Assembly: GCA_015065645.1 (NCBI GenBank)
Contig: SVPW01000012.1
Span: 1-56,664, forward strand
Direction of reading: 5' to 3'
DNA: 56,664 bases
Origin: Oscillospiraceae bacterium
GTDB lineage: Bacteria; Bacillota; Clostridia; Oscillospirales; Acutalibacteraceae
Under the pieces are notes generated by a model. That model did no database searches and was not told the origin of the DNA. It worked only from the letters and a program-made list of their open reading frames with translations. Both the position numbers and the translations under genes were made by a program. Of the stretch, positions 1 through 56,664 are shown one piece after another (the first letter of the stretch is position 1; each line of letters begins with the position of its first letter).

Positions 1-92
1 GTTACATAGATTACTACAACAATGAAAGAATTTCTTTAAAACTAAAAGGAATGAGCCCGGTACAATACCGAACTCATTCGCTAACAATTTAA
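1..92 (+). CDS. IS3-family transposase (OrfB/integrase), C-terminal fragment cut by window edge
   Basis: Reading from base 3, the open frame runs to a TAA at 90-92. It encodes about 29 residues including YNNERISLKLKGMSPVQYR, the characteristic C-terminal tail of IS3/IS150-group DDE transposases (rve integrase core). Only this tail is visible, because the gene starts outside the window. The IS3-type terminal repeat follows immediately, which supports the call. Whether the element is intact cannot be judged. Confidence 0.8.
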   Translation, partial: YIDYYNNERISLKLKGMSPVQYRTHSLTI

Positions 93-127
93 TATTTAAT
101 TTTGTCTAAACTTTGGGGTTCACTTCA
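1..127 (+). mobile_element. Right end of an IS3-family insertion sequence
   Basis: Downstream of the transposase tail, bases about 104-127 read ttgtctaaactttggggt followed by tcacttca. This resembles IS150-group right inverted repeats, which end in ...TTGGGGTCACTTCA with a terminal CA. The element therefore most likely ends at about base 127, 17 bp beyond the 3' end of the convergent SPFH gene. The left end and target duplication are outside the window. Confidence 0.65.
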
Positions 128-144
128 GCAGCACAGTCTTTTTT

Positions 145-1092
145 TTAATCACAACATTCGTCCTTTTTGGGTGGAGCTTTAGGTTTTGGAGCTTCGGGTG
201 TAGTATCACCAAGACCGGTGGTTTCGGAAAATACAGTGTTTTTAGTTACGGCATTTACCATATCGGTTGGGATTATAAGCTTTGAAGCGGTTCCGTTGGC
301 AACCTGTATTAATGCTTCATACTTTTTAAGCTCTAAAACAGAAGCATCGGCACAGGCTTCCTTTAATGCCCGTAAACCATCAGCCTCAGCCTTTTTGGCA
401 AGATAAATTGCTTTGGCTTCACCTTCGGCTCTGGCAATTCTTGCATCCCTTTCACCTTCGGCTGCAAGTATCATAGCCTGCTTATCACCCTCAGCACGGG
501 TTATAGCAGCCGCCTTGTGACCTTCAGCCTGTAAAAGTGTTTCACGGCGGTCACGCTCAGCCTTCATCTGCTTTTCCATGGCATTCTGAATTTCAGCAGG
601 AGGAATAATGTTTTTAAGCTCAACACGGTTTACCTTTATACCCCATTGGTCGGTGGCTTCGTCCAAAATTTCGGTCATTTTGCCGTTTATGGTATCACGT
701 GAGGTAAGCGTTCCGTCAAGCTCCATTTCACCAACAATGTTACGAAGCGTGGTTGCGGTAAGATTTGAAAGTGCGTTAATCGGGTTTACCGCACCGTAGG
801 TATAAAGCTGGCCGTCAAATATGCGGAAATACACAACGGTATCTATTTGCATGGTAACATTATCTTTGGTAATAACCGGCTGGGGAGGTGAATCAAGCAC
901 CTGCTCTTTAAGGGTTATTTTTTTAGCAATACGCTCAACAAAGGGAATTTTAAAGTGAAGACCTGCTTCCCATGTCTCCTTATATTTTCCAAAAAATTCA
1001 ATCACATATTGACTTGCTTGCGGTACGATACGGATATTTGGGAAAATGATAATTAAAAGAGCAACAATAGCTATAGCGATAATAATTTCCAT
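145..1092 (-). CDS. SPFH/Band 7 (stomatin-like) membrane protein
   Basis: 315 aa. A single hydrophobic segment at residues 2-20 is followed by a Band 7 domain (about 25-190), with the typical 'RIVPQASQYVIEFFGKY' opening and 'WGIKVNRVELKNIIPP' segment. A coiled-coil region rich in Ala/Glu (KAAAITRAEGDKQAMILAAE style, about 190-245) promotes oligomerisation. The tail is proline/lysine-rich and ends in Cys-Cys-Asp. Family members (QmcA, HflC/K, stomatin) organise membrane microdomains and modulate membrane proteases. There is no adjacent NfeD gene, the usual partner of some bacterial stomatins. It lies 21 bp downstream of the gene at 1114-1857 and is probably cotranscribed with it. The exact role is unknown. 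Confidence 0.9.
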   Translation of the reverse strand: MEIIIAIAIVALLIIIFPNIRIVPQASQYVIEFFGKYKETWEAGLHFKIPFVERIAKKITLKEQVLDSPPQPVITKDNVTMQIDTVVYFRIFDGQLYTYGAVNPINALSNLTATTLRNIVGEMELDGTLTSRDTINGKMTEILDEATDQWGIKVNRVELKNIIPPAEIQNAMEKQMKAERDRRETLLQAEGHKAAAITRAEGDKQAMILAAEGERDARIARAEGEAKAIYLAKKAEADGLRALKEACADASVLELKKYEALIQVANGTASKLIIPTDMVNAVTKNTVFSETTGLGDTTPEAPKPKAPPKKDECCD

Positions 1093-1113
1093 TAAAAGTC
1101 CCCCTAATATTTT

Positions 1114-1857
1114 TTATTTTATAAGTGCGGCTACCAACTTTTTATTGGAAGCAAATACCGGAATAAAGGCATTAACAGAATTATAAAGATGCTTATTTTC
1201 TTCAACAAGGGCTAATACCTTTGCCTTCATATCGTCATCCTTATAAGCGGCTGCGGCAAGCACCGTAACAACTGCGTTAACTGTTTCACGGTCACCCTGT
1301 AAATAGCCTGTTTCTATAAGGTCAAAAAGCTTTTTCTTGTTTTTCTTATTATCCTCATTAAGAAGAGTACGGATTTGCGGAATAAGGGTTTTGGAATAAA
1401 AATTAAGATAAAGGAAATTGCCGTAATGTGCAACATGTGCTTTGTAATCATCCTTGAACTGCGGGAAAACATCAAGCACCTTTTTTGCAAAGCCCGAAAC
1501 GGTAAGTGCGCCGTTTTTATCGGCACTTGGTAAATCAACATCACTTACTGCAGGACGCTTTATTTTTATTCCCAAATTATCACGCATGGTATTAACAAAA
1601 TCAATACCAACGGCTTCGGCATCCTTTGCGCTTTGGCTATCATCAAAAAGCCAACTGCAAACTTCAGAATATTCGCCAACATTGCCGTTATCAACCTCGG
1701 CGAATTTTAAAAGATACATTTGGCGTGCTTCATTATACTCAACCAAAAAGGCTTTTGTTTCATTTCTGAAGCTGCCGTCGTCATGAGAAACAAAGCTGTG
1801 TTCCTCAAAAAAGGGTTTCATTTCACCAATTACATTGTCATAAAATCTGTTATCCAA
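1114..1857 (-). CDS. Hypothetical cytoplasmic protein
   Basis: 247 aa, not recognised. The N-terminal half looks alpha/beta and hydrophilic with aromatic residues. The C-terminal half is helical with many Lys/Ala, ending VFASNKKLVAALIK, so a helical-repeat fold is possible. No signal peptide or membrane segment is seen. The start is a TTG preceded by GGATGTG, since no suitable ATG lies at the 5' end. A promoter lies upstream (1894-1922). The SPFH gene follows after 21 bp, so a link to membrane microdomain function is possible but only inferred from position. Confidence 0.7.
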   Translation of the reverse strand: MDNRFYDNVIGEMKPFFEEHSFVSHDDGSFRNETKAFLVEYNEARQMYLLKFAEVDNGNVGEYSEVCSWLFDDSQSAKDAEAVGIDFVNTMRDNLGIKIKRPAVSDVDLPSADKNGALTVSGFAKKVLDVFPQFKDDYKAHVAHYGNFLYLNFYSKTLIPQIRTLLNEDNKKNKKKLFDLIETGYLQGDRETVNAVVTVLAAAAYKDDDMKAKVLALVEENKHLYNSVNAFIPVFASNKKLVAALIK

Positions 1858-1893
1858 AATAATTCACATCCAAAAAATATTATATTTAATTCT

Positions 1894-1922
1894 ATTATAC
1901 AATATTTTATTTGGTTTGTCAT
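1894..1922 (-). promoter_or_regulatory. Sigma-A-type promoter for the 1857/1092 operon
   Basis: On the minus strand ATGACA (1917-1922) is followed after 17 bp by TATAAT (1894-1899), about 37 bp before the TTG start at 1857. It is divergent from the rsmA promoter about 35 bp away. Confidence 0.6.
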
Positions 1923-1933
1923 CTAAAATTTTC

Positions 1934-1962
1934 TTGAAAGTGCAATAAATATATTTTATAAT
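1934..1962 (+). promoter_or_regulatory. Sigma-A-type promoter for rsmA
   Basis: TTGAAA (1934-1939), a 17-bp spacer and TATAAT (1957-1962), 31 bp before the rsmA start codon. Confidence 0.65.
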
Positions 1963-1992
1963 AAAATTACAAAGAATTTTCGGAGGAGCAAA

Positions 1993-2841
1993 ATGCAACT
2001 TTCTGACAGTACATCCATTCGCCGTTTGCTTGAAAGCGGCGGTTTTACATTTAAAAAATCTTTGGGGCAAAATTTTTTAATAGACCCCACAGTTTGTCCT
2101 GCAATGGCAGAGGCTGCTTGCGATGAGCAAACAGGTGTTATTGAAATAGGGCCCGGTGCCGGTGTTCTTACGGCAGAGCTTGCTAAAAGGGCAAAGCGTG
2201 TTGTATCTATTGAGTTGGACGAAAGACTGCGTCCTGTGCTTAAAAAAACACTTTCGGGTTTTGATAATATTCACCTCATTTTTGCCGATGTTATGAAGAC
2301 CGACCTTAAAAAGGTAATAGCCGAAGAATTTGCTGATTGCAAGAAAATAACGGTTTGTGCAAATCTGCCTTATTATATTACTTCACCCATAATTATGATG
2401 CTTTTGGAGGAGCGTTTACCCATTGAAAGCATTACCGTTATGGTGCAAAAGGAGGCGGCTGAGCGCCTTTGTGCAGAAGTGGGAAGCCGTGCGGCAGGAG
2501 CTGTTACGGTGGCGGTTCGTTATTATGCAAAGGGTGAGATATTATTTTCTGTACCATCAGGTAGTTTTATGCCTCCGCCAAAGGTTGATTCTGCTGTTAT
2601 AAAGCTTAATATTTGTGATACACCGCCGGTTTCGGTAAAGGATGAAAAAAGGTTCTTTTCGCTTGTAAAGGCGGCATTTGCCCAGCGTAGAAAAACACTT
2701 TGCAACACCGTTTCAAATACTTTAAAGGTAGAAAAATCGGTTCTGCAAAACGCACTTTCCGAGATGGGACTTGAAGCTACCGTTCGTGGGGAAGCTCTTA
2801 CGATAGAGCAGCTTGCCGAGCTTTCAGATAGGTTGTGGTAA
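1993..2841 (+). CDS. rsmA: 16S rRNA (adenine1518-N6/adenine1519-N6)-dimethyltransferase
   Basis: 282 aa, normal for RsmA/KsgA. It dimethylates two adjacent adenines in the 3'-terminal hairpin of 16S rRNA using S-adenosylmethionine, late in small-subunit assembly. Visible motifs are the family signature KKSLGQNFLID (about 19-29), the SAM-binding loop EIGPGAGVLTAEL (about 51-63) and the catalytic NLPYYITSPI (about 118-127). The C-terminal RNA-recognition region contains FAQRRKTLCN. The start ATG follows GGAGGAGC. The ybaK-like gene begins one base after the stop, so the two are probably translationally coupled. Confidence 0.97.
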   Translation: MQLSDSTSIRRLLESGGFTFKKSLGQNFLIDPTVCPAMAEAACDEQTGVIEIGPGAGVLTAELAKRAKRVVSIELDERLRPVLKKTLSGFDNIHLIFADVMKTDLKKVIAEEFADCKKITVCANLPYYITSPIIMMLLEERLPIESITVMVQKEAAERLCAEVGSRAAGAVTVAVRYYAKGEILFSVPSGSFMPPPKVDSAVIKLNICDTPPVSVKDEKRFFSLVKAAFAQRRKTLCNTVSNTLKVEKSVLQNALSEMGLEATVRGEALTIEQLAELSDRLW

Positions 2842-2842
2842 A

Positions 2843-3319
2843 ATGGCAAAGAATAACGAAAAGACCAATGTAATGCGTATTTTGGATTCCAAAAAAATTG
2901 AGTACACCCCTTTTGTTTATTCCGAAGATATGACAGAGGGCGTTTTAATTGCCGAGGCTTTGGGTGAGGATGTAAAGCAGGTTTTTAAAACTCTTGTTAC
3001 CGAAAGCCCCACAAAAGCACATTATGTCTTTGTAATCCCCGTTGCCGAAACACTTGATTTAAAAGCGGCGGCAAAGCAGGTGGGCGAAAAATCGGTTTCA
3101 ATGCTTAAACAAAAGGAGCTTTTGCCTCTCACGGGCTATATCCACGGCGGTTGTTCACCGATTGGTATGAAAAAACAGTTTGTAACCGTATTTGATGAAA
3201 GCGCCGAAAAATTTACCGAAATTTTTGTATCGGCAGGTAAGGTTGGCAGGCAGATAAAGGTTTCTCCTGTGGGACTTGCGGCTCTTATAAATGCAAAATT
3301 TGCAAAAATTACGGTTTAA
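2843..3319 (+). CDS. ybaK: Aminoacyl-tRNA deacylase of the YbaK family (Cys-tRNA(Pro) editing)
   Basis: 158 aa when started at the ATG one base after the rsmA stop; an upstream in-frame start would overlap rsmA. It has the YbaK/ProX fold. Motifs include the N-terminal 'ILDSKKIEYTPF', 'VFKTLVTES' and the catalytic/binding segment GGCSPIGMKKQF with the conserved Lys (about residue 122). The family hydrolyses Cys-tRNA(Pro), and some members Cys-tRNA(Cys), to correct prolyl-tRNA synthetase mischarging. It ends at a strong hairpin terminator. Confidence 0.92.
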   Translation: MAKNNEKTNVMRILDSKKIEYTPFVYSEDMTEGVLIAEALGEDVKQVFKTLVTESPTKAHYVFVIPVAETLDLKAAAKQVGEKSVSMLKQKELLPLTGYIHGGCSPIGMKKQFVTVFDESAEKFTEIFVSAGKVGRQIKVSPVGLAALINAKFAKITV

Positions 3320-3330
3320 AATCAGGTGTT

Positions 3331-3370
3331 AACGGCGGCAGGGAATACCTGCCGCCGTTTTACTGTTTTT
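3331..3370 (+). terminator. Rho-independent terminator after ybaK
   Basis: AACGGCGGCAGG (3331-3342), a 5-base loop, then CCTGCCGCCGTT (3348-3359), followed by a T-rich run. It sits between convergent genes, and the stop codon of the minus-strand small gene begins at its edge. Confidence 0.85.
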
Positions 3371-3596
3371 TTTGCGGCTTGTGCGGGTTTTCACCGTCAC
3401 TTTCCAAATTGCCGTATTTTGAAAAGCCTTGTGCAATTTCAGGATAACGGTTATCACTTTCGGCTGTGGGCTGAATGTTATAGGTTCCGTATTTTTTTAT
3501 AAGCTCAAAAGCCGTTTCGGGTTGACCGTCAACCGGAACTGCCGTTCCGGGGTTCTCAAATGTTTCGTTTGGGGTCTTAAAATTGTCTTTTTTCAT
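3360..3596 (-). CDS. Small hydrophilic hypothetical protein
   Basis: 78 aa, starting at the ATG at 3594-3596 that follows an AGAGGTG ribosome binding site. An upstream GTG would sit inside that site. The protein is rich in Pro, Glu, Asn and Lys (starts MKKDNFKTPNETFENPG, ends PHKPQKKQ), has no hydrophobic segment and is probably largely disordered. Function not recognised. It is divergent from serS. Confidence 0.6.
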   Translation of the reverse strand: MKKDNFKTPNETFENPGTAVPVDGQPETAFELIKKYGTYNIQPTAESDNRYPEIAQGFSKYGNLESDGENPHKPQKKQ

Positions 3597-3645
3597 AAAA
3601 ATCACCTCTTTTTTTATTTTCTGTCAATTATTACACTTAATTCGT

Positions 3646-3674
3646 TTGACACAAAGAAATCTCTGTGATATACT
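3646..3674 (+). promoter_or_regulatory. Promoter of serS
   Basis: Perfect -35 TTGACA (3646-3651), a 17-bp spacer, then TATACT (3669-3674). The predicted leader is only about 35 nt, too short for a T-box. Confidence 0.75.
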
Positions 3675-3714
3675 AAATAAGAATATGATTACTCTTAAAA
3701 AAGGAGTTTTGAAA

Positions 3715-5019
3715 ATGCTGGATATTAAGTTTATTTGTGAAAATCCCGAACTTGTAAAAGAAAATATTAAAAGAAAGTTTAAGGATTCAAAGCTTCCCTT
3801 AGTTGATGAGGTTATCGCTCTTTATAACGAAAAGCGTGATGCCAATAGCCGTGCTAATGAACTGCGTGCAAACCGCAATAAGGTTAGTAAGCAGATAGGC
3901 GTTTTAATGGGCCAGGGCAAGCGTGATGAAGCTGAGGAAATGAAAAAGCTCGTTAATGCTCAGGCTGAGGAATTAAAGGCACTTGAGGTAAAAGAGGCTG
4001 AGCTTGAGGGTAAGCTTCGTGAAGCTCAGATGAAAATTCCGAATATTGTTGATGAAAGCGTTCCTGTTGGCCGTGATGATAGCGAAAATGTTGAGGTTAA
4101 GCAGTACGGAGCTCAAACTAACCCTGATTTTGAAATCCCGTATCATACTGATATTATGGCTCTTTTCAATGGTATTGATAAGGAGTCTGCAGGTAAGGTT
4201 GCGGGTGAAGGCTTCTATTATCTTATGGGTGATATTGCCCGTATGCACTCTGCCGTTACTGCCTATGCTCGTGATTTTATGATAGATAAGGGCTTTACTT
4301 ATTGTATTCCTCCTTTTATGATCAGAAGCAATGTTGTAACAGGTGTTATGAGCTTTGAGGAAATGGATGCCATGATGTATAAGATAGAGGGTGAAGACCT
4401 TTATCTTATCGGCACCTCTGAGCACTCTATGATAGGTAAGTTTATTGATACTATCACCCCCGAAGAAAAGTTACCTCTCACCCTTACAAGCTATTCACCC
4501 TGCTTCCGTAAGGAAAAGGGCGCTCATGGTATTGAGGAGCGTGGTATTTACCGTATTCATCAGTTTGAAAAGCAGGAAATGATAGTTATTTGTAAGCCTG
4601 AGGAAAGTATGGATTGGTTTAACAAGATGTGGAGCTACTCGGTAGAGCTGTTCCAAAGCCTTGATATTCCTGTAAGAACTCTTGAATGTTGTACGGGAGA
4701 CCTTGCTGACCTAAAGGTTAAATCCTATGATGTTGAGGCTTGGAGTCCTAAACAGCAGAAGTATTTTGAGGTTTGCTCCTGCTCAAATTTAGGTGATGCA
4801 CAGGCAAGAAGACTTGGTATTCGTGTAAAGGGTGAGGATGGTAAAAAGTATTTGGCTCACACCCTTAATAACACCGTTGTGGCACCACCTCGTATGCTTA
4901 TTGCGTTGCTTGAAAATAACCTCACCTTTGATGGTGAATATTACAGTGTTAAGATTCCTGAGGCACTTCGTCCTTATATGGGCGGAAAGGCTGAAATTAA
5001 GGCTGTTAATAAGTATTAA
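3715..5019 (+). CDS. serS: Seryl-tRNA synthetase
   Basis: 434 aa from the ATG at 3715, which follows AAGGAG by 8 bases. Charges tRNA(Ser) with serine (and tRNA(Sec) where present). It has an N-terminal coiled-coil tRNA-binding arm (about 30-105; many Lys/Glu, 'NELRANRNKVSKQIG') and a class II catalytic core. Motif 2 is FRKEKGAHGIEERGIYRIHQF and motif 3 lies around NNTVVAPPRMLIALLENN. The length is normal. It is transcribed alone from a strong promoter and followed by its own terminator. Confidence 0.97.
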   Translation: MLDIKFICENPELVKENIKRKFKDSKLPLVDEVIALYNEKRDANSRANELRANRNKVSKQIGVLMGQGKRDEAEEMKKLVNAQAEELKALEVKEAELEGKLREAQMKIPNIVDESVPVGRDDSENVEVKQYGAQTNPDFEIPYHTDIMALFNGIDKESAGKVAGEGFYYLMGDIARMHSAVTAYARDFMIDKGFTYCIPPFMIRSNVVTGVMSFEEMDAMMYKIEGEDLYLIGTSEHSMIGKFIDTITPEEKLPLTLTSYSPCFRKEKGAHGIEERGIYRIHQFEKQEMIVICKPEESMDWFNKMWSYSVELFQSLDIPVRTLECCTGDLADLKVKSYDVEAWSPKQQKYFEVCSCSNLGDAQARRLGIRVKGEDGKKYLAHTLNNTVVAPPRMLIALLENNLTFDGEYYSVKIPEALRPYMGGKAEIKAVNKY

Positions 5020-5026
5020 AGAAAAA

Positions 5027-5056
5027 AATCGGTCTCATTTTGAGTCCGATTTTTTA
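5027..5056 (+). terminator. Terminator after serS
   Basis: The arm AATCGGTCTC pairs with GAGTCCGATT (one internal mismatch) across a short ATTTT loop, then a T run. It starts 8 bp after the stop codon. Confidence 0.75.
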
Positions 5057-5089
5057 TGCTTAAAACCATTTTGATTTTTTAAAAACTGC

Positions 5090-6160
5090 TTATATAACAA
5101 TAAGCTTTTTGGGGGATTTTGTCAGGTTTTCGCAGCCGTTTTCGGTGATGTAAACCATATCTTCAATCCTCACACCAAAGCTATCGGGAATATATATTCC
5201 CGGTTCAACCGTCATTATTGTGCCCGCCTTAAAAGCTGTTTCACAGCCCGGTGAAGCATTGGGACTTTCGTGTATATCAATGCCTACGCTGTGGCCTAAT
5301 GAATGCCCGAAAAATTTACCGTAGCCTGCATTTTCTATAACACTTCTTGCGGCACGGTCTGCATCACGACCCTTAATTCCCGCTTTCATTGCTTCAATGC
5401 CTGATTTTTGGGCTGAAAGCACCGTTTCATAAACCTTTTTTTGCTCATCACTTATTTGTCCGATTGCTACGGTGCGGGTCATATCTGAACAGTATCCGCC
5501 AAATTTTGCACCAAAATCCATTGTCACAAAATCGCCCTTTTCAAGCCTTTTTTCGGTGGGTACACCGTGCGGTAAAGATGAGTTTTTGCCCGATACTGCA
5601 ATGGTGTCAAAAGCAATGCCTTCACTGCCGTTTGAACGCATGAAAAATTCAAGCTCCAAGGCTATTTCGATTTCACTTTTTCCGGGGTGTAATCTTTCAA
5701 GAATATACGAAAAAGCGGCATCGGTAATGCGCTGTGCATTTTTGATGCTTTCAAGCTCATTTTTATCCTTTACACAGCGCATTTCGCAGAGCAAAGTATC
5801 AAGGGTATTATCCTCTTGTATTTTGATATTTTTAAGCTCTTTGCGGTAGTGAATAAACTGAGAAAACGGGGTGTGTTCGGTTTCCAAAAACAGCCTATTA
5901 ACCCCCTCATAATCGAGAAAATCGCTTAACTGTGCCATCCATTTTTTCAGTAATACAACGGTCATTGAGCTAACCGTTTTTTGCGCTTTTTCAAAGTATC
6001 TGGAATCGGTAAAAAACATGGCTTTATAGGCTGTAATAACAACATATCCTGCCGAAGAGGGAAAGCCTGTGAGATAAAAACGGTTTGATGGATTTGCAAT
6101 AAGCACCGCCTCACCATGCTTTAATGAATCTTGTATTTTTAAAACACGCTGTTTGGTCAT
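5090..6160 (-). CDS. M24B metallopeptidase, Xaa-Pro aminopeptidase/dipeptidase type
   Basis: 356 aa. N-terminal creatinase-like domain (about 1-125) and C-terminal pita-bread catalytic domain. Metal ligands are visible in order: Asp in VTMDFGAKFGGY, Asp in SDMTRTVAIG, His in GHSLGHSVGIDIHESP, Glu in MTVEPGIYIP and Glu in GVRIEDMVYITENG. Removes or cleaves at residues N-terminal to proline in small peptides in the cytoplasm. The sequence alone does not separate aminopeptidase P (PepP-like) from prolidase (PepQ). It has its own promoter and is divergent from the cysteine desulfurase gene. Confidence 0.92.
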   Translation of the reverse strand: MTKQRVLKIQDSLKHGEAVLIANPSNRFYLTGFPSSAGYVVITAYKAMFFTDSRYFEKAQKTVSSMTVVLLKKWMAQLSDFLDYEGVNRLFLETEHTPFSQFIHYRKELKNIKIQEDNTLDTLLCEMRCVKDKNELESIKNAQRITDAAFSYILERLHPGKSEIEIALELEFFMRSNGSEGIAFDTIAVSGKNSSLPHGVPTEKRLEKGDFVTMDFGAKFGGYCSDMTRTVAIGQISDEQKKVYETVLSAQKSGIEAMKAGIKGRDADRAARSVIENAGYGKFFGHSLGHSVGIDIHESPNASPGCETAFKAGTIMTVEPGIYIPDSFGVRIEDMVYITENGCENLTKSPKKLIVI

Positions 6161-6194
6161 TTTGTATTCATCCTCATTAACTTATTTGGTTATT

Positions 6195-6223
6195 ATTTTA
6201 CCACCTGTTGTCAATATTTTCAA
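6195..6223 (-). promoter_or_regulatory. Promoter of the M24 peptidase gene
   Basis: On the minus strand TTGAAA (6218-6223), 17 bp, then TAAAAT (6195-6200), about 35 bp before the start codon. Confidence 0.5.
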
Positions 6224-6261
6224 TCATTAACAAAATTTATTATATTATATAATATTTACTA

Positions 6262-6290
6262 TTGAGAAAATACGTTAGATGTAGTATAAT
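6262..6290 (+). promoter_or_regulatory. Promoter of the nifS-thiI operon
   Basis: TTGAGA (6262-6267), a 17-bp spacer and perfect TATAAT (6285-6290). Transcription would start about 25-30 nt before the TTG start at 6324. Confidence 0.65.
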
Positions 6291-6323
6291 AGATTAGATT
6301 AATTTGCGAAAGTGTGACTTCTT

Positions 6324-7463
6324 TTGAAAAGGCAGATTTATTTAGATAACAGTGCCACAACAAAACCGTGTAAAAGTGCGGTTAAATATATGCTTGATTC
6401 TATGGAAAATGAGTGGGGAAATCCTTCTTCTTTGCATATTCTCGGTATGAATGCACAAATCGGTGTTGATGAGTGCAGGGCTTGCGTTGCAAAGGCTTTG
6501 CACGCTAATGCACAAGAGATTTATTTTACCGGTAGCGGCACTGAGGCTAATAATACCGCTATATTGGGTGCGGCACAAATTGGCAAAAAGAGAGGGAAAC
6601 GCATAGTCACCACAGCGGTTGAGCATCCTTCGGTGCTTAACACCGTAAAGAGGCTTGGTGAACAGGGCTTTGAAACAGTTTTTCTTAAAGTGGAAAAAAA
6701 CGGTGTTGTTTCTGAGGAGGAGCTTCGCAAAGCAATCACTGCTGATACGGTGCTTGTAAGTATGATGCTTGTTAACAATGAGCTGGGTGCTGTTCAGCCT
6801 ATAAAAAAGGCGGCAGAAATTATAAAGCAGGTAAATGCTCCGGCACTTTTGCATTGTGATGCAGTTCAGGCTTTTGGTAAAATGCCTGTTTCGGTAAAGG
6901 ATTTGGGGGTTGACCTGTTGACTGCAAGCGGTCATAAAATTCATGGGCCAAAGGGTATAGGCTTTTTATATGTTCGTAAAGCGGTTCATATTCCCGCCCT
7001 TATAACAGGCGGCGGTCAGGAAAAGGGCTTGCGTTCCGGAACTGAGGCGGTGCCTCTTATTCGTGGCCTTTTTGGCGCAATGACAGAGCTTGGTGATATA
7101 GCAAACCGGCTTGAAAAACAAAAAAAGCTTTGGCAATATGCTGTTCAAAAGCTTAAAGCAACAGGCTTTGTTGAAATTAATTCCGCTGAAGATGTACTTC
7201 CCTATATACTCAATATTTCGGTATTGGGATACCGTTCGGAAATACTGCTTCACTTTTTGGAAAGAGAAAATATCTATGTTTCTTCGGGCAGTGCTTGTGC
7301 CAAGGGTGAGGGAAGCTATGTTTTGCGTGAATGTGGCTTTGACCGTAAGCGTATTGATAGTGCACTCAGGATAAGCTTTTGCTGTGAAAACACTGAGCAG
7401 GATATTGATGCTTTGGTGCAAGCTTTAATTGTCGCAACGCAAAAACTAAGAAAGGCAAATTAA
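6324..7463 (+). CDS. Cysteine desulfurase (NifS/IscS-like, dedicated to ThiI)
   Basis: 379 aa. PLP enzyme that takes sulfur from cysteine as a persulfide. Visible: N-terminal IYLDNSATTKP, PLP lysine in TASGHKIHGPKG (about 205-216) and catalytic cysteine loop SSGSACAKGEGSY (about 324-336). The start is TTG, because an in-frame stop lies 9 bp upstream and no ATG is nearby; the ribosome binding site is poor. It precedes thiI by 3 bp, the same pairing as nifZ-thiI in Bacillus subtilis, where the desulfurase feeds ThiI. Sulfur donation for tRNA s4U8 (and possibly thiamine) is therefore inferred from context. Confidence 0.93.
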   Translation: MKRQIYLDNSATTKPCKSAVKYMLDSMENEWGNPSSLHILGMNAQIGVDECRACVAKALHANAQEIYFTGSGTEANNTAILGAAQIGKKRGKRIVTTAVEHPSVLNTVKRLGEQGFETVFLKVEKNGVVSEEELRKAITADTVLVSMMLVNNELGAVQPIKKAAEIIKQVNAPALLHCDAVQAFGKMPVSVKDLGVDLLTASGHKIHGPKGIGFLYVRKAVHIPALITGGGQEKGLRSGTEAVPLIRGLFGAMTELGDIANRLEKQKKLWQYAVQKLKATGFVEINSAEDVLPYILNISVLGYRSEILLHFLERENIYVSSGSACAKGEGSYVLRECGFDRKRIDSALRISFCCENTEQDIDALVQALIVATQKLRKAN

Positions 7464-7466
7464 CTT

Positions 7467-8669
7467 ATGAAGGAAGTTATTTTAATAAAAGACGGTGAAT
7501 TGGCGCTTAAAGGTCTTAATCGCCGTAATTTTGAATCTATTATGACAGGCAATATCCGCCGAAGGCTTCGTGACCTTGGCGGTGTGCAGATACGCCGTGC
7601 ACAGTCAACTCTTTATATTGAGCCTTTGCATGACGATTTTGATTTTGAAGAAGCACTTGAACGTGTTAGCCGTATTTTTGGAATTGCAGGTTTCAGCCGT
7701 GCGTGTGTTTGTGAAAAAAATATGGCGGATATTTTGGGAAAAGCACCCGAATATTTGAGGGAAACACTTAAAAACGCTAAAACCTTTAAGGTTGAGGCAA
7801 AGCGTGCAGATAAAAGGTTTGAACTTAAATCTCCTGAAATTTGCCGTGAGGTTGGCGGTGTATTGCTTGGTGCATATCCGCACTTAAAGGTGGATGTTCA
7901 TAATCCTGATATTGTGGTTATGGTTGAGATAAGGGATTATGCCGCATATTTGCACGCAGGTCAAATTCACGGTGCAGGCGGTCTTCCTGTGGGAACGGCA
8001 GGTCATGCCGCAATTCTTATTTCGGGTGGAATTGACAGCCCTGTTGCAGCATGGACAATGGCGAAAAGGGGTCTTACTTTAGATGCAATTCATTTTGCAA
8101 GCCCGCCTTATACCAGCCCTCGTGCAGAATTAAAGGTTAAAACTCTGCTTTCAAAGGTTGCCCGTTATAGCGGAATAATTCGTCTTTGGATGGTGCCTTT
8201 TACCGAAATTCAAGAAAAAATAGGTGAAAATTGCCCTGAGGATTATTTTACCCTTATTATGAGAAGAATGATGATGCGTATTGCTGAGCGTGTTGCTTCA
8301 AAAAATAATTGCTTGGCACTCATCACGGGTGAAAGTTTAGGTCAGGTTGCAAGCCAAACACTTCCCGCAATAGCCGCTACCGATTCGGTAACATCAATTC
8401 CCGTGCTTCGTCCGCTTATTGGTATGGATAAGGAGGAAATAGTACGCATTTCTAAGGCGATAGATACATTTGAAACCTCTATTTTGCCTTATGAGGATTG
8501 CTGTACTGTATTCACACCAAAGCATCCTCATACCAAGCCAAAGCCGGGTCAGTGCGAAGCAGCTGAGGAAAAGCTTGATATTGAGGCATTGGTGGAAAAG
8601 GCTGTTGATGAGACCTATTATGTGCTTATAGATGCAAGCGGCGAATTGCCGCCCAAAGAAAACAGTTAA
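7467..8669 (+). CDS. thiI: tRNA 4-thiouridine synthase ThiI
   Basis: 400 aa. N-terminal ferredoxin-like plus THUMP domains (about 1-165), then a PP-loop AANH domain with the ATP-binding signature ILISGGIDSPVAAW (about 183-196). Adenylates U8 of tRNA and inserts sulfur. The C-terminal rhodanese domain of the E. coli enzyme is absent, as in Bacillus, so sulfur should come directly from the adjacent desulfurase. A Cys pair occurs in YEDCCTVFTPKHPHTKPK (about 345-362). The gene overlaps the possible first ATG of pncC. Confidence 0.95.
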   Translation: MKEVILIKDGELALKGLNRRNFESIMTGNIRRRLRDLGGVQIRRAQSTLYIEPLHDDFDFEEALERVSRIFGIAGFSRACVCEKNMADILGKAPEYLRETLKNAKTFKVEAKRADKRFELKSPEICREVGGVLLGAYPHLKVDVHNPDIVVMVEIRDYAAYLHAGQIHGAGGLPVGTAGHAAILISGGIDSPVAAWTMAKRGLTLDAIHFASPPYTSPRAELKVKTLLSKVARYSGIIRLWMVPFTEIQEKIGENCPEDYFTLIMRRMMMRIAERVASKNNCLALITGESLGQVASQTLPAIAATDSVTSIPVLRPLIGMDKEEIVRISKAIDTFETSILPYEDCCTVFTPKHPHTKPKPGQCEAAEEKLDIEALVEKAVDETYYVLIDASGELPPKENS

Positions 8670-8686
8670 TGAAAGGAACGCCGTTT

Positions 8687-9175
8687 ATGAAGGATTACTT
8701 GTTATTTGAAGCGGAAAAAACCGTTGAACTGCTGAAACGAAGAAATAAATCTGTGTCATGTGCTGAATCCTGTACAGGCGGAATGTTATCACAGTATATA
8801 ACGGCGGTACCGGGTGCTTCGTTTGTGTTTGAAATGGGGGTTTGTGCTTATTCATCCCGTATTAAGCATAATATTTTGGGGGTAAAGAGTCAAACCTTAG
8901 AAAAACACGGTGCTGTAAGCCGTCATACAGCGGCAGAAATGGCACTTAGGGTTCGTGCAATTTCGGGTGCGGATATAGGTGTTTCAATAACAGGTGTTGC
9001 AGGTCCTGAGCCATCTGAGGGTAAGCAACCGGGAACGGTTTATATTGCCTTGGCTGACGGTAAGGATATAAGGGTTGAAAAGCTTACTATTGACCCTGAA
9101 AGCCGTGAGGCTGTAAGAAAAACTGCCTGCAGTGCAGTTTTTGCGATGATTTGTAAATCTCTTGATATAGCATAA
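8687..9175 (+). CDS. pncC: Nicotinamide-nucleotide amidohydrolase (CinA C-terminal domain protein)
   Basis: 162 aa from the ATG at 8687, which has GAAAGGA upstream. An ATG at 8669 overlaps the thiI stop but lacks a ribosome binding site. The CinA-C signature SVSCAESCTGGMLSQYIT lies at about 21-38, followed by GAVSRHTAAEMA and ISITGVAGPEPSEGKQPGTVY-type motifs. It deamidates nicotinamide mononucleotide for NAD salvage. Full CinA carries an N-terminal MoCF-like domain. Here that domain seems to survive, in degenerate form, in the next gene. Confidence 0.92.
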   Translation: MKDYLLFEAEKTVELLKRRNKSVSCAESCTGGMLSQYITAVPGASFVFEMGVCAYSSRIKHNILGVKSQTLEKHGAVSRHTAAEMALRVRAISGADIGVSITGVAGPEPSEGKQPGTVYIALADGKDIRVEKLTIDPESREAVRKTACSAVFAMICKSLDIA

Positions 9176-9197
9176 GTTTTAAAAGGAGAATCAGGTT

Positions 9198-10364
9198 ATG
9201 ATGCAGAACATCAAGGTTGATGTGATTTATTATATGGGCGCTAAGGACTTTGAGATGGAGTTTAATCTTGGCGGTTGTTGTCATATGAGATTGTTAACAG
9301 CTCAGGTTAAGGATAGTAAAAGTCTTGTACATTCACTTTCCCGTGCAGTATCACGCAGTCGTGTTATTATTTGCGTGGGTCCGCTTTTCAGCGAAACGGG
9401 TCTTATTCACAGCGTTGCAAATGCGGTGAGAATACCTACCGAAGCGGTTAATAAGGAAAAATACGGTATTAATTCCAATAGTGAAGTAAATGTTATAAAG
9501 GGTTCCTTACCGCTTGTTACGGCTGATGGTATTTTTGGCGGATGTATTGTTGAAAGCGGTCCGCAATCAATCATTTTGCTTTCGGAAAGCAAAAGCGTGA
9601 GAAAAGCTTTGTTAAGCTCACTCATTCACCCTTATATCAAGGAATTAAGTATGGAGGAGCCTTCGGTTGAAAATCAGCCCGAAAAGGAAGCAGAGCAAAC
9701 CGCTAAAGATGATATTTCGGGTGAGTTGATTGCCGAAGATACTGCTGTTTCAGCAGAAGATACCGTTGTTGAGGGCGGTATCGCTGAAGAAGAGGCAGTT
9801 GAGGCTGTGGAGGATATTTCTTCATCAACACTTGTTTTACAGGAGGAAATATCGGTAGAACAGAATAACTCCTTAGCACAGGAGGTTATTGATGAGGCAC
9901 AATCGGATGAAATTGATAAGGCAGATACCACAGATGATATAACCGAAGATACTGAGGAAAATGCAGAGGAAAATGCCGAACAGGAGCTTTCTGAGGAAAC
10001 CGCAAAAGATAATTCTGAAAACAGCGGTGAAATGAAAATTGAAATGGATGAAGGCGGAAGCAAGATAGACCTTTATATTGAACCCCAGCGTGTTAAGTTC
10101 AGTAAAAAGAATTATTACGATACCCATTATGATTATGGTGAGCAAAGTGAGCTGTATTATGCCGATAATGATGAGGAAAGCGTACCACACCGCCCTTCGC
10201 TTCGTGTTCCAGTAATGATATTTACCGTTATTTTGCTTTTGGCAGTTTTGGTGCTGGTGTATTTTATGATATTTGTTCCTTTGCGTGAGGGTTATTCAAT
10301 TTCGCAGTATACCGAAACGCTTTTCACACCCGCATTTAATTTTTTCCATATTATAGGGGGATAA
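9198..10364 (+). CDS. Membrane protein with a degenerate CinA/MoCF-like N-terminal domain and a long acidic linker
   Basis: 388 aa. Residues about 1-150 resemble the second half of CinA's molybdopterin-binding-like domain: 'DSKSLVHSLSRAVSRSRVII' matches the region before GGLGPT, and 'ADGIFGGCIVESGPQSIILL' matches the APG...ILPG region. The GGLGPT and LLxG signatures themselves are lost, so catalysis is doubtful. About 155-290 is very acidic (Glu/Asp/Ser/Thr-rich, probably disordered). A single membrane segment follows (about 344-366, FTVILLLAVLVLVYFMIFV). Position right after pncC supports the relationship. Function unknown. Confidence 0.6.
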   Translation: MMQNIKVDVIYYMGAKDFEMEFNLGGCCHMRLLTAQVKDSKSLVHSLSRAVSRSRVIICVGPLFSETGLIHSVANAVRIPTEAVNKEKYGINSNSEVNVIKGSLPLVTADGIFGGCIVESGPQSIILLSESKSVRKALLSSLIHPYIKELSMEEPSVENQPEKEAEQTAKDDISGELIAEDTAVSAEDTVVEGGIAEEEAVEAVEDISSSTLVLQEEISVEQNNSLAQEVIDEAQSDEIDKADTTDDITEDTEENAEENAEQELSEETAKDNSENSGEMKIEMDEGGSKIDLYIEPQRVKFSKKNYYDTHYDYGEQSELYYADNDEESVPHRPSLRVPVMIFTVILLLAVLVLVYFMIFVPLREGYSISQYTETLFTPAFNFFHIIGG

Positions 10365-10368
10365 TTCT

Positions 10369-10839
10369 TTGTTAGTAAAAATACTTATAACTTTTTTGGT
10401 TTCAATGGTTCCTATAATTGAGCTTCGTGGTGGTTTGCCTATAGGTCTTTCGGGACAGTTCGGGCCTGAGCTTAATTATTGGGTTGCCCTTGCGGCAAGT
10501 GTAGTGGGAAATATTGTTCCGGTGCCGTTTATAATTATTTTCATAAAGAAAATTTTTGCTTGGATGCGTAAGGTAAGCCCTAAGCTTAACGGTGTTGTAA
10601 CAAAGCTTGAAAAAAGGGCGGAAAGCAAATCAGAAACGGTTAAAAAATACGCTTTTTGGGGACTTTTCATTTTGGTTGCAATTCCGCTTCCCGGAACAGG
10701 CGCTTGGACAGGTGCCTTGGTTGCGGCTATGCTTGATATGGATTTAAAGCGTGCGTTCCCTACAGTGGCACTTGGTGTTGTGGGTGCGGCGGCTATAGTT
10801 TCTGCCGTATGGTTCGGTCTGGATGTGGCACTGTTTTAA
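10369..10839 (+). CDS. COG2426-type small integral membrane protein ('small multi-drug export protein' family)
   Basis: 156 aa with four or more hydrophobic segments and the family signatures VPIIELRGGLPIG (about 15-27) and VAIPLPGTGAWTGALVA (about 102-118). The start is TTG with AGGGGG upstream, 4 bp after the previous gene. The family name comes from weak early evidence; substrate and direction are unknown. Confidence 0.85.
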   Translation: MLVKILITFLVSMVPIIELRGGLPIGLSGQFGPELNYWVALAASVVGNIVPVPFIIIFIKKIFAWMRKVSPKLNGVVTKLEKRAESKSETVKKYAFWGLFILVAIPLPGTGAWTGALVAAMLDMDLKRAFPTVALGVVGAAAIVSAVWFGLDVALF

Positions 10840-10921
10840 TGAGTTAAGGTTAGTTTAAGCTTTGAATAATATAAATATAATGGCTAAATATTGCATTTTA
10901 TTATGTTTGGGATGTGTATGA

Positions 10922-12058
10922 ATGAGATTTGAAAAAAGAATTTTTCTCTCTACCGCAACTGTTCACGGCGAGGAAATGGAGTTTGTAAAAGAAGCCTTTG
11001 AAAGAAATTGGATAGCTCCTTTGGGCTTTAACTGTGACGGACTTGAAGAGGAAATTGCACAGTATTTGGAAAAAGGTTCTAAAGAAAAATATCACACGGT
11101 TGCCCTTTGTGCGGGAACTGCGGCACTTCATCTTGCAATGAAGCTTTCAGGGGTTAAGGCAGGGGATATAGTGCTCTGTTCGGATACAACCTTTGCCGCA
11201 ACCGTTAATCCTGTTTCTTATGAGGGTGCAAAGCAGGTCTTTGTGGATTCTGAGTTTGATACTTGGAATATGGACCCTGCGGCTTTGGAAAAGGCATTTC
11301 AAAAATACCCGCAGGCAAAGGTTGTGGTTTTGGCACACCTTTACGGCTCACCGGCTAAAATGGATGAGATACTTGAAATTTGCGAAAAGCATAATGCGGT
11401 ACTTATTGAGGATGCCGCTGAAGCACTTTCTGCTACATATAAAGGCCGTCAATGCGGAACATTCGGTAAATACAATGTTATAAGCTTTAACGGCAATAAG
11501 ATAATAACCTCTTCAGGCGGAGGAATGCTTATAACAGCAGATAAAGCGGCAAGGGATAAGGCACTTTTCTGGGCTACACAGTCAAGAGAGCCGGCTCCCT
11601 GGTATCAGCATGAGGAGATAGGCTATAACTACCGTATGTCAAACGTTGTTGCAGGTATCGGCAGGGGACAGCTTATTCATCTTGATGAGCATAGGGACCG
11701 CAAGGAGCAGATATACCGCAGGTATGAGCAGGGATTTAAAGGGCTCCCCGTAAAAATGAATCCGTATCTTCCTGAAAGCGTGCCTAATTTCTGGCTTTCC
11801 TGTATGCTTGTTGATGAAGATTGTGCGGTTGACCCAATGGATATAATGAATGTGCTTAATGAGGCTAATGTTGAATCCCGTCCTATATGGAAGCCTATGC
11901 ATATGCAGCCCGTTTTCAAGGATTGTGATTTTGTCAGCGTTAGCGAAAGCAGTGTTGGTGAGCAAATTTTCAAACGAGGTCTTTGCTTGCCAAGCGATAT
12001 AAAGATGACTGAAGAGCAACAGGATATAATTATTGACATAATAAAGAGTATGTTTTAA
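10922..12058 (+). CDS. DegT/DnrJ/EryC1/StrS-family sugar aminotransferase (PglE-like)
   Basis: 378 aa, PLP-dependent. The PLP lysine is in ISFNGNKIITSSGGGM (about 181-196), preceded by IEDAAEALSATYKG (about 162-175). Members transaminate nucleotide 4-keto-sugars; the N-terminal 'FLSTATVHGEEMEFVKEAF' is typical of PglE-like enzymes. It is first in the polysaccharide locus and directly precedes a PglC-like transferase, an arrangement known from bacillosamine-type pathways. The matching dehydratase (PglF) and acetyltransferase (PglD) are not in the window, so the substrate would come from elsewhere or differ. Confidence 0.88.
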   Translation: MRFEKRIFLSTATVHGEEMEFVKEAFERNWIAPLGFNCDGLEEEIAQYLEKGSKEKYHTVALCAGTAALHLAMKLSGVKAGDIVLCSDTTFAATVNPVSYEGAKQVFVDSEFDTWNMDPAALEKAFQKYPQAKVVVLAHLYGSPAKMDEILEICEKHNAVLIEDAAEALSATYKGRQCGTFGKYNVISFNGNKIITSSGGGMLITADKAARDKALFWATQSREPAPWYQHEEIGYNYRMSNVVAGIGRGQLIHLDEHRDRKEQIYRRYEQGFKGLPVKMNPYLPESVPNFWLSCMLVDEDCAVDPMDIMNVLNEANVESRPIWKPMHMQPVFKDCDFVSVSESSVGEQIFKRGLCLPSDIKMTEEQQDIIIDIIKSMF

Positions 12059-12072
12059 GGGGATAAAAACTC

Positions 12073-12705
12073 ATGTACGCTAAATACATAAAGCGACCGC
12101 TTGATTTTTTTCTATCACTGTGTGCAATTACGGTGTTTTCACCAATTTTGCTTATATTAATTATTTTGGGTGCAGTTTTTATGGGTGGAAACCCGTTTTT
12201 TACACAGCAACGTCCCGGCAGAAACGAAAAAATATTTAAGCTGATAAAATTCCGCACAATGACAAATAAAAAGGATAATGAAGGCAATCTTTTGCCCGAT
12301 GAAAAGCGTCTTACAAAATACGGGAAGTTTCTGCGTTCAACCTCTTTGGATGAACTGCCTGAGCTTATCAATATCCTAAAAGGAGATATGGCTGTAATAG
12401 GCCCCCGCCCTTTGCTTGTGCAGTATTTGCCTCTTTACAATGACCATCAAAAACGCCGTCATGAGGTGCGACCCGGTCTTTCGGGGCTTGCTCAAATAAA
12501 CGGTAGAAATTCAATAACATGGGAACAAAAATTTGATGACGATGTTAAGTATGTTGATAATATTACCTTTTGGGGTGATATTAAGATTATTTTTACAACA
12601 TTCTTAAAAGTGTTTAAGCGTGAGGGTATTTCACAGGAAAACAACGCTACAATGGAGTTTTTTACCGGTTCAGAAAATAAAGAAGAGGTAACGGTGGCTA
12701 AATAA
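12073..12705 (+). CDS. Monotopic phosphoglycosyltransferase (PglC/short sugar transferase), initiating enzyme
   Basis: 210 aa, bacterial sugar transferase family, short form. One hydrophobic re-entrant segment (about 12-36), then the catalytic core: IKFRTMT, the Asp-Glu pair in TSLDELPELINIL and VIGPRPLL, ending with RPGLSGLAQINGRN. It transfers a sugar phosphate from UDP-sugar to undecaprenyl phosphate at the membrane, starting repeat-unit synthesis. It overlaps the next start codon by one base. A second, long-form enzyme of this family occurs at 49.0 kb. Confidence 0.92.
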   Translation: MYAKYIKRPLDFFLSLCAITVFSPILLILIILGAVFMGGNPFFTQQRPGRNEKIFKLIKFRTMTNKKDNEGNLLPDEKRLTKYGKFLRSTSLDELPELINILKGDMAVIGPRPLLVQYLPLYNDHQKRRHEVRPGLSGLAQINGRNSITWEQKFDDDVKYVDNITFWGDIKIIFTTFLKVFKREGISQENNATMEFFTGSENKEEVTVAK

Positions 12706-13679
12706 TGAAAAATATATTAATTTTAAGCGCCGGCAGAAGGGTAGAGCTTATTGAAAGATTTAAGCGTGCCCGAAAAAAGCTTGAGATAGACGGGAATATC
12801 ATTGCCGTGGATATATCCAAAACAGCTCCTGCCATTTATTTTGCTGATAGATTTTATATAATCAGTCGTATTTGCGATGAGGCTTATATTGATGACATAA
12901 TTGATGTTTGTAAAAAAGAAAATATTGATTTAATAGTTCCAACCATTGATACCGAGCTTTTAAAGCTTGCCGAAAACAGGGATCTTATTGAAAAAAGTAC
13001 AAATGCCAAGGTTTTGCTTTCGGATATGAGCGTGGTAAGCATTTGCCGTGATAAAAACAATACACAGAAATTCTTTGAAGAAAACGGTTTTGGTGTGCCT
13101 AGGTTGCTTAATGATGATGATATAAAAAGCGGCAGATATTCTTTTCCTCTTTTTATCAAGCCTAAGGACGGCAGCTCAAGCATAAACACATTCAAAATAA
13201 ATAATAAATCAGAATTAGATTTCTTTATGAATTATGTGAGTGAGCCGATGGTTCAGGAATTTATGCAGGGAACTGAGTATTCGGTAGATGTTTTCTGTGA
13301 TTTTGATGCTTCACCCATAACAATAGTTCCAAGAGTGAGACTTGCAACCCGTAGCGGTGAAATTGCAAAGGGCAAGGTGGTAAAGGATAGGGAAATAATT
13401 AATGATGTAAAGCGAATGCTTGAAATCTTAAAGCCTATCGGCCATATAACGATTCAGTGTATGAAAACTCAAAAGGGTATTGAGTATATAGAAATAAATC
13501 CCCGTTTTGGAGGAGGAGCCCCAATGAGTATTGATGCAGGGGCAGATTCCTGTGAAAATCTTTATAGGCTTTTATGCGGAGAAGAGCTTAGTTATAACGA
13601 AAATTATTCAGATAATACAATGTTTGTAAGGTTTGACAGCAGTATAATGCTTGATGACGATATGGAGCTTGTAAAATGA
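12705..13679 (+). CDS. ATP-grasp family ligase (carbamoyl-phosphate-synthase-like fold)
   Basis: 324 aa. N-terminal Rossmann-like part ('ILILSAGRRVELIERF'), then the ATP-grasp core. Recognisable elements are FIKPKDGSSS (about 151-160), QEFMQGTEYSVDVF (about 183-196) and the Mg-binding EINPRFGGGAP (about 263-273). The family joins a carboxylate to an amine or thiol. In polysaccharide loci such enzymes probably attach amino acids or similar groups to sugars. It overlaps both neighbours (1 and 4 bp) and is tightly coupled to the HAD gene. Specific substrate unknown. Confidence 0.85.
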   Translation: MKNILILSAGRRVELIERFKRARKKLEIDGNIIAVDISKTAPAIYFADRFYIISRICDEAYIDDIIDVCKKENIDLIVPTIDTELLKLAENRDLIEKSTNAKVLLSDMSVVSICRDKNNTQKFFEENGFGVPRLLNDDDIKSGRYSFPLFIKPKDGSSSINTFKINNKSELDFFMNYVSEPMVQEFMQGTEYSVDVFCDFDASPITIVPRVRLATRSGEIAKGKVVKDREIINDVKRMLEILKPIGHITIQCMKTQKGIEYIEINPRFGGGAPMSIDAGADSCENLYRLLCGEELSYNENYSDNTMFVRFDSSIMLDDDMELVK

Positions 13680-14305
13680 TAAAAGCCGTTATTTTTGATT
13701 TGGATGATACGCTTTGTCCTGAAATTGAATATGTTAAAAGCGGTTTCAGGGAAATTGCAAAGTCATATAATGACAGCACACTTTATGAAAAGCTTTATTC
13801 TTTGTTTTTGACTGACCGAAATAATGTTTATCAAAGGGCGGGTTTTTCGGAGGATGAATGTAAGCGCTGTATAGAAATATACCGTGAGCATAAGCCTGAT
13901 ATAACCCTTTCTGAAGATGCCGAAAAAACCTTATTGTGTTTGAAAAAACAGGGTAAAAAACTTGGCTTGATTACTGACGGCAGACCGCATGGTCAATGGA
14001 ATAAGATATATGCTTTGGGCCTTGATAAAATAATGGATTATATCGTAGTTACTGATGAGCTTGGCGGTATTGAATTTAGAAAGCCAAATCCACGAGCCTA
14101 TGAGTTGATGAAAGAAAAATTTGGTGTTGAATATAGTGAAATGGTATATGTTGGGGATAATTTAAGTAAGGATTTTACAGCACCTAAAAAACTTGGTATG
14201 TCATATTGTTATTATCATAACACCAACGGTTTGTATGCCGTACAGGAAAATGAAGTTCTTGATATTAAAAAAATAAATAAGTTATCGGAAGTTATAAATT
14301 TATGA
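13676..14305 (+). CDS. HAD-superfamily hydrolase
   Basis: 209 aa. Motif I FDLDDTLCP (about 7-15), motif II LITDG (about 99-103), motif III Lys in FRKPNPRAY (about 137-145) and motif IV YVGDNLSKDF (about 161-170). A small helical cap lies between I and II. A phosphatase acting on a small phospho-metabolite, possibly the sugar intermediate handled by the preceding ATP-grasp enzyme. It overlaps that gene by 4 bp and the following glycosyltransferase by 4 bp. Confidence 0.88.
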   Translation: MIKAVIFDLDDTLCPEIEYVKSGFREIAKSYNDSTLYEKLYSLFLTDRNNVYQRAGFSEDECKRCIEIYREHKPDITLSEDAEKTLLCLKKQGKKLGLITDGRPHGQWNKIYALGLDKIMDYIVVTDELGGIEFRKPNPRAYELMKEKFGVEYSEMVYVGDNLSKDFTAPKKLGMSYCYYHNTNGLYAVQENEVLDIKKINKLSEVINL

Positions 14306-15450
14306 GTAAGCGTATTTTGATAGTTTCCCAGGTAATTCCTCAATGGTATGTGAATGTGTTAACTGATTCTTTACCTGAGGGGGCACATATTGATATAATT
14401 ACGGGAAGTGAGGTAGAAGGAAATGTTATTCCTTCTCCCAAGCACGACCCCAATAGCTTTGTTTCCCGTCTTAAATGCTGGTGGCAGCATTTGAGATTTA
14501 TGAAAAAATGGATAAAAAATAATAAAGATAAGCATTATGATTTAATATTTGCTGTATCAAATCCTCCTGTGAATTCGTATGTGGGGCTTAAACTGAAAAA
14601 GGTTTTTAAAGCACCGTTTTTATATATGAATTGGGATATTTATCCTCAATGTATCGATTATATGATAAAAAATCCATTGGTGCATATAGGATGTAAATTT
14701 TGGCACAGATGGAACAGTAAAAACTATAAAAAGATTGATAAGATGCTTACTATCGGTAATGTTGTTGCCGAATCCATAAATAATGATATAAAAAATAAAA
14801 TAGATATAGATGTTATCCCAATAGCTGTTGATACAAACAGGCTAAAGCCCATTGATAAGGCGGAAAATCCTTTTTGTGAAAAGCACGGTTTAAAGGATAA
14901 ATTTGTGGTTTTGTATTCGGGCAAAATGGGTTATGGGCATAATATTGAGCTTATACTTGCCGCCGCTGAAAGACTAAAGAAAAACAAAGATATTTTATTT
15001 ATGTTTATCGGTGAGGGGCAAAAGTATGAGCTTGTTAAAAAGGCTATTAAAAACCAAAAAGAAAGTAATATAAATTTGCTTCCTTTTCAGCCTGAGGATA
15101 TACTTCCTTTTTCAATGGCAAGCGGCGATGTTGGAATAGTTGCCGAAGAAAAGGAAATGGCACACCTTTTTATGCCAAGCAAAACATATAGTATGACCGC
15201 TTGTGCAATGCCTGTTATTGGTTTATGCAGTGAAAACGATGATTTGCAAAGACTGATTGAAAATAATGAACTTGGCTTTGCGGTTAAGGATGAAAATGTT
15301 GATACACTGTGCGAAGCTATCGAAAAGCTTTATAACGAAAAAGAAACCTTGAATCGTTATAAAGAACGGGCAAGAAAATGTACCGAAGAAAAGTTTGCAT
15401 TTTCGGTAGTTGAGGAAAATTACAAAGCGTTGTTTGAAAAATATTTGTAA
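14302..15450 (+). CDS. Glycosyltransferase family 4 (WbuB-like)
   Basis: 382 aa, GT-B fold. N-terminal acceptor domain with 'ILIVSQVIPQWYVNVL'. C-terminal nucleotide-sugar domain with VVLYSGKMGYGHNIELILAA (about 204-223) and a C-terminal region containing PSKTYSMTACAMPVIG (about 292-307). It probably adds a hexose or HexNAc to the lipid-linked repeat unit on the cytoplasmic membrane face. Donor sugar not predictable. Confidence 0.88.
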   Translation: MSKRILIVSQVIPQWYVNVLTDSLPEGAHIDIITGSEVEGNVIPSPKHDPNSFVSRLKCWWQHLRFMKKWIKNNKDKHYDLIFAVSNPPVNSYVGLKLKKVFKAPFLYMNWDIYPQCIDYMIKNPLVHIGCKFWHRWNSKNYKKIDKMLTIGNVVAESINNDIKNKIDIDVIPIAVDTNRLKPIDKAENPFCEKHGLKDKFVVLYSGKMGYGHNIELILAAAERLKKNKDILFMFIGEGQKYELVKKAIKNQKESNINLLPFQPEDILPFSMASGDVGIVAEEKEMAHLFMPSKTYSMTACAMPVIGLCSENDDLQRLIENNELGFAVKDENVDTLCEAIEKLYNEKETLNRYKERARKCTEEKFAFSVVEENYKALFEKYL

Positions 15451-15464
15451 GGATGGTGGAATAA

Positions 15465-16652
15465 ATGAAGGTGCTTATGATAAATACGGTTTGCGGTATC
15501 ACAAGTACCGGAAAAATTTGCACCGATATTGCCGATATGCTCACTTCAAAGGGGCATGAGTGTAAAATTGCATACGGTAGGGGAATAGTACCCGAAAAAT
15601 ATCAAAAATATGCGGTGAGAATTGGTTCGGATAGGGATGTCAATATTCATGCGGCATTAACCCGTATTACAGATAGAACAGGTTTTTATTCAACCTCTGC
15701 CACAAGGAAATTTATAAATTGGATAAAGGAATATAACCCTGATATTATTCACCTTCATAATATTCACGGTTATTATATAAATATTAAGCTTTTGTTCCAA
15801 TATTTAAAGGAAGCTAAATGTAAGGTTGTTTGGACCCTGCATGATTGCTGGAGTTTTACGGGGCATTGCCCTCATTATGATTACATCAAGTGTGAACGGT
15901 ATAAAACAGGGTGTTATTCATGCCCACAAAAAAAGGATTATCCGTCAAGTATGCTGCTTGATGCTTCAAAGAAAAACTACCGTGATAAAAAAGCGCTGTT
16001 TACAGGGGTTGACGGTTTAACGGTTGTAACTCCGTCAGAGTGGCTTAAAAAGCAGGTTGAAACCTCGTTTTTGTCGGGATACCGTACTGAGGTTATCAAT
16101 AACGGAATTGATTTGAATATTTTTAAACCCACAGAATCTGATTTCAGGGTCAAAAATAATTTACAGGATAAAAAAATAGTTTTAGGCGTTGCAAATGTTT
16201 GGTCTGACCGCAAGGGACTAAGTGATTTTATTGAGCTGTCAAAACAACTTGACGATAATTATAAAATCGTTTTGGTGGGTGACCTTAGGGGAGCTAAAAT
16301 ACCCGAAAACATTTATCATATTTCGCATACCAATAACCAAACAGAGCTTGCTGAAATTTATACAGCGGCAGATTGTTTTGTAAATCCCACTTATGAGGAC
16401 ACATACCCCACAACAAATCTTGAAAGCCTTGCTTGCTCCACTCCCGTTATTACCTATTTAACGGGAGGCAGTCCTGAATCAATTAAGGCTGACTGCGGTG
16501 TTGCGGTGACACAAGGAGATGTTAAAGCATTGGCTTTGGCAGTTAAAAATTGTTGCCATGACAGAAAAAAATGTTTGGATGAAGCAAGGGCATTTGATAA
16601 AAATAACTGTTTTGAAAAATATATTTCATTATATGAGGAGCTGTTGAAATGA
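15465..16652 (+). CDS. Glycosyltransferase family 4 (WcaC-like, Cys-rich acceptor domain)
   Basis: 395 aa, GT-B fold. The N-terminal domain has the subfamily signature HDCWSFTGHCPHYDYIKC followed by YKTGCYSCP (about 126-155), with Cys residues that could bind a metal. The C-terminal domain contains VLGVANVWSDRKGLSDF and the donor-site NPTYEDTYPTTNLESLACSTPVI. The paralogue at 21575 shares the Cys signature. It overlaps the next gene by 4 bp. Sugar specificity unknown. Confidence 0.88.
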   Translation: MKVLMINTVCGITSTGKICTDIADMLTSKGHECKIAYGRGIVPEKYQKYAVRIGSDRDVNIHAALTRITDRTGFYSTSATRKFINWIKEYNPDIIHLHNIHGYYINIKLLFQYLKEAKCKVVWTLHDCWSFTGHCPHYDYIKCERYKTGCYSCPQKKDYPSSMLLDASKKNYRDKKALFTGVDGLTVVTPSEWLKKQVETSFLSGYRTEVINNGIDLNIFKPTESDFRVKNNLQDKKIVLGVANVWSDRKGLSDFIELSKQLDDNYKIVLVGDLRGAKIPENIYHISHTNNQTELAEIYTAADCFVNPTYEDTYPTTNLESLACSTPVITYLTGGSPESIKADCGVAVTQGDVKALALAVKNCCHDRKKCLDEARAFDKNNCFEKYISLYEELLK

Positions 16653-17278
16653 TAAGCTTCAGCGGAATAGATTGTTGCGGCAAATCTACACAAATTGACC
16701 TGCTTTGCAAGGAACTTGAAAAGCGTGGTAAAAAATATCGTGTTATATGGAGCCGTGGAGGTTATACTCCGGGTATAGAGTTGGTAAAGAAAATAATTCG
16801 CAGGGGAAAATCCGATAATCGGGAAGAAAGTATACAACATTCCGAAAAGGTTAACAGCAATTCAAAAATGAGAAAAATTTTTTTTATTGCTTCTCTTATT
16901 GATTTGTGGCGGTTTTATTCCATTTCTCTGCGGTTTAAGAGTATAGGAAAAACCGTTATTTGCGATAGGTATATTTGGGATACATATATTGATTTTAAAA
17001 TGAAATATCCCGATTATGATTTTGAACACGGTTTTTGGTGGAAATTAACCTTAAAAACCATGATGAAGCCAAAGCCTTCTTTTTGCTTGTTTATTCCGGC
17101 AGAGGAATCCATGCGAAGAAGCGAACTTAAAGATGAGCCGTTTCCTGAGCCTGTTGAGGTGAGGGAAAAGCGTATTGCTATGTATGTTAAGGAACTTGAG
17201 AATAACCGTTGGGAAAAAATTATTGATGCCACTAAAACAATAGACGAGGTATTTGCTCAAATAATTACAGAAATTTAA
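16649..17278 (+). CDS. Thymidylate-kinase-like P-loop kinase
   Basis: 209 aa. P-loop FSGIDCCGKSTQIDLL (about 4-19), DRY-type motif CDRYIWDTYIDF (about 109-120) and a lid-like Arg-rich stretch EESMRRSELKD. The fold is of the dTMP-kinase family. Its place inside a polysaccharide operon, next to a second kinase and a nucleotidyltransferase, makes a true thymidylate kinase unlikely. A sugar- or polyol-phosphate kinase activity is inferred but not shown. It overlaps the preceding gene by 4 bp. Confidence 0.8.
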   Translation: MISFSGIDCCGKSTQIDLLCKELEKRGKKYRVIWSRGGYTPGIELVKKIIRRGKSDNREESIQHSEKVNSNSKMRKIFFIASLIDLWRFYSISLRFKSIGKTVICDRYIWDTYIDFKMKYPDYDFEHGFWWKLTLKTMMKPKPSFCLFIPAEESMRRSELKDEPFPEPVEVREKRIAMYVKELENNRWEKIIDATKTIDEVFAQIITEI

Positions 17279-17294
17279 AAGATAGAGGGTATTT

Positions 17295-18350
17295 ATGAAA
17301 ATATCACAGATGTTATTGCGTGAAGATTTCTATGATATTAATAAAAAAACATTGGATAATTTTTACGGCAGTAATGAAAATGAAAAGACCAAGCTGTATA
17401 TCTATCCTAAGTTAAATGCCATAGTTACGTCAAAACCCTCAAAGGCGGTTCGTAAATATTTATATACTGAATTTAATATCAATACATCTTTTATCAAGAG
17501 GATTGTTGTCAGATTATATGCCTTTTTGCTTTTGCATAGCTTTGGACTTTTTGCGGCAAAAAAATGTATTGTTAATGCCGAAGTGGGAAATGATGTGCTT
17601 ATTTATCCATGTAATAAAAAATATCGTATTTTAAACTTCAGTAAGGGAATTATTGATGTAATAATTAAGGATGGATTTAAGGATGGCGATCTGAAGCACG
17701 AAATTAACTTTAGAAGCAGAGATGATCTTGCTGATTTTGTGCCACAAATTATTAAATATGATCAAAATGGTTATTCCGAAAAAATTATAGACGGCTGTCC
17801 CCTTGCAAGAAAAAGTGTTGGATTTGAAAAATATCGTGATGATGCTTACAAAATGTATACAGAATACTATAAAGTAAGCGAAAAAAAGGTGAAACCCGGT
17901 GAGTATGCCTTAAAGCTTATTGAGGAAATTTCTGATTTGAGCTTTGACTCGCCCATAAATCAGGCTTTGCTTGAGGGTGTTTTGACAAGGCTTAAAGGTA
18001 TTTTGGTTGACGGTGACAGGGAAATAGCGCTTTCTTTTTCTCACGGGGATCTGCAAGCGGGTAATATATGGATAGAAAATTCAACTGATAAGATATATAT
18101 TATTGATTGGGAATCCTGCCGTGAAAGAAGTATCTATTATGATAAGGCTGTGCTTTATCACGGTTTAAGACCTTTGGGTGTTGAGCATTATCTCAACGAA
18201 AATCTTGAATTGCAAGAAAAAGCAATAGTATTGTTAGAGGATATTATCTTTCAAATTAACGAGCGTAAAAGTCTTTCACAGTTGTCTGAAGAAAAATGGC
18301 TTGAAAGCTATTTGAAAACAGTAGAAAATTACCTTAACGGTTTAAAGTAA
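17295..18350 (+). CDS. Aminoglycoside-phosphotransferase/choline-kinase-fold protein
   Basis: 351 aa. The C-terminal half holds the protein-kinase-like catalytic signature FSHGDLQAGNIWIEN (Brenner motif HGDxxxxN, about 252-266) and the metal-binding IIDWE (about 274-278). The N-terminal 150 residues are less conserved. Enzymes of this fold phosphorylate small hydroxylated substrates. Together with the flanking P-loop kinase and nucleotidyltransferase genes it may make a phosphorylated substituent for the polysaccharide. A resistance role is unlikely in this setting. Confidence 0.78.
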   Translation: MKISQMLLREDFYDINKKTLDNFYGSNENEKTKLYIYPKLNAIVTSKPSKAVRKYLYTEFNINTSFIKRIVVRLYAFLLLHSFGLFAAKKCIVNAEVGNDVLIYPCNKKYRILNFSKGIIDVIIKDGFKDGDLKHEINFRSRDDLADFVPQIIKYDQNGYSEKIIDGCPLARKSVGFEKYRDDAYKMYTEYYKVSEKKVKPGEYALKLIEEISDLSFDSPINQALLEGVLTRLKGILVDGDREIALSFSHGDLQAGNIWIENSTDKIYIIDWESCRERSIYYDKAVLYHGLRPLGVEHYLNENLELQEKAIVLLEDIIFQINERKSLSQLSEEKWLESYLKTVENYLNGLK

Positions 18351-18361
18351 CGGGTGTTTGT

Positions 18362-19540
18362 ATGCAAAAAATAAATTTGTTTGATTTTATGAATGATCCG
18401 ATATATAAGCTTATGCTTGATATGTCAAAGGAAACTCATACTCAAGAAGAATTACAGGATATTAAGGAACGTTTTGAGGCAGCCGATAAGAAACGGCTTT
18501 TTGCCGAGTGTCACGAACATCAGCTTGACGGTGTTGTTGGTACGCTTGCTTTGAAATTAGGGTTAGAATTTCCCGATGAATGGAAACAGGAATATGAAAA
18601 GCAGAAAATACATCTTGAGTTTTTAAGGGAAAAGGCAAAGGAAATTTGCAAAATAATGGATGAAAACGGTATTCCTATGGTAATTCTTAAGAACGGCGGA
18701 ATTATGATTGGAATGATAGAGGATGCCGTAAAATGCCCTATGGAGGATATAGATTCTCTTATCAAGAAAAGTGATTTTTATAAGGCTCATGAAATTCTTG
18801 TTAATAACGGTTTTGTATTTAGATTCAGAAGCGATTATGAGGCTGAAAAATTGGATGAAGCTTACCGTGACGGCTCAACAGAGTATTATATAATTACACC
18901 AAATGGTGAAAAAATGTGGTTTGAATTGGCATGGCGTGCGGTTGCAGGCCGTTGGATAAGACCTGATTTGGAGCCTGATACTGATGCTTTTATTGATAAC
19001 TCCATTATTCCGGATGGCACAAGATCGCGTATACTCTCACCTGAGGATAATCTTTTACAGGTTTGTATTCATACGGCAAAACACTCATATGTAAGAGCAC
19101 CGGGACTTCGCCTTCATATGGATGTTGACCGTATTGTTTCCCACAATAAAATTGATTGGGATTTGTTCATTAAAAAGGTTTGTGATACCCATGTTAAGGG
19201 TTCTACATATCTTTCGTTGTATATACCAACGGTTCTGTTCGGAACGAATATTCCGTCATACGTTTTGGAAGCTTTAAGACCTAAAAAAGAGAAAAAGCTT
19301 CTGAAAATGCTTGCTTCTGCTAAACTGCTGCATCCAAATGGCAGGAAATTCAGCAAGCTTCAATTTTTGAGATTTCAAACGGCTTTATATGATTCCAAAA
19401 AGGATATGTTGCGTGTTATTTATCCCAGTAAAGAATGGATGCGTGAGCGTTATAATTGCAGGTCTTCGTGGCAAATTTTTAAATGTACCATTGCAAGATT
19501 TTTGGATTTGGTTGGTATCAGAAAAAAGAAATCTAACTGA
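18362..19540 (+). CDS. Nucleotidyltransferase-fold protein (NTP_transf_5 type)
   Basis: 392 aa. The central part has the fold signature of PF14907-type nucleotidyltransferases: MVILKNGGIMIGMIEDAVKCP and CPMEDIDSLIKK (about 101-137), giving the acidic metal-binding D-x-D-like pair, followed by WFELAWRAV and HTAKHSYVRAPGLRLHMDVD. Members occur in capsule and peptide-modification loci, and substrates are mostly unknown. A paralogue is encoded at 26289. It sits directly after the kinase-fold gene (11 bp). Confidence 0.75.
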   Translation: MQKINLFDFMNDPIYKLMLDMSKETHTQEELQDIKERFEAADKKRLFAECHEHQLDGVVGTLALKLGLEFPDEWKQEYEKQKIHLEFLREKAKEICKIMDENGIPMVILKNGGIMIGMIEDAVKCPMEDIDSLIKKSDFYKAHEILVNNGFVFRFRSDYEAEKLDEAYRDGSTEYYIITPNGEKMWFELAWRAVAGRWIRPDLEPDTDAFIDNSIIPDGTRSRILSPEDNLLQVCIHTAKHSYVRAPGLRLHMDVDRIVSHNKIDWDLFIKKVCDTHVKGSTYLSLYIPTVLFGTNIPSYVLEALRPKKEKKLLKMLASAKLLHPNGRKFSKLQFLRFQTALYDSKKDMLRVIYPSKEWMRERYNCRSSWQIFKCTIARFLDLVGIRKKKSN

Positions 19541-19597
19541 GTATAAGAGCGTAAACTAACTAAAGGTTAAATATATCCGTGAAAGGAATTGTTATTA

Positions 19598-20371
19598 ATG
19601 TCGTCCCTTAAGATTTCCATTATTACTATTACTTACAATAGTGAAAAAACCGTAAGGCAAACTTTTGAAAGTGTTTATAAACAAAAAAGAGATAACTTGG
19701 AATATATAATTATTGACGGTGGCTCCACAGATTCAACTTTGAAAATCGCTGAAGAATACAAAGATATTATATCTAAAATAATATCCGAACCCGATGAGGG
19801 AATAAGCGATGCTATGAATAAGGGAATTGCTGCGGCAACGGGTGATTTGATAGGTATTATACATTCTGATGATATGCTGGCAGAAGGTGCTCTTGATATT
19901 TTGGAAAAGGAATATTCCGAAGAATACGATGTATTTTACGGTGATGTAATTGTTTGTGATGAAGCGGGCAAACACACACATATTCTTTGTGCCAAAGAGG
20001 ACTTATCAGGTATGCAGTACAGATTTGCACTTAACCATCCATCCACTTTCGTTACAAAAAAATGTTATGAAAAATACGGTGTGTTTGATAAGAAGCTAAG
20101 GTGCAGTATGGATTATGACCTGTTTTTGCGCTATTATAAGGCGGGTGCTAAATTCAAATATATAAATAAAAATTTAGCAGTATACAGACTTGGCGGCGTT
20201 AATCAAAAAATGAGGAAGGTAACCGTAAATGAATCTTGTTATATCAGTATAAGGCACGGCGGAAATAAATTTAAAGCTTATATGATAAAATACAAAAAGA
20301 AGCTTTTGGATTTTATAAGACCTTTGGCTTATAAATTAGGAATTCATAATAAGCGGGTAAAGAAATTTTAA
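19598..20371 (+). CDS. Glycosyltransferase family 2
   Basis: 257 aa from the ATG at 19598, which has GAAAGGA upstream. GT-A fold: nucleotide-binding IITITYNSEKTVRQTFESV (about 8-26), IIDGGSTDST, DEGISDAMNKGIAAATGD and the DxD-type IHSDDML (about 91-97). WcaA/WcaE-like; adds a sugar to the growing repeat unit. Cytoplasmic membrane-associated. Donor unknown. Confidence 0.88.
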   Translation: MSSLKISIITITYNSEKTVRQTFESVYKQKRDNLEYIIIDGGSTDSTLKIAEEYKDIISKIISEPDEGISDAMNKGIAAATGDLIGIIHSDDMLAEGALDILEKEYSEEYDVFYGDVIVCDEAGKHTHILCAKEDLSGMQYRFALNHPSTFVTKKCYEKYGVFDKKLRCSMDYDLFLRYYKAGAKFKYINKNLAVYRLGGVNQKMRKVTVNESCYISIRHGGNKFKAYMIKYKKKLLDFIRPLAYKLGIHNKRVKKF

Positions 20372-20412
20372 ATATTGTTAAACCATGCGTATTAATTTTT
20401 CGGGAGTATAAA

Positions 20413-21594
20413 ATGGAAAGATTTAACAACAATAAAGTAGTACAGGATTGGGCTTTGAATTTTATGTTGATAGGTCAGGTTTGTGCCGTTGTCGGCAGAA
20501 CCCAAGCCATACATTTGGTTACAACCCTTAGCGTTTTTTTTGTATTATTATCATGCGTGATGTTTGGTGTTGAAAGTATATTTTCAAAATTTGTTGAAAA
20601 GCAACGTCCTATCCTTTTATCCTTTTGTACACTGGTAATATTTGTTATTATGGCGGTTTTAAATTCGGGTGATTTTTCGTATGAAAATATTTTGCGTTGC
20701 TTGATGTTTTTGGAAATCCCTGTTTTTCTAATGGCAATACCTAAAGTATATAAAAATGATTTTACTGCTAAAATTTTGGTTATCAATACTATAATATCAG
20801 TATATTATATATATTATTCCTTTAGTGACAGGGCGTATTATTTGGTTGACAGATATGGATATGCAAGTTATAACGATTTGACTTTGGGTTTTGCAAACCC
20901 TAATACCACTGGAGCATATTTGTTGCTGAATTTGATTTTATTAGTATCTTCATTTTTTTATTTTAAAAAGTTTATTGTTAGGTCTATTATATTGGTTTTA
21001 ACTGCCCAAATTGTTTATTTGATATTTGAAACAAACTCAAGAACATGTATGCTTTGTGTAATTATATTTATAGCACTTATCTTGATTTTGAAGAAAAAGC
21101 TTCTAAGGCTTACGCAAAGAACCACCGGAATTTTCTTTGCAATTCCGATTCTCTTCTTCTGTATGACGGTGTTTTTCCCTGAATTTATGGATGGTTTGGA
21201 ACTTTTCGGTGAAACGGTTTCCACGGGAAGATACAGTATATATACCCGTTATTGGGGAAAAATTGACATTATGAATATTCTTTTTGGAAATTTAATAGAT
21301 GCTAAATTTTCAAATCTTCATAATGCATATTTCGCAATTTTTATGTCAGTAGGTGTTGTTGCTACAATAATGGTTATATTTTTGCTGTATAAAAATATTG
21401 CTATTATATGCCGTGAAAGAAATGAAATGTTTCAGCTTTGTGCCGTTGCGGGTATACTCACATTGCTTTTGCAGGTTTCGGCTGAGGCAACCGTATTTAT
21501 CGAAGGAACATATTTTGCGGCGGCTGTATTTGCTATTTGTTGTATAGCAAGCTCAGTAAACAGGGAGGGAAAAAATGAAAATACTATTTCTTAA
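20413..21594 (+). CDS. Wzy-type O-antigen/polysaccharide polymerase
   Basis: 393 aa, about 10-11 membrane segments with a longer external loop around residues 245-300 (FSKL-type 'GRYSIYTRYWGKIDI'). The Wzy_C/O-antigen ligase-like motif FETNSRTCMLCVIIF lies at about 203-217. It polymerises lipid-linked repeat units on the outer face of the membrane. It overlaps the following glycosyltransferase start by 20 bp. Annotation rests on topology and locus context, since Wzy sequences are poorly conserved. Confidence 0.8.
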   Translation: MERFNNNKVVQDWALNFMLIGQVCAVVGRTQAIHLVTTLSVFFVLLSCVMFGVESIFSKFVEKQRPILLSFCTLVIFVIMAVLNSGDFSYENILRCLMFLEIPVFLMAIPKVYKNDFTAKILVINTIISVYYIYYSFSDRAYYLVDRYGYASYNDLTLGFANPNTTGAYLLLNLILLVSSFFYFKKFIVRSIILVLTAQIVYLIFETNSRTCMLCVIIFIALILILKKKLLRLTQRTTGIFFAIPILFFCMTVFFPEFMDGLELFGETVSTGRYSIYTRYWGKIDIMNILFGNLIDAKFSNLHNAYFAIFMSVGVVATIMVIFLLYKNIAIICRERNEMFQLCAVAGILTLLLQVSAEATVFIEGTYFAAAVFAICCIASSVNREGKNENTIS

Positions 21595-22807
21595 TTGTTC
21601 TGACTATGGTAGTACAGGTAAGATAATAGGAGATATATGTCAAAATCTTTCCGATAAAATCAGTGATTTTCAAGCTTTGTTATGTACACCGGTAATAAAA
21701 GGTGAAGATTATAAGGGATTAAAAAAGATTAAAACCTCTGTGAAACTTGAGCAGGGACTGTATCGAAGATTAAATTATATTTTTGGAATGAGATACGGCT
21801 TTGCACCGCTGTCTACAATAAAGATTAAAAGAATAATTAAAAAATTTTCACCCGATATAGTTAATATTCATTGTGTTAATGGTTATACGGTTAATGTCTA
21901 CTCAATTTTAAAATATCTTAAAAAAAATAATATACCAACCGTTATAACCAATCATGCGGAATTTTTTTATACAGGAAATTGCCCGTATGCTTTCGATTGT
22001 GAAAAGTGGCAAACAGGTTGCGGAAATTGTCCTAATTTATTCTTTGCTTCTGACTCAAAAATATTTGACCGTACCCATACTGCATGGCTTAAAATGAAAA
22101 ACGCAATATCGGGAAATGATAAGCTGCGTGTGGTTTCGGTATCCCCTTGGGTATTGTCACGCTCTATGCAGTCTCCAATTATGGAAAATGTGAAACAAAA
22201 ATGCATTATGAATGGACTTAACACACACATTTTCACACCTCTTGATAGTCGTAAGCATATATGCCAAAAGCTTGGAATAGATGAAGCTTGTAAGATAATT
22301 TTGCAGGTAACTGCATATTTTTCATCGGATGATAAGAAAATGAAGGGTGGATTTTATTTTAATGAATTGGCAAAACGGTTTGAAAATGAAAATGTCTGTT
22401 TTGTGGTTGTGGGAAGAACAATCGAAAATCCACAGCTTCCAAACTTAAAAATGGTAGGGTCTGTTTTGGATCAAAAAGAGCTTGCGGCATATTATTCCGC
22501 TGCAGATCTTACTGTGCTAACAAGCCGTAAGGAAACCTTTGGTATGGCGGTTGCAGAATCGCTTTGTTGCGGAACACCTGTTATTGGGTTTAAGGCGGGT
22601 GGATCTGAAAGTGTTGCTATTGATGAGTTTTCGGATTTTGTGGAATTCTCTCACCTTGACGACTTGGAAAAAATTATCCGTGAAAAATGGCTTGATTATA
22701 AAACTTTGGAAAAGGTGGACTTTATTTCCGATACCGCAAAGAAAAAGTACGCAAGCAGCGTTATGGCAGAGGGCTATTTGGAAACCTATAATGAGCTTTT
22801 GAAATAA
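21575..22807 (+). CDS. Glycosyltransferase family 4 (WcaC-like, Cys-rich acceptor domain)
   Basis: 410 aa. Same subfamily as the gene at 15465: HAEFFYTGNCPYAFDCEKW followed by QTGCGNCP (about 127-153). The C-terminal donor domain has LQVTAYFSSDDKKMKGG, TSRKETFGMAVAESLCCGTP (with the E-x7-E motif) and VIGFKAGG. The ATG follows GGAGGG and lies inside the wzy 3' end, so translation is probably coupled. Confidence 0.88.
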   Translation: MKILFLNCSDYGSTGKIIGDICQNLSDKISDFQALLCTPVIKGEDYKGLKKIKTSVKLEQGLYRRLNYIFGMRYGFAPLSTIKIKRIIKKFSPDIVNIHCVNGYTVNVYSILKYLKKNNIPTVITNHAEFFYTGNCPYAFDCEKWQTGCGNCPNLFFASDSKIFDRTHTAWLKMKNAISGNDKLRVVSVSPWVLSRSMQSPIMENVKQKCIMNGLNTHIFTPLDSRKHICQKLGIDEACKIILQVTAYFSSDDKKMKGGFYFNELAKRFENENVCFVVVGRTIENPQLPNLKMVGSVLDQKELAAYYSAADLTVLTSRKETFGMAVAESLCCGTPVIGFKAGGSESVAIDEFSDFVEFSHLDDLEKIIREKWLDYKTLEKVDFISDTAKKKYASSVMAEGYLETYNELLK

Positions 22808-22825
22808 TATTAAAGGAGCAGTACA

Positions 22826-23947
22826 ATGAAGGTTGTTTTTGCGTCGTGTTTTCTATCTCATCATCAAAAACCTTTTTCTGAGGTTATGTATAAGCTTTTA
22901 GGCGATGATTACTGCTTTATTGCCGAAGAGCCTATGAGTGATGAAAGAAAAGAGCTTGGCTGGACTGAAGGAACAAAAGAAAAATATGTTATAAATGCTT
23001 TGGCTTCAGAGGATGAGTATAAGCGTTGTATAGATATTATAAATGATGCTGATGTTTTAATAGTTGAGGGCAGAAGATATAATCTTTACGAGCAGCGAAT
23101 AAAACAAAATAAGCTCACCTTTAATTATTCTGAAAGAATTTACAAAGAAAAATATCAGTTTTATAAATTCCCAATCAGAATACTTAGGCATCATTTAATG
23201 TATGTAAGATATAAATCACTATATCTTCTTTGTGCCAGTGCGTTTGCGGCATCTGATTACGCTAAAAGCTTTGCGTTTATAAACAGGGCGTACAAATGGG
23301 GATATTTTCCGGAATGCAAGGAATATGATATTGATGATTTGATTGAAAAAAAGGAAGAAAACTCGCTTTTGTGGGCGGGTAGATTTATTAAATATAAGCA
23401 TCCGGAAAAGGCGATAGAAACCGCAAGAAGGCTTAAAGAACAGGGGATTGATTATAAATTAAGGTTTATAGGCACGGGTGAATTGGAAGAAGATTTGAAA
23501 AATCTGTGTAAAAAATATGACCTTGAAAATAATGTTGAGTTTTTGGGCTCCATGCCGCCCGAAAAGGTAAGAGAATATATGGAAAAATCACAAATTTTCT
23601 TATTTACCTCTGATAAAGGAGAGGGTTGGGGAGCCGTTTTAAATGAAGCTATGAACTCGGGCTGTGCGGTTGTTGCCGATAAGCATATAGGTGCGGTACC
23701 GTATTTGATTAAGAATGAAGAAAACGGAATTATGTATAAAGGTACGCTTGAGGACCTGTATAAAAAAACGGTTAATTTGCTTAATGATAAATCTCTTGTT
23801 AAAACTATGGGTAAAAATGCCTACAATACAATAATTTCCGAATGGAATGCAGAATGTGCGGCAAAAAGAATTTTGGAACTTTCCGAACGGCTGTTAAACG
23901 GTAAAGAAACAGAATTTTTATCGGGACCGTGCAGTAAGCATAAATAA
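22826..23947 (+). CDS. Glycosyltransferase family 4
   Basis: 373 aa, GT-B. N-terminal 'VVFASCFLSHHQKPFSEVMY'. C-terminal donor domain with LLWAGRFIKYKHPEKAIETA (about 187-206), LRFIGTGELEEDL, FTSDKGEGWGAVLNEAMNSG (E-x7-E-like, about 267-286) and AVPYLIKNEENGIMY. Good ribosome binding site AAAGGAG. Donor and acceptor not predictable. Confidence 0.88.
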   Translation: MKVVFASCFLSHHQKPFSEVMYKLLGDDYCFIAEEPMSDERKELGWTEGTKEKYVINALASEDEYKRCIDIINDADVLIVEGRRYNLYEQRIKQNKLTFNYSERIYKEKYQFYKFPIRILRHHLMYVRYKSLYLLCASAFAASDYAKSFAFINRAYKWGYFPECKEYDIDDLIEKKEENSLLWAGRFIKYKHPEKAIETARRLKEQGIDYKLRFIGTGELEEDLKNLCKKYDLENNVEFLGSMPPEKVREYMEKSQIFLFTSDKGEGWGAVLNEAMNSGCAVVADKHIGAVPYLIKNEENGIMYKGTLEDLYKKTVNLLNDKSLVKTMGKNAYNTIISEWNAECAAKRILELSERLLNGKETEFLSGPCSKHK

Positions 23948-23961
23948 AGGAAGAATGAAAT

Positions 23962-24489
23962 ATGGGGAATTTTTTACAAAAACTATTTCATACAAAGGGT
24001 ATACATAAAAAAATCAACCTTTTTTTAGTAAATAAAGTATATGCAGATAAAGAAAAAAACTATAAAAAAAAGCGGAAATTGCTAAATGCAATAGGCTATG
24101 ATATAGGTGAGGGAACAAGGATTGTAACCCCTTTTTATTGCTCAGCTGAGTTGCATATAGGAAAAAATTGTTATGTGAATAAGAATTTTAATGTGTATGG
24201 TAACGGCAAGGTTGTTATAGGTGATAATTGCGATATAGCACCTGAGGTAACTTTTTTTACGGGTGGACACTATATAGGAGATCCAATAAGACGGGCAGGT
24301 AAAGGACGAGATTACAGTATTTATGTTGGCAACGGAACATGGATTGGAGGAAGATCGTCTATTTTTGGTGATATAAGCATAGGGAACTCTTGCGTTGTGG
24401 CATTGGGTTCAGTTGTTAATAAGGATGTAAAAGATAATTGTTTGGTTGGCGGTGTTCCTGCTAAGATAATAAAGGAATTAGATCAATGA
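23962..24489 (+). CDS. Hexapeptide-repeat O-acetyltransferase (maltose O-acetyltransferase/WcaF type)
   Basis: 175 aa. Left-handed beta-helix repeats from about 55 to 165: 'LHIGKNCYVNKNFNVYG', 'VVIGDNCDIAPEVTF', 'IYVGNGTWIGGRSSIFG', 'ISIGNSCVVALGSVVN'. The catalytic His is in FFTGGHYIG and the C-terminal signature is VGGVPAKIIKEL. Likely acetylates a sugar of the repeat unit from acetyl-CoA. It overlaps wzx by 4 bp. Confidence 0.9.
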   Translation: MGNFLQKLFHTKGIHKKINLFLVNKVYADKEKNYKKKRKLLNAIGYDIGEGTRIVTPFYCSAELHIGKNCYVNKNFNVYGNGKVVIGDNCDIAPEVTFFTGGHYIGDPIRRAGKGRDYSIYVGNGTWIGGRSSIFGDISIGNSCVVALGSVVNKDVKDNCLVGGVPAKIIKELDQ

Positions 24490-25793
24490 TTAAGAAAATT
24501 TTAAAGAACCGAACGGTTAAAAATGCAAGCTGGCTTATAGCGGCAAGAATAGCCCAAATGGTATTGTCGTTATTTGTGGGGCTTTTATCCGCAAGATATC
24601 TGGGACCTTCAAATTACGGATTGATAAACTATGCGGGTGCGTATACGGCGTTTTTTACCTCCCTTTGTACTTTGGGGATCAATTCTTTATTGGTAAAAGA
24701 ATTCGTTGATAATCCTGATGCGGACGGTAAAATAATAGGTACAACATTGGTTTTGCGTGCAGCTTCAAGCATACTTTCTGCAATAATGATGGTAAGTATC
24801 GTCTGCGTTGTGGATATGGGTGAATGGACCACCGTTGCGGTAGTGGCACTTTGCAGTATAGGTCCTGTTTTTCATATTTTGGAAACATTTAATTATTGGT
24901 TTCAAAAGAGGTTGCAATCAAAGGTTACCGCTATTGCAACACTGCTTGCTTATGCGATTACAAGTGCTTACAGAATAATACTTATGATTTTTGGAAAAAG
25001 TGTTTTCTATTTTGCCTTGGCTACCTCTATTGACTATGTTTGTGTAGGAATCTTTCTTGTGGTTGCTTATAAAAAGAATTGTGGTCAAAAATTAAGCTTT
25101 TCGTGGGAATATGGAAAAAAACTACTTTCCAAAAGTCGGCATTTCATTTTGGCAGGGTTAATGGTATCAATTTACGGACAAACCGATAAATTAATGCTTA
25201 AGCAAATGATGGATACAAAGGAAGTAGGCTATTATGCAACGGCAACTACCATTTGTAATATGTGGTGTTTTGTTTTGACCGCAATAATCGATTCCTTATA
25301 TCCATCCATTATGGAGGCCAATAAAAAATCAGAAGAGTTGTTCAAAACGCGAAACCGTCAGTTGTATGCAATTGTTTTTTATGTTTCTGTTTTTGTTTCA
25401 ATCTGCTTTACCCTGTTTGGTGAATTGGTTGTAAAGATTTTATACGGTGATACATATCTTCCGTCGGTTACGCCTTTAAAGATAATTACATGGTATACGG
25501 CTTTTTCATATTTGGGTGTTGCAAAAAATGCTTGGATAGTTTGTAAGGAAAAGCAAAGTTATTTAAAATATATCTATATAATATCGGCGGTAGTTAATGT
25601 AATTCTTAATGCGGTTTTCATTCCGTTTTTCGGTGCATCGGGTGCGGCTGTTGCGTCCGTGATTGCACAGGTGCTTACATCAATTGTTTTGCCGTTATTT
25701 ATGCGTAATTTAAGGGAAAATTCAATTTTAATGCTTGAGGCAATATGCTTTAAGGGAATATTTAATAAAAAAATTAAAAGATCTTCAAACTGA
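24486..25793 (+). CDS. Wzx-type polysaccharide flippase (MOP superfamily)
   Basis: 435 aa, about 12 membrane segments. N-terminal 'NASWLIAARIAQMVLSLFVGLL' and 'ARYLGPSNYGLINYAGAY' are typical of RfbX/Wzx. Conserved central YGQTDKLMLKQMMDTKEVGY (about 220-239). It moves undecaprenyl-diphosphate-linked repeat units across the membrane for Wzy. With the wzy at 20413 this marks a Wzx/Wzy-dependent pathway. No chain-length kinase (CpsC/D-like) is in the window. Confidence 0.92.
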   Translation: MIKKILKNRTVKNASWLIAARIAQMVLSLFVGLLSARYLGPSNYGLINYAGAYTAFFTSLCTLGINSLLVKEFVDNPDADGKIIGTTLVLRAASSILSAIMMVSIVCVVDMGEWTTVAVVALCSIGPVFHILETFNYWFQKRLQSKVTAIATLLAYAITSAYRIILMIFGKSVFYFALATSIDYVCVGIFLVVAYKKNCGQKLSFSWEYGKKLLSKSRHFILAGLMVSIYGQTDKLMLKQMMDTKEVGYYATATTICNMWCFVLTAIIDSLYPSIMEANKKSEELFKTRNRQLYAIVFYVSVFVSICFTLFGELVVKILYGDTYLPSVTPLKIITWYTAFSYLGVAKNAWIVCKEKQSYLKYIYIISAVVNVILNAVFIPFFGASGAAVASVIAQVLTSIVLPLFMRNLRENSILMLEAICFKGIFNKKIKRSSN

Positions 25794-26175
25794 AATGCTT
25801 GTTAAGTTTAAAAGTTCTTTTAAAATAAAGTTGGTGCAGTTTTTCTTAAAAATACTGATGCCTTCTGATAGAAAAGCAATATTAAAATATGATAGATTTT
25901 TAAAGAAATATAAATACGGAGAATGTGATATTATAGCTAACCACTGCAGTGCTTGGGGTGATAAGTAGGTTATGCCTAAATCATATTTGGGAGAGGGCTC
26001 TAAGGGTGAGTTTGAGGGTATTGAGATTATGTTACCCGCTGATCCTGATAAGTATTTAACAAATATTTACGGTGATTATATGCAGCCTCCTCCGGTGGAA
26101 AAGCGTGTGGCACATCATTACTGTACGGTTATAGATTTGGAAAAACCATATACCGAGTATACTAAGGTGAAATAA
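25735..26175 (+). pseudogene. LicD-family phosphotransferase remnant with in-frame TAG
   Basis: One reading frame, interrupted by TAG at 25966-25968, encodes the C-terminal half of a LicD-like protein. Before the stop is AILKYDRFLKKYKYGECDII...HCSAWGDK; after it is PKSYLGEGSKGEFEGIEIML and YLTNIYGDYMQPPP...H, the classic LicD tail. The N-terminal catalytic part (the DDDID region of normal members about 260-290 aa long) is missing. The recognisable part starts just after wzx. LicD proteins attach phosphocholine or similar groups to surface sugars. It appears non-functional: 5' truncated and carrying a nonsense codon. TAG is used as a normal stop in neighbouring genes. Confidence 0.85.
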
Positions 26176-26288
26176 TATTATAATATACTGAACTTTTGAT
26201 TTGTTATATTACATCCGTATACCTGATATAAGTATAACAAAAATTAAATAATACCTGAATAATATATAAATAGAGAGCTTGTGTGCAA

Positions 26289-27455
26289 ATGAATTTAGCT
26301 ATTATTAAACTGATAAAAAACGGACTTTTGAAAACAAAAGATTCTATTGGACAAGTAACTGATTGGAAATCTTTGTATTTCTTCGCCAGAAAACAACAAA
26401 TTTTGGTAATGCTGTATTACGGTATGCTGGAATCAAACATAACTGTGCCAAATGAAATTTATAAAAATTTTGAATCTGATACATTTATGCAAGCTGCCAT
26501 CAGCTGTAATCAGGTATTGGAGATTAACCGTATTTTGGCGGAGTTTGAAAAAAACGGGATTGAGCATATGGCTTTAAAAGGTTCAATACTTAAATCCTTT
26601 TATCCTAAACCTGAAATGCGTCAGATGAGCGATTCGGATATTTTGATAAGAGTAGAACAGTTGGAACAGATTGCACCAATAATGGAAAAGCTTGGATTTA
26701 CATATAAACTCGAAAGTGATCATGAGGTTATTTGGTGCAAAAGCGGAAGAATTAATATTGAGCTTCATAAAAGATTGATTCCGTCTTATAATAAAGATTT
26801 TTATATTTATTACGGTGATGGCTGGAATAAAGCTGTTAAGGAAAAAGGAAAAGAATATTCCTATGAGCTTAAAGCTGAGGATAATTACATATATTTATTC
26901 ACTCATTTCGCTAAGCATTATCGTGATGCGGGTGTGGGCATAAAGCATATCGTTGATTTGTACCTTATGCAAAACCAGATTAAAGATATGGATTATGTGA
27001 TTGCAGAGCTTGAAAAATTACAGCTTGATAAGTTTTATCATAATGTTATGTATACGCTTAAGGTGTGGTTTGAGGATGCACCGTCAAACCTGCAATCCGA
27101 AACAATAACAAACAGAATCTTTTCCGGCGGAGCTTATGGCTCTGCACAGGCACACATTTTGTCATCGGCCGTGAAACAGGCAAAAACTTCGGGTTCAACT
27201 CAAAAGGCTATTAACAAGAAGATAAGAACAATGCTGTTTCCGTCTTTTAGTATTATGAAAGAAGAGTATTCTATTTTGAAAATTCTTCCTTTCTTACTTC
27301 CTTTTGTTTGGGTGTGGCGTTGGATAACGGCGTTGCTCTTCCGTAGAGATAACATAAGAAAGCAGTCTGTGGTGGCACAAACCTTATCTGAGGAAAGTGT
27401 TAATGCTTATAAGGACGAGCTTGATATCGTGGGATTGGATTTTAACTTTGAATAG
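26289..27455 (+). CDS. Nucleotidyltransferase-fold protein (NTP_transf_5 type), second copy
   Basis: 388 aa from the ATG at 26289; a GTG two codons upstream is equally well placed behind GAGAG. Core signature MALKGSILKSFYPKPEMRQMSDSDI (shown in parts: LKGS...YP..R...DSDILI, about 98-123) gives the metal-binding DSD pair. Later HFAKHYRDAGVGIKHIVDLY matches the family helical region. A paralogue of the gene at 18362 but clearly diverged. Last gene of the polysaccharide locus, next to the licD remnant; a decoration role is possible but unproven. Confidence 0.78.
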   Translation: MNLAIIKLIKNGLLKTKDSIGQVTDWKSLYFFARKQQILVMLYYGMLESNITVPNEIYKNFESDTFMQAAISCNQVLEINRILAEFEKNGIEHMALKGSILKSFYPKPEMRQMSDSDILIRVEQLEQIAPIMEKLGFTYKLESDHEVIWCKSGRINIELHKRLIPSYNKDFYIYYGDGWNKAVKEKGKEYSYELKAEDNYIYLFTHFAKHYRDAGVGIKHIVDLYLMQNQIKDMDYVIAELEKLQLDKFYHNVMYTLKVWFEDAPSNLQSETITNRIFSGGAYGSAQAHILSSAVKQAKTSGSTQKAINKKIRTMLFPSFSIMKEEYSILKILPFLLPFVWVWRWITALLFRRDNIRKQSVVAQTLSEESVNAYKDELDIVGLDFNFE

Positions 27456-27487
27456 TGAGTAAACAAATTAATTGATCCCCAAAATAA

Positions 27488-27517
27488 AAGTGACCGCAAA
27501 ACGGTCACTTATTTTTT
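27488..27517. terminator. Bidirectional terminator between the polysaccharide locus and the araC-type gene
   Basis: AAGTGACCG (27488-27496), a CAAAA loop, CGGTCACTT (27502-27510), then ATTTTTTG. The minus-strand regulator gene ends inside it: its TGA stop is in the right arm. Confidence 0.85.
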
Positions 27518-28398
27518 GTATCCCAAAGCTTTCGGTATTTGCCTGCGGTCATTCCCTCTGTTTCGTGGAAAACTTTGTTGAAATAGCAGGCATCCTCAAA
27601 ACCACATTCGGTTGCAATTTCTGCCACAGGCATTGAAGTAAACCTCAATAGCTTTTTCGAATGATTTATTCGGCAAAAGGTGAGATATTGCACAATGGTT
27701 GTGCCAAAAAGGTCCTTAAATTGCCTTGTCATATAATATTTGCTTATGCAAAACTCTGCACTTAAAGTATCAAGTGTGATTTTTCCGTTTATATTTTTTT
27801 CAAGATATTCCTTTATAAGATACATTTTCTCGTTGGTGTTGCTTTGCTGATTAGTGTTTCCGGTTTCGGTTAAAATTGAGGTGAATAAAATATTGATTTG
27901 TGATGATGCAATAATTTCATAATCACGGTTTTTTTGTGCCATAATGGTAAAAAGTTTGTGCAGCTGTGCAAGATACGGTGAAATATCAATGGGGCGCAAA
28001 AGTATTGAGCCGTTTCTTTTTAAAAAATATGAGTGTATCATTGCTGCTTGCGGACCGTTAAAGTGTAACCAGGTAAATTCCCAAGGGTCATCCATATTAC
28101 AACAGTGAGAATATTCGGTGTTGCAATCAATAAATACCAAATCCCCTGATTTCACCGCAACATCTTTTTTATTATAGGTAATAGTACCGCTTCCACGAAG
28201 AATTATTATTATAAGGTATGAGTTAAGTCGGCTTCTGGCACTTAAATGTGAGCGTTTGCAGGTGAGAGTGCCCATTTCCTGAACGAAGTTTAGCATTTTT
28301 TTTGCTATTGGCGAGGGGGTGTTTACTATTCGCTCCGAAACGGTTGTATCGTTTGAAATTTTACCGCCCGCAATGGTTGAAGAATAATATTTTGCCAC
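27505..28398 (-). CDS. AraC-family transcriptional regulator
   Basis: 297 aa. N-terminal cupin-like sensor (about 25-170, 'IIILRGSGTITYNKKDVAVKSGDLVFI'). C-terminal double helix-turn-helix (about 195-292) with 'LSAEFCISKYYMTRQFKDLFG' (in parts) and the signature IATECGFEDACYFNKVFHETEGMTAGKYRK. GTG start behind GGAGGT. It is divergent from manC with overlapping promoters, so it most likely controls itself and/or the GDP-fucose genes. A sugar ligand is usual for the family, but the ligand here is unknown. Confidence 0.92.
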   Translation of the reverse strand: MAKYYSSTIAGGKISNDTTVSERIVNTPSPIAKKMLNFVQEMGTLTCKRSHLSARSRLNSYLIIIILRGSGTITYNKKDVAVKSGDLVFIDCNTEYSHCCNMDDPWEFTWLHFNGPQAAMIHSYFLKRNGSILLRPIDISPYLAQLHKLFTIMAQKNRDYEIIASSQINILFTSILTETGNTNQQSNTNEKMYLIKEYLEKNINGKITLDTLSAEFCISKYYMTRQFKDLFGTTIVQYLTFCRINHSKKLLRFTSMPVAEIATECGFEDACYFNKVFHETEGMTAGKYRKLWDTKNK

Positions 28399-28449
28399 CT
28401 GAATACCTCCGCAATATTTTTATGTTTTAGAGCAATAAAATGTAATGAC

Positions 28450-28494
28450 TTTACTGTTTGAAATTATTATACTATAATAAGTATTTTCTGTAAA
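28450..28494. promoter_or_regulatory. Overlapping divergent promoters of manC and the AraC-type regulator
   Basis: Plus strand: TTTACT (28450-28455), 17 bp, TATAAT (28473-28478). Minus strand: TTTACA (28489-28494), 17 bp, TATAAT (28466-28471). Each -10 lies in the other promoter's spacer, so polymerase cannot occupy both at once. Confidence 0.6.
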
Positions 28495-28518
28495 GTGTTT
28501 ATTTTAGGAGTTTTAAGT

Positions 28519-29859
28519 ATGTATACTGTCTTATTATCCGGCGGTTCGGGAAAAAGGCTTTGGCCTCTTTCCAATGATTTGAGGTCTAAGCAATATATTA
28601 AAATTTTTGATGAGGCTGAGCAGGGAAATGAACAAATATCTATGGTTCAGCGTGTGGTTGGGCAATTAAAGGATTCGGGTATTGATAAAAATTTATTTAT
28701 TTGTGCCGGTAATTCCCAACTTGAGATAATTCATTCCCAGCTTGGTGATATTGGTGTTGCGGTTGAGCCTGAGCGTAGAGATACATTCCCGGCAGTTGCA
28801 ATTTCCTGTGCTTATGCATTAAGTTATTGCGGGGCTACTGAACAGGATTGTATGGTAATACTTCCTGTTGACCCATATACCGATGAGGGTTATTTTAAAA
28901 CGCTTGGTGAATTGGAAGGCTGTCTTTGTGAAAGCGGTGCGGATATAGCTCTTATGGGTGTTGTGCCTGATTGTCCTTCTACTAAGTATGGTTATATTGT
29001 TCCAAATGAAAATGCAGGCAGGTATTCATCAGTTCTTGAATTCAGGGAAAAACCCGATGAAGAAACCGCAAAACAGCTTATTTCAAGAAATGCTGTATTT
29101 AATTGCGGTGTGTTCTGCTTTAAAATCAGCCTTATATGTGATATACTGCGTAATATGGGGCTTAAAGCTGATTATGATTATCTTTATGCAAATTATGAAA
29201 AGCTCCCTAAAATCAGCTTTGACTATCAGGTGCTTGAAAAGTGCGATAATATGATAGTTGTTCCGTTTATGGGTATGTGGAAAGACCTTGGTACTTGGAA
29301 TGCATTGGCTGATGAGATGCAAAGGGAAACAATCGGTAATGCAATAGTTGAACAATGTGATAATACCCGTGTTATAAATGAGTTGGATATTCCCATTGTT
29401 GCAAATGGACTTGAAAATATTGTTATTGCCGCAAGTGCTGATGGTATACTCGTTACCGAAAAGACCAAAAGCGAAAATATTAAAAACACGGTATCACGCC
29501 TTGATATACCGCCTATGTATGAGGAACGCCGTTGGGGTACGCTAAAAACGGTTGACCGTGGGGAAACAAACCTTACCCGTCATGTGAAAATGTTTGCGGG
29601 AATGGTATCAAGCTATCATTACCATGAAAAGCGCAATGAGGTTTGGGTATTTCTAAAGGGCACGGGTGAAATGATACTTGGAAATATGAAAATGTCGGTA
29701 AGTGCGGGTATGTCACTTACAATACCGCAGGGGGCTAATCATATTATTAAAGCTGTTACTGAGCTTGAATTTTTAGAGGTACATATCGGGGAACCGAATA
29801 CAAATGATATTCATCGCCTTTCTTTTGATTGGGATGAGGTTGAAAAAACTACTGTTTAA
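28519..29859 (+). CDS. manC: Mannose-1-phosphate guanylyltransferase (ManC/type II PMI family)
   Basis: 446 aa from the ATG at 28519 behind TAGGAG. N-terminal nucleotidyltransferase domain with [20 protein letters not shown] (about 5-24) and [11 protein letters not shown]-terminal cupin (about 330-435) with [13 protein letters not shown] and the metal-site [18 protein letters not shown]. It makes GDP-mannose from mannose-1-phosphate and GTP; whether the cupin is an active mannose-6-phosphate isomerase is uncertain. First gene of manC-gmd-fcl. Confidence 0.93.
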
Positions 29860-29869
29860 GGAGAAAATT

Positions 29870-30954
29870 ATGAAAACTGCATTAATTACCGGAATTAACG
29901 GTCAGGATGGATCGTATCTTGCTGAATTTTTACTTGATAAGGGTTATACTGTTTACGGTATACTTCGCCGTAGCAGTGTAAATAATACCCAGCGTATTGA
30001 TCATCTTTTTATTGATGAGCTGATGAAAAAGTGCGGCAGAACAAACAAGCTTCATCTGCTTCACGGTGATGTTACAGATTCTCTTAACATTGTACGCATT
30101 ATAAATGAGACTCAGCCTGACGAAATATACAACTTGGCAGCACAGTCTCATGTTGCCGTATCTTTTGAGGAACCTGAATATACCGCTAACTGTGACGGAC
30201 TTGGAACACTTCGTATTTTGGAGGCTGTTCGTATATGCGGTCTTACCGATAAAACAAAGGTTTATCAAGCATCCACTTCGGAGCTTTACGGTAAGGTTGA
30301 AAGAAAAGGTATGTCCTTAAATGAGGAAACACCTTTCCATCCGTATTCTCCTTATGCTGTTGCAAAGCAGTATGCTTTTTGGATAGTAAGAAACTACCGT
30401 GAAGCTTACGGGATGTTTGCTGCAAACGGAATCCTCTTTAATCATGAGTCGGAGCGCAGAGGTGAAACCTTTGTACAAGAAAAATCACCCTTGCGGCTGC
30501 AAGAATTTCTTTGGGTCTTCAGGAAAAGCTTTCCCTTGGTAATATGGACTCCATTCGTGACTGGGGTTATGCTAAGGATTATGTTGAGTGTATGTGGCTT
30601 ATATTACAGCAGGAAAAGCCTGAGGATTTTGTAATTGCCACCGGTGAAAAGCGTACCGTTCGTGAGTTTGTTGAAGCCGCATTTAAGTGTGTTGGCATTG
30701 AGCTTATGTGGCAGGGAACAGGTCTTGAAGAAAAGGGTATTGATAAAGCAACAGGCAAGGTTTTAGTTGATGTTGATCCAAGATTTTTCCGTCCTTCTGA
30801 TGTTGATTATCTTTTGGGTGATCCCACAAAGGCAAAGGAAAAGCTTGGTTGGGATCCACGCAGCACCTCTTTTGAAGAGTTGGTTTCAATTATGGTTAAG
30901 AGTGACCTTGAATTTGTAAAAACACAGGGTGAAAATCACCGTTCGTTTGAGTAA
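29870..30954 (+). pseudogene. gmd: GDP-mannose 4,6-dehydratase, broken by a one-base frameshift
   Basis: The frame from 29870 reads [20 protein letters not shown], then LYGKVERKG and the catalytic [15 protein letters not shown] (YxxxK), up to [11 protein letters not shown]. It then leaves frame at about 30474. One extra base after gt at 30473-30474 restores [18 protein letters not shown] and continues to the normal end ([11 protein letters not shown] ... [22 protein letters not shown]). Restored length would be about 361 aa, normal for Gmd. The enzyme converts GDP-mannose to GDP-4-keto-6-deoxymannose for Fcl. Everything else is intact, so this is either a very recent mutation or a sequencing/assembly error. 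Confidence 0.9.
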
Positions 30955-30961
30955 GGATTGA

Positions 30962-31921
30962 ATGTTTATGGAAAAAAGTTCTAAGATTTTTGTAGCAGGG
31001 CATAAGGGAATGGTTGGCTCTGCAATAGTGCGTGCGTTGGAGGCAAAGGGTTATACCAATATTATTAAGCGTAGCTCAAAGGAGCTTGACCTTCGCCGTC
31101 AGGATGAGGTTGAACGCTTTTTTGCCGAAGAAAAGCCTGATTATGTATTTTTGGCAGCGGCAAAGGTTGGCGGAATAATTGCAAATGACCGTCATCCTGC
31201 TGATTTTATGTATGATAATATGATGATAGAAATGAATGTCATTAAGGCTTCATACGATAATAAGGTCAAAAAGCTGTTGTTTTTGGGTTCATCATGTATT
31301 TATCCCCGTATGGCACCGCAACCAATGCCTGAAAGCTGTTTGCTTACAAGTTCTCTTGAGCAGACTAATGAAGCGTATGCTCTGGCAAAGATTTCGGGTC
31401 TTAAATACTGCGAATATCTTAATCGTCAGTACGGAACCGATTATATCAGCGTAATGCCAACAAATCTTTATGGTCCTAATGATAACTATCATCCCGAACA
31501 TTCTCATGTTTTACCGGCACTTATCCGCCGTTTCCATGAGGCAAAGCAAAATGGATTAAATGAGGTTGTTTGTTGGGGAAGCGGAACTCCCAAGCGTGAG
31601 TTTTTGTATGCAGATGATTTGGCGGATGCATGCCTTTATCTTATGGAAAATTATTCTGCTGAGCAGCTTGGCAATGAAACCGTGAACTTAGGTAGCGGTA
31701 AGGAGCTTACCATTAAAGAGCTTACCGAAACGGTTGCAAAGGTGGTTGGCTTTGAGGGTGAAATCAAGTGGGATACCACCCGCCCTGATGGAACACCAAG
31801 AAAACTGCTTGATGTTTCTAAGCTGAAATCCCTTGGCTGGAGCTACAAGACCGAGCTTGAAGACGGTGTAAGATTAGCTTATGAAGATTTTTGCAATAAC
31901 GCAATGAGAGCTGAAAGATAG
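30962..31921 (+). CDS. fcl: GDP-L-fucose synthase
   Basis: 319 aa, SDR family. NADPH-binding [16 protein letters not shown] (about 10-25), [10 protein letters not shown], the catalytic Ser in [12 protein letters not shown] and Tyr-Lys in [19 protein letters not shown]. It epimerises and reduces GDP-4-keto-6-deoxymannose to GDP-L-fucose. It starts 7 bp after gmd behind AAGGA. If gmd is truly broken, this step lacks substrate unless another gmd exists. No obvious fucosyltransferase (GT10/GT11) is recognised nearby. Confidence 0.95.
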
Positions 31922-31925
31922 AATT

Positions 31926-31959
31926 AACGGATGTGTAGAATTTTTACACATCCGTTTTT
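31926..31959. terminator. Bidirectional terminator after fcl
   Basis: AACGGATGTGTA (31926-31937) pairs with TACACATCCGTT (31945-31956), then TTTG. The convergent epimerase-like gene ends 4 bp away. Confidence 0.85.
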
Positions 31960-31963
31960 GTAA

Positions 31964-32812
31964 TCAAAGGTAAATGTTGTGTTCTTTTGTAAATACGGCA
32001 TTTGGTTCAATTGTAAGTATGCCTTCTTTTTCCTCAAGTGCATAGCCGTCATCAACCATAGAAGGTATACCGCACCAAGGTTCAATACAAATATAACCTG
32101 CACCGGGTTTTGTCCATAAAAGCAAATAATCACAGCCGGGGAAATTAACGGTAAGGTTTCTTCCTGTTTTGCGGTTTCTGAGTGTGGCACTGCGTGATTT
32201 GACATTTTTGAAAACAAGTGCATCAATGGCAAAATATTTCTCATAAAGGGGAAGTGTGGTTGATTCCTTGATTATCGGCAATGTCTCATGCGCCAAAAGT
32301 GAACCATCTAAAACACAGGAGTTAAGGGTTTCCTTTTGCGGGAATATAATATCATAATCCTCAATACCCTCAGGGCAAGCATATGCTTCATGTGAGCCGA
32401 TTGAGAAATACATTGTATTATCAGATAAATTTTTAACCTCATACTTAACATTCACAACGGTATCTCTTAGGCTGTATGTAATTCTGAATTCATAGCTGAA
32501 TGGGTATTGTTCTCTGCTTTCCGGGGTATCGGTAAGTAAAAATGTTACGGAATTACAACCCCGTTTTTCAAGTGTAAAATCAGAAACTCTTGCATAACCG
32601 TGCTTTAATTCCATTGTGTATTCTTTACCGCCCAGGGTGTACTTGTTGTCACGAAGTCCGCCACAAAGAGGGAAAAGCACAGGAGCCACACCTGCCCAAT
32701 AAGTGGGGTCGCCACTCCATAAAACATCATTGCCGTCAAGGGTCATTTTTCGCATTTCTGCACCTTTTTCTGCAATTTCAACAGTGATGCGGTCATTTTT
32801 TAAAGTAACCAT
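31964..32812 (-). CDS. Aldose 1-epimerase (galactose mutarotase)-like protein, LacX type
   Basis: 282 aa, galactose-mutarotase fold. N-terminal 'VEIAEKGAEMRKMTLDGNDVLW', then WAGVAPVLFPLCGGLRDNKY, the His in MELKHGYARVSDF (about 70-82) and IGSHEAYACP (about 148-157). The Glu-bearing C-terminal 'GAGYICIEPWCGIPSM' completes the active-site set. Acts on free aldoses or hexose-6-phosphates; substrate not predictable. It follows the serine hydrolase gene after 18 bp and is probably cotranscribed with it. Confidence 0.9.
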   Translation of the reverse strand: MVTLKNDRITVEIAEKGAEMRKMTLDGNDVLWSGDPTYWAGVAPVLFPLCGGLRDNKYTLGGKEYTMELKHGYARVSDFTLEKRGCNSVTFLLTDTPESREQYPFSYEFRITYSLRDTVVNVKYEVKNLSDNTMYFSIGSHEAYACPEGIEDYDIIFPQKETLNSCVLDGSLLAHETLPIIKESTTLPLYEKYFAIDALVFKNVKSRSATLRNRKTGRNLTVNFPGCDYLLLWTKPGAGYICIEPWCGIPSMVDDGYALEEKEGILTIEPNAVFTKEHNIYL

Positions 32813-32830
32813 TTAAAAATCTCTCCTTTA

Positions 32831-33955
32831 TTATTGGGCATTAATTGCCTTATAAATTTCGTTTCTTAACGCTTCGTGATAACGGTGTCCTTCATTTGAA
32901 ATAAGATGCTGTGTGAAGAACATTGTTATTTTATTTTCAGGGTCAATTGATATAAAAGACCCTGCGGCACCATCCCAACCAAAGCAACCTTTAGGTGCTA
33001 TGGAGTTTGCATCGGTGGGCTTATCAAGTATATACACACCCAAGCCGTATTTATAGCCTTTAGACCAGTTAACCCAATTATTAAAGGTTTTTTGCCATTC
33101 GTCATTAAATTGCGGTGTACGCATAAGCTCTATTGTTTCTTGTTTTAAAATGCGTTTGCCGTCAGGTGTAACTCCGCCGTGGCAAAGCATATCAAGAATT
33201 TTAACATAGTCTGTGATAGAGCTTATAAGTCCCGCACCACCGCTTTGGTATTCAGCGCCCAATTTATAGCAGTTGCTATTATCGGTAGGAACGATTTTGT
33301 TGTCTTTTATGGTATATTGACGTGGCATACGCAATTTTTGGTCATCGCATAATGTAAAAGTGGTATCTTTCATCAAAAGCGGCTCCATAAATACCGATTT
33401 AAAATAATCGTAATAAGGCATACCGCTGCAAACTTCAACCACAGCCGCTAATATATCGTGGCAAAGGCTGTAACGAAAAGCGCTTCCGGGTTCAAAATGA
33501 AGCGGCCTTGAAGCAAGAGCTTTTGCGGTTGTTATTGTTGGGCATTTGCCATCAGTTTCGGCATAAACATTCTTGCAAGCATCACAAAAAATATCATAAT
33601 CCATTCCGCCTGACATAGTGAAAAGGTGGATTACCTTCATTTCATTCTTTGCCTTTTCTCCGTTTTCAAGCTTTAAATCGGCAAATTCGGGAATATACTT
33701 TGAAACAGGGTCATCAAGTTTTAAAAGCCCTTTATCCACAAGTGTTAATGCTGCGGCGCAGGTGGAAACCTTTGTGCAGGAATAAAGATTATAAAGCTCA
33801 TTACCTTTCATGGGTTCTTTTGTGTCAAAGTCCTTATGACCTGCAAAATGCCTGAATACTTCTTTGCCGTTAATTAATACAATGCAATCTCTGCCGGGTC
33901 CTGTTATAAAGCCGTAAGGATTATCAAGCAGAGCTTTAAGTGATTCAAAATTCAT
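32831..33955 (-). CDS. Serine hydrolase, beta-lactamase class C/esterase family
   Basis: 374 aa from the ATG at 33955 behind AGAGGT; upstream in-frame starts would lie in the rny terminator. Active-site SxxK is in LYSCTKVSTCAAALTL (about 59-74), and the second motif region is around FRYSLCHDILAAVVE (about 165-179). A C-terminal HxG-like segment was not clearly recognised. No signal peptide is seen, so it is probably cytoplasmic. Such proteins are esterases, peptidases or carboxypeptidases rather than antibiotic-resistance enzymes. Confidence 0.87.
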   Translation of the reverse strand: MNFESLKALLDNPYGFITGPGRDCIVLINGKEVFRHFAGHKDFDTKEPMKGNELYNLYSCTKVSTCAAALTLVDKGLLKLDDPVSKYIPEFADLKLENGEKAKNEMKVIHLFTMSGGMDYDIFCDACKNVYAETDGKCPTITTAKALASRPLHFEPGSAFRYSLCHDILAAVVEVCSGMPYYDYFKSVFMEPLLMKDTTFTLCDDQKLRMPRQYTIKDNKIVPTDNSNCYKLGAEYQSGGAGLISSITDYVKILDMLCHGGVTPDGKRILKQETIELMRTPQFNDEWQKTFNNWVNWSKGYKYGLGVYILDKPTDANSIAPKGCFGWDGAAGSFISIDPENKITMFFTQHLISNEGHRYHEALRNEIYKAINAQ

Positions 33956-33978
33956 AGTATATACCTCTTTGATAAATA

Positions 33979-34012
33979 AAATGGGATGCCTCATTTTTGA
34001 GACATCCCGATT
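33979..34012 (-). terminator. Terminator after rny
   Basis: On the plus strand GGGATGCCTCA (33983-33993), T-rich loop, TGAGACATCCC (33998-34008), one mismatch. On the minus strand it is followed by ATTTTATTT. Confidence 0.8.
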
Positions 34013-34019
34013 TTTAATC

Positions 34020-35564
34020 TTATTTAGCGTAGTCGGCAACACGGTTTTCTCTGATAAGATTAACCTTAATCATGCCAGGATATTCAAGTTCCTTTTCAAT
34101 ACGCTGTGCAACCTGATGTGCAATGATTGCCATCTGATCTTCGCTGATAATTTCGGGCTTAACGATAATACGAATTTCACGTCCTGCTTGAATTGCGAAG
34201 GAGCTTTCAACACCCTTGAAGGAATTGGCGATTTCCTCCAACTTTTCAAGACGCTTAATGTAGTTTTCGATGTTTTCACGACGAGCTCCCGGGCGTGCTG
34301 CCGAAATAGCATCAGCTGCTTGAACAATGCAGGCGATAACGGTTTTAGCCTCAACATCACCGTGGTGAGCATGAATTGCGTGAATAACAGCTTCACTTTC
34401 TCTGTAACGCTTAGCAGCCTCAACACCAAGCTGTATGTGTGAGCCTTCCTGCTCGTGGTCAATCGCTTTACCAATATCATGTAAAAGACCTGCACGCTTT
34501 GCAAGGGTTATATCCACACCCATTTCTGCGGCAATAAGACCTGAAATGTGACAAACCTCTAAAGAGTGGTTTAAAACATTCTGTCCAAAGCTGGTACGGA
34601 AATGAAGCCTTCCCAAAAGCTTAACAAGCTCAGGATGCAGGTTGTGCACACCCGAATCAATAACTGCCTGTTCGCCTTCACGCTTAATAACGGCTTCAAC
34701 CTCAGCAGTTGCTTTAGCAACGCTTTCTTCAATTCTGGTTGGGTGAATTCTTCCGTCGGAAATAAGTCTTTCAAGAGTTACTCTTGCTATTTCACGGCGA
34801 ATGGGGTCAAAGCTGGAAACTGCAATAGCCTCAGGTGTGTCATCAATGATAAGATCAACACCCGTTGCACTTTCAATAGCACGGATATTTCTACCCTCAC
34901 GACCTATAATTCTACCCTTTAATTCGTCATTGGGAAGCGGAACAACTGCAACCGTAACTTCAGATGAATGGTCTGCCGCACAGCGCTGAATAGCATGTGC
35001 AATGATTTCTCTTGCTAAATTATCACATTCTTCTTTGGTAGAGCGTTCAAACTCATTAATCTTAACAGCTTTTTCATGGCTTAATTCGCCGTCAAGCATA
35101 TCAAGAAGCTGTGATTTAGCGTTTTCTTTTGAAAGTCCGGAAATTTTTTCCAGCATTTCAAGTTGACTTTTCTTAATGCGTTCACATTCCTCAAGGCGTT
35201 CATCAATCTGCTTAGCTCTTTCGTTAAGCTTTTCTTCCTTGAGTTCAAGATTATCAATTTTGCGATCAAGTGTTTCTTCTTTCTGTTGAAGTCTCTTTTC
35301 CTGACGCTGAACATCAGTGCGGCGTTCACGAAGATCCTTTTCGGTTTCCTGACGCATTTGATGAATTTCGTCTTTGGCTTCAAGCAGTGCTTCTTTTTTC
35401 TTGGTTTCAGCATTCTTCATTGCGTCGCTCAATATGCGGTTGGCTTCTTCCTTGGCAGAACCAATAGTGCTTTCAGAAGCCTTACGGTGATAAACCTGGC
35501 CTAAAAAGAAACCGATAAATGCAAGAACGACAGCAACAATGCCCATAATAATATATGGTTCCAC
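34020..35564 (-). CDS. rny: Ribonuclease Y
   Basis: 514 aa from the GTG at 35564, which follows AGGAGG by 8 bases (family about 520 aa). N-terminal membrane anchor (about 3-23, [19 protein letters not shown]), a long coiled coil (about 30-195), a KH RNA-binding domain with [13 protein letters not shown] and an HD domain with [11 protein letters not shown] (about 355-365). Endonuclease that starts mRNA decay at the membrane in Firmicutes. A leader of about 200 nt precedes it. Confidence 0.95.
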
Positions 35565-35770
35565 TGTTGTAACCTCCTCTATTTTGAATGCGGTATTTAC
35601 GGGAAAATTGCAAAGAAAAACCAAAATATCTATAACACCCCGCCGGGATCCGCAGGCTATCCCGCTGATATAATTTATAGTCTTGTACGATAAGCATTTC
35701 AGTGTTTGCCATGGTTCGCCAAATCCGACAGCATTCTTCTAAAATATACATAATCGCAAGGTATAACTTA
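35565..35770 (-). other. Long structured 5' leader of rny
   Basis: From the predicted start site (about 35771) to the GTG lie roughly 205 nt without a convincing gene. The plus-strand palindrome CGGGAT (35644-35649)/ATCCCG (35659-35664) and a GC-rich stretch GGCGGGG just after it on the minus strand suggest RNA structure. No riboswitch class was recognised. Autoregulation by RNase Y cleavage is a guess. Confidence 0.4.
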
Positions 35771-35778
35771 TCTTTCAT

Positions 35779-35807
35779 ATTTTAACACTATATTGGTATA
35801 CTGTCAA
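35779..35807 (-). promoter_or_regulatory. Promoter of rny
   Basis: On the minus strand perfect TTGACA (35802-35807), 17 bp, TAAAAT (35779-35784). Confidence 0.7.
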
Positions 35808-35845
35808 GTATTTACTACAATAAATGGTATAATAAACAGGAAATT

Positions 35846-35874
35846 TTTTACTTTTTTCACATAAATTATATAAT
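35846..35874 (+). promoter_or_regulatory. Probable promoter of pyk
   Basis: TTTTAC (35846-35851), 17 bp, TATAAT (35869-35874). A second TATAAT at 35828 has no convincing -35. Confidence 0.4.
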
Positions 35875-35927
35875 AATAAATTTGTGTTGCATACTAAATT
35901 TGAATAAATAAGATAAAGAGGAAGAGT

Positions 35928-37346
35928 ATGCGAAGAACAAAAATTATTTGTACATTGGGTCCTGCTTGCACAAGTGAAGAAACACTTAAAAGAATGCTCC
36001 AAAACGGAATGAATGTGGCAAGACTTAATTTTTCTCATCAGCAACACTTATTTCATCGTCAAAATATTGCAACACTTAAAAGATTGCGCCGTGAAACGGG
36101 AAGGGCGTTAGCTTTACTGCTTGATACAAAGGGCCCCGAAATCAGAACAGGTATTTTAAAAAATGCACCTGTAAAGCTTTGTGAGGGAAAGCGCTTTACC
36201 ATTACTTCAAGGCAACTTGACGGTGATGAAAGCATTGTTTCGGTGAGCTTTAAGAATTTGCCACAATCATTAAAGCAAGGCGATACCGTTTTACTTGATG
36301 ACGGAAAGATTAGGCTATTGGTTGAGGAAACAAATTCAACGGATATTATTTGCCGTATTATAACAGGTGGGGAGCTTGGAAATACAAGGGGAATTAATAT
36401 ACCGAATGTTATGCTGAATATGCCGTTTTTATCAGAAAAGGATAAAAACGATATAAGCCTTGGTATAAGTGAGGGGATAGATTATATTGCGGCATCATTT
36501 GTGCGTACAGCGGATGATTTGCGTGTTATGCGTCGATTTTTAGAGGAAAACGGTGGCGGTGAAATAAAGATAATTGCAAAAATAGAATGTAGGCAGGCGC
36601 TGGAGAATTTTGAAGAAATTTTAACCGAAGCTGATGGAATTATGGTGGCACGAGGTGACTTAGGGGTTGAGGTGCCTTTTGAGTATCTGCCCGGACTTCA
36701 GAAAAAGCTTATAACCCGATGTTTTAAAAGCGGTAAAATGGCGGTTACCGCAACCCAAATGCTTGAAAGTATGATTAACGGAGCATATCCCACAAGGGCA
36801 GAAACAAATGATGTGGCAAATGCCGTTTTTGACCGTAGCAGTGCCGTTATGCTTTCGGGAGAAACGGCGATTGGCGAAAATCCGCCATTGGTAGTAGAAA
36901 CGATGTCACGCATTTGTGATAGGGCGGGTCGGGATATAAGGGAGCTTGGAATAGGAATAGCAAATATTCATCCTGAAACTATCGGAAGTAATACCGATGC
37001 CGTTTGTGAAGCGGCGGTGACTGCGGCGCAAAATATTGGTGCGGCAGCAATTATTGCTCTCACTTCGTCAGGGGCAACGGCAAGATATGTTGCAAAATAT
37101 CGCCCTGAAATACCAATAATTGCCGCAACCTCAAGAATTCGTGCATTTAATCAGCTTGCCGCAAATTGGGGAGTAGAGCCTATTTTAATAGAAAATGATA
37201 TTAATATTGAACAGCTTTTTATTAACGCTATTGAAAAATCTATTGAACGCAATTTGGTTAAAAAAGGGGATAGAGTAGTGTTGGTTTGCGGAGCTTTAAA
37301 ATCTTCTGAAGGGGAGAAAAATTTAATCAAGATAATGGAAGTGTGA
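35928..37346 (+). CDS. pyk: Pyruvate kinase
   Basis: 472 aa. N-terminal TKIICTLGPACTSEETLKRM, LLLDTKGPEIRTG, the signature IIAKIECRQALENFEEI containing the catalytic Lys (about 214-230), VARGDLGVEVPFEYLP and the C-terminal allosteric-domain region. It converts phosphoenolpyruvate and ADP to pyruvate and ATP. The extra C-terminal PEP-utiliser-like domain found in some Bacillus enzymes is absent. Monocistronic, with a terminator after it. Confidence 0.97.
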   Translation: MRRTKIICTLGPACTSEETLKRMLQNGMNVARLNFSHQQHLFHRQNIATLKRLRRETGRALALLLDTKGPEIRTGILKNAPVKLCEGKRFTITSRQLDGDESIVSVSFKNLPQSLKQGDTVLLDDGKIRLLVEETNSTDIICRIITGGELGNTRGINIPNVMLNMPFLSEKDKNDISLGISEGIDYIAASFVRTADDLRVMRRFLEENGGGEIKIIAKIECRQALENFEEILTEADGIMVARGDLGVEVPFEYLPGLQKKLITRCFKSGKMAVTATQMLESMINGAYPTRAETNDVANAVFDRSSAVMLSGETAIGENPPLVVETMSRICDRAGRDIRELGIGIANIHPETIGSNTDAVCEAAVTAAQNIGAAAIIALTSSGATARYVAKYRPEIPIIAATSRIRAFNQLAANWGVEPILIENDINIEQLFINAIEKSIERNLVKKGDRVVLVCGALKSSEGEKNLIKIMEV

Positions 37347-37359
37347 GCTTTTTAAAAGC

Positions 37360-37396
37360 AAAAAACCATTCCCGTTTTTCGGGAATGGTTTTTTAT
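37360..37396. terminator. Bidirectional terminator between pyk and the P-loop protein gene
   Basis: AACCATTCCCG (37364-37374), T-rich loop, CGGGAATGGTT (37380-37390), then TTTTTAT. A-rich DNA on the left provides the T run for the minus strand. Confidence 0.85.
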
Positions 37397-37410
37397 ATGT
37401 TATTTAAGAT

Positions 37411-37818
37411 TTAGCACTTCTCAGCAAGTTCAAAAATCTTTGCGGGAAGGTCTGCTTCATCGCAGGAAACGGTGAATACAAACTCAACATCATCAATAGC
37501 ATTGAGTCTGAAGAAGAAATCAGCAAGCTCATCATAGTTTCTTGAGCCTATTCTGAGAGTTGCATCACCGAAGATGTGTGTAACATCGTGGTTGCCGGCC
37601 TTAATACCTGTAAGCATACCGAAATATTCGTTATAACCCGAGATTCCGCAAGCGTCAGCATCGATAAGACGCACCTTATGTGTTACGGAAAAAGTAAGGG
37701 TGTCACCTTTTTCAACGCAGACAACATTGCCAAGACTGGTTTGTGCAGCAGCGTTTACCATGTCCACTAATTTTTTGGTTTTACCCGAACCTTTTTTTCC
37801 GATAATGAGTTTGATCAT
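37411..37818 (-). CDS. Small P-loop ATP-binding protein, conserved in Clostridia
   Basis: 135 aa. Walker A LIIGKKGSGKTKKLVDMVN (about 4-22). Possible Walker B-like 'HDVTHIFGDATLRIG' (about 78-92). Homologues are often labelled 'PilT' or ATP-binding protein, but there is no pilus context and the protein is too short for a secretion ATPase. Function unknown. It stands between pyk and pgi, with a GGAGCTG ribosome binding site. Confidence 0.75.
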   Translation of the reverse strand: MIKLIIGKKGSGKTKKLVDMVNAAAQTSLGNVVCVEKGDTLTFSVTHKVRLIDADACGISGYNEYFGMLTGIKAGNHDVTHIFGDATLRIGSRNYDELADFFFRLNAIDDVEFVFTVSCDEADLPAKIFELAEKC

Positions 37819-37877
37819 TAATATCAGCTCCTTTTATATTCATGCCGCCGCATTTACGGCGGCTAATTTACATTTTT

Positions 37878-39215
37878 TTATTTAAGTCTTGCTTCAAGCT
37901 CAGCCTTTTGAGCTTCATAACCCGGTTTTCCAAGCAGTGCAAACATATTTTTCTTATAGCTTTCAACACCGGGTTGGTCAAACGGATTTACACCTAACAT
38001 ATAACCCGATACAGCACAAGCTTTTTCAAAGAAATAAATAAGTCTGCCAAGGGTTTCCTCATCTGCCTTTTCAAGTGCAATAACAAGATTTGGAACACCG
38101 CCATCTGTATGAGCAAGAACGGTACCCTCAAAAGCTTTTTGGTTTACAAATGACATCGGCTTTCCTGCCAAGAAGTTAAGCCCGTCACCGTTATCGCTAT
38201 CCTCTTCAATGATGATGTCACTTCCGTTATCACCGATTGTAACAACGGTTTCAAACATAAGTCGTGCACCATCTTGAACATACTGTCCCATAGAATGAAG
38301 GTCAGTAGAGAAGGTTACGGAAGCGGGGAATAAGCCCTTATTATCCTTACCTTCACTTTCGCCGTAAAGCTGTTTAAACCATTCAGCCATCATTGCAAAG
38401 CGTGGCTCATAGCTTACAAGAAGCTCAACCGATTTACCCTTTCGGTAAAATGCGTTACGCAAAGCGGCATAGGTGTAACAAGGGTTTTTATACATATCAG
38501 GTTCATTATAATCAGCCTGAGCTGCTGCAGCACCCTTCATCAAAGCATCAATATCGGCACCTGCTGCTGCAATGGGAAGAAGACCAACAGCGGTGAGAAC
38601 TGAGAAACGACCGCCAACATCATCCGGAACCACAAAGCACTCATAACCCTTTTCATCGGCTAAAGCCTTTAATGTGCCACGAGCTTTATCTGTGGTACAA
38701 TAAATACGCTGAGCAGCTTCTTTTTCGCCATAATGCTCTTCAAGATACTTTCTGAATACACGGAAAGCAACTGCGGGTTCTGTGGTTGTGCCTGATTTGG
38801 AGATAACATTTACCGAAACACGCTTGCCTTCACAAATCTTGAGAAGATCCGAAAGGTTTGAGCCACTTATGCTGTTACCTGCAAAATAAATTTCAGGAAC
38901 ACCGTCACGAAGTGTATTGTAATACGGACCCTTCAAAAATTCAATAGCGGCACGTGCTCCGAGATAAGAACCGCCTATTCCGATAACGATAAGAACATCG
39001 GTATCAGCCTTGATTTTTTCGGCAGCTTTTTTGATGCGGGCAAACTCTTCCTTATCATAGTTTGTGGGAAGCTCTACCCAACCAAGAAAATCATTTCCCA
39101 AACCGCTTTTTTCTTCCACCATTTTGTGGGCAGCGGCAACCTGTGTTTCTAAACCAACAAGGTCATTTTCCCTGAGGAATGATTCTGCGTAAGAATACTG
39201 GAACTTTAAAGACAT
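37878..39215 (-). CDS. pgi: Glucose-6-phosphate isomerase
   Basis: 445 aa from the ATG at 39215; an upstream GTG overlaps the GAGG site. Motifs: [38 protein letters not shown] (about 141-160), the catalytic Glu/His regions [20 protein letters not shown] and [20 protein letters not shown]. Interconverts glucose-6-P and fructose-6-P. The shorter length compared with the 550-aa E. coli enzyme is normal for Firmicutes. Confidence 0.96.
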
Positions 39216-39286
39216 TGTTTTGTAAAACCTCACTTGAATATTGAAATACAGCGGTTAAAAAACCTAACTGTTTTTTCCTTGCTATT

Positions 39287-39315
39287 ATTTTACATTATTT
39301 TGCTCATTATTGCAA
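39287..39315 (-). promoter_or_regulatory. Promoter of pgi
   Basis: On the minus strand TTGCAA (39310-39315), 17 bp, TAAAAT (39287-39292). Confidence 0.5.
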
Positions 39316-39344
39316 GTCTTATTATTAATATTCATCAAAAGTTT

Positions 39345-40571
39345 TTAAAGAATAAACAAATCTTTAATTATCCAAGCTAAGGTTACACCAAAATCTTTTT
39401 TCTTTACATCATTTTTTGCCTTGAGTTCAATCACACCAACCGTTTCATCTTCAAGCTTTATTTCAATCAAACCTGCATTATCACCCTTTTTAACAGGTGC
39501 ACGAAGCTCCTTTTCGGGTGAAAAATGCTGTGTTAGCTTGCCGGCTTCACTTTTAAGCATCAAAACGCCGAAATTTTCGGTGGCTTCAATATCCACACTT
39601 TTTTCAACACCGCCTTTTACCTTGATTTTGAAATTTTTTGGTATTTCGGGAGAAACTTCGGTATAAGAGTAATTTGCAAATCCGTAATCAAGCAGTTTTT
39701 TTGCACCGTTAAAGCGGTCATTGCTGGTATCTCCTCCCATAATTACCGCAACAAGCTCCATACCGTTACGCTCTGCGGTGGCGGAAAGACAATACCCTGC
39801 GGATGATGTTGTACCTGTTTTAAGACCTGTGGTTCCTTCATAAAAACGCACCAATTTATTAGTATTTACAAGCTCACTTTTTCCGTCACGCAGTGTATCC
39901 ATCCAAACGGTTGAGTATTTTTTAACGGTATCGTGCTTTATAAGCTCTGCCGACATAAGCCCCACATCGTGAGCTGTTGTGACATGACCTTCGGCATCAA
40001 GGCCTGTGCAGTTTATGAATTTTGTATTGGTCATACCAAGCTGTGTTGCACGCTCATTCATCATTGCAACAAAGCCTTCCTCGCTTCCTGCAATCTTTTC
40101 TCCTAAAGCAACGGTTGCATCATTTGCCGAAGCAATAACCGCCGCTTTCAAAAGTTCATCAACCGTCATCGCTTCTCCGGGCTCAAGCCATATTTGTGAA
40201 CCACCCATACTGCAGGCATGTTCGCTTGCACTTATCACCGTTTCAAGGCTTATATCACCACGATCAAGCGCCTCCATAACAAGTAAAAGAGACATAATTT
40301 TTGTAATAGAAGCCGGTGCTAAAACCTCATCTGCATTAGCTTCATAAAGCACCTTTCCTGAATTGGGCTCTATTAAAAATGCGGATTTTGCCTTTATATC
40401 AAGCGTTTGCCCCACTGCGGCTGAGGTTTGAGCAGAATCAAGCGGAACATCAATATCCTCAATGGAACATTCGCTTGAAACCGTAAGTGCGGCGGCTTGT
40501 GCTTTTATACCTATTCCTCCAAATACCGTACATAAAGAAAGCAATAAAATAAAAAATCTTTTTAATATCAA
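39345..40571 (-). CDS. D-alanyl-D-alanine carboxypeptidase (PBP5/DacF-like, S11)
   Basis: 408 aa from a TTG at 40571 behind AAAGGGG (spacing 9). A GTG at 40580 is too close to that site but possible. Signal peptide FFILLLSLCTVFGGIGIKAQA. Active site: SxxK in PASITKIMSLLL, SxN in VIASANDATVALG, KTG in TTGLKTGTTSSAG. The C-terminal PBP5-C beta domain ends with a hydrophobic/amphipathic anchor (LAWIIKDLFIL). Trims the terminal D-Ala from peptidoglycan pentapeptides outside the membrane. Confidence 0.94.
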   Translation of the reverse strand: MILKRFFILLLSLCTVFGGIGIKAQAAALTVSSECSIEDIDVPLDSAQTSAAVGQTLDIKAKSAFLIEPNSGKVLYEANADEVLAPASITKIMSLLLVMEALDRGDISLETVISASEHACSMGGSQIWLEPGEAMTVDELLKAAVIASANDATVALGEKIAGSEEGFVAMMNERATQLGMTNTKFINCTGLDAEGHVTTAHDVGLMSAELIKHDTVKKYSTVWMDTLRDGKSELVNTNKLVRFYEGTTGLKTGTTSSAGYCLSATAERNGMELVAVIMGGDTSNDRFNGAKKLLDYGFANYSYTEVSPEIPKNFKIKVKGGVEKSVDIEATENFGVLMLKSEAGKLTQHFSPEKELRAPVKKGDNAGLIEIKLEDETVGVIELKAKNDVKKKDFGVTLAWIIKDLFIL

Positions 40572-40608
40572 AAACGGCACACCCCTTTCGTAAAAAGGAT
40601 ATGCCGTT
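40568..40608 (-). terminator. Hairpin overlapping the carboxypeptidase gene start
   Basis: AACGGCA (40573-40579) pairs with TGCCGTT (40602-40608), with inner CCCTTT/AAAAGG pairing. On the minus strand it is followed by TTTTTGAT. It looks like a terminator or attenuator for the upstream mnmA-LUD transcript, yet it contains the start region and ribosome binding site of the next gene. Confidence 0.6.
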
Positions 40609-40625
40609 TATATACTTAAATATTC

Positions 40626-41279
40626 TTAATATCCGAGTTCTTCATTGCAAAGAATTACGGTTATGCGTCCCTTTACCTGCTGTCTGCCTGAAATCAGGTA
40701 AGAAGCACAAATTCTTCTTTGGTGGTTGCAACCATCTGTAAAATCGGGATTATCGCATTTTTCAAGTGATATACAGTGACCTAATTTTGCACAGGGTAAA
40801 TCAATTTTTAAACGCACGGCATTTTTTGGTGCCGCCACCTGCTTTATACGCAAAAGACCTTCCGTTACATCCTTTACAATCTTGTTTACACCTACTATCG
40901 CAATAACCTTTTGCGGTCCGAATGCAATAGATGCCACACGGTTGCCAAAACCGTCAACATTAATAAGCTCTCCCTTTTGGGTTACCGCATTTGCTGAACA
41001 GAAATAGTAATCACAGCCTACGGTTTTTCTGAATACATCAAGCCTTTCCTCGGGGGTAATTCCCTCACGGTTTCTATCCATAAAACAGTATTTAGGCTCT
41101 TTTATAATATCCCAAACTCCGCTTTCCACAACCGAAACACTACCACCTGCCGCAATATTGCAGCCCTCAGGTAAAATATTGCGTACCGCATTTTGAACAT
41201 CCTGCTTTGTTTCGGCAAAAATAACATCAATATTATTCTTTTCAAGTGCCATAATTAAATTTTTTATTTGTTCTGTCAT
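40626..41279 (-). CDS. LUD-domain protein (LutC/YkgG-like)
   Basis: 217 aa from the ATG at 41279 behind AAAGGTG. LUD (DUF162) fold: 'DVIFAETKQDVQNAVRNIL', GGSVSVVESGVWDII, CDYYFCSANAVTQKGELINVDG and AIAFGPQKVIAIVGVNKIV-type segments. The C-terminal region has Cys residues (CAKLGHCISLEKCDNPDFTD) that may bind a metal. LutC takes part in lactate oxidation with LutA/LutB, which are absent here. The gene overlaps the end of mnmA's ribosome-binding context, suggesting cotranscription only. Confidence 0.85.
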   Translation of the reverse strand: MTEQIKNLIMALEKNNIDVIFAETKQDVQNAVRNILPEGCNIAAGGSVSVVESGVWDIIKEPKYCFMDRNREGITPEERLDVFRKTVGCDYYFCSANAVTQKGELINVDGFGNRVASIAFGPQKVIAIVGVNKIVKDVTEGLLRIKQVAAPKNAVRLKIDLPCAKLGHCISLEKCDNPDFTDGCNHQRRICASYLISGRQQVKGRITVILCNEELGY

Positions 41280-41280
41280 T

Positions 41281-42348
41281 TTATTTAACACCTTTCAAAA
41301 TAGTACCTCCGCCCACAACAATGTCACCGTCATAAAAAACAGCGGCTTGACCCGGACTTGGAGCTCGTTGCGGAGAATTGAATTCTATTAAAATCTGCCC
41401 GTTATCAAGCGGGGAAATTATTGCGGGTTGCTCTGTGTGGCGATAACGAAGCTTGGCTTTTACATTCATGGTTTTTTCAAGTGTATCAAACGGGATAAAA
41501 TTCACATTTTCAACCAAAACCTTACTGTAAAACAGTGCGTTTTCATCGGTGCTTAGTGTAACGGTGTTGTTATCGGCGTCCTTTTGTGTAACAAATGCAG
41601 GCTTACCAAGTGCAATGCCTAAGCCCTTACGCTGACCGATTGTATAACGGATAACACCGTTATGCTGACCTAAAACACATCCGTTTTCATCAATATAATT
41701 TCCTTTTTGATATGGTTTGCCGGTGAAATTTTCAATAAATGAGGCATAATCACCATCGGGAACAAAGCAAATATCCTGACTATCAGGCTTATGTGCGTTT
41801 GAAAAACCATAACGCTCAGCTACGCACCGTGCGGTATCTTTTGTTATTTGAGCCAACGGAAATACTGTATGTGCAAGCTGATGCTGGGTTAACGAATAGA
41901 GTACATAGGTTTGGTCTTTGGAATGGTCTGCGGCACGCTTTAGTAAAAACCTACCTTCGGAATTTTGTTCTATTAAGGCATAATGCCCTGTGGCTATTTT
42001 ATCAAAACCGTTATCCAAAGCAAAATTCAGCATTTCATCAAATTTTATATTTTTGTTACATACAATGCAGGGGTTTGGTGTGCGTCCCAAGTAATATTCT
42101 TTAATGAAATCATTTATAACGGTTTGAGAAAAGCGTTCCCTTAAATCAAGAAGAGTATGATTTATTCCAAGCTTTTCGCATACAGCTTTTGCATCCTCGC
42201 TTGCAGAAAAATCCGGTATAAGTGGATTTTGGTCAAAAAGATGCAGTGTGCAGCCTGTAACATCCATACCGTTTTCCAAAAGATAAGCCGCCGCTACAGA
42301 GGAGTCAACACCGCCACTCATACCAACTAAAACCTTTTCACGCTTCAT
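41281..42348 (-). CDS. mnmA: tRNA-specific 2-thiouridylase MnmA
   Basis: 355 aa. PP-loop VGMSGGVDSSVAAAYLLE (about 8-25), first catalytic Cys in GRTPNPCIVCNKNIKFDEML (about 94-113), second Cys in SQDICFVPDGDYASF (about 193-207) and YTIGQRKGLGIA. It inserts sulfur at C2 of wobble U34 in Lys/Glu/Gln tRNAs. In Firmicutes a dedicated cysteine desulfurase often precedes it; none is here. Confidence 0.96.
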   Translation of the reverse strand: MKREKVLVGMSGGVDSSVAAAYLLENGMDVTGCTLHLFDQNPLIPDFSASEDAKAVCEKLGINHTLLDLRERFSQTVINDFIKEYYLGRTPNPCIVCNKNIKFDEMLNFALDNGFDKIATGHYALIEQNSEGRFLLKRAADHSKDQTYVLYSLTQHQLAHTVFPLAQITKDTARCVAERYGFSNAHKPDSQDICFVPDGDYASFIENFTGKPYQKGNYIDENGCVLGQHNGVIRYTIGQRKGLGIALGKPAFVTQKDADNNTVTLSTDENALFYSKVLVENVNFIPFDTLEKTMNVKAKLRYRHTEQPAIISPLDNGQILIEFNSPQRAPSPGQAAVFYDGDIVVGGGTILKGVK

Positions 42349-42381
42349 AAATCACTCTGCCTTTATATAATGATTATAGAA

Positions 42382-42409
42382 TGACGAAACACTAAAAAGT
42401 GTTTCGTCA
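42382..42409. terminator. Strong hairpin between the cohesin-protein gene and mnmA
   Basis: TGACGAAACACT (42382-42393) and AGTGTTTCGTCA (42398-42409) with an AAAA loop. The T run on the minus strand is weak, so termination may be incomplete. Confidence 0.6.
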
Positions 42410-42417
42410 AGCCGATT

Positions 42418-44019
42418 TTATTCATCCTGTGGTTCGGTGGTGTTTGTATCGGTAATATCCTTTGTTACTGTGTCAAACGGAACTGCATCATCAACAGAGT
42501 AATCGTAACCGTAATCTTCGGTTGAGAAGGCGCCCTCCTTGTAATCCTCATCACGGCGATTAATAATAAAAATAACTAAAAGGATTATCAGAGCAATGAT
42601 TGATACAGCTGCAATAATAATTGCAATTATAACAATTTTACCGTTTTCCGGCAAAGCAGAAAATTTTTCAAGCAAGCCTGCATCTTCTGAATCATTACTG
42701 CTAACGGGGGCATCTGTTTCTTCGGAAATCACAGGTGCAAATTCGGGGAAACGCTGTAAAGTCTGTTCCTTGGAATCATACCTGTAATATTCGTATTTAC
42801 CGTCTGTATAACAGTAAACAACATAAAAATCACGAAGGAGGTTGTCCTTATAAGCGAAAGCCTTTATTTGCTTGCCTTCAATTTCTATATGCTTTTCATA
42901 GAATCCACTTGGTGCGGAAACATTTTTTTCAAGGTCGGTAAATATATAGAAACGGTCATTTGTTTCAATAAACTCAATCTTTTTGAATTGCTTTTTTACA
43001 GAGTCATAAATATATAGCTGTGCATCCCCCTCAGAGGAGTCACTTTTAAGGCTGTAAAGCATCATTTTAGAGCCGCTATCTGTATATACGGGAATGGTGA
43101 CTCCGTTATAAGCAATCTCTGTTTGGTTATATCCAATAGGGGGTGTGAGACCGCTTAAATCGGTTTGGATGCGGTATAAAACACCGTCAATCATTACTGC
43201 ATACGGGTCACTTGGTTCAGATGGGTTTTCGCTTGTGGTACTGTCGCTTGAAGTATCGTCCGGTTCTTCATCGGATAAACGCTTTATTATAAGATTGTAT
43301 ACCTTTTTTGTGCCATCGGTAGCTGTTACTGTAATAATACGCTTATTGTCGCCTATATTAAGGTTAATGTTGCCTGCTCCGTTTATCTTTGCATCCTTAT
43401 CGGCAGTGGTGGCAGTAATAGTGGTTTTCTTAACATCATTTGCAACCGTTACAGTGTAGCTTGTGGTGTTGGCATCAAACTTTGGTGAAAGTGTGCCGCC
43501 ACTAACCTTTAATGAGGCAAGATTTGCATTGCTTGAGGGGGGAGTGCTTGTGGTATCGGAAGGTGTATCTGAGGGGGTGGATGAAGTGACATCCTCTTCA
43601 ACGGTTAATGTAAAGCTTGAACCCGTAACAGAAACCATATCTTGTCCCACATACGAAGCATCGCTTACGGTTATTCCGCTTTTTCCTGCTGCTATTACTG
43701 TAAAATTAAGGTTATAGCTTTGGTTATCGTTACCACCGGGGGTACCCACTATTTTAATCTTATCGCCATCAGTATTTGCGCTTGTACCGTTTTCAAATTT
43801 AAGCACCGATTTATCATAGCTTAAATAAGCTTCGGTTGCATACATTGCCTCATTTGCTCTTATTGTAACTGTAATTACAACGGTATCTCCCACCTTGGGG
43901 GATTTGTTGTTAATACCTAAAACTGTATTTCCCGCTGCAAAGCTTACAATGTTTAAGGAAGAAACAACCACAATTACAGCTATTATTAAAAGAAAAAAAC
44001 TACGCCAAATTTTTTTCAT
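42418..44019 (-). CDS. Membrane-anchored surface protein with cohesin-like and cadherin-like domains
   Basis: 533 aa. Signal peptide (about 1-29). Cohesin-type beta-sandwich (about 32-140: 'SPKVGDTVVITVTIRANEAM', then AYLSYDKSVLKFENG). A Thr/Ser/Pro linker, then a cadherin-like beta-sandwich (PF12733 type; LASLKVSGGTLSPKFDANTT ... RIITVTATDGTKKVYNLIIK, about 167-248). An unassigned aromatic-rich region follows (about 270-420), then one membrane helix (about 467-490, IVIIAIIIAAVSIIALIILL) and an acidic cytoplasmic tail. It lies 14 bp downstream of the dockerin-bearing glucosaminidase gene; a GAGAGG ribosome binding site is present. A scaffold/receptor for that enzyme is inferred. Confidence 0.8.
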   Translation of the reverse strand: MKKIWRSFFLLIIAVIVVVSSLNIVSFAAGNTVLGINNKSPKVGDTVVITVTIRANEAMYATEAYLSYDKSVLKFENGTSANTDGDKIKIVGTPGGNDNQSYNLNFTVIAAGKSGITVSDASYVGQDMVSVTGSSFTLTVEEDVTSSTPSDTPSDTTSTPPSSNANLASLKVSGGTLSPKFDANTTSYTVTVANDVKKTTITATTADKDAKINGAGNINLNIGDNKRIITVTATDGTKKVYNLIIKRLSDEEPDDTSSDSTTSENPSEPSDPYAVMIDGVLYRIQTDLSGLTPPIGYNQTEIAYNGVTIPVYTDSGSKMMLYSLKSDSSEGDAQLYIYDSVKKQFKKIEFIETNDRFYIFTDLEKNVSAPSGFYEKHIEIEGKQIKAFAYKDNLLRDFYVVYCYTDGKYEYYRYDSKEQTLQRFPEFAPVISEETDAPVSSNDSEDAGLLEKFSALPENGKIVIIAIIIAAVSIIALIILLVIFIINRRDEDYKEGAFSTEDYGYDYSVDDAVPFDTVTKDITDTNTTEPQDE

Positions 44020-44033
44020 GAATTTATACCTCT

Positions 44034-45821
44034 CTAATTAAGTGTTATTAATCCAAGCAGATGCTTTTGCACATTTGCAAGATCAACTATACTGATTTTT
44101 CCGTCTTTGTTTGTATCTGAGGCGGTTAAAAAATCGCCCTCAAGTGTTATTATACTTAACAAATGTTTTTGTACATTTGCTAAATCAACAATGCTGATTT
44201 TACCGTCACCGTTTGTATCTCCGCACATAATACTTGGTACAGGTGGTGTTGTGGTATCATCAGGATTATCGGGCGGATTTTGTTCAGATCCTTCTTGTAA
44301 AACCGTTAAAACACAATCCTTTTCGGCATTTATGGTTAATGTGTAATCATTTGTATACCCCGTTTGGGCTTTTACGGGGAGTGTTACGGTGTTAGAACCC
44401 GCTTTAAGCGGTAATGTTGTATTGCCTGCATATTGTGCACCGTCAGGAACGGTATATGTAAGCGTGGTATCACCGTTAATACTTAATGTATATTTTTCGG
44501 TATACATTGAAAAACCGTTTACCGAAAGGGAAGTGAAATAATAATTGTTAAGCTTATCGCTTGCTTCAACCTTTGGTGCGGCATTTTGCGGCATATCCTT
44601 AAATACAGGAATTAAAAATGTTAATGCCGCATTGGGGTTTTCACTGTAATATCTGCGTAATTTTGAGCCTTTGTTTAGCGCATCCATAACAGACTGTGCA
44701 TATTGATGCTCAAAATAAGGAGCAAACTTAACATTGAAATCCATATAATAATATGTGTCTTGTTTGTTTGTAATGTAATTGCCTGAGGAATGTTTGGCAC
44801 CATCAATTATTGCTTTTGATCTGGTGTTCCAGCCTAATTTCACGGCCTTTTCAAATCCGTTTCTAACAACCTCTTCTTTTGTATTGCCGGATGCACCGTA
44901 ATTAAAGAAGTTGTAATAACCGGGATATGTTGGATTTGTTCCCAAAATGAGTGTGCTGTTACCGGAGGAACCCTGCTCAATTATGATAAGTGAAGCAATT
45001 ACATAAGGACTCATTCCCGATTGCTTTGCGGCTTCCATAATCACCTTTATATAAGAACCGCCATATTCGGTATCGTTTTCATCCGTATATCCTTTTTCAA
45101 GAAAGGTTCCCTCAACCACCTTTTTAAGTCCGTCTTCGGTTTGAGCAAGCGGGTCAAAGGATTGCTGTGCAAACATATAAACATAATTTTGATTAAGGAA
45201 ATTACGAGGATCCATATAATAAGCGATAACTTCGGTAGAAGCGGCTTGCCATTCACCCGCATTTTTATGCCACGCTTTCTCCTCCCAATCATAAGCCTTG
45301 TATCCCATTGATTTATAGGAGCTTGCATATCCTGCAGGCACAAGTTTAAGTGGAAAAACATTCTCTTTTTCTACCGCATGCAAAAAAGAAAACGGCAAAA
45401 TATCCGCTTTGAATGACCAGTTTGGATGAAGTGCTTTAAGCTGACGCAAATCGTTACGATAGCTTTCAGGGAAGGATAAAAGCTGGGTTTCAAAATCGGC
45501 ATTTGGTTCTTCTACAATTTCAATAAATTCACCGTAAACAAAGCCTTCAAAGTCATTATACTTCACTTTATACCAAACTGTTCCCCAGCCTGTGGCATTT
45601 TGTCCCTCAACCTGCTCAAGAATATCAACATAAACGAAGCTTAATTTATTAAGTGATAGGGAAGCGGTGGTTGCGGCAGAACGGATATGTACTTCTGAGG
45701 CATTAATATATCCTTTCTGAGAATCAGCTTTTACCGTTTGAGGGGAAAGAAACAGGGATAAAAAAAGCGAAAAGGCAACACAAAAAGATATAATTTTACA
45801 TATATTGTGGTGACGGGTCAC
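44034..45821 (-). CDS. Secreted endo-beta-N-acetylglucosaminidase with SH3, cadherin-like and dockerin domains
   Basis: 595 aa; GTG start behind GGAGGG. Signal peptide ending near VKA (about residue 32), an SH3-like domain (about 35-92) and a glucosaminidase domain (about 130-390) with the catalytic Glu in ASLIIIEQGSSGNS and NPTYPGYYNFFNYGASG. A cadherin-like domain follows (about 425-510), then a C-terminal type I dockerin (about 532-595). The dockerin has two near-identical Ca-binding repeats, DTNGDGKISIVDLANVQKHL and DTNKDGKISIVDLANVQKHL. Cleaves the peptidoglycan glycan strand. The dockerin suggests tethering to a cohesin, and one is encoded by the next gene. A perfect promoter lies upstream. 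Confidence 0.9.
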   Translation of the reverse strand: MTRHHNICKIISFCVAFSLFLSLFLSPQTVKADSQKGYINASEVHIRSAATTASLSLNKLSFVYVDILEQVEGQNATGWGTVWYKVKYNDFEGFVYGEFIEIVEEPNADFETQLLSFPESYRNDLRQLKALHPNWSFKADILPFSFLHAVEKENVFPLKLVPAGYASSYKSMGYKAYDWEEKAWHKNAGEWQAASTEVIAYYMDPRNFLNQNYVYMFAQQSFDPLAQTEDGLKKVVEGTFLEKGYTDENDTEYGGSYIKVIMEAAKQSGMSPYVIASLIIIEQGSSGNSTLILGTNPTYPGYYNFFNYGASGNTKEEVVRNGFEKAVKLGWNTRSKAIIDGAKHSSGNYITNKQDTYYYMDFNVKFAPYFEHQYAQSVMDALNKGSKLRRYYSENPNAALTFLIPVFKDMPQNAAPKVEASDKLNNYYFTSLSVNGFSMYTEKYTLSINGDTTLTYTVPDGAQYAGNTTLPLKAGSNTVTLPVKAQTGYTNDYTLTINAEKDCVLTVLQEGSEQNPPDNPDDTTTPPVPSIMCGDTNGDGKISIVDLANVQKHLLSIITLEGDFLTASDTNKDGKISIVDLANVQKHLLGLITLN

Positions 45822-45857
45822 TATTTACCCTCCATTTCTACAAAATAATACATAATA

Positions 45858-45886
45858 ATTATATAACCTAACGGGGTTTATGTCAA
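45858..45886 (-). promoter_or_regulatory. Consensus promoter of the dockerin/cohesin operon
   Basis: On the minus strand TTGACA (45881-45886), exactly 17 bp, TATAAT (45858-45863); both hexamers are perfect. It is 36 bp from the GTG start. Confidence 0.8.
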
Positions 45887-45934
45887 CCTAAAAACATCAA
45901 AATGATTAATGTAAAATGGGTGTCGCTTTTAATA

Positions 45935-45976
45935 AAACAAAAACAGCCGTAATTCCCAAAGAAAATTACGGCTGTT
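45935..45976 (-). terminator. Terminator after the phosphohexomutase gene
   Basis: AACAGCCGTAATT (45942-45954) and AATTACGGCTGTT (45964-45976), followed on the minus strand by TTTTGTTTTATT. Confidence 0.85.
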
Positions 45977-45980
45977 AAAA

Positions 45981-47675
45981 TTATTTAAGATATTCTTCTA
46001 CACCAAGCTTTATTTTTTCCGTAACGGCGGCTGCAGCTTCACGGCTTTCAGCGCTTACAGAAATGTATATTTTAAGCTTAGGCTCGGTTCCGGAAGGACG
46101 AACAACTACCGAGCAGTTATCACTGAGCATAAATTTCAATACATCGGAACAGGGAAGTCCGTCAATACCGGTGTTGTAATCCAAAGCCTTTATAACATTT
46201 TTACCGCCAAAGGCAGAAATATCTGAACGCAAGGAAGCCATTATATTCTGCATTTTTTCAAATCCTGCAGAACCCTCAAACTCATAAGAATGAAGTGTGT
46301 TAAGGCAGAAACCATACTGCTCATAAAGTTGATTCAGCTTTTGAAGCAGGCTTATACCCTTTGATTCGTAATAAGCAAACATTTCGCAAATAAGTAATGA
46401 TGCAACAACCGCATCCTTATCCCTGACATAGGTACCGCTAAGGTAGCCATAGCTTTCCTCAAAGCCAAATATATATGAATCTGCTTTGCCTTTTGCTTCA
46501 AGCATACCTATCTGTTCGCCTATATACTTAAAACCGGTTAAAACATTAATTGTTTTAACATTATAGCTTGCGGCAATACGGTCTGCCATATCAATGGAAA
46601 CTATTGTTTTAACGAGCACGGGGTCATTGGGCATTGTTCCGTTTTCGGTACGCTTAGAGCAGATGTAATCAAGCAACAGCATACCTGTTTCGTTACCTGT
46701 AAGAAGCACATATTCACCCTGAGGATTTTTAACTGCAATTCCCACACGGTCACAGTCGGGGTCGGTAGCAAGCAGTAAATCAGCTTTCTTTTCGGCGGCA
46801 TACTTCATACCAAGTGCCATTGCTTCACGAATTTCGGGGTTGGGATAAGGACAGGTGGGGAAGTTGCCGTCAGGCTTTTCCTGTTCGGAAACAACGGTGA
46901 TGTTACCAAAACCGCTTTCGCTGAGTGCACGCAGTACCGGCTTTAATCCTGAACCGTTAAGAGGTGTATAAACAATAGCAACATCCTTGTCTATATTTTC
47001 GTTTTTTAACATAGACTGTCCCTTAACCTGCTCAATAAAAGCGGTGTAAACGGAATCGGGAATATAGCTGATTAAACCACTGTTTAAGCCGTCCTCAAAT
47101 TCCATATATTCAGAATCGGCAAAAACATCAAGCTTTTCAATTTCACATAAAATTTCTTCTGCGGCTTCGCTGGTTATTTGGCAACCGTCAGCTCCGTATA
47201 CCTTGTAGCCGTTGTATTTTGCGGGGTTGTGGGAAGCTGTAACCATAATACCTGCCGCACACTCAAGCTCACGCACTGCAAATGAAAGGCAGGGGGTTGG
47301 CATGAGTTCGGTGTAAATGTATACCTTTATACCGTTTTGGGCAAAAACACCTGCCGCAACACGGGCAAATAAATCAGATTTAATTCTTGAATCATAGCTT
47401 ACCGCAATGCTGCGTTTACCCTCAGGGAAGTGCTTTATTACATAGTCTGCAAGTCCTTTAGAAGCCTTTGCAACGGTGTAAATATTCATTCTGTTGGTGC
47501 CTGCACCTATAACCCCTCTGAGTCCGCCTGTGCCAAAGCTGAGCTCACGGTAAAACGCATCCTCAATAAGTGCATCATTGCCGTTCATTGCTTTGAGTTC
47601 ATTTACAAGATCATCATCACGAACTGCTTTTTCAAGCCATAATTCATAATTTTTGGTTAATTCGGTATTTTTCAT
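45981..47675 (-). CDS. Phosphoglucomutase/phosphomannomutase (PgcA-like)
   Basis: 564 aa from the ATG at 47675 behind GGAG. Alpha-D-phosphohexomutase family: GTGGLRGVIGAGTNRMNIYT (about 44-63), phosphoserine loop AGIMVTASHNPAKYNGYKVY (about 136-155), metal loop LATDPDCDRVGIAV, sugar loop GFEESYGYL and phosphate loop RPSGTEPKLKIYISV. Converts hexose-6-P to hexose-1-P, supplying glucose-1-P and mannose-1-P for nucleotide sugars used by the polysaccharide genes. Confidence 0.95.
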   Translation of the reverse strand: MKNTELTKNYELWLEKAVRDDDLVNELKAMNGNDALIEDAFYRELSFGTGGLRGVIGAGTNRMNIYTVAKASKGLADYVIKHFPEGKRSIAVSYDSRIKSDLFARVAAGVFAQNGIKVYIYTELMPTPCLSFAVRELECAAGIMVTASHNPAKYNGYKVYGADGCQITSEAAEEILCEIEKLDVFADSEYMEFEDGLNSGLISYIPDSVYTAFIEQVKGQSMLKNENIDKDVAIVYTPLNGSGLKPVLRALSESGFGNITVVSEQEKPDGNFPTCPYPNPEIREAMALGMKYAAEKKADLLLATDPDCDRVGIAVKNPQGEYVLLTGNETGMLLLDYICSKRTENGTMPNDPVLVKTIVSIDMADRIAASYNVKTINVLTGFKYIGEQIGMLEAKGKADSYIFGFEESYGYLSGTYVRDKDAVVASLLICEMFAYYESKGISLLQKLNQLYEQYGFCLNTLHSYEFEGSAGFEKMQNIMASLRSDISAFGGKNVIKALDYNTGIDGLPCSDVLKFMLSDNCSVVVRPSGTEPKLKIYISVSAESREAAAAVTEKIKLGVEEYLK

Positions 47676-47882
47676 ATCACGGTCGCTCCGTTTCAAAAAA
47701 TAGTGTTTTAAAATTTATCTATCGGGTCAAGCTCTGCTTTAAATTATACTTATTATAAATATATAAATATTACTTAAAGATAAAACTAACCTATGGTAAA
47801 TTATAACTTTACAGCATATAATTGTCAAGAAAATTTAAGGGTATAAAATTATCGTTCCCAATATTTAAAAGGTAATACTGCT

Positions 47883-47915
47883 CTTGCGATATTGATTTTT
47901 AAAAATCACCGCAAG
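47883..47915. repeat. Inverted repeat upstream of the small membrane protein gene
   Basis: CTTGCG...GATTTTT/AAAAATC...CGCAAG (47883-47888, 47894-47907, 47910-47915). A two-part palindrome about 40 bp before the start codon at 47955, resembling an operator or an RNA hairpin. Role unknown. Confidence 0.5.
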
Positions 47916-47954
47916 CTTTAAAATACATATATTGTATTGGGAGGTGAAAAATGA

Positions 47955-48362
47955 ATGGGTATATTCGGTTGTGAAAATAGACAAAGCTGTACAGGAATAG
48001 CTGTTATTATAAGTGTTATAATAGGTATAATTACAGCGTTTCTTCAAATAACCGCCGTAATAACCGTAACACCGGTATTTTTATGGGTGGTATTCGGAAT
48101 TGCAATAGGTTATCTTGCTGTTACACTTATATCCGCATCCCTTGTTCAAAGGGTGTGTTGTAAAGGACTTTGTACCATATTATCTGCATTATTAATAGGT
48201 ATATTGGGTACTGTTTTGTTGGCTGTGGTGCTTTTGGCGATAACCTTTGCTGCAACAAGTGTAATAGGTGCAATAATAGTGGGCTTATTAGCCTTTTTCT
48301 TTTCTCTTGCCGTAACATCAACGGCATGCTTTATCAAATGCTTAATCGGTTGTGATGATTAA
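47955..48362 (+). CDS. Small cysteine-containing integral membrane protein
   Basis: 135 aa with four hydrophobic segments (about 14-36, 38-62, 72-98, 100-125). Cys residues lie near both ends and in the middle loop (FGCENRQSC, VCCKGLC, CFIKCLIGCDD). The ATG at 47955 has GAGGTG 8 bp upstream; another ATG at 47951 is out of frame and soon stops. Family not recognised; neither enzyme motif nor partner is evident. A hairpin terminator follows. Confidence 0.7.
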   Translation: MGIFGCENRQSCTGIAVIISVIIGIITAFLQITAVITVTPVFLWVVFGIAIGYLAVTLISASLVQRVCCKGLCTILSALLIGILGTVLLAVVLLAITFAATSVIGAIIVGLLAFFFSLAVTSTACFIKCLIGCDD

Positions 48363-48382
48363 ACTTTAATATTTGCCTTTCG

Positions 48383-48414
48383 GGAGCAAATCATTTTTTG
48401 ATTTGCTCCTTTCT
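48383..48414 (+). terminator. Hairpin terminator after the small membrane protein gene
   Basis: GGAGCAAATCA (48383-48393), T-rich loop, TGATTTGCTCC (48399-48409), then TTTCTT. Part of it is repeated at 48575-48593. Confidence 0.6.
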
Positions 48415-48492
48415 TGTTCGAGTCCCTATGGAATAAAAAATAACAGACCACCCTAAATGAGCAGTCTGTTATTTGGCACGCTGAAAGGGACT
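48400..48492. repeat. Direct repeat copy 1: duplicated tRNA-Arg 3' end and terminator
   Basis: It is nearly identical to 48585-48679 (three substitutions and two one-base indels over about 93 bp). It contains the hairpin terminator and the last bases of tRNA-Arg (ggcacgctgaaagggact), after which homology to the tRNA stops. An inverted partial T-arm (gttcgagtccct) lies at 48415-48426. Confidence 0.85.
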
Positions 48493-48584
48493 TTTCCGGT
48501 GCTGTCGCACCTATCGCCTCGCTTACGCTCGTTGCCCACGTCGGCAAAAACAGTCCACCGGACTGTTTTCTTCCGCAAATCAAA
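48493..48584. other. GC-rich spacer between the two repeat copies
   Basis: No gene is seen. It is richer in G+C than its surroundings and has a hairpin AACAGTCC (48549-48556)/GGACTGTT (48560-48567) and a second one GCAAATC (48575-48581)/GATTTGC (48585-48591). It looks like a dispersed palindromic repeat, but copy number cannot be judged from one window. Confidence 0.5.
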
Positions 48585-48679
48585 GATTTGCTCCCTCCTT
48601 GTTCGAGTCCCTATGGAATAAAAAAATAACAGACCACCCTAAATGGGCAGTCTGTTATTTTGGCACGCTGAAAGGGACT
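48585..48679. repeat. Direct repeat copy 2: terminator plus 3' end of the real tRNA-Arg
   Basis: Partner of 48400-48492. It contains gttcgagtccct (48601-48612), which is the exact inverse of agggactcgaac inside the tRNA T-arm (48673-48684), so a 12-bp inverted repeat brackets the terminator hairpin. Confidence 0.85.
48617..48660 (-). terminator. Terminator of tRNA-Arg
   Basis: On the minus strand, directly after the CCA end: AATAACAGAC..CCC / GGG..GTCTGTTATT, then TTTTTTATTCC. Confidence 0.8.
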
Positions 48680-48737
48680 CGAACCCCTGACCCTCTGCTT
48701 AGAAGGCAGATGCTCTATCCAGCTGAGCTATCAGCGC
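48661..48737 (-). tRNA. tRNA-Arg (anticodon TCT)
   Basis: 77 nt on the minus strand. Acceptor GCGCTGA pairs with TCAGCGT (G-U at the end), discriminator G, encoded CCA. D-arm AGCTCAGCTGGATAGAGC, anticodon stem TCTGC/GCAGA with loop CTTCTAA (anticodon TCT, reads AGA), T-arm AGGGG-TTCGAGT-CCCTT type. A promoter lies upstream and a terminator downstream. Confidence 0.95.
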
Positions 48738-48762
48738 ATACGCTGTTTTTACAGCAGATGAT

Positions 48763-48791
48763 ATTATATCATAACATTTTAAAATAATCAA
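48763..48791 (-). promoter_or_regulatory. Promoter of tRNA-Arg
   Basis: On the minus strand TTGATT (48786-48791), 17 bp, TATAAT (48763-48768), about 25 bp before the mature tRNA 5' end. Confidence 0.6.
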
Positions 48792-48919
48792 GCAAAAATT
48801 TTAATATTATAAAAAATATGTGTTTTTACCTTTGTTTTAAGCCTCTTTAAAGGATTTTATTACCAAAAAACAATTTATTTTATGATTTTTTCAATCCCAC
48901 GAGATTTGTTAATTGCTTC

Positions 48920-48949
48920 TTGACAATTACGGTAGAATAAAGTTATACT
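48920..48949 (+). promoter_or_regulatory. Promoter of the long-form phosphoglycosyltransferase gene
   Basis: Perfect TTGACA at about 48920-48925, an 18-bp spacer, then TATACT (about 48944-48949). The open frame extends upstream through it, so the true translation start must be downstream (ATG 49030 chosen). Confidence 0.65.
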
Positions 48950-49029
48950 ATATCTGTAATATTTTGCTTATTACAGAAATTTTATTGGAAGGAATAACGG
49001 CTTGTTTTTTTGCCGCTTTTTCTGTACCT

Positions 49030-50421
49030 ATGACAAATACATTAATTAAATTCAGAAAATCAATAATGCTCCTCGTTAAAACTGTTTTGGTGGTTGCTGT
49101 TACGCTCGGTTTTATTGAATATTGGAGCAGTAATTATGTTGAAACGTTGTTCAGCCTGCGTGGTAACTTTGTTGTTATACTTTCGTTTGTGCTGGTTTTT
49201 GTAACGTTTTCCTCACTTTACGGTGCTTTTCGTATAGGAATAAACCGTATTCACGAAATTGTTTATAGCTTTTCCTTGGCAATCGTTTTTACAAACGCTG
49301 TGATGTATCTGGAGCTTAGTTTGATTGCACGAACGCTTATTTCTGTTTGGCCTATACTTTTTGGAATGATATATCAGTTTATAATTATTGTAATAGGCAG
49401 TTATTGTGCCAATACAATATATTTTAAGCTTTATCCTGCAAGAAAAATTCTTGCAGTGTTCGGAAGTGATAATGCCGGCTTTGCGCTTATTAATAAAATG
49501 AGCCGTATTTCTGAACGCTTTCAAATTGAAAGCGGTATAAATGCCGAAAGGTCAACATTTAAAGATATTTGTCAGCATATAGATAAATATGAAGCGGTTG
49601 CTATTTGCGGTGTCGGCAGTGAACTGCAAAAGCAAATTTTTGAATACTGTTATTCAAAGTGCAAGCGCACATATCTTTTACCCGATATTACCGATATTAT
49701 TATTAATAACAGCTATTCTATTCAGATAAGTGACACACCTGTTCTTATGAGCCGCAATAGGGGACTTACTATTGAACAGGAAATTATAAAGCGTATAGGT
49801 GATATTATTATTGCGTCTATTGCGCTTATTATCGGAAGTCCGTTTATGCTTCTTTGTGCCGTTGCCATAAAGCTTGATGACGGTGGTCCTATCTTTTTTA
49901 GGCAAAACCGTATTACCAAGGATGGTAAGATATTTAATATCCTTAAATTCCGTTCCATGATAGTTGATGCTGACCGTGAGGGTGCTAAAAAAGCTACCGA
50001 TTCTGATAGTCGTATTACCCGTGTGGGAAAGGTTATCCGTGCATGCCGTGTGGATGAATTGCCACAACTTATAAATGTGCTTATGGGCGATATGTCATTG
50101 GTGGGACCAAGACCTGAAAGAATAGAAAATGTTTATGAGTATACCGAGCTTAATCCTAATTTTGATCTTCGTCATAGGGTAAAGGCGGGCCTTACAGGCT
50201 ATGCTCAGCTCTACGGTAAGTACAACACCACCCCTGCGGACAAGCTTAATATGGATCTCACCTATATTGAAACTTATTCTTTATTGCTTGATTTAAAGCT
50301 CCTTATTCTTACTGTTAAGGTGCTGTTTATGAAGGAAAGCACAGAGGGCTTTGATAATAGTGCAAATTCAAATGTAAAGGCATCCTCCTCTAAAAAAGAG
50401 GTTAAAAAAGAGGATAAGTGA
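49030..50421 (+). CDS. Polyprenyl glycosylphosphotransferase, long form (WbaP/CpsE-like)
   Basis: 463 aa from the ATG at 49030. Four or five N-terminal membrane helices (about 12-140), a CoA-binding-like Rossmann domain (about 145-250, 'ILAVFGSDNAGFALINKM'), then the catalytic sugar-transferase core. Core motifs are GGPIFFRQNRITKDGKIF, LKFRSM, RVDELPQLINVLMGDMSLVG and PRPERIE, with KAGLTGYAQLYGKY. It attaches the first sugar phosphate to undecaprenyl phosphate. The Lys/Glu-rich C-terminal tail is unusual. No good ribosome binding site lies before 49030 (GGAAGGA is about 38 bp away), so the start is uncertain. Confidence 0.88.
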   Translation: MTNTLIKFRKSIMLLVKTVLVVAVTLGFIEYWSSNYVETLFSLRGNFVVILSFVLVFVTFSSLYGAFRIGINRIHEIVYSFSLAIVFTNAVMYLELSLIARTLISVWPILFGMIYQFIIIVIGSYCANTIYFKLYPARKILAVFGSDNAGFALINKMSRISERFQIESGINAERSTFKDICQHIDKYEAVAICGVGSELQKQIFEYCYSKCKRTYLLPDITDIIINNSYSIQISDTPVLMSRNRGLTIEQEIIKRIGDIIIASIALIIGSPFMLLCAVAIKLDDGGPIFFRQNRITKDGKIFNILKFRSMIVDADREGAKKATDSDSRITRVGKVIRACRVDELPQLINVLMGDMSLVGPRPERIENVYEYTELNPNFDLRHRVKAGLTGYAQLYGKYNTTPADKLNMDLTYIETYSLLLDLKLLILTVKVLFMKESTEGFDNSANSNVKASSSKKEVKKEDK

Positions 50422-50525
50422 TACTAAAATCATAATAATATTGACCACTTTTATAGTTTATTGTGATTTTGGTTGTGATATTATTGTTAAAATAATATTT
50501 TTGCTTAAAGAGAGGAAGATTTGTA

Positions 50526-51404
50526 ATGAGTTTTGAAGCAACGCTGGTTGTAATGGCTGCGGGTATGGGAAGTCGTTTCGGCGGATTGAAACAGGTTGAA
50601 CCGATAGGTCCAAATGGTGAGGCTTTGCTTGATTTTTCTGTTTATGATGCAAAAAAAGCAGGCTTTACAAAGGTTGTATTCGTAATAAAGCATGAAATTG
50701 AGCAAGAATTTAAGGCTTTGGTTGGCAGCAGAATAGAAAAAAGAATAGCTGTTGATTATGTTTTCCAGGAAACCGATAAGCTGCCTGTGGGCTTTGTGTG
50801 CCCTGCTGACCGCAAAAAACCTTGGGGTACGGGACATGCAATTTACTGTTGCCGTGACACTGTAAAAACTCCATTTGCGGTTATAAACGCTGATGATTAT
50901 TATGGACCTTCGGCATTAAGTCAAATTTATAATCAGCTCAAAGAAAATTCAAAGGATTATTGTATGGTGGGCTTCCGTTTGGCTAATACCTTAACCGAAA
51001 ACGGTACTGTATCTCGTGGGGTTTGCACTATTGAAAACGGCAAGCTGAAAAGCATTGTGGAGCGCACAAAGATTGCCGATTGCAAATATACCGAGGATGA
51101 TGTTAATTGGGTTGAGTTGCCTGCGGATACCGTTGTTTCTATGAATATGTGGGGCTTTCAGCCTGATATATTCTCATATATAGAAAAGGATCTTGTATCT
51201 TTCCTTGAAGAAAAGATAAATGTTCCAAAAGCTGAGTTCTATCTGCCAAGCGTTGTTTCAAATCTTATAGAAACAGATGAAAAACAGGTGGAGGTTCTGG
51301 TTGCGGAGGATAAGTGGTACGGCGTTACTTATAAAGAAGATAAAGAGGGCGTGGTTGCCGCTATCGGAGAAAAAATTAAAAACGGCGAATATGAAGGTCT
51401 GTAA
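50526..51404 (+). CDS. Sugar-phosphate nucleotidyltransferase
   Basis: 292 aa, GT-A-like NTP transferase. The N-terminal signature MAAGMGSRFGGLKQVEPIGP (about 11-30) binds NTP and Mg; INADDYYGP (about 120-128) supplies the Asp pair. The later 'VEVLVAEDKWYGVTYKEDKEG' resembles UTP-glucose-1-P-type enzymes in gut Clostridia. It activates a sugar-1-phosphate to NDP-sugar; base and sugar are not certain. It may serve the preceding phosphoglycosyltransferase. Confidence 0.85.
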   Translation: MSFEATLVVMAAGMGSRFGGLKQVEPIGPNGEALLDFSVYDAKKAGFTKVVFVIKHEIEQEFKALVGSRIEKRIAVDYVFQETDKLPVGFVCPADRKKPWGTGHAIYCCRDTVKTPFAVINADDYYGPSALSQIYNQLKENSKDYCMVGFRLANTLTENGTVSRGVCTIENGKLKSIVERTKIADCKYTEDDVNWVELPADTVVSMNMWGFQPDIFSYIEKDLVSFLEEKINVPKAEFYLPSVVSNLIETDEKQVEVLVAEDKWYGVTYKEDKEGVVAAIGEKIKNGEYEGL

Positions 51405-51426
51405 TTAAAATTTAGGAGAAAAAGTT

Positions 51427-51999
51427 ATGAAAAACAAAAATTTAGTAGTTATTGTTGTTGTGTCAATTCTTGTTGTGGCTTTGCTTGGATTTGGTATTTT
51501 TTGGGGTATAAACCAATTAGGTGGTGACGGTGATAAGGATAACGGTGATAAAGAATCATCCTCCCAAACCGATAGCTCAAATAAAGATGATAAGCCTTCA
51601 AAGGGCGATACCGTATCCGGCGGAAAAATAGAAACTGAGGATGTTAAGAGTAATGCAGGCAGTAATGTTACGGTTGAAGTTAAGCTTAACAAAAACCCCG
51701 GTTTTAATGCTTGCCAGCTGTTTTTGGAGTATGACAAGAATGTGATGACACTTGTAGGCGGCGAAAACGGTAACATTTTGGATCAGTTTGAAAGAAACGG
51801 CGATAGAATTGTGATTTATGACAGCGATAATAAGGATAATACCAAAAACGGAACACTTCTTACTTTGGAGTTTGCTATAAAGGAAGACGCCGCAAATGGC
51901 GAATATCCTATAAAGCTTGGTAAAGATACTATGTTTGCAAACATAGATGAAAAGGATGTTGTTCCGTCAATTAATCTTGGAAGCGTAATAGTAGAATAA
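51427..51999 (+). CDS. Membrane-anchored cohesin-like domain protein
   Basis: 190 aa. N-terminal membrane anchor (about 4-26, LVVIVVVSILVVALLGFGIF) without a clear cleavage site, an Asp/Ser/Lys-rich linker (about 30-65) and one cohesin-type domain (about 67-190). The domain contains VKSNAGSNVTVEVKLNKNPG, CQLFLEYDKNVMTLVGG and LLTLEFAIKEDAANGEYPIK, the usual cohesin order. A minimal surface receptor for a dockerin; a candidate partner for the dockerin at 44.0 kb. Good TAGGAG ribosome binding site; a terminator follows. Confidence 0.82.
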   Translation: MKNKNLVVIVVVSILVVALLGFGIFWGINQLGGDGDKDNGDKESSSQTDSSNKDDKPSKGDTVSGGKIETEDVKSNAGSNVTVEVKLNKNPGFNACQLFLEYDKNVMTLVGGENGNILDQFERNGDRIVIYDSDNKDNTKNGTLLTLEFAIKEDAANGEYPIKLGKDTMFANIDEKDVVPSINLGSVIVE

Positions 52000-52007
52000 A
52001 TAATGGT

Positions 52008-52052
52008 AAAAGGAGTTGTTTCACCTAAAAAAGTGTAACAACTCCTTTTTTG
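52008..52052 (+). terminator. Terminator after the cohesin-like gene
   Basis: AAAAGGAGTTGTT (52008-52020) pairs with AACAACTCCTTTT (about 52037-52049), followed by T residues. Confidence 0.85.
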
Positions 52053-52128
52053 TATGATATTATTTGATTGAAAAATTATAATAATTTTAAGCTGTGAATA
52101 ATTGTTGTTAAAGAAATGAGGTTATAAA

Positions 52129-52686
52129 ATGAAACTATTAACTAAAGCTATTATTTTTGCAACCGAAAAACACGAAGGACAAAAAAGAAAGGGTACAGAT
52201 ATACCCTATATAGTTCATCCGCTTGAAGCGTTGTCGATAGCTTCAACGCTTACAAATGATGAAAACATACTTGCAGCGGCGGTGTTGCATGATGTTGTAG
52301 AGGATTGTGAGGTTTCGCTTTCTGATATAAAATTTATATTTGGTGAAGCGGTTGCGCATCTGGTAGATTCCGATAGCGAGGATAAGCGAGAAAATCTTCC
52401 TGCGGCTGATACCTGGCATTTAAGAAAACAGGAAACCATTAACAGTATTGAAAAAATGGATAGAGAAAGTAAAATTGTGGTTTTGGCAGATAAGCTTTCA
52501 AATATGAGGGCAATTTATCGTGATTATAATATGTTGGGAGATGAATTGTGGCTTAGATTTAACTGTAAAGATAAAAATGAGCATAAATGGTATTATGAAC
52601 AGGTTGCCAATAAGTTAGAGAGCGATTTTAAACATACCGAAGCTCATTTGGAATTTATCAGATTATTGCATAAGGTATTTAAATGA
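52129..52686 (+). CDS. HD-domain hydrolase related to RelA/SpoT HD (MESH1-like)
   Basis: 185 aa. HD motifs: His in AIIFATEKHEGQKRKGTDIP (about 9-28) and IVHPLEAL, the HD pair in AAAVLHDVVEDCEVS (about 48-62) and the Asp in VLADKLSNMRAI (about 122-133). The length and lack of synthetase/TGS/ACT domains fit small (p)ppGpp hydrolases, but members hydrolyse other nucleotides too. It stands alone between a terminator and the island repeat. Confidence 0.82.
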   Translation: MKLLTKAIIFATEKHEGQKRKGTDIPYIVHPLEALSIASTLTNDENILAAAVLHDVVEDCEVSLSDIKFIFGEAVAHLVDSDSEDKRENLPAADTWHLRKQETINSIEKMDRESKIVVLADKLSNMRAIYRDYNMLGDELWLRFNCKDKNEHKWYYEQVANKLESDFKHTEAHLEFIRLLHKVFK

Positions 52687-53122
52687 TAAATGGGTTTAAA
52701 AATATATAATTTTTAAAAAATAGAAAAGTAAAAATCCGCTATAAATAATCACAGATAATAGTGAAGAGTGAAAAAGTAAAAATCCCCATTCTTACGAATG
52801 AGGATTTTTGGTCGGAGTAGCGATATAGTAATCAAGCGTAAACCCGCATAAATACTGGGTTTTTCGCAGCCAAAAACAGTACAAAGGTCTTGATTATTAT
52901 ATATTTTGTTGTTTTGAAAATCAAAAAAGGTATTTAATTAACTCCAAAGTTAATTACTTCAAAGTTAGTTGTTTGCATCAATGTAAATTGACCCAATCGG
53001 TCAGATTTCTTATTTTCATTCGGTCCGATTTTCGAAAAGTCAACATATTCAAAATATACCTGCCGCACCTGATATAAAGTAGGGGCGTAATAACGGTAAA
53101 CTATTGTGAACGAAAGTAAAGT
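52687..53122. other. Gene-free left flank of the accessory island
   Basis: It contains island repeat copy 1 (52760-52890), then AT-rich DNA with a short tandem-like pair (aaagttaattacttcaaagttagtt) around 52944-52968 and an imperfect ATCGG-type inverted repeat around 52995-53032 that may end the abi transcript. No gene seen. Confidence 0.5.
52760..52890. repeat. Island direct repeat, copy 1 (tRNA 3'-end-like core)
   Basis: Bases 52805-52890 match 56534-56619 with 4 mismatches in 86 bp, in the same orientation. On the minus strand the core reads cgctactccgacca, identical to the 3' end of a typical tRNA-Pro with CCA. It is followed by a terminator-like hairpin (aatccccattc...gaatgaggatt) and agtgaagagtgaa-type short repeats (52760-52772) also present in copy 2. 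Confidence 0.85.
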
Positions 53123-54040
53123 TTATTTTGAAGAATCTAAATTCGCTTTCTTCTCTACAGCAAGTATGAAATCCGCCATTGATACAGCGGCATTTACGAA
53201 TAATCGTGCGTGATGCTCATCAATATTGATCCTTGAAGCACCAACTCCATGAGCATCACTATCTTTATTTCGCATTTCTGAAATAGAGGATATAATTTTT
53301 TCAAAACCAGATAAAAGAGTGTTTACTCTGCGGTCAGTATTAGAATCAGTATGCATATTGTATAGGCTCTTAACCTGTCTGTATAAATCGGAAATATTTC
53401 CAGATGTGACTGGTTGAACCCCTTTTTTCTCTATAACATAGCAAAAAACCTCTTCCAGCAAAGTGCGAGATTTGGTAATTGCACTATCGTAGTTTTTTTG
53501 GTTCACATCATCCATTGCACGAGTTGAAATGCTAATAATGTATTCACGATCTATATTCTTGATCTTTGGAGCTTCAATTCTAACCGCTGTTCCAATCTTA
53601 CGGATTGTAAAGTTTCCGCGTTCGATAACTAATTCGTGGCCCCCAAAATATAGAGATCCATTTATGTGCTGAACGATGCTGGTTATAATTTTTTTATATG
53701 CATCTTCAATAACCTCTGGAGAATGTCCCGAAAGCATAGAACTAAACTGTTTTTTTGAAAACAAATATGATAATAAATCCGAGCATTTATTATTTTTGAT
53801 GCTATATTCCATTAAATTATCAAGATATTGCCAACGGCTTAAACTTCCTCCGCTCCATGAATAAGTAACAGGCAACCCAAATTGAGTTGAAAGAGCACAT
53901 AAGTCAGGCCCACTCAAACGCGGAAGAGAAATCTTGAATGAAGTTCCGTCAGCAAGGTGAATTTCTTCAAATGTAGTATCTCCGTCGAGTATAGCTAATA
54001 TTTCTTTTGTTCGTAAAAATTCAAACTCATTTGACGGCAA
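53123..54040 (-). CDS. Abortive-infection family protein (Abi_C, HEPN-like)
   Basis: 305 aa; TTG start behind AAGGAGG (7-bp spacing). The C-terminal Abi_C domain (about 185-295) contains AITKSRTLLEEVFCYVIEK, LYRQVKSLYNM and MRNKDSDAHGVGASR, a HEPN R-x6-H motif typical of RNase effectors, then HHARLFVNAAVSMADFIL. The N-terminal half is less conserved (target or sensor region). It lies 13 bp downstream of the zinc-ribbon nuclease gene, so the two form an operon. An RNA-cleaving growth-arrest effector in phage defence is inferred from the family. Confidence 0.83.
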   Translation of the reverse strand: MPSNEFEFLRTKEILAILDGDTTFEEIHLADGTSFKISLPRLSGPDLCALSTQFGLPVTYSWSGGSLSRWQYLDNLMEYSIKNNKCSDLLSYLFSKKQFSSMLSGHSPEVIEDAYKKIITSIVQHINGSLYFGGHELVIERGNFTIRKIGTAVRIEAPKIKNIDREYIISISTRAMDDVNQKNYDSAITKSRTLLEEVFCYVIEKKGVQPVTSGNISDLYRQVKSLYNMHTDSNTDRRVNTLLSGFEKIISSISEMRNKDSDAHGVGASRINIDEHHARLFVNAAVSMADFILAVEKKANLDSSK

Positions 54041-54053
54041 TTTTTTTACCTCC

Positions 54054-56170
54054 TTATTTCTTTTGTGTATCTTTATAGCATGCAGGGCAGCCTTGACCGT
54101 TATTGCGTTTAATTACTTGTGCCTCCCATTCATGACCACATTTTAAGCATTTCCACCAAACTTTTTTACCAGATTTAGGGAAAAAATCTGCAGGCGTTTT
54201 ACCGTTGTTTTTTGATATATCAAATTCTAAAGCTAATACTGGATTGATGGTTTCTAGATCATTATATCCGCGTAAAAGTCTATGATTGGAGCATATTGGG
54301 CACCCGTAACCTCGCTTTTTGGTATGTATCGTTTCTTGATAGCTGTGTCCATTTTTACATTTCCACCAATACAACTTTGTTCCACCATAAATTATATCAC
54401 TAGGAAGTACATCGTTTCTTTGTATGTCAAATTCTTCTGACAATGTAGGATCGCATGTTTCTAAATCATTAAAGCCTTTCAATAATTGTTTGTTATGGCA
54501 GAAAGGACATCCCTTGTGTTTGATAGTTCGTGAGAAGATTGTTGCCTTGTAGGTATGGTGCTTTAAACATTCCCAATAGACCTCTAACTTTGAGCACGGA
54601 AGATGATCACTGGGGGACGAATCGTTTTTTGCCGACCATTCTGCCGCCAATTGTGGATATTTGGTGGATAAATCGTTAAAACCTTTTAACAGCTTGCGAT
54701 TGTTACAATAAGGACAACCAAAATTTTTGATTGCTTTTTCAGATATTCTCATTTTGTATTCGCCATGGCAAACCTCACATTTCCAAAGAACGATTTCATT
54801 CGAGCCATACGAATAATTACTTATACCAAGTTCGTTTTTATCTGACCAAAACTCTGTAAATAAGGATGTGTTGTTCCTAGGTCATTAAATCCTGCTAAAA
54901 TTTTTTCGCCGGAGCAAATAGGACATCTTGGGGATTTAATAAATGATTGTGCAGTGCCGATCCATTTATGCCCAAGTGAGCAAATAAAATGTACTTTTTT
55001 TACGCTAGAAAAGGAAATTTGCTTTGGATTCAAAGCACCATTCATTGTAGTATCCCAAAACCGAAGAACTTGGGGGCATTTATCATACAAGGAATTGTTT
55101 TTTTCATTTAATTCTAGTAATTGATAAATTTGAGCACGATCGTTTTCAATGTCAATTGTAACTTCTTTTGTTTTGGAGTGCTCCGCGAGTACTGTATTTA
55201 GTATAAAGCTAATTGCATCTTCTAAAGATTTGGTATTGTTTGCTTGTACACTATACTTTACAGACGAGCTTGTATAATCGGGGCACCCAATCTCCCTAAT
55301 TCTAATCAGTTTGATGCCATTGTCTCTACACAATTTATCTTTTTGAGCATCACGAGTGGTATTTTTGTGCCAAGCTCTGCCATCATATTCTATTGCAATA
55401 TTGAGTGATGGTATAAATATATCAAATTCTTTCTTACCCAAAAATGGAGAATGAAAACTTTCAACCACATCAAGTCCTGCTTTTTGCAAATAATAAACAA
55501 TTGCTTTTTCTGGAAACGATATATGCATTTCTTTCGCACAAATAGGGCAGTTTGTTCCTTTTTTCCTGTTAAGTAATGTCGCAGAATAACTGTGCCCCTG
55601 TGGGCAAATAAACCAATATTTTTTATTGTTGCTACCAGCCATGACTTGATCTGGGGTGATTCCATTTTTTTCTAGATCGAATTCTTCTGCAATTTCAGGG
55701 TGTGTGGTTTGTAGGTCGTTGCAGCCTTGTAAAAACACTTTATGACTACACACTCCACACCCGGTATTCATTTTAATTCGGTGGTGCAAGGATGTGCTAT
55801 ACGAATGACCATTTGGACAGAGCCACCAAATGGTCTTTCCACTTCCTGGAGTGATGTCCTGCATTGAAAAGGAGTTTTTAGTTATATCAAATTCATTTAT
55901 TAAATCTTGCCTATCATTTTGTATGCACCAAGTAAACAAATCGTTATAACCTACAAGAACTTTTTTTCCTGCACAATAGGGACAGCCGCCACCATTTAGT
56001 CGGTTTGCTATTCGTGAATCATATGAATGCCCTTGAGAACATATCCACCAAACCTTTTTGTTGCTACCAAGAGTTAATGTTTTAGGGTCAAAACCTAATT
56101 CATTATTCTTTTCCCAGTTCCATTCTGCCATCAGTTCGGCATTATCAATTACGTATTTCTTTTCTGCCAT
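54054..56170 (-). pseudogene. Zinc-ribbon-repeat protein with an embedded PD-(D/E)XK/Vsr-like nuclease domain, frameshifted
   Basis: Two frames (56170-54821, 449 aa; 54752-54054, 232 aa from its first ATG) join if one base is added near 54856. The second frame stays open upstream, encoding EFWSDKNELG and LWKCEVCHGEYK, another repeat. Restored length is about 705 aa. Order: three DUF4379-like zinc ribbons (WWIC.QGH...GCPYC type), a nuclease-like domain (about 215-300; PEKAIVYYL, KKEFDIFIPSLNIAIEYDG, then AWHKNTTRDAQKDKLC and IKLIRIRE), then five more ribbons. ATG behind GAGGTG. It precedes the Abi_C gene. DNA binding/cleavage is inferred. Either recently inactivated or a sequencing error. Confidence 0.8.
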
Positions 56171-56208
56171 AACCTTGGCACCTCGCTTTTGTAAATATTT
56201 TCTATTAA

Positions 56209-56237
56209 ATTATACCATAAAATTTTCCAATAGTAAA
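56209..56237 (-). promoter_or_regulatory. Promoter of the zinc-ribbon/abi operon
   Basis: On the minus strand TTTACT (56232-56237), 17 bp, TATAAT (56209-56214), about 38 bp before the ATG. Confidence 0.65.
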
Positions 56238-56318
56238 CAAGCACTGTTTTGTGAAAAAACAAATAAGAAAGGAGTGATGTTATTTGTTTGTTTAATAATT
56301 TTGAATCAGTAAAAATTC

Positions 56319-56662
56319 GACTGGAGAATGTGAAAACATATAAACTGGCGCAAAAAAGAAAATGCCGAAATCGGCATTTTGCGAAATTTTATAAATTTGT
56401 CTGCGAAGCAGACACCGAACTTCTTCACTATTACCTCTTACCTATTACTTCAAAATTCCAAGGACTTTTTTAGTGAAGAGTGAAGAGGTAATAGGTAATA
56501 AGTAAAAATTCCAAGAACATAAAGTCCTTGGAATTTTTGGTCGGAGTAGCGTTATAGTAATCACGCGAAAACCCGCATAAATACTGGGTTTTTCGCAGTC
56601 AAAAACAGTACAAAGGTCTATTTTTAACGCACACCAACCATTAAAAAACACATTCTCCAGTC
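56319..56662. repeat. 14-bp terminal inverted repeats around a 344-bp segment
   Basis: GACTGGAGAATGTG (56319-56332) and its exact complement CACATTCTCCAGTC (56649-56662) face each other around island repeat copy 2. This resembles a MITE-like element. The right arm is 2 bp from the window edge, so its full length is unknown. Confidence 0.6.
56472..56619. repeat. Island direct repeat, copy 2 (tRNA 3'-end-like core)
   Basis: Partner of 52760-52890. The 86-bp core 56534-56619 is about 95% identical and includes tggtcggagtagcg. The hairpin beside it has a different stem sequence (attccaag...cttggaat) but the same position and size class as in copy 1, so structure is kept while sequence differs. 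Confidence 0.85.
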
Positions 56663-56664
56663 AA

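Follow-up and report, generated by a model that had tools for sequence, protein, structure and literature searches.

The right-hand part of the window (the whole stretch of DNA analysed, 56,664 bp) carries a small island: a two-gene operon on the minus strand, flanked by direct repeats. Its first gene encodes treble-clef DUF4379 modules placed on both sides of an EDxHD/Vsr-type nuclease domain, and its second encodes an AbiJ-type HEPN protein. We tentatively favour, at slightly less than even confidence, the reading that this is an integrase-less cassette resembling a cis-mobilizable element (CIME), in which a DNA nuclease would restrict incoming DNA and a suicide RNase would stand behind it. 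The features are as follows.

52778..52809, minus strand: terminator-like hairpin on the outer side of the left repeat, beyond the operon end (hairpin analysis)
52804..52890, plus strand: left repeat, 87 bp; core at 52840-52862; outer end, on the other strand, tRNA 3'-end-like (..ACTCCGACCA)
53123..54040, minus strand: AbiJ (Abi_C/HEPN) gene, 305 aa (Pfam, PADLOC, R257-x6-H264)
54054..54752, minus strand: gene 1, second ORF, 232 aa, three complete DUF4379 modules (Pfam)
54821..56170, minus strand: gene 1, first ORF, 449 aa, nuclease domain plus four complete DUF4379 modules (Pfam)
55187..55522, minus strand: EDxHD/Vsr-type nuclease domain (alignment and PDB relation)
56209..56237, minus strand: promoter-like site of the operon, extended -10 (site scan and by-eye comparison with related units)
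56300..56344, minus strand: 5' limit of the stretch common to the G046 unit (236 nt at 89%, up to about 56344)
56533..56619, plus strand: right repeat, 87 bp; core at 56569-56591

Layout and setting of the island

The window is the entire contig C6 of a draft genome of 51 contigs, so the right repeat lies 45 bp from the contig end and the view stops there. Exactly one operon lies between the repeats, as the first-pass annotation stated, with 13 bp separating its two genes. Neither gene belongs to an integrase or transposase family (Pfam), also as first described, and the island holds no other gene that might serve recombination or transfer. No methyltransferase is encoded by either gene, so the operon is not of the R-M type, which would include a DNA methyltransferase. 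A promoter of the operon's own had been proposed; the extended -10-like site (56237-56209) is similar by eye to sequences in the upstream regions of related units, but promoter-like sites across the region (16, against a mean of 15.2 in shuffles) are not commoner than chance.

A search of 60 related genomes, for which the island's left part plus its flank served as query, returned repeat-type matches and no conserved copy, and so gave no sign that the locus is core sequence. The 5' region is shared with the G046 unit at 89% identity, yet the partner gene there is different. Permissive Rfam matches in the window all fell below the gathering threshold. The adjacent gene encodes a 185-aa HD-domain protein with 46-47% matches in 4 of the 61 genomes of a genus search, weaker matches resembling longer HD proteins. 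The stretches 52730-52815 and 56412-56531 are members of other dispersed repeat families.

The first gene encodes a nuclease related to homing endonucleases

Gene 1 had been read as a protein of about 705 aa with eight zinc ribbons around a nuclease-like domain. The arrangement of modules around a nuclease holds, but the gene is broken in frame: two ORFs of 449 and 232 aa lie in different frames, and the eighth DUF4379 module, in addition to the seven complete ones, falls at the break. The 696-aa counterpart in the closest relative (L085) reads unbroken, and faulty assembly of the draft genome may account for the break. A programmed frameshift was thought unlikely, judged by eye only. Broken or misassembled, this copy may not work.

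Within the nuclease domain, D34, E45, H52 and D58 are invariant in 15 of 15 sequences (which residues define EDxHD is our own assumption); E5 is also invariant in the 15, but the motif by which they were selected includes E5. Four of 18 domains, lacking the start motif, were left out of the alignment. Comparison with the PDB returned 3r3p, 'Mobile intron protein' (2e-4), which we take to be I-Bth0305I, and homing-endonuclease families in PHROG are the nearest relatives of the gene. The product is nearer to homing endonucleases than to a known defence protein; PADLOC gave no convincing match to the large protein. A search of viral contigs with the 449-aa ORF confirmed no relative. Assignment as an HNH nuclease was discarded, since it came only from the name of a PHROG family.

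The second gene encodes an AbiJ protein with exchangeable neighbours

The identification of the second gene as Abi_C with an R-x6-H HEPN motif was upheld. The protein matches Pfam Abi_C (1.8e-19) and, over residues 1-298 of 305 and hence at full length, PADLOC AbiJ (7e-83), and the motif R257-x6-H264 is invariant in 16 of 16 sequences. A structure model is mostly helical (pLDDT 79.8, pTM 0.48), with the motif region 259-266 below 50, and no significant relative was found in the PDB by sequence (best E 0.53). AbiJ is predicted to be a suicide RNase.

In 17 of 28 loci, relatives of AbiJ come after a gene or operon of the restriction, BREX or helicase type (15 directly, two one gene further on). 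The remaining 11 have no restriction-type gene ahead, some of these loci being cut or unannotated. The nearest relative (L028, 75%) follows a helicase protein whose nuclease domain matches the EDxHD-domain profile (1.6e-4). In these contexts AbiJ is a promiscuous, interchangeable last gene of restriction-type operons. The initial proposal of a dedicated two-gene defence system was not supported, and the first-pass annotation had itself named a large protein mostly lacking an Abi_C partner as grounds for refutation: neighbour searches found AbiJ in none of 53 DUF4379-type loci and DUF4379 in none of the 28 AbiJ loci, leaving the window's pair as the only example found.

Partners and tRNA neighbours of related nuclease genes

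In related units the nuclease is paired with other partners, or with none. Nuclease genes adjoin a same-strand tRNA gene, in its 3' flank, in 9 of 39 cases, compared with 3 of 326 other ORFs at the same loci (Fisher 1.3e-7), while none of 14 DUF4379 genes without a nuclease domain does so. The tRNAs are of five kinds. No tRNA was seen beside the window's own unit.

The counts given here omit L055, taken as the same locus as L042 (both contigs 863,493 bp), and two genes, L077 and L230, whose DUF4379 modules number fewer than three. Eleven match places were also left out (G521:C27, G450:C126, G513:C10, two in G776, G459, G781, G488, G492, G740 and G711:C71). Contigs C16 and C48 of G538 (L135, L136) may hold two parts of one unit.

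The end repeats resemble the ends of integrative elements

The direct repeats of the first-pass annotation were recovered at a length of 87 nt: they are 95% identical (four mismatches), lie on the same strand and start 3,729 bp apart. Both contain an exact 23-bp palindromic core, AAACCCGCATAAATACTGGGTTT, which at up to four mismatches occurs nowhere else in the window and in none of 20 shuffles. With its palindromic core, tRNA-3'-like tail and terminator, the repeat resembles in sequence the end of an integrative element; a terminator-like hairpin stands beyond the tail in 11 of 11 copies, counted without a shuffle control. Two other identities were rejected: a whole tRNA pseudogene, as ARAGORN finds no tRNA at the repeat and its likeness to a tRNA is confined to roughly the last 10 nt, and an integron attC site, as by eye there is no match to the consensus.

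Of 13 long copies, five are found immediately beyond a DUF4379 operon and keep one relative orientation to it (G046, G731, G538, G010 and the window), and six have no nuclease gene. Across the order, 45 of 394 genomes gave matches, mostly of the core alone. In G588 and G585 the point where sequences switch partner coincides exactly with the core. G023 and G491 have the repeat next to genes that by eye are ParA-like, and in L210 the core lies near a PHROG integrase. The genome's own integrase, on contig C17, has no core at up to four mismatches in the surrounding 6 kb. The exact tail is absent from three own-genome matches to the tRNA-3' pattern, Rfam gave no match for the repeat at the gathering threshold across seven loci, where a single tRNA was the only hit, and the exact 30-nt pattern is absent from the viral contigs searched. 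Movement by a helper, as originally suggested, is made more likely by the resemblance of the repeat to an integrative-element end, but no recombinase has been tied to it.

Discussion

Under the reading we prefer, gene 1 would encode an elongated nuclease that binds a long DNA site through its approximately eight DUF4379 modules and cuts that site with its EDxHD/Vsr-type domain. AbiJ would be a HEPN RNase normally held in check; were the DNA-cutting step overwhelmed or blocked, it would cleave cell RNA, in the manner of PrrC behind PrrI. Restriction of incoming DNA with a suicide back-up would be the most probable role, the cassette being moved by a recombinase supplied in trans. Since AbiJ relatives stand behind restriction-, BREX- or helicase-type genes in most of the loci examined, a HEPN RNase standing behind a nuclease makes reasonable sense as a defence strategy. 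The earlier suggestion that the first protein recognises or cuts invading nucleic acid and the second arrests growth is partly supported: the AbiJ assignment and its contexts speak for it, a first gene that is homing-like and broken against it. Also weighing against the preferred reading are the single example of the pair, the want of a methyltransferase to mark self DNA, the 11 AbiJ loci with no restriction-type gene ahead, the six long repeat copies without a nuclease gene and an end repeat linked to no recombinase. At the window's unit itself no tRNA is seen, and the right repeat adjoins the contig end.

A somewhat unlikely alternative is selfish homing, whereby gene 1 would be a free-standing homing endonuclease that drives its own spread to sites close to tRNA genes or keeps rival elements out of them, with AbiJ as a passenger or an element-retaining toxin. 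The PHROG and PDB relatives and the tRNA adjacency would fit, as would the related phage proteins, annotated 'Hef-like homing endonuclease' or endonuclease among the best 25 of 310 phage records. A 2025 paper (PMC12350094) describes proteins that combine DUF4379/CapR-like repeats with EDxHD/Vsr as an outgroup of homing endonucleases that is large and had gone unrecognised. Some copies, the window's included, are broken, and in-frame stops occur in 5 of 62 match rows. Against homing, AbiJ, otherwise a gene behind restriction operons, is among the partners; the tRNAs of five kinds are not a single target, and the gene would be expected inside a cleavable site, of which none has been shown.

It is distinctly unlikely that the island is a chance interval, beside a contig end, between two intergenic repeats of an ordinary dispersed kind, the operon perhaps still being horizontally acquired. 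Such an interval would be in keeping with the long copies lacking a nuclease gene, the prevalence of the core alone, the two adjacent stretches from other dispersed families and the nearness of the contig end, but not with the recurrent placement of the long copies past DUF4379 operons or with the partner switches at the core. Decay to a relic without present function, AbiJ perhaps still being expressed as a solitary Abi protein, seems very improbable: the frame of gene 1 is broken and the pair has one example, whereas AbiJ is intact with all motif residues kept, and the break may be an error of a 51-contig draft.

A bolder reading, which we consider doubtful, extends the restriction cassette to a whole family of mini-islands, many of them next to tRNA genes, whose ends are conserved while their interiors can be swapped. 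A nuclease of the homing-type DUF4379/EDxHD kind would there have become a modification-free restriction enzyme, with exchangeable genes downstream (for AbiJ HEPN, DUF2513 or small membrane proteins) as its suicide back-up. The result would be a modular nuclease-plus-effector defence cassette, intermediate between a selfish homing gene and a restriction system.

The island unites a large nuclease family only recently noted as a homing-endonuclease outgroup, AbiJ as an interchangeable last gene and small integrase-less cassettes at tRNA genes; none of the literature titles and abstract openings searched joins the three. Were the nuclease to restrict phage DNA with no methyltransferase, telling self from non-self would need the reading of a long site; were it a homing enzyme, a suicide RNase would be travelling with a selfish nuclease. 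Both readings can be tested with intact relatives.

Comparison with known systems

CIMEs are described as having att-like ends without recombination or transfer genes (PMC5704250). The island shares these properties, together with tRNA-associated relatives and, possibly, ends in common with larger elements; it differs in having two genes only, its ends are deduced from sequence and no resident ICE is shown. The phage-intron homing endonucleases (PMC12350094) have the same repeated treble-clef-type modules with an EDxHD/Vsr-type nuclease, whereas the window's gene lies in a bacterial operon with no intron, has modules flanking the nuclease on both sides and is accompanied by a HEPN partner.

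According to another source, AbiJ proteins without extra N-terminal domains occur in R-M operons, and PrrC is a HEPN RNase behind the PrrI restriction system (PMC3710099). The window's AbiJ is of the same HEPN family as the former, with the same motif, and is likewise the last gene behind a DNA-cutting enzyme, but that enzyme is a DUF4379/EDxHD nuclease rather than an R-M, McrC or BREX gene. Although AbiJ belongs to a different HEPN family from PrrC, with no NTPase domain, and no R-M system is present in the island, PrrC provides the model for the proposed mechanism, in which a HEPN RNase would act as a second line behind a DNA nuclease.

An operon between direct repeats

The direct repeats reported in the first-pass annotation are indeed present, with 95% identity and starts 3,729 bp apart, and the interval between them is a single operon of two minus-strand genes separated by a 13 bp gap. 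The repeats share an identical 23-bp palindromic core; no further core copy with up to 4 mismatches was found in the window, nor in 20 shuffles. The right repeat lies close to the contig end because the window is the entire contig.

Features of the island
52804-52890, left repeat, 87 nt
56533-56619, right repeat, 87 nt, 45 bp from contig end
56170-54821, minus strand, gene 1, first ORF, 449 aa, 4 complete DUF4379 modules (Pfam)
54752-54054, minus strand, gene 1, second ORF, 232 aa, 3 complete DUF4379 modules (Pfam)
55187-55522, minus strand, nuclease domain of gene 1

Hairpin-forming, TTCACT/AGTGAA-rich dispersed repeat stretches (52730-52815 and 56412-56531) flank the island, and copies occur on contigs C17, C30 and C50 of the same genome and in related genomes. 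Additionally, an inverted 13-bp pair comprises GACTGGAGAATGT at 56319-56331, at the 5' limit common to related units (DUF4379 nuclease operons with or without a partner gene), and ACATTCTCCAGTC at 56650-56662, at the contig end.

Gene 1 encodes a homing-type nuclease by family

Gene 1 had been described as one large zinc-ribbon and nuclease protein. Both the nuclease domain and the modules were recovered, but the single open frame was not: two ORFs lie in different frames, with one further DUF4379 module where the frame is broken. The nearest relative identified, from related genome G046, is intact (696 aa, 8 modules). The break may be a mutation or an assembly error. Residues D34, E45, H52 and D58 are invariant among 15 aligned nuclease domains. 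E5 is likewise invariant, but belongs to the motif used to choose these sequences, 4 of 18 having been left out for lacking it.

The nuclease-domain profile matched PDB entry 3r3p, 'Mobile intron protein' (2e-4), which we take to be I-Bth0305I. Matches in PHROGs were to an 'HNH endonuclease' family (1.5e-43) and two homing-endonuclease families (2.5e-15 and 2.1e-9). Among 15 viral-contig loci, inspection by eye places L250-L263 amid further phage-like genes and L249 next to a recombinase-like ORF. A 2025 study treats phage intron endonucleases that combine CapR/DUF4379-like repeats with an EDxHD/Vsr-like domain as forming a large homing-endonuclease outgroup that had gone unrecognised (PMC12350094). 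Given these matches, that description and the phage-like settings, gene 1 is, judged by sequence, homing-type by family. Solved structures named mS66 and mt-SAF33, PDB matches of an alignment, include DUF4379-type proteins; the module therefore serves outside nucleases too.

Genes with at least three DUF4379 modules numbered 53 in 52 loci, 39 of them with the nuclease domain (local profile). A same-strand tRNA lay within 600 bp upstream of 9/39 nuclease-domain genes versus 0/14 without the domain; for control ORFs of at least 150 aa the counts were 3/326 in the same loci and 1/236 in AbiJ loci. Fisher's test of 9/39 against 3/326 gave 1.3e-7, the loci being related by descent and hence not independent. 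No tRNA was seen beside the window unit.

No support for a fixed pair of nuclease and AbiJ

The second gene was correctly assigned to Abi_C (Pfam, 1.8e-19; PADLOC AbiJ, 7e-83 over residues 1-298), and its R-x6-H HEPN motif, R257-x6-H264, is invariant in 16/16 sequences. The expectation that homologues of the large protein would have an Abi_C partner failed, however: AbiJ occurred in 0/53 loci (E up to 1e-3), and DUF4379 in 0/28 AbiJ loci, with flanks of varying length. The 53 loci comprise L084 (repeat present, no DUF4379 gene) and 52 with DUF4379 matches, drawn from a class search (10/391 genomes, own included), L083 and most matches of an order search (46/394 genomes; 11 match places left out).

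Behind the nuclease, the most similar units carry DUF2513 (in L085, the G046 locus, by Pfam; in L130 and L136 by visual resemblance), a small membrane-type protein (in L128 and, by visual resemblance, in L084) or, in some (e.g. L129, L132), no close downstream gene. Elsewhere the nuclease is followed by a short protein that begins with a hydrophobic stretch (L073, L076, L133) or by unrelated genes. In L075 (3348-5126), two DUF4379 genes precede a weak ApeA-HEPN match (0.005, short of cutoff). An RNase III gene with a dsRNA-binding domain overlaps the DUF4379 nuclease gene in L081 (5248-6345). Among the literature matches listed, judged by title and opening abstract lines, no DUF4379 nuclease with a HEPN partner was described; the ingredients are each known already and their combination is new.

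AbiJ loci came from named contigs (22), a separate class search with AbiJ (4; 6/391 genomes matched, including our own and one locus counted as a duplicate) and viral contigs (2). A same-strand restriction-, helicase- or nuclease-type gene stands immediately before AbiJ in 15/28, and a gene of these types one position further in 2/28 (L041, HsdR-type; L042, BrxL); the types include R-M types I, II and III, McrC and BREX.

Loci with AbiJ directly behind such a gene
L028, L030, L031 (280 bp gap), L032, L033, L034, L035, L037
L038, L043, L048 (AbiJ truncated), L069, L070, L247, L248

The helicase-nuclease preceding the nearest AbiJ relative (L028) is matched by the EDxHD-domain profile (1.6e-4). 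In the remaining 11/28 (L029, L036, L039, L040, L044, L045, L046, L047, L049, L068, L071), no such gene precedes AbiJ, or the gene there is masked or of unknown type; L047 has a weak methyltransferase match (0.007), L029 matches Abi-type models, and L046 and L049 are incomplete, being cut or fragmentary. AbiJ ends a BREX-type operon in L042 and follows a T5orf172-domain gene in L248, a viral contig.

The repeat recurs in related genomes

A 118-base repeat query matched 45/394 order genomes at 1e-4, mostly by the core alone. Of thirteen longer copies in an alignment, five follow a DUF4379 operon and are all oriented alike relative to it (window left, G046, G731, G538, G010 contig C44), one follows a partner-type gene where a contig begins (G010 contig C82), and six have no nuclease gene in the available flanks (G001, G054, G023, G491, G588, G585); the thirteenth, the right window copy, stands at the contig end. 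All copies with both sides (11/11, counted without a shuffle control) have a tRNA-3'-like tail and, behind it, a terminator-like hairpin; in G001 the tail varies together with the 3' end of a nearby tRNA-Leu. Core copies directly behind a guaA-like gene (by eye), often at contig ends (L155, L157, L158, L161, L162, L164, L210), probably represent a guaA-targeting element family; in L210 an integrase gene lies ~1.2 kb from the core (PHROGs).

At the core in G588 and G585, the hairpin array found ahead of the G046 unit passes directly into the outer half that follows this unit. After the core, 34/45 and 38/45 positions are identical to the outer half versus 16/45 and 17/45 to the unit's own end; before it, 71/76 and 63/76 match the array. 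Global alignment told the alternatives apart less sharply: the joined flanks alone gave 144 and 153 identical positions, array plus unit 140 and 146. The junctions represent the same type of site at different loci of other genomes, not an orthologous empty site. The short-hairpin array itself (L085 at ~2970-3260, L150, L151), joined to the core and behind a tRNA-Pro in L085 and G585, resembles a separate small element.

A candidate nuclease cassette backed by AbiJ

The most likely reading, which we advance tentatively, is a cassette resembling a CIME, defined (PMC5704250) as an element with att-like ends but without its own recombinase. Such a cassette would carry the operon, the DNA nuclease acting first and AbiJ serving as back-up. 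Gene 1 might instead be a selfish homing nuclease with AbiJ as a passenger toxin, an account we hold to be somewhat less likely. The evidence points both ways: AbiJ's habit of standing behind restriction-type genes speaks for defence, gene 1's family and the absence of a methyltransferase from the operon for selfishness. That the island is a chance interval between dispersed repeats appears improbable, and that the locus is a relic more improbable still.

According to an earlier paper (PMC3710099), AbiJ proteins without the N-terminal domains are commoner in R-M operons. PrrC behind PrrI, treated in the same paper, is the analogue for AbiJ backing a DNA nuclease.
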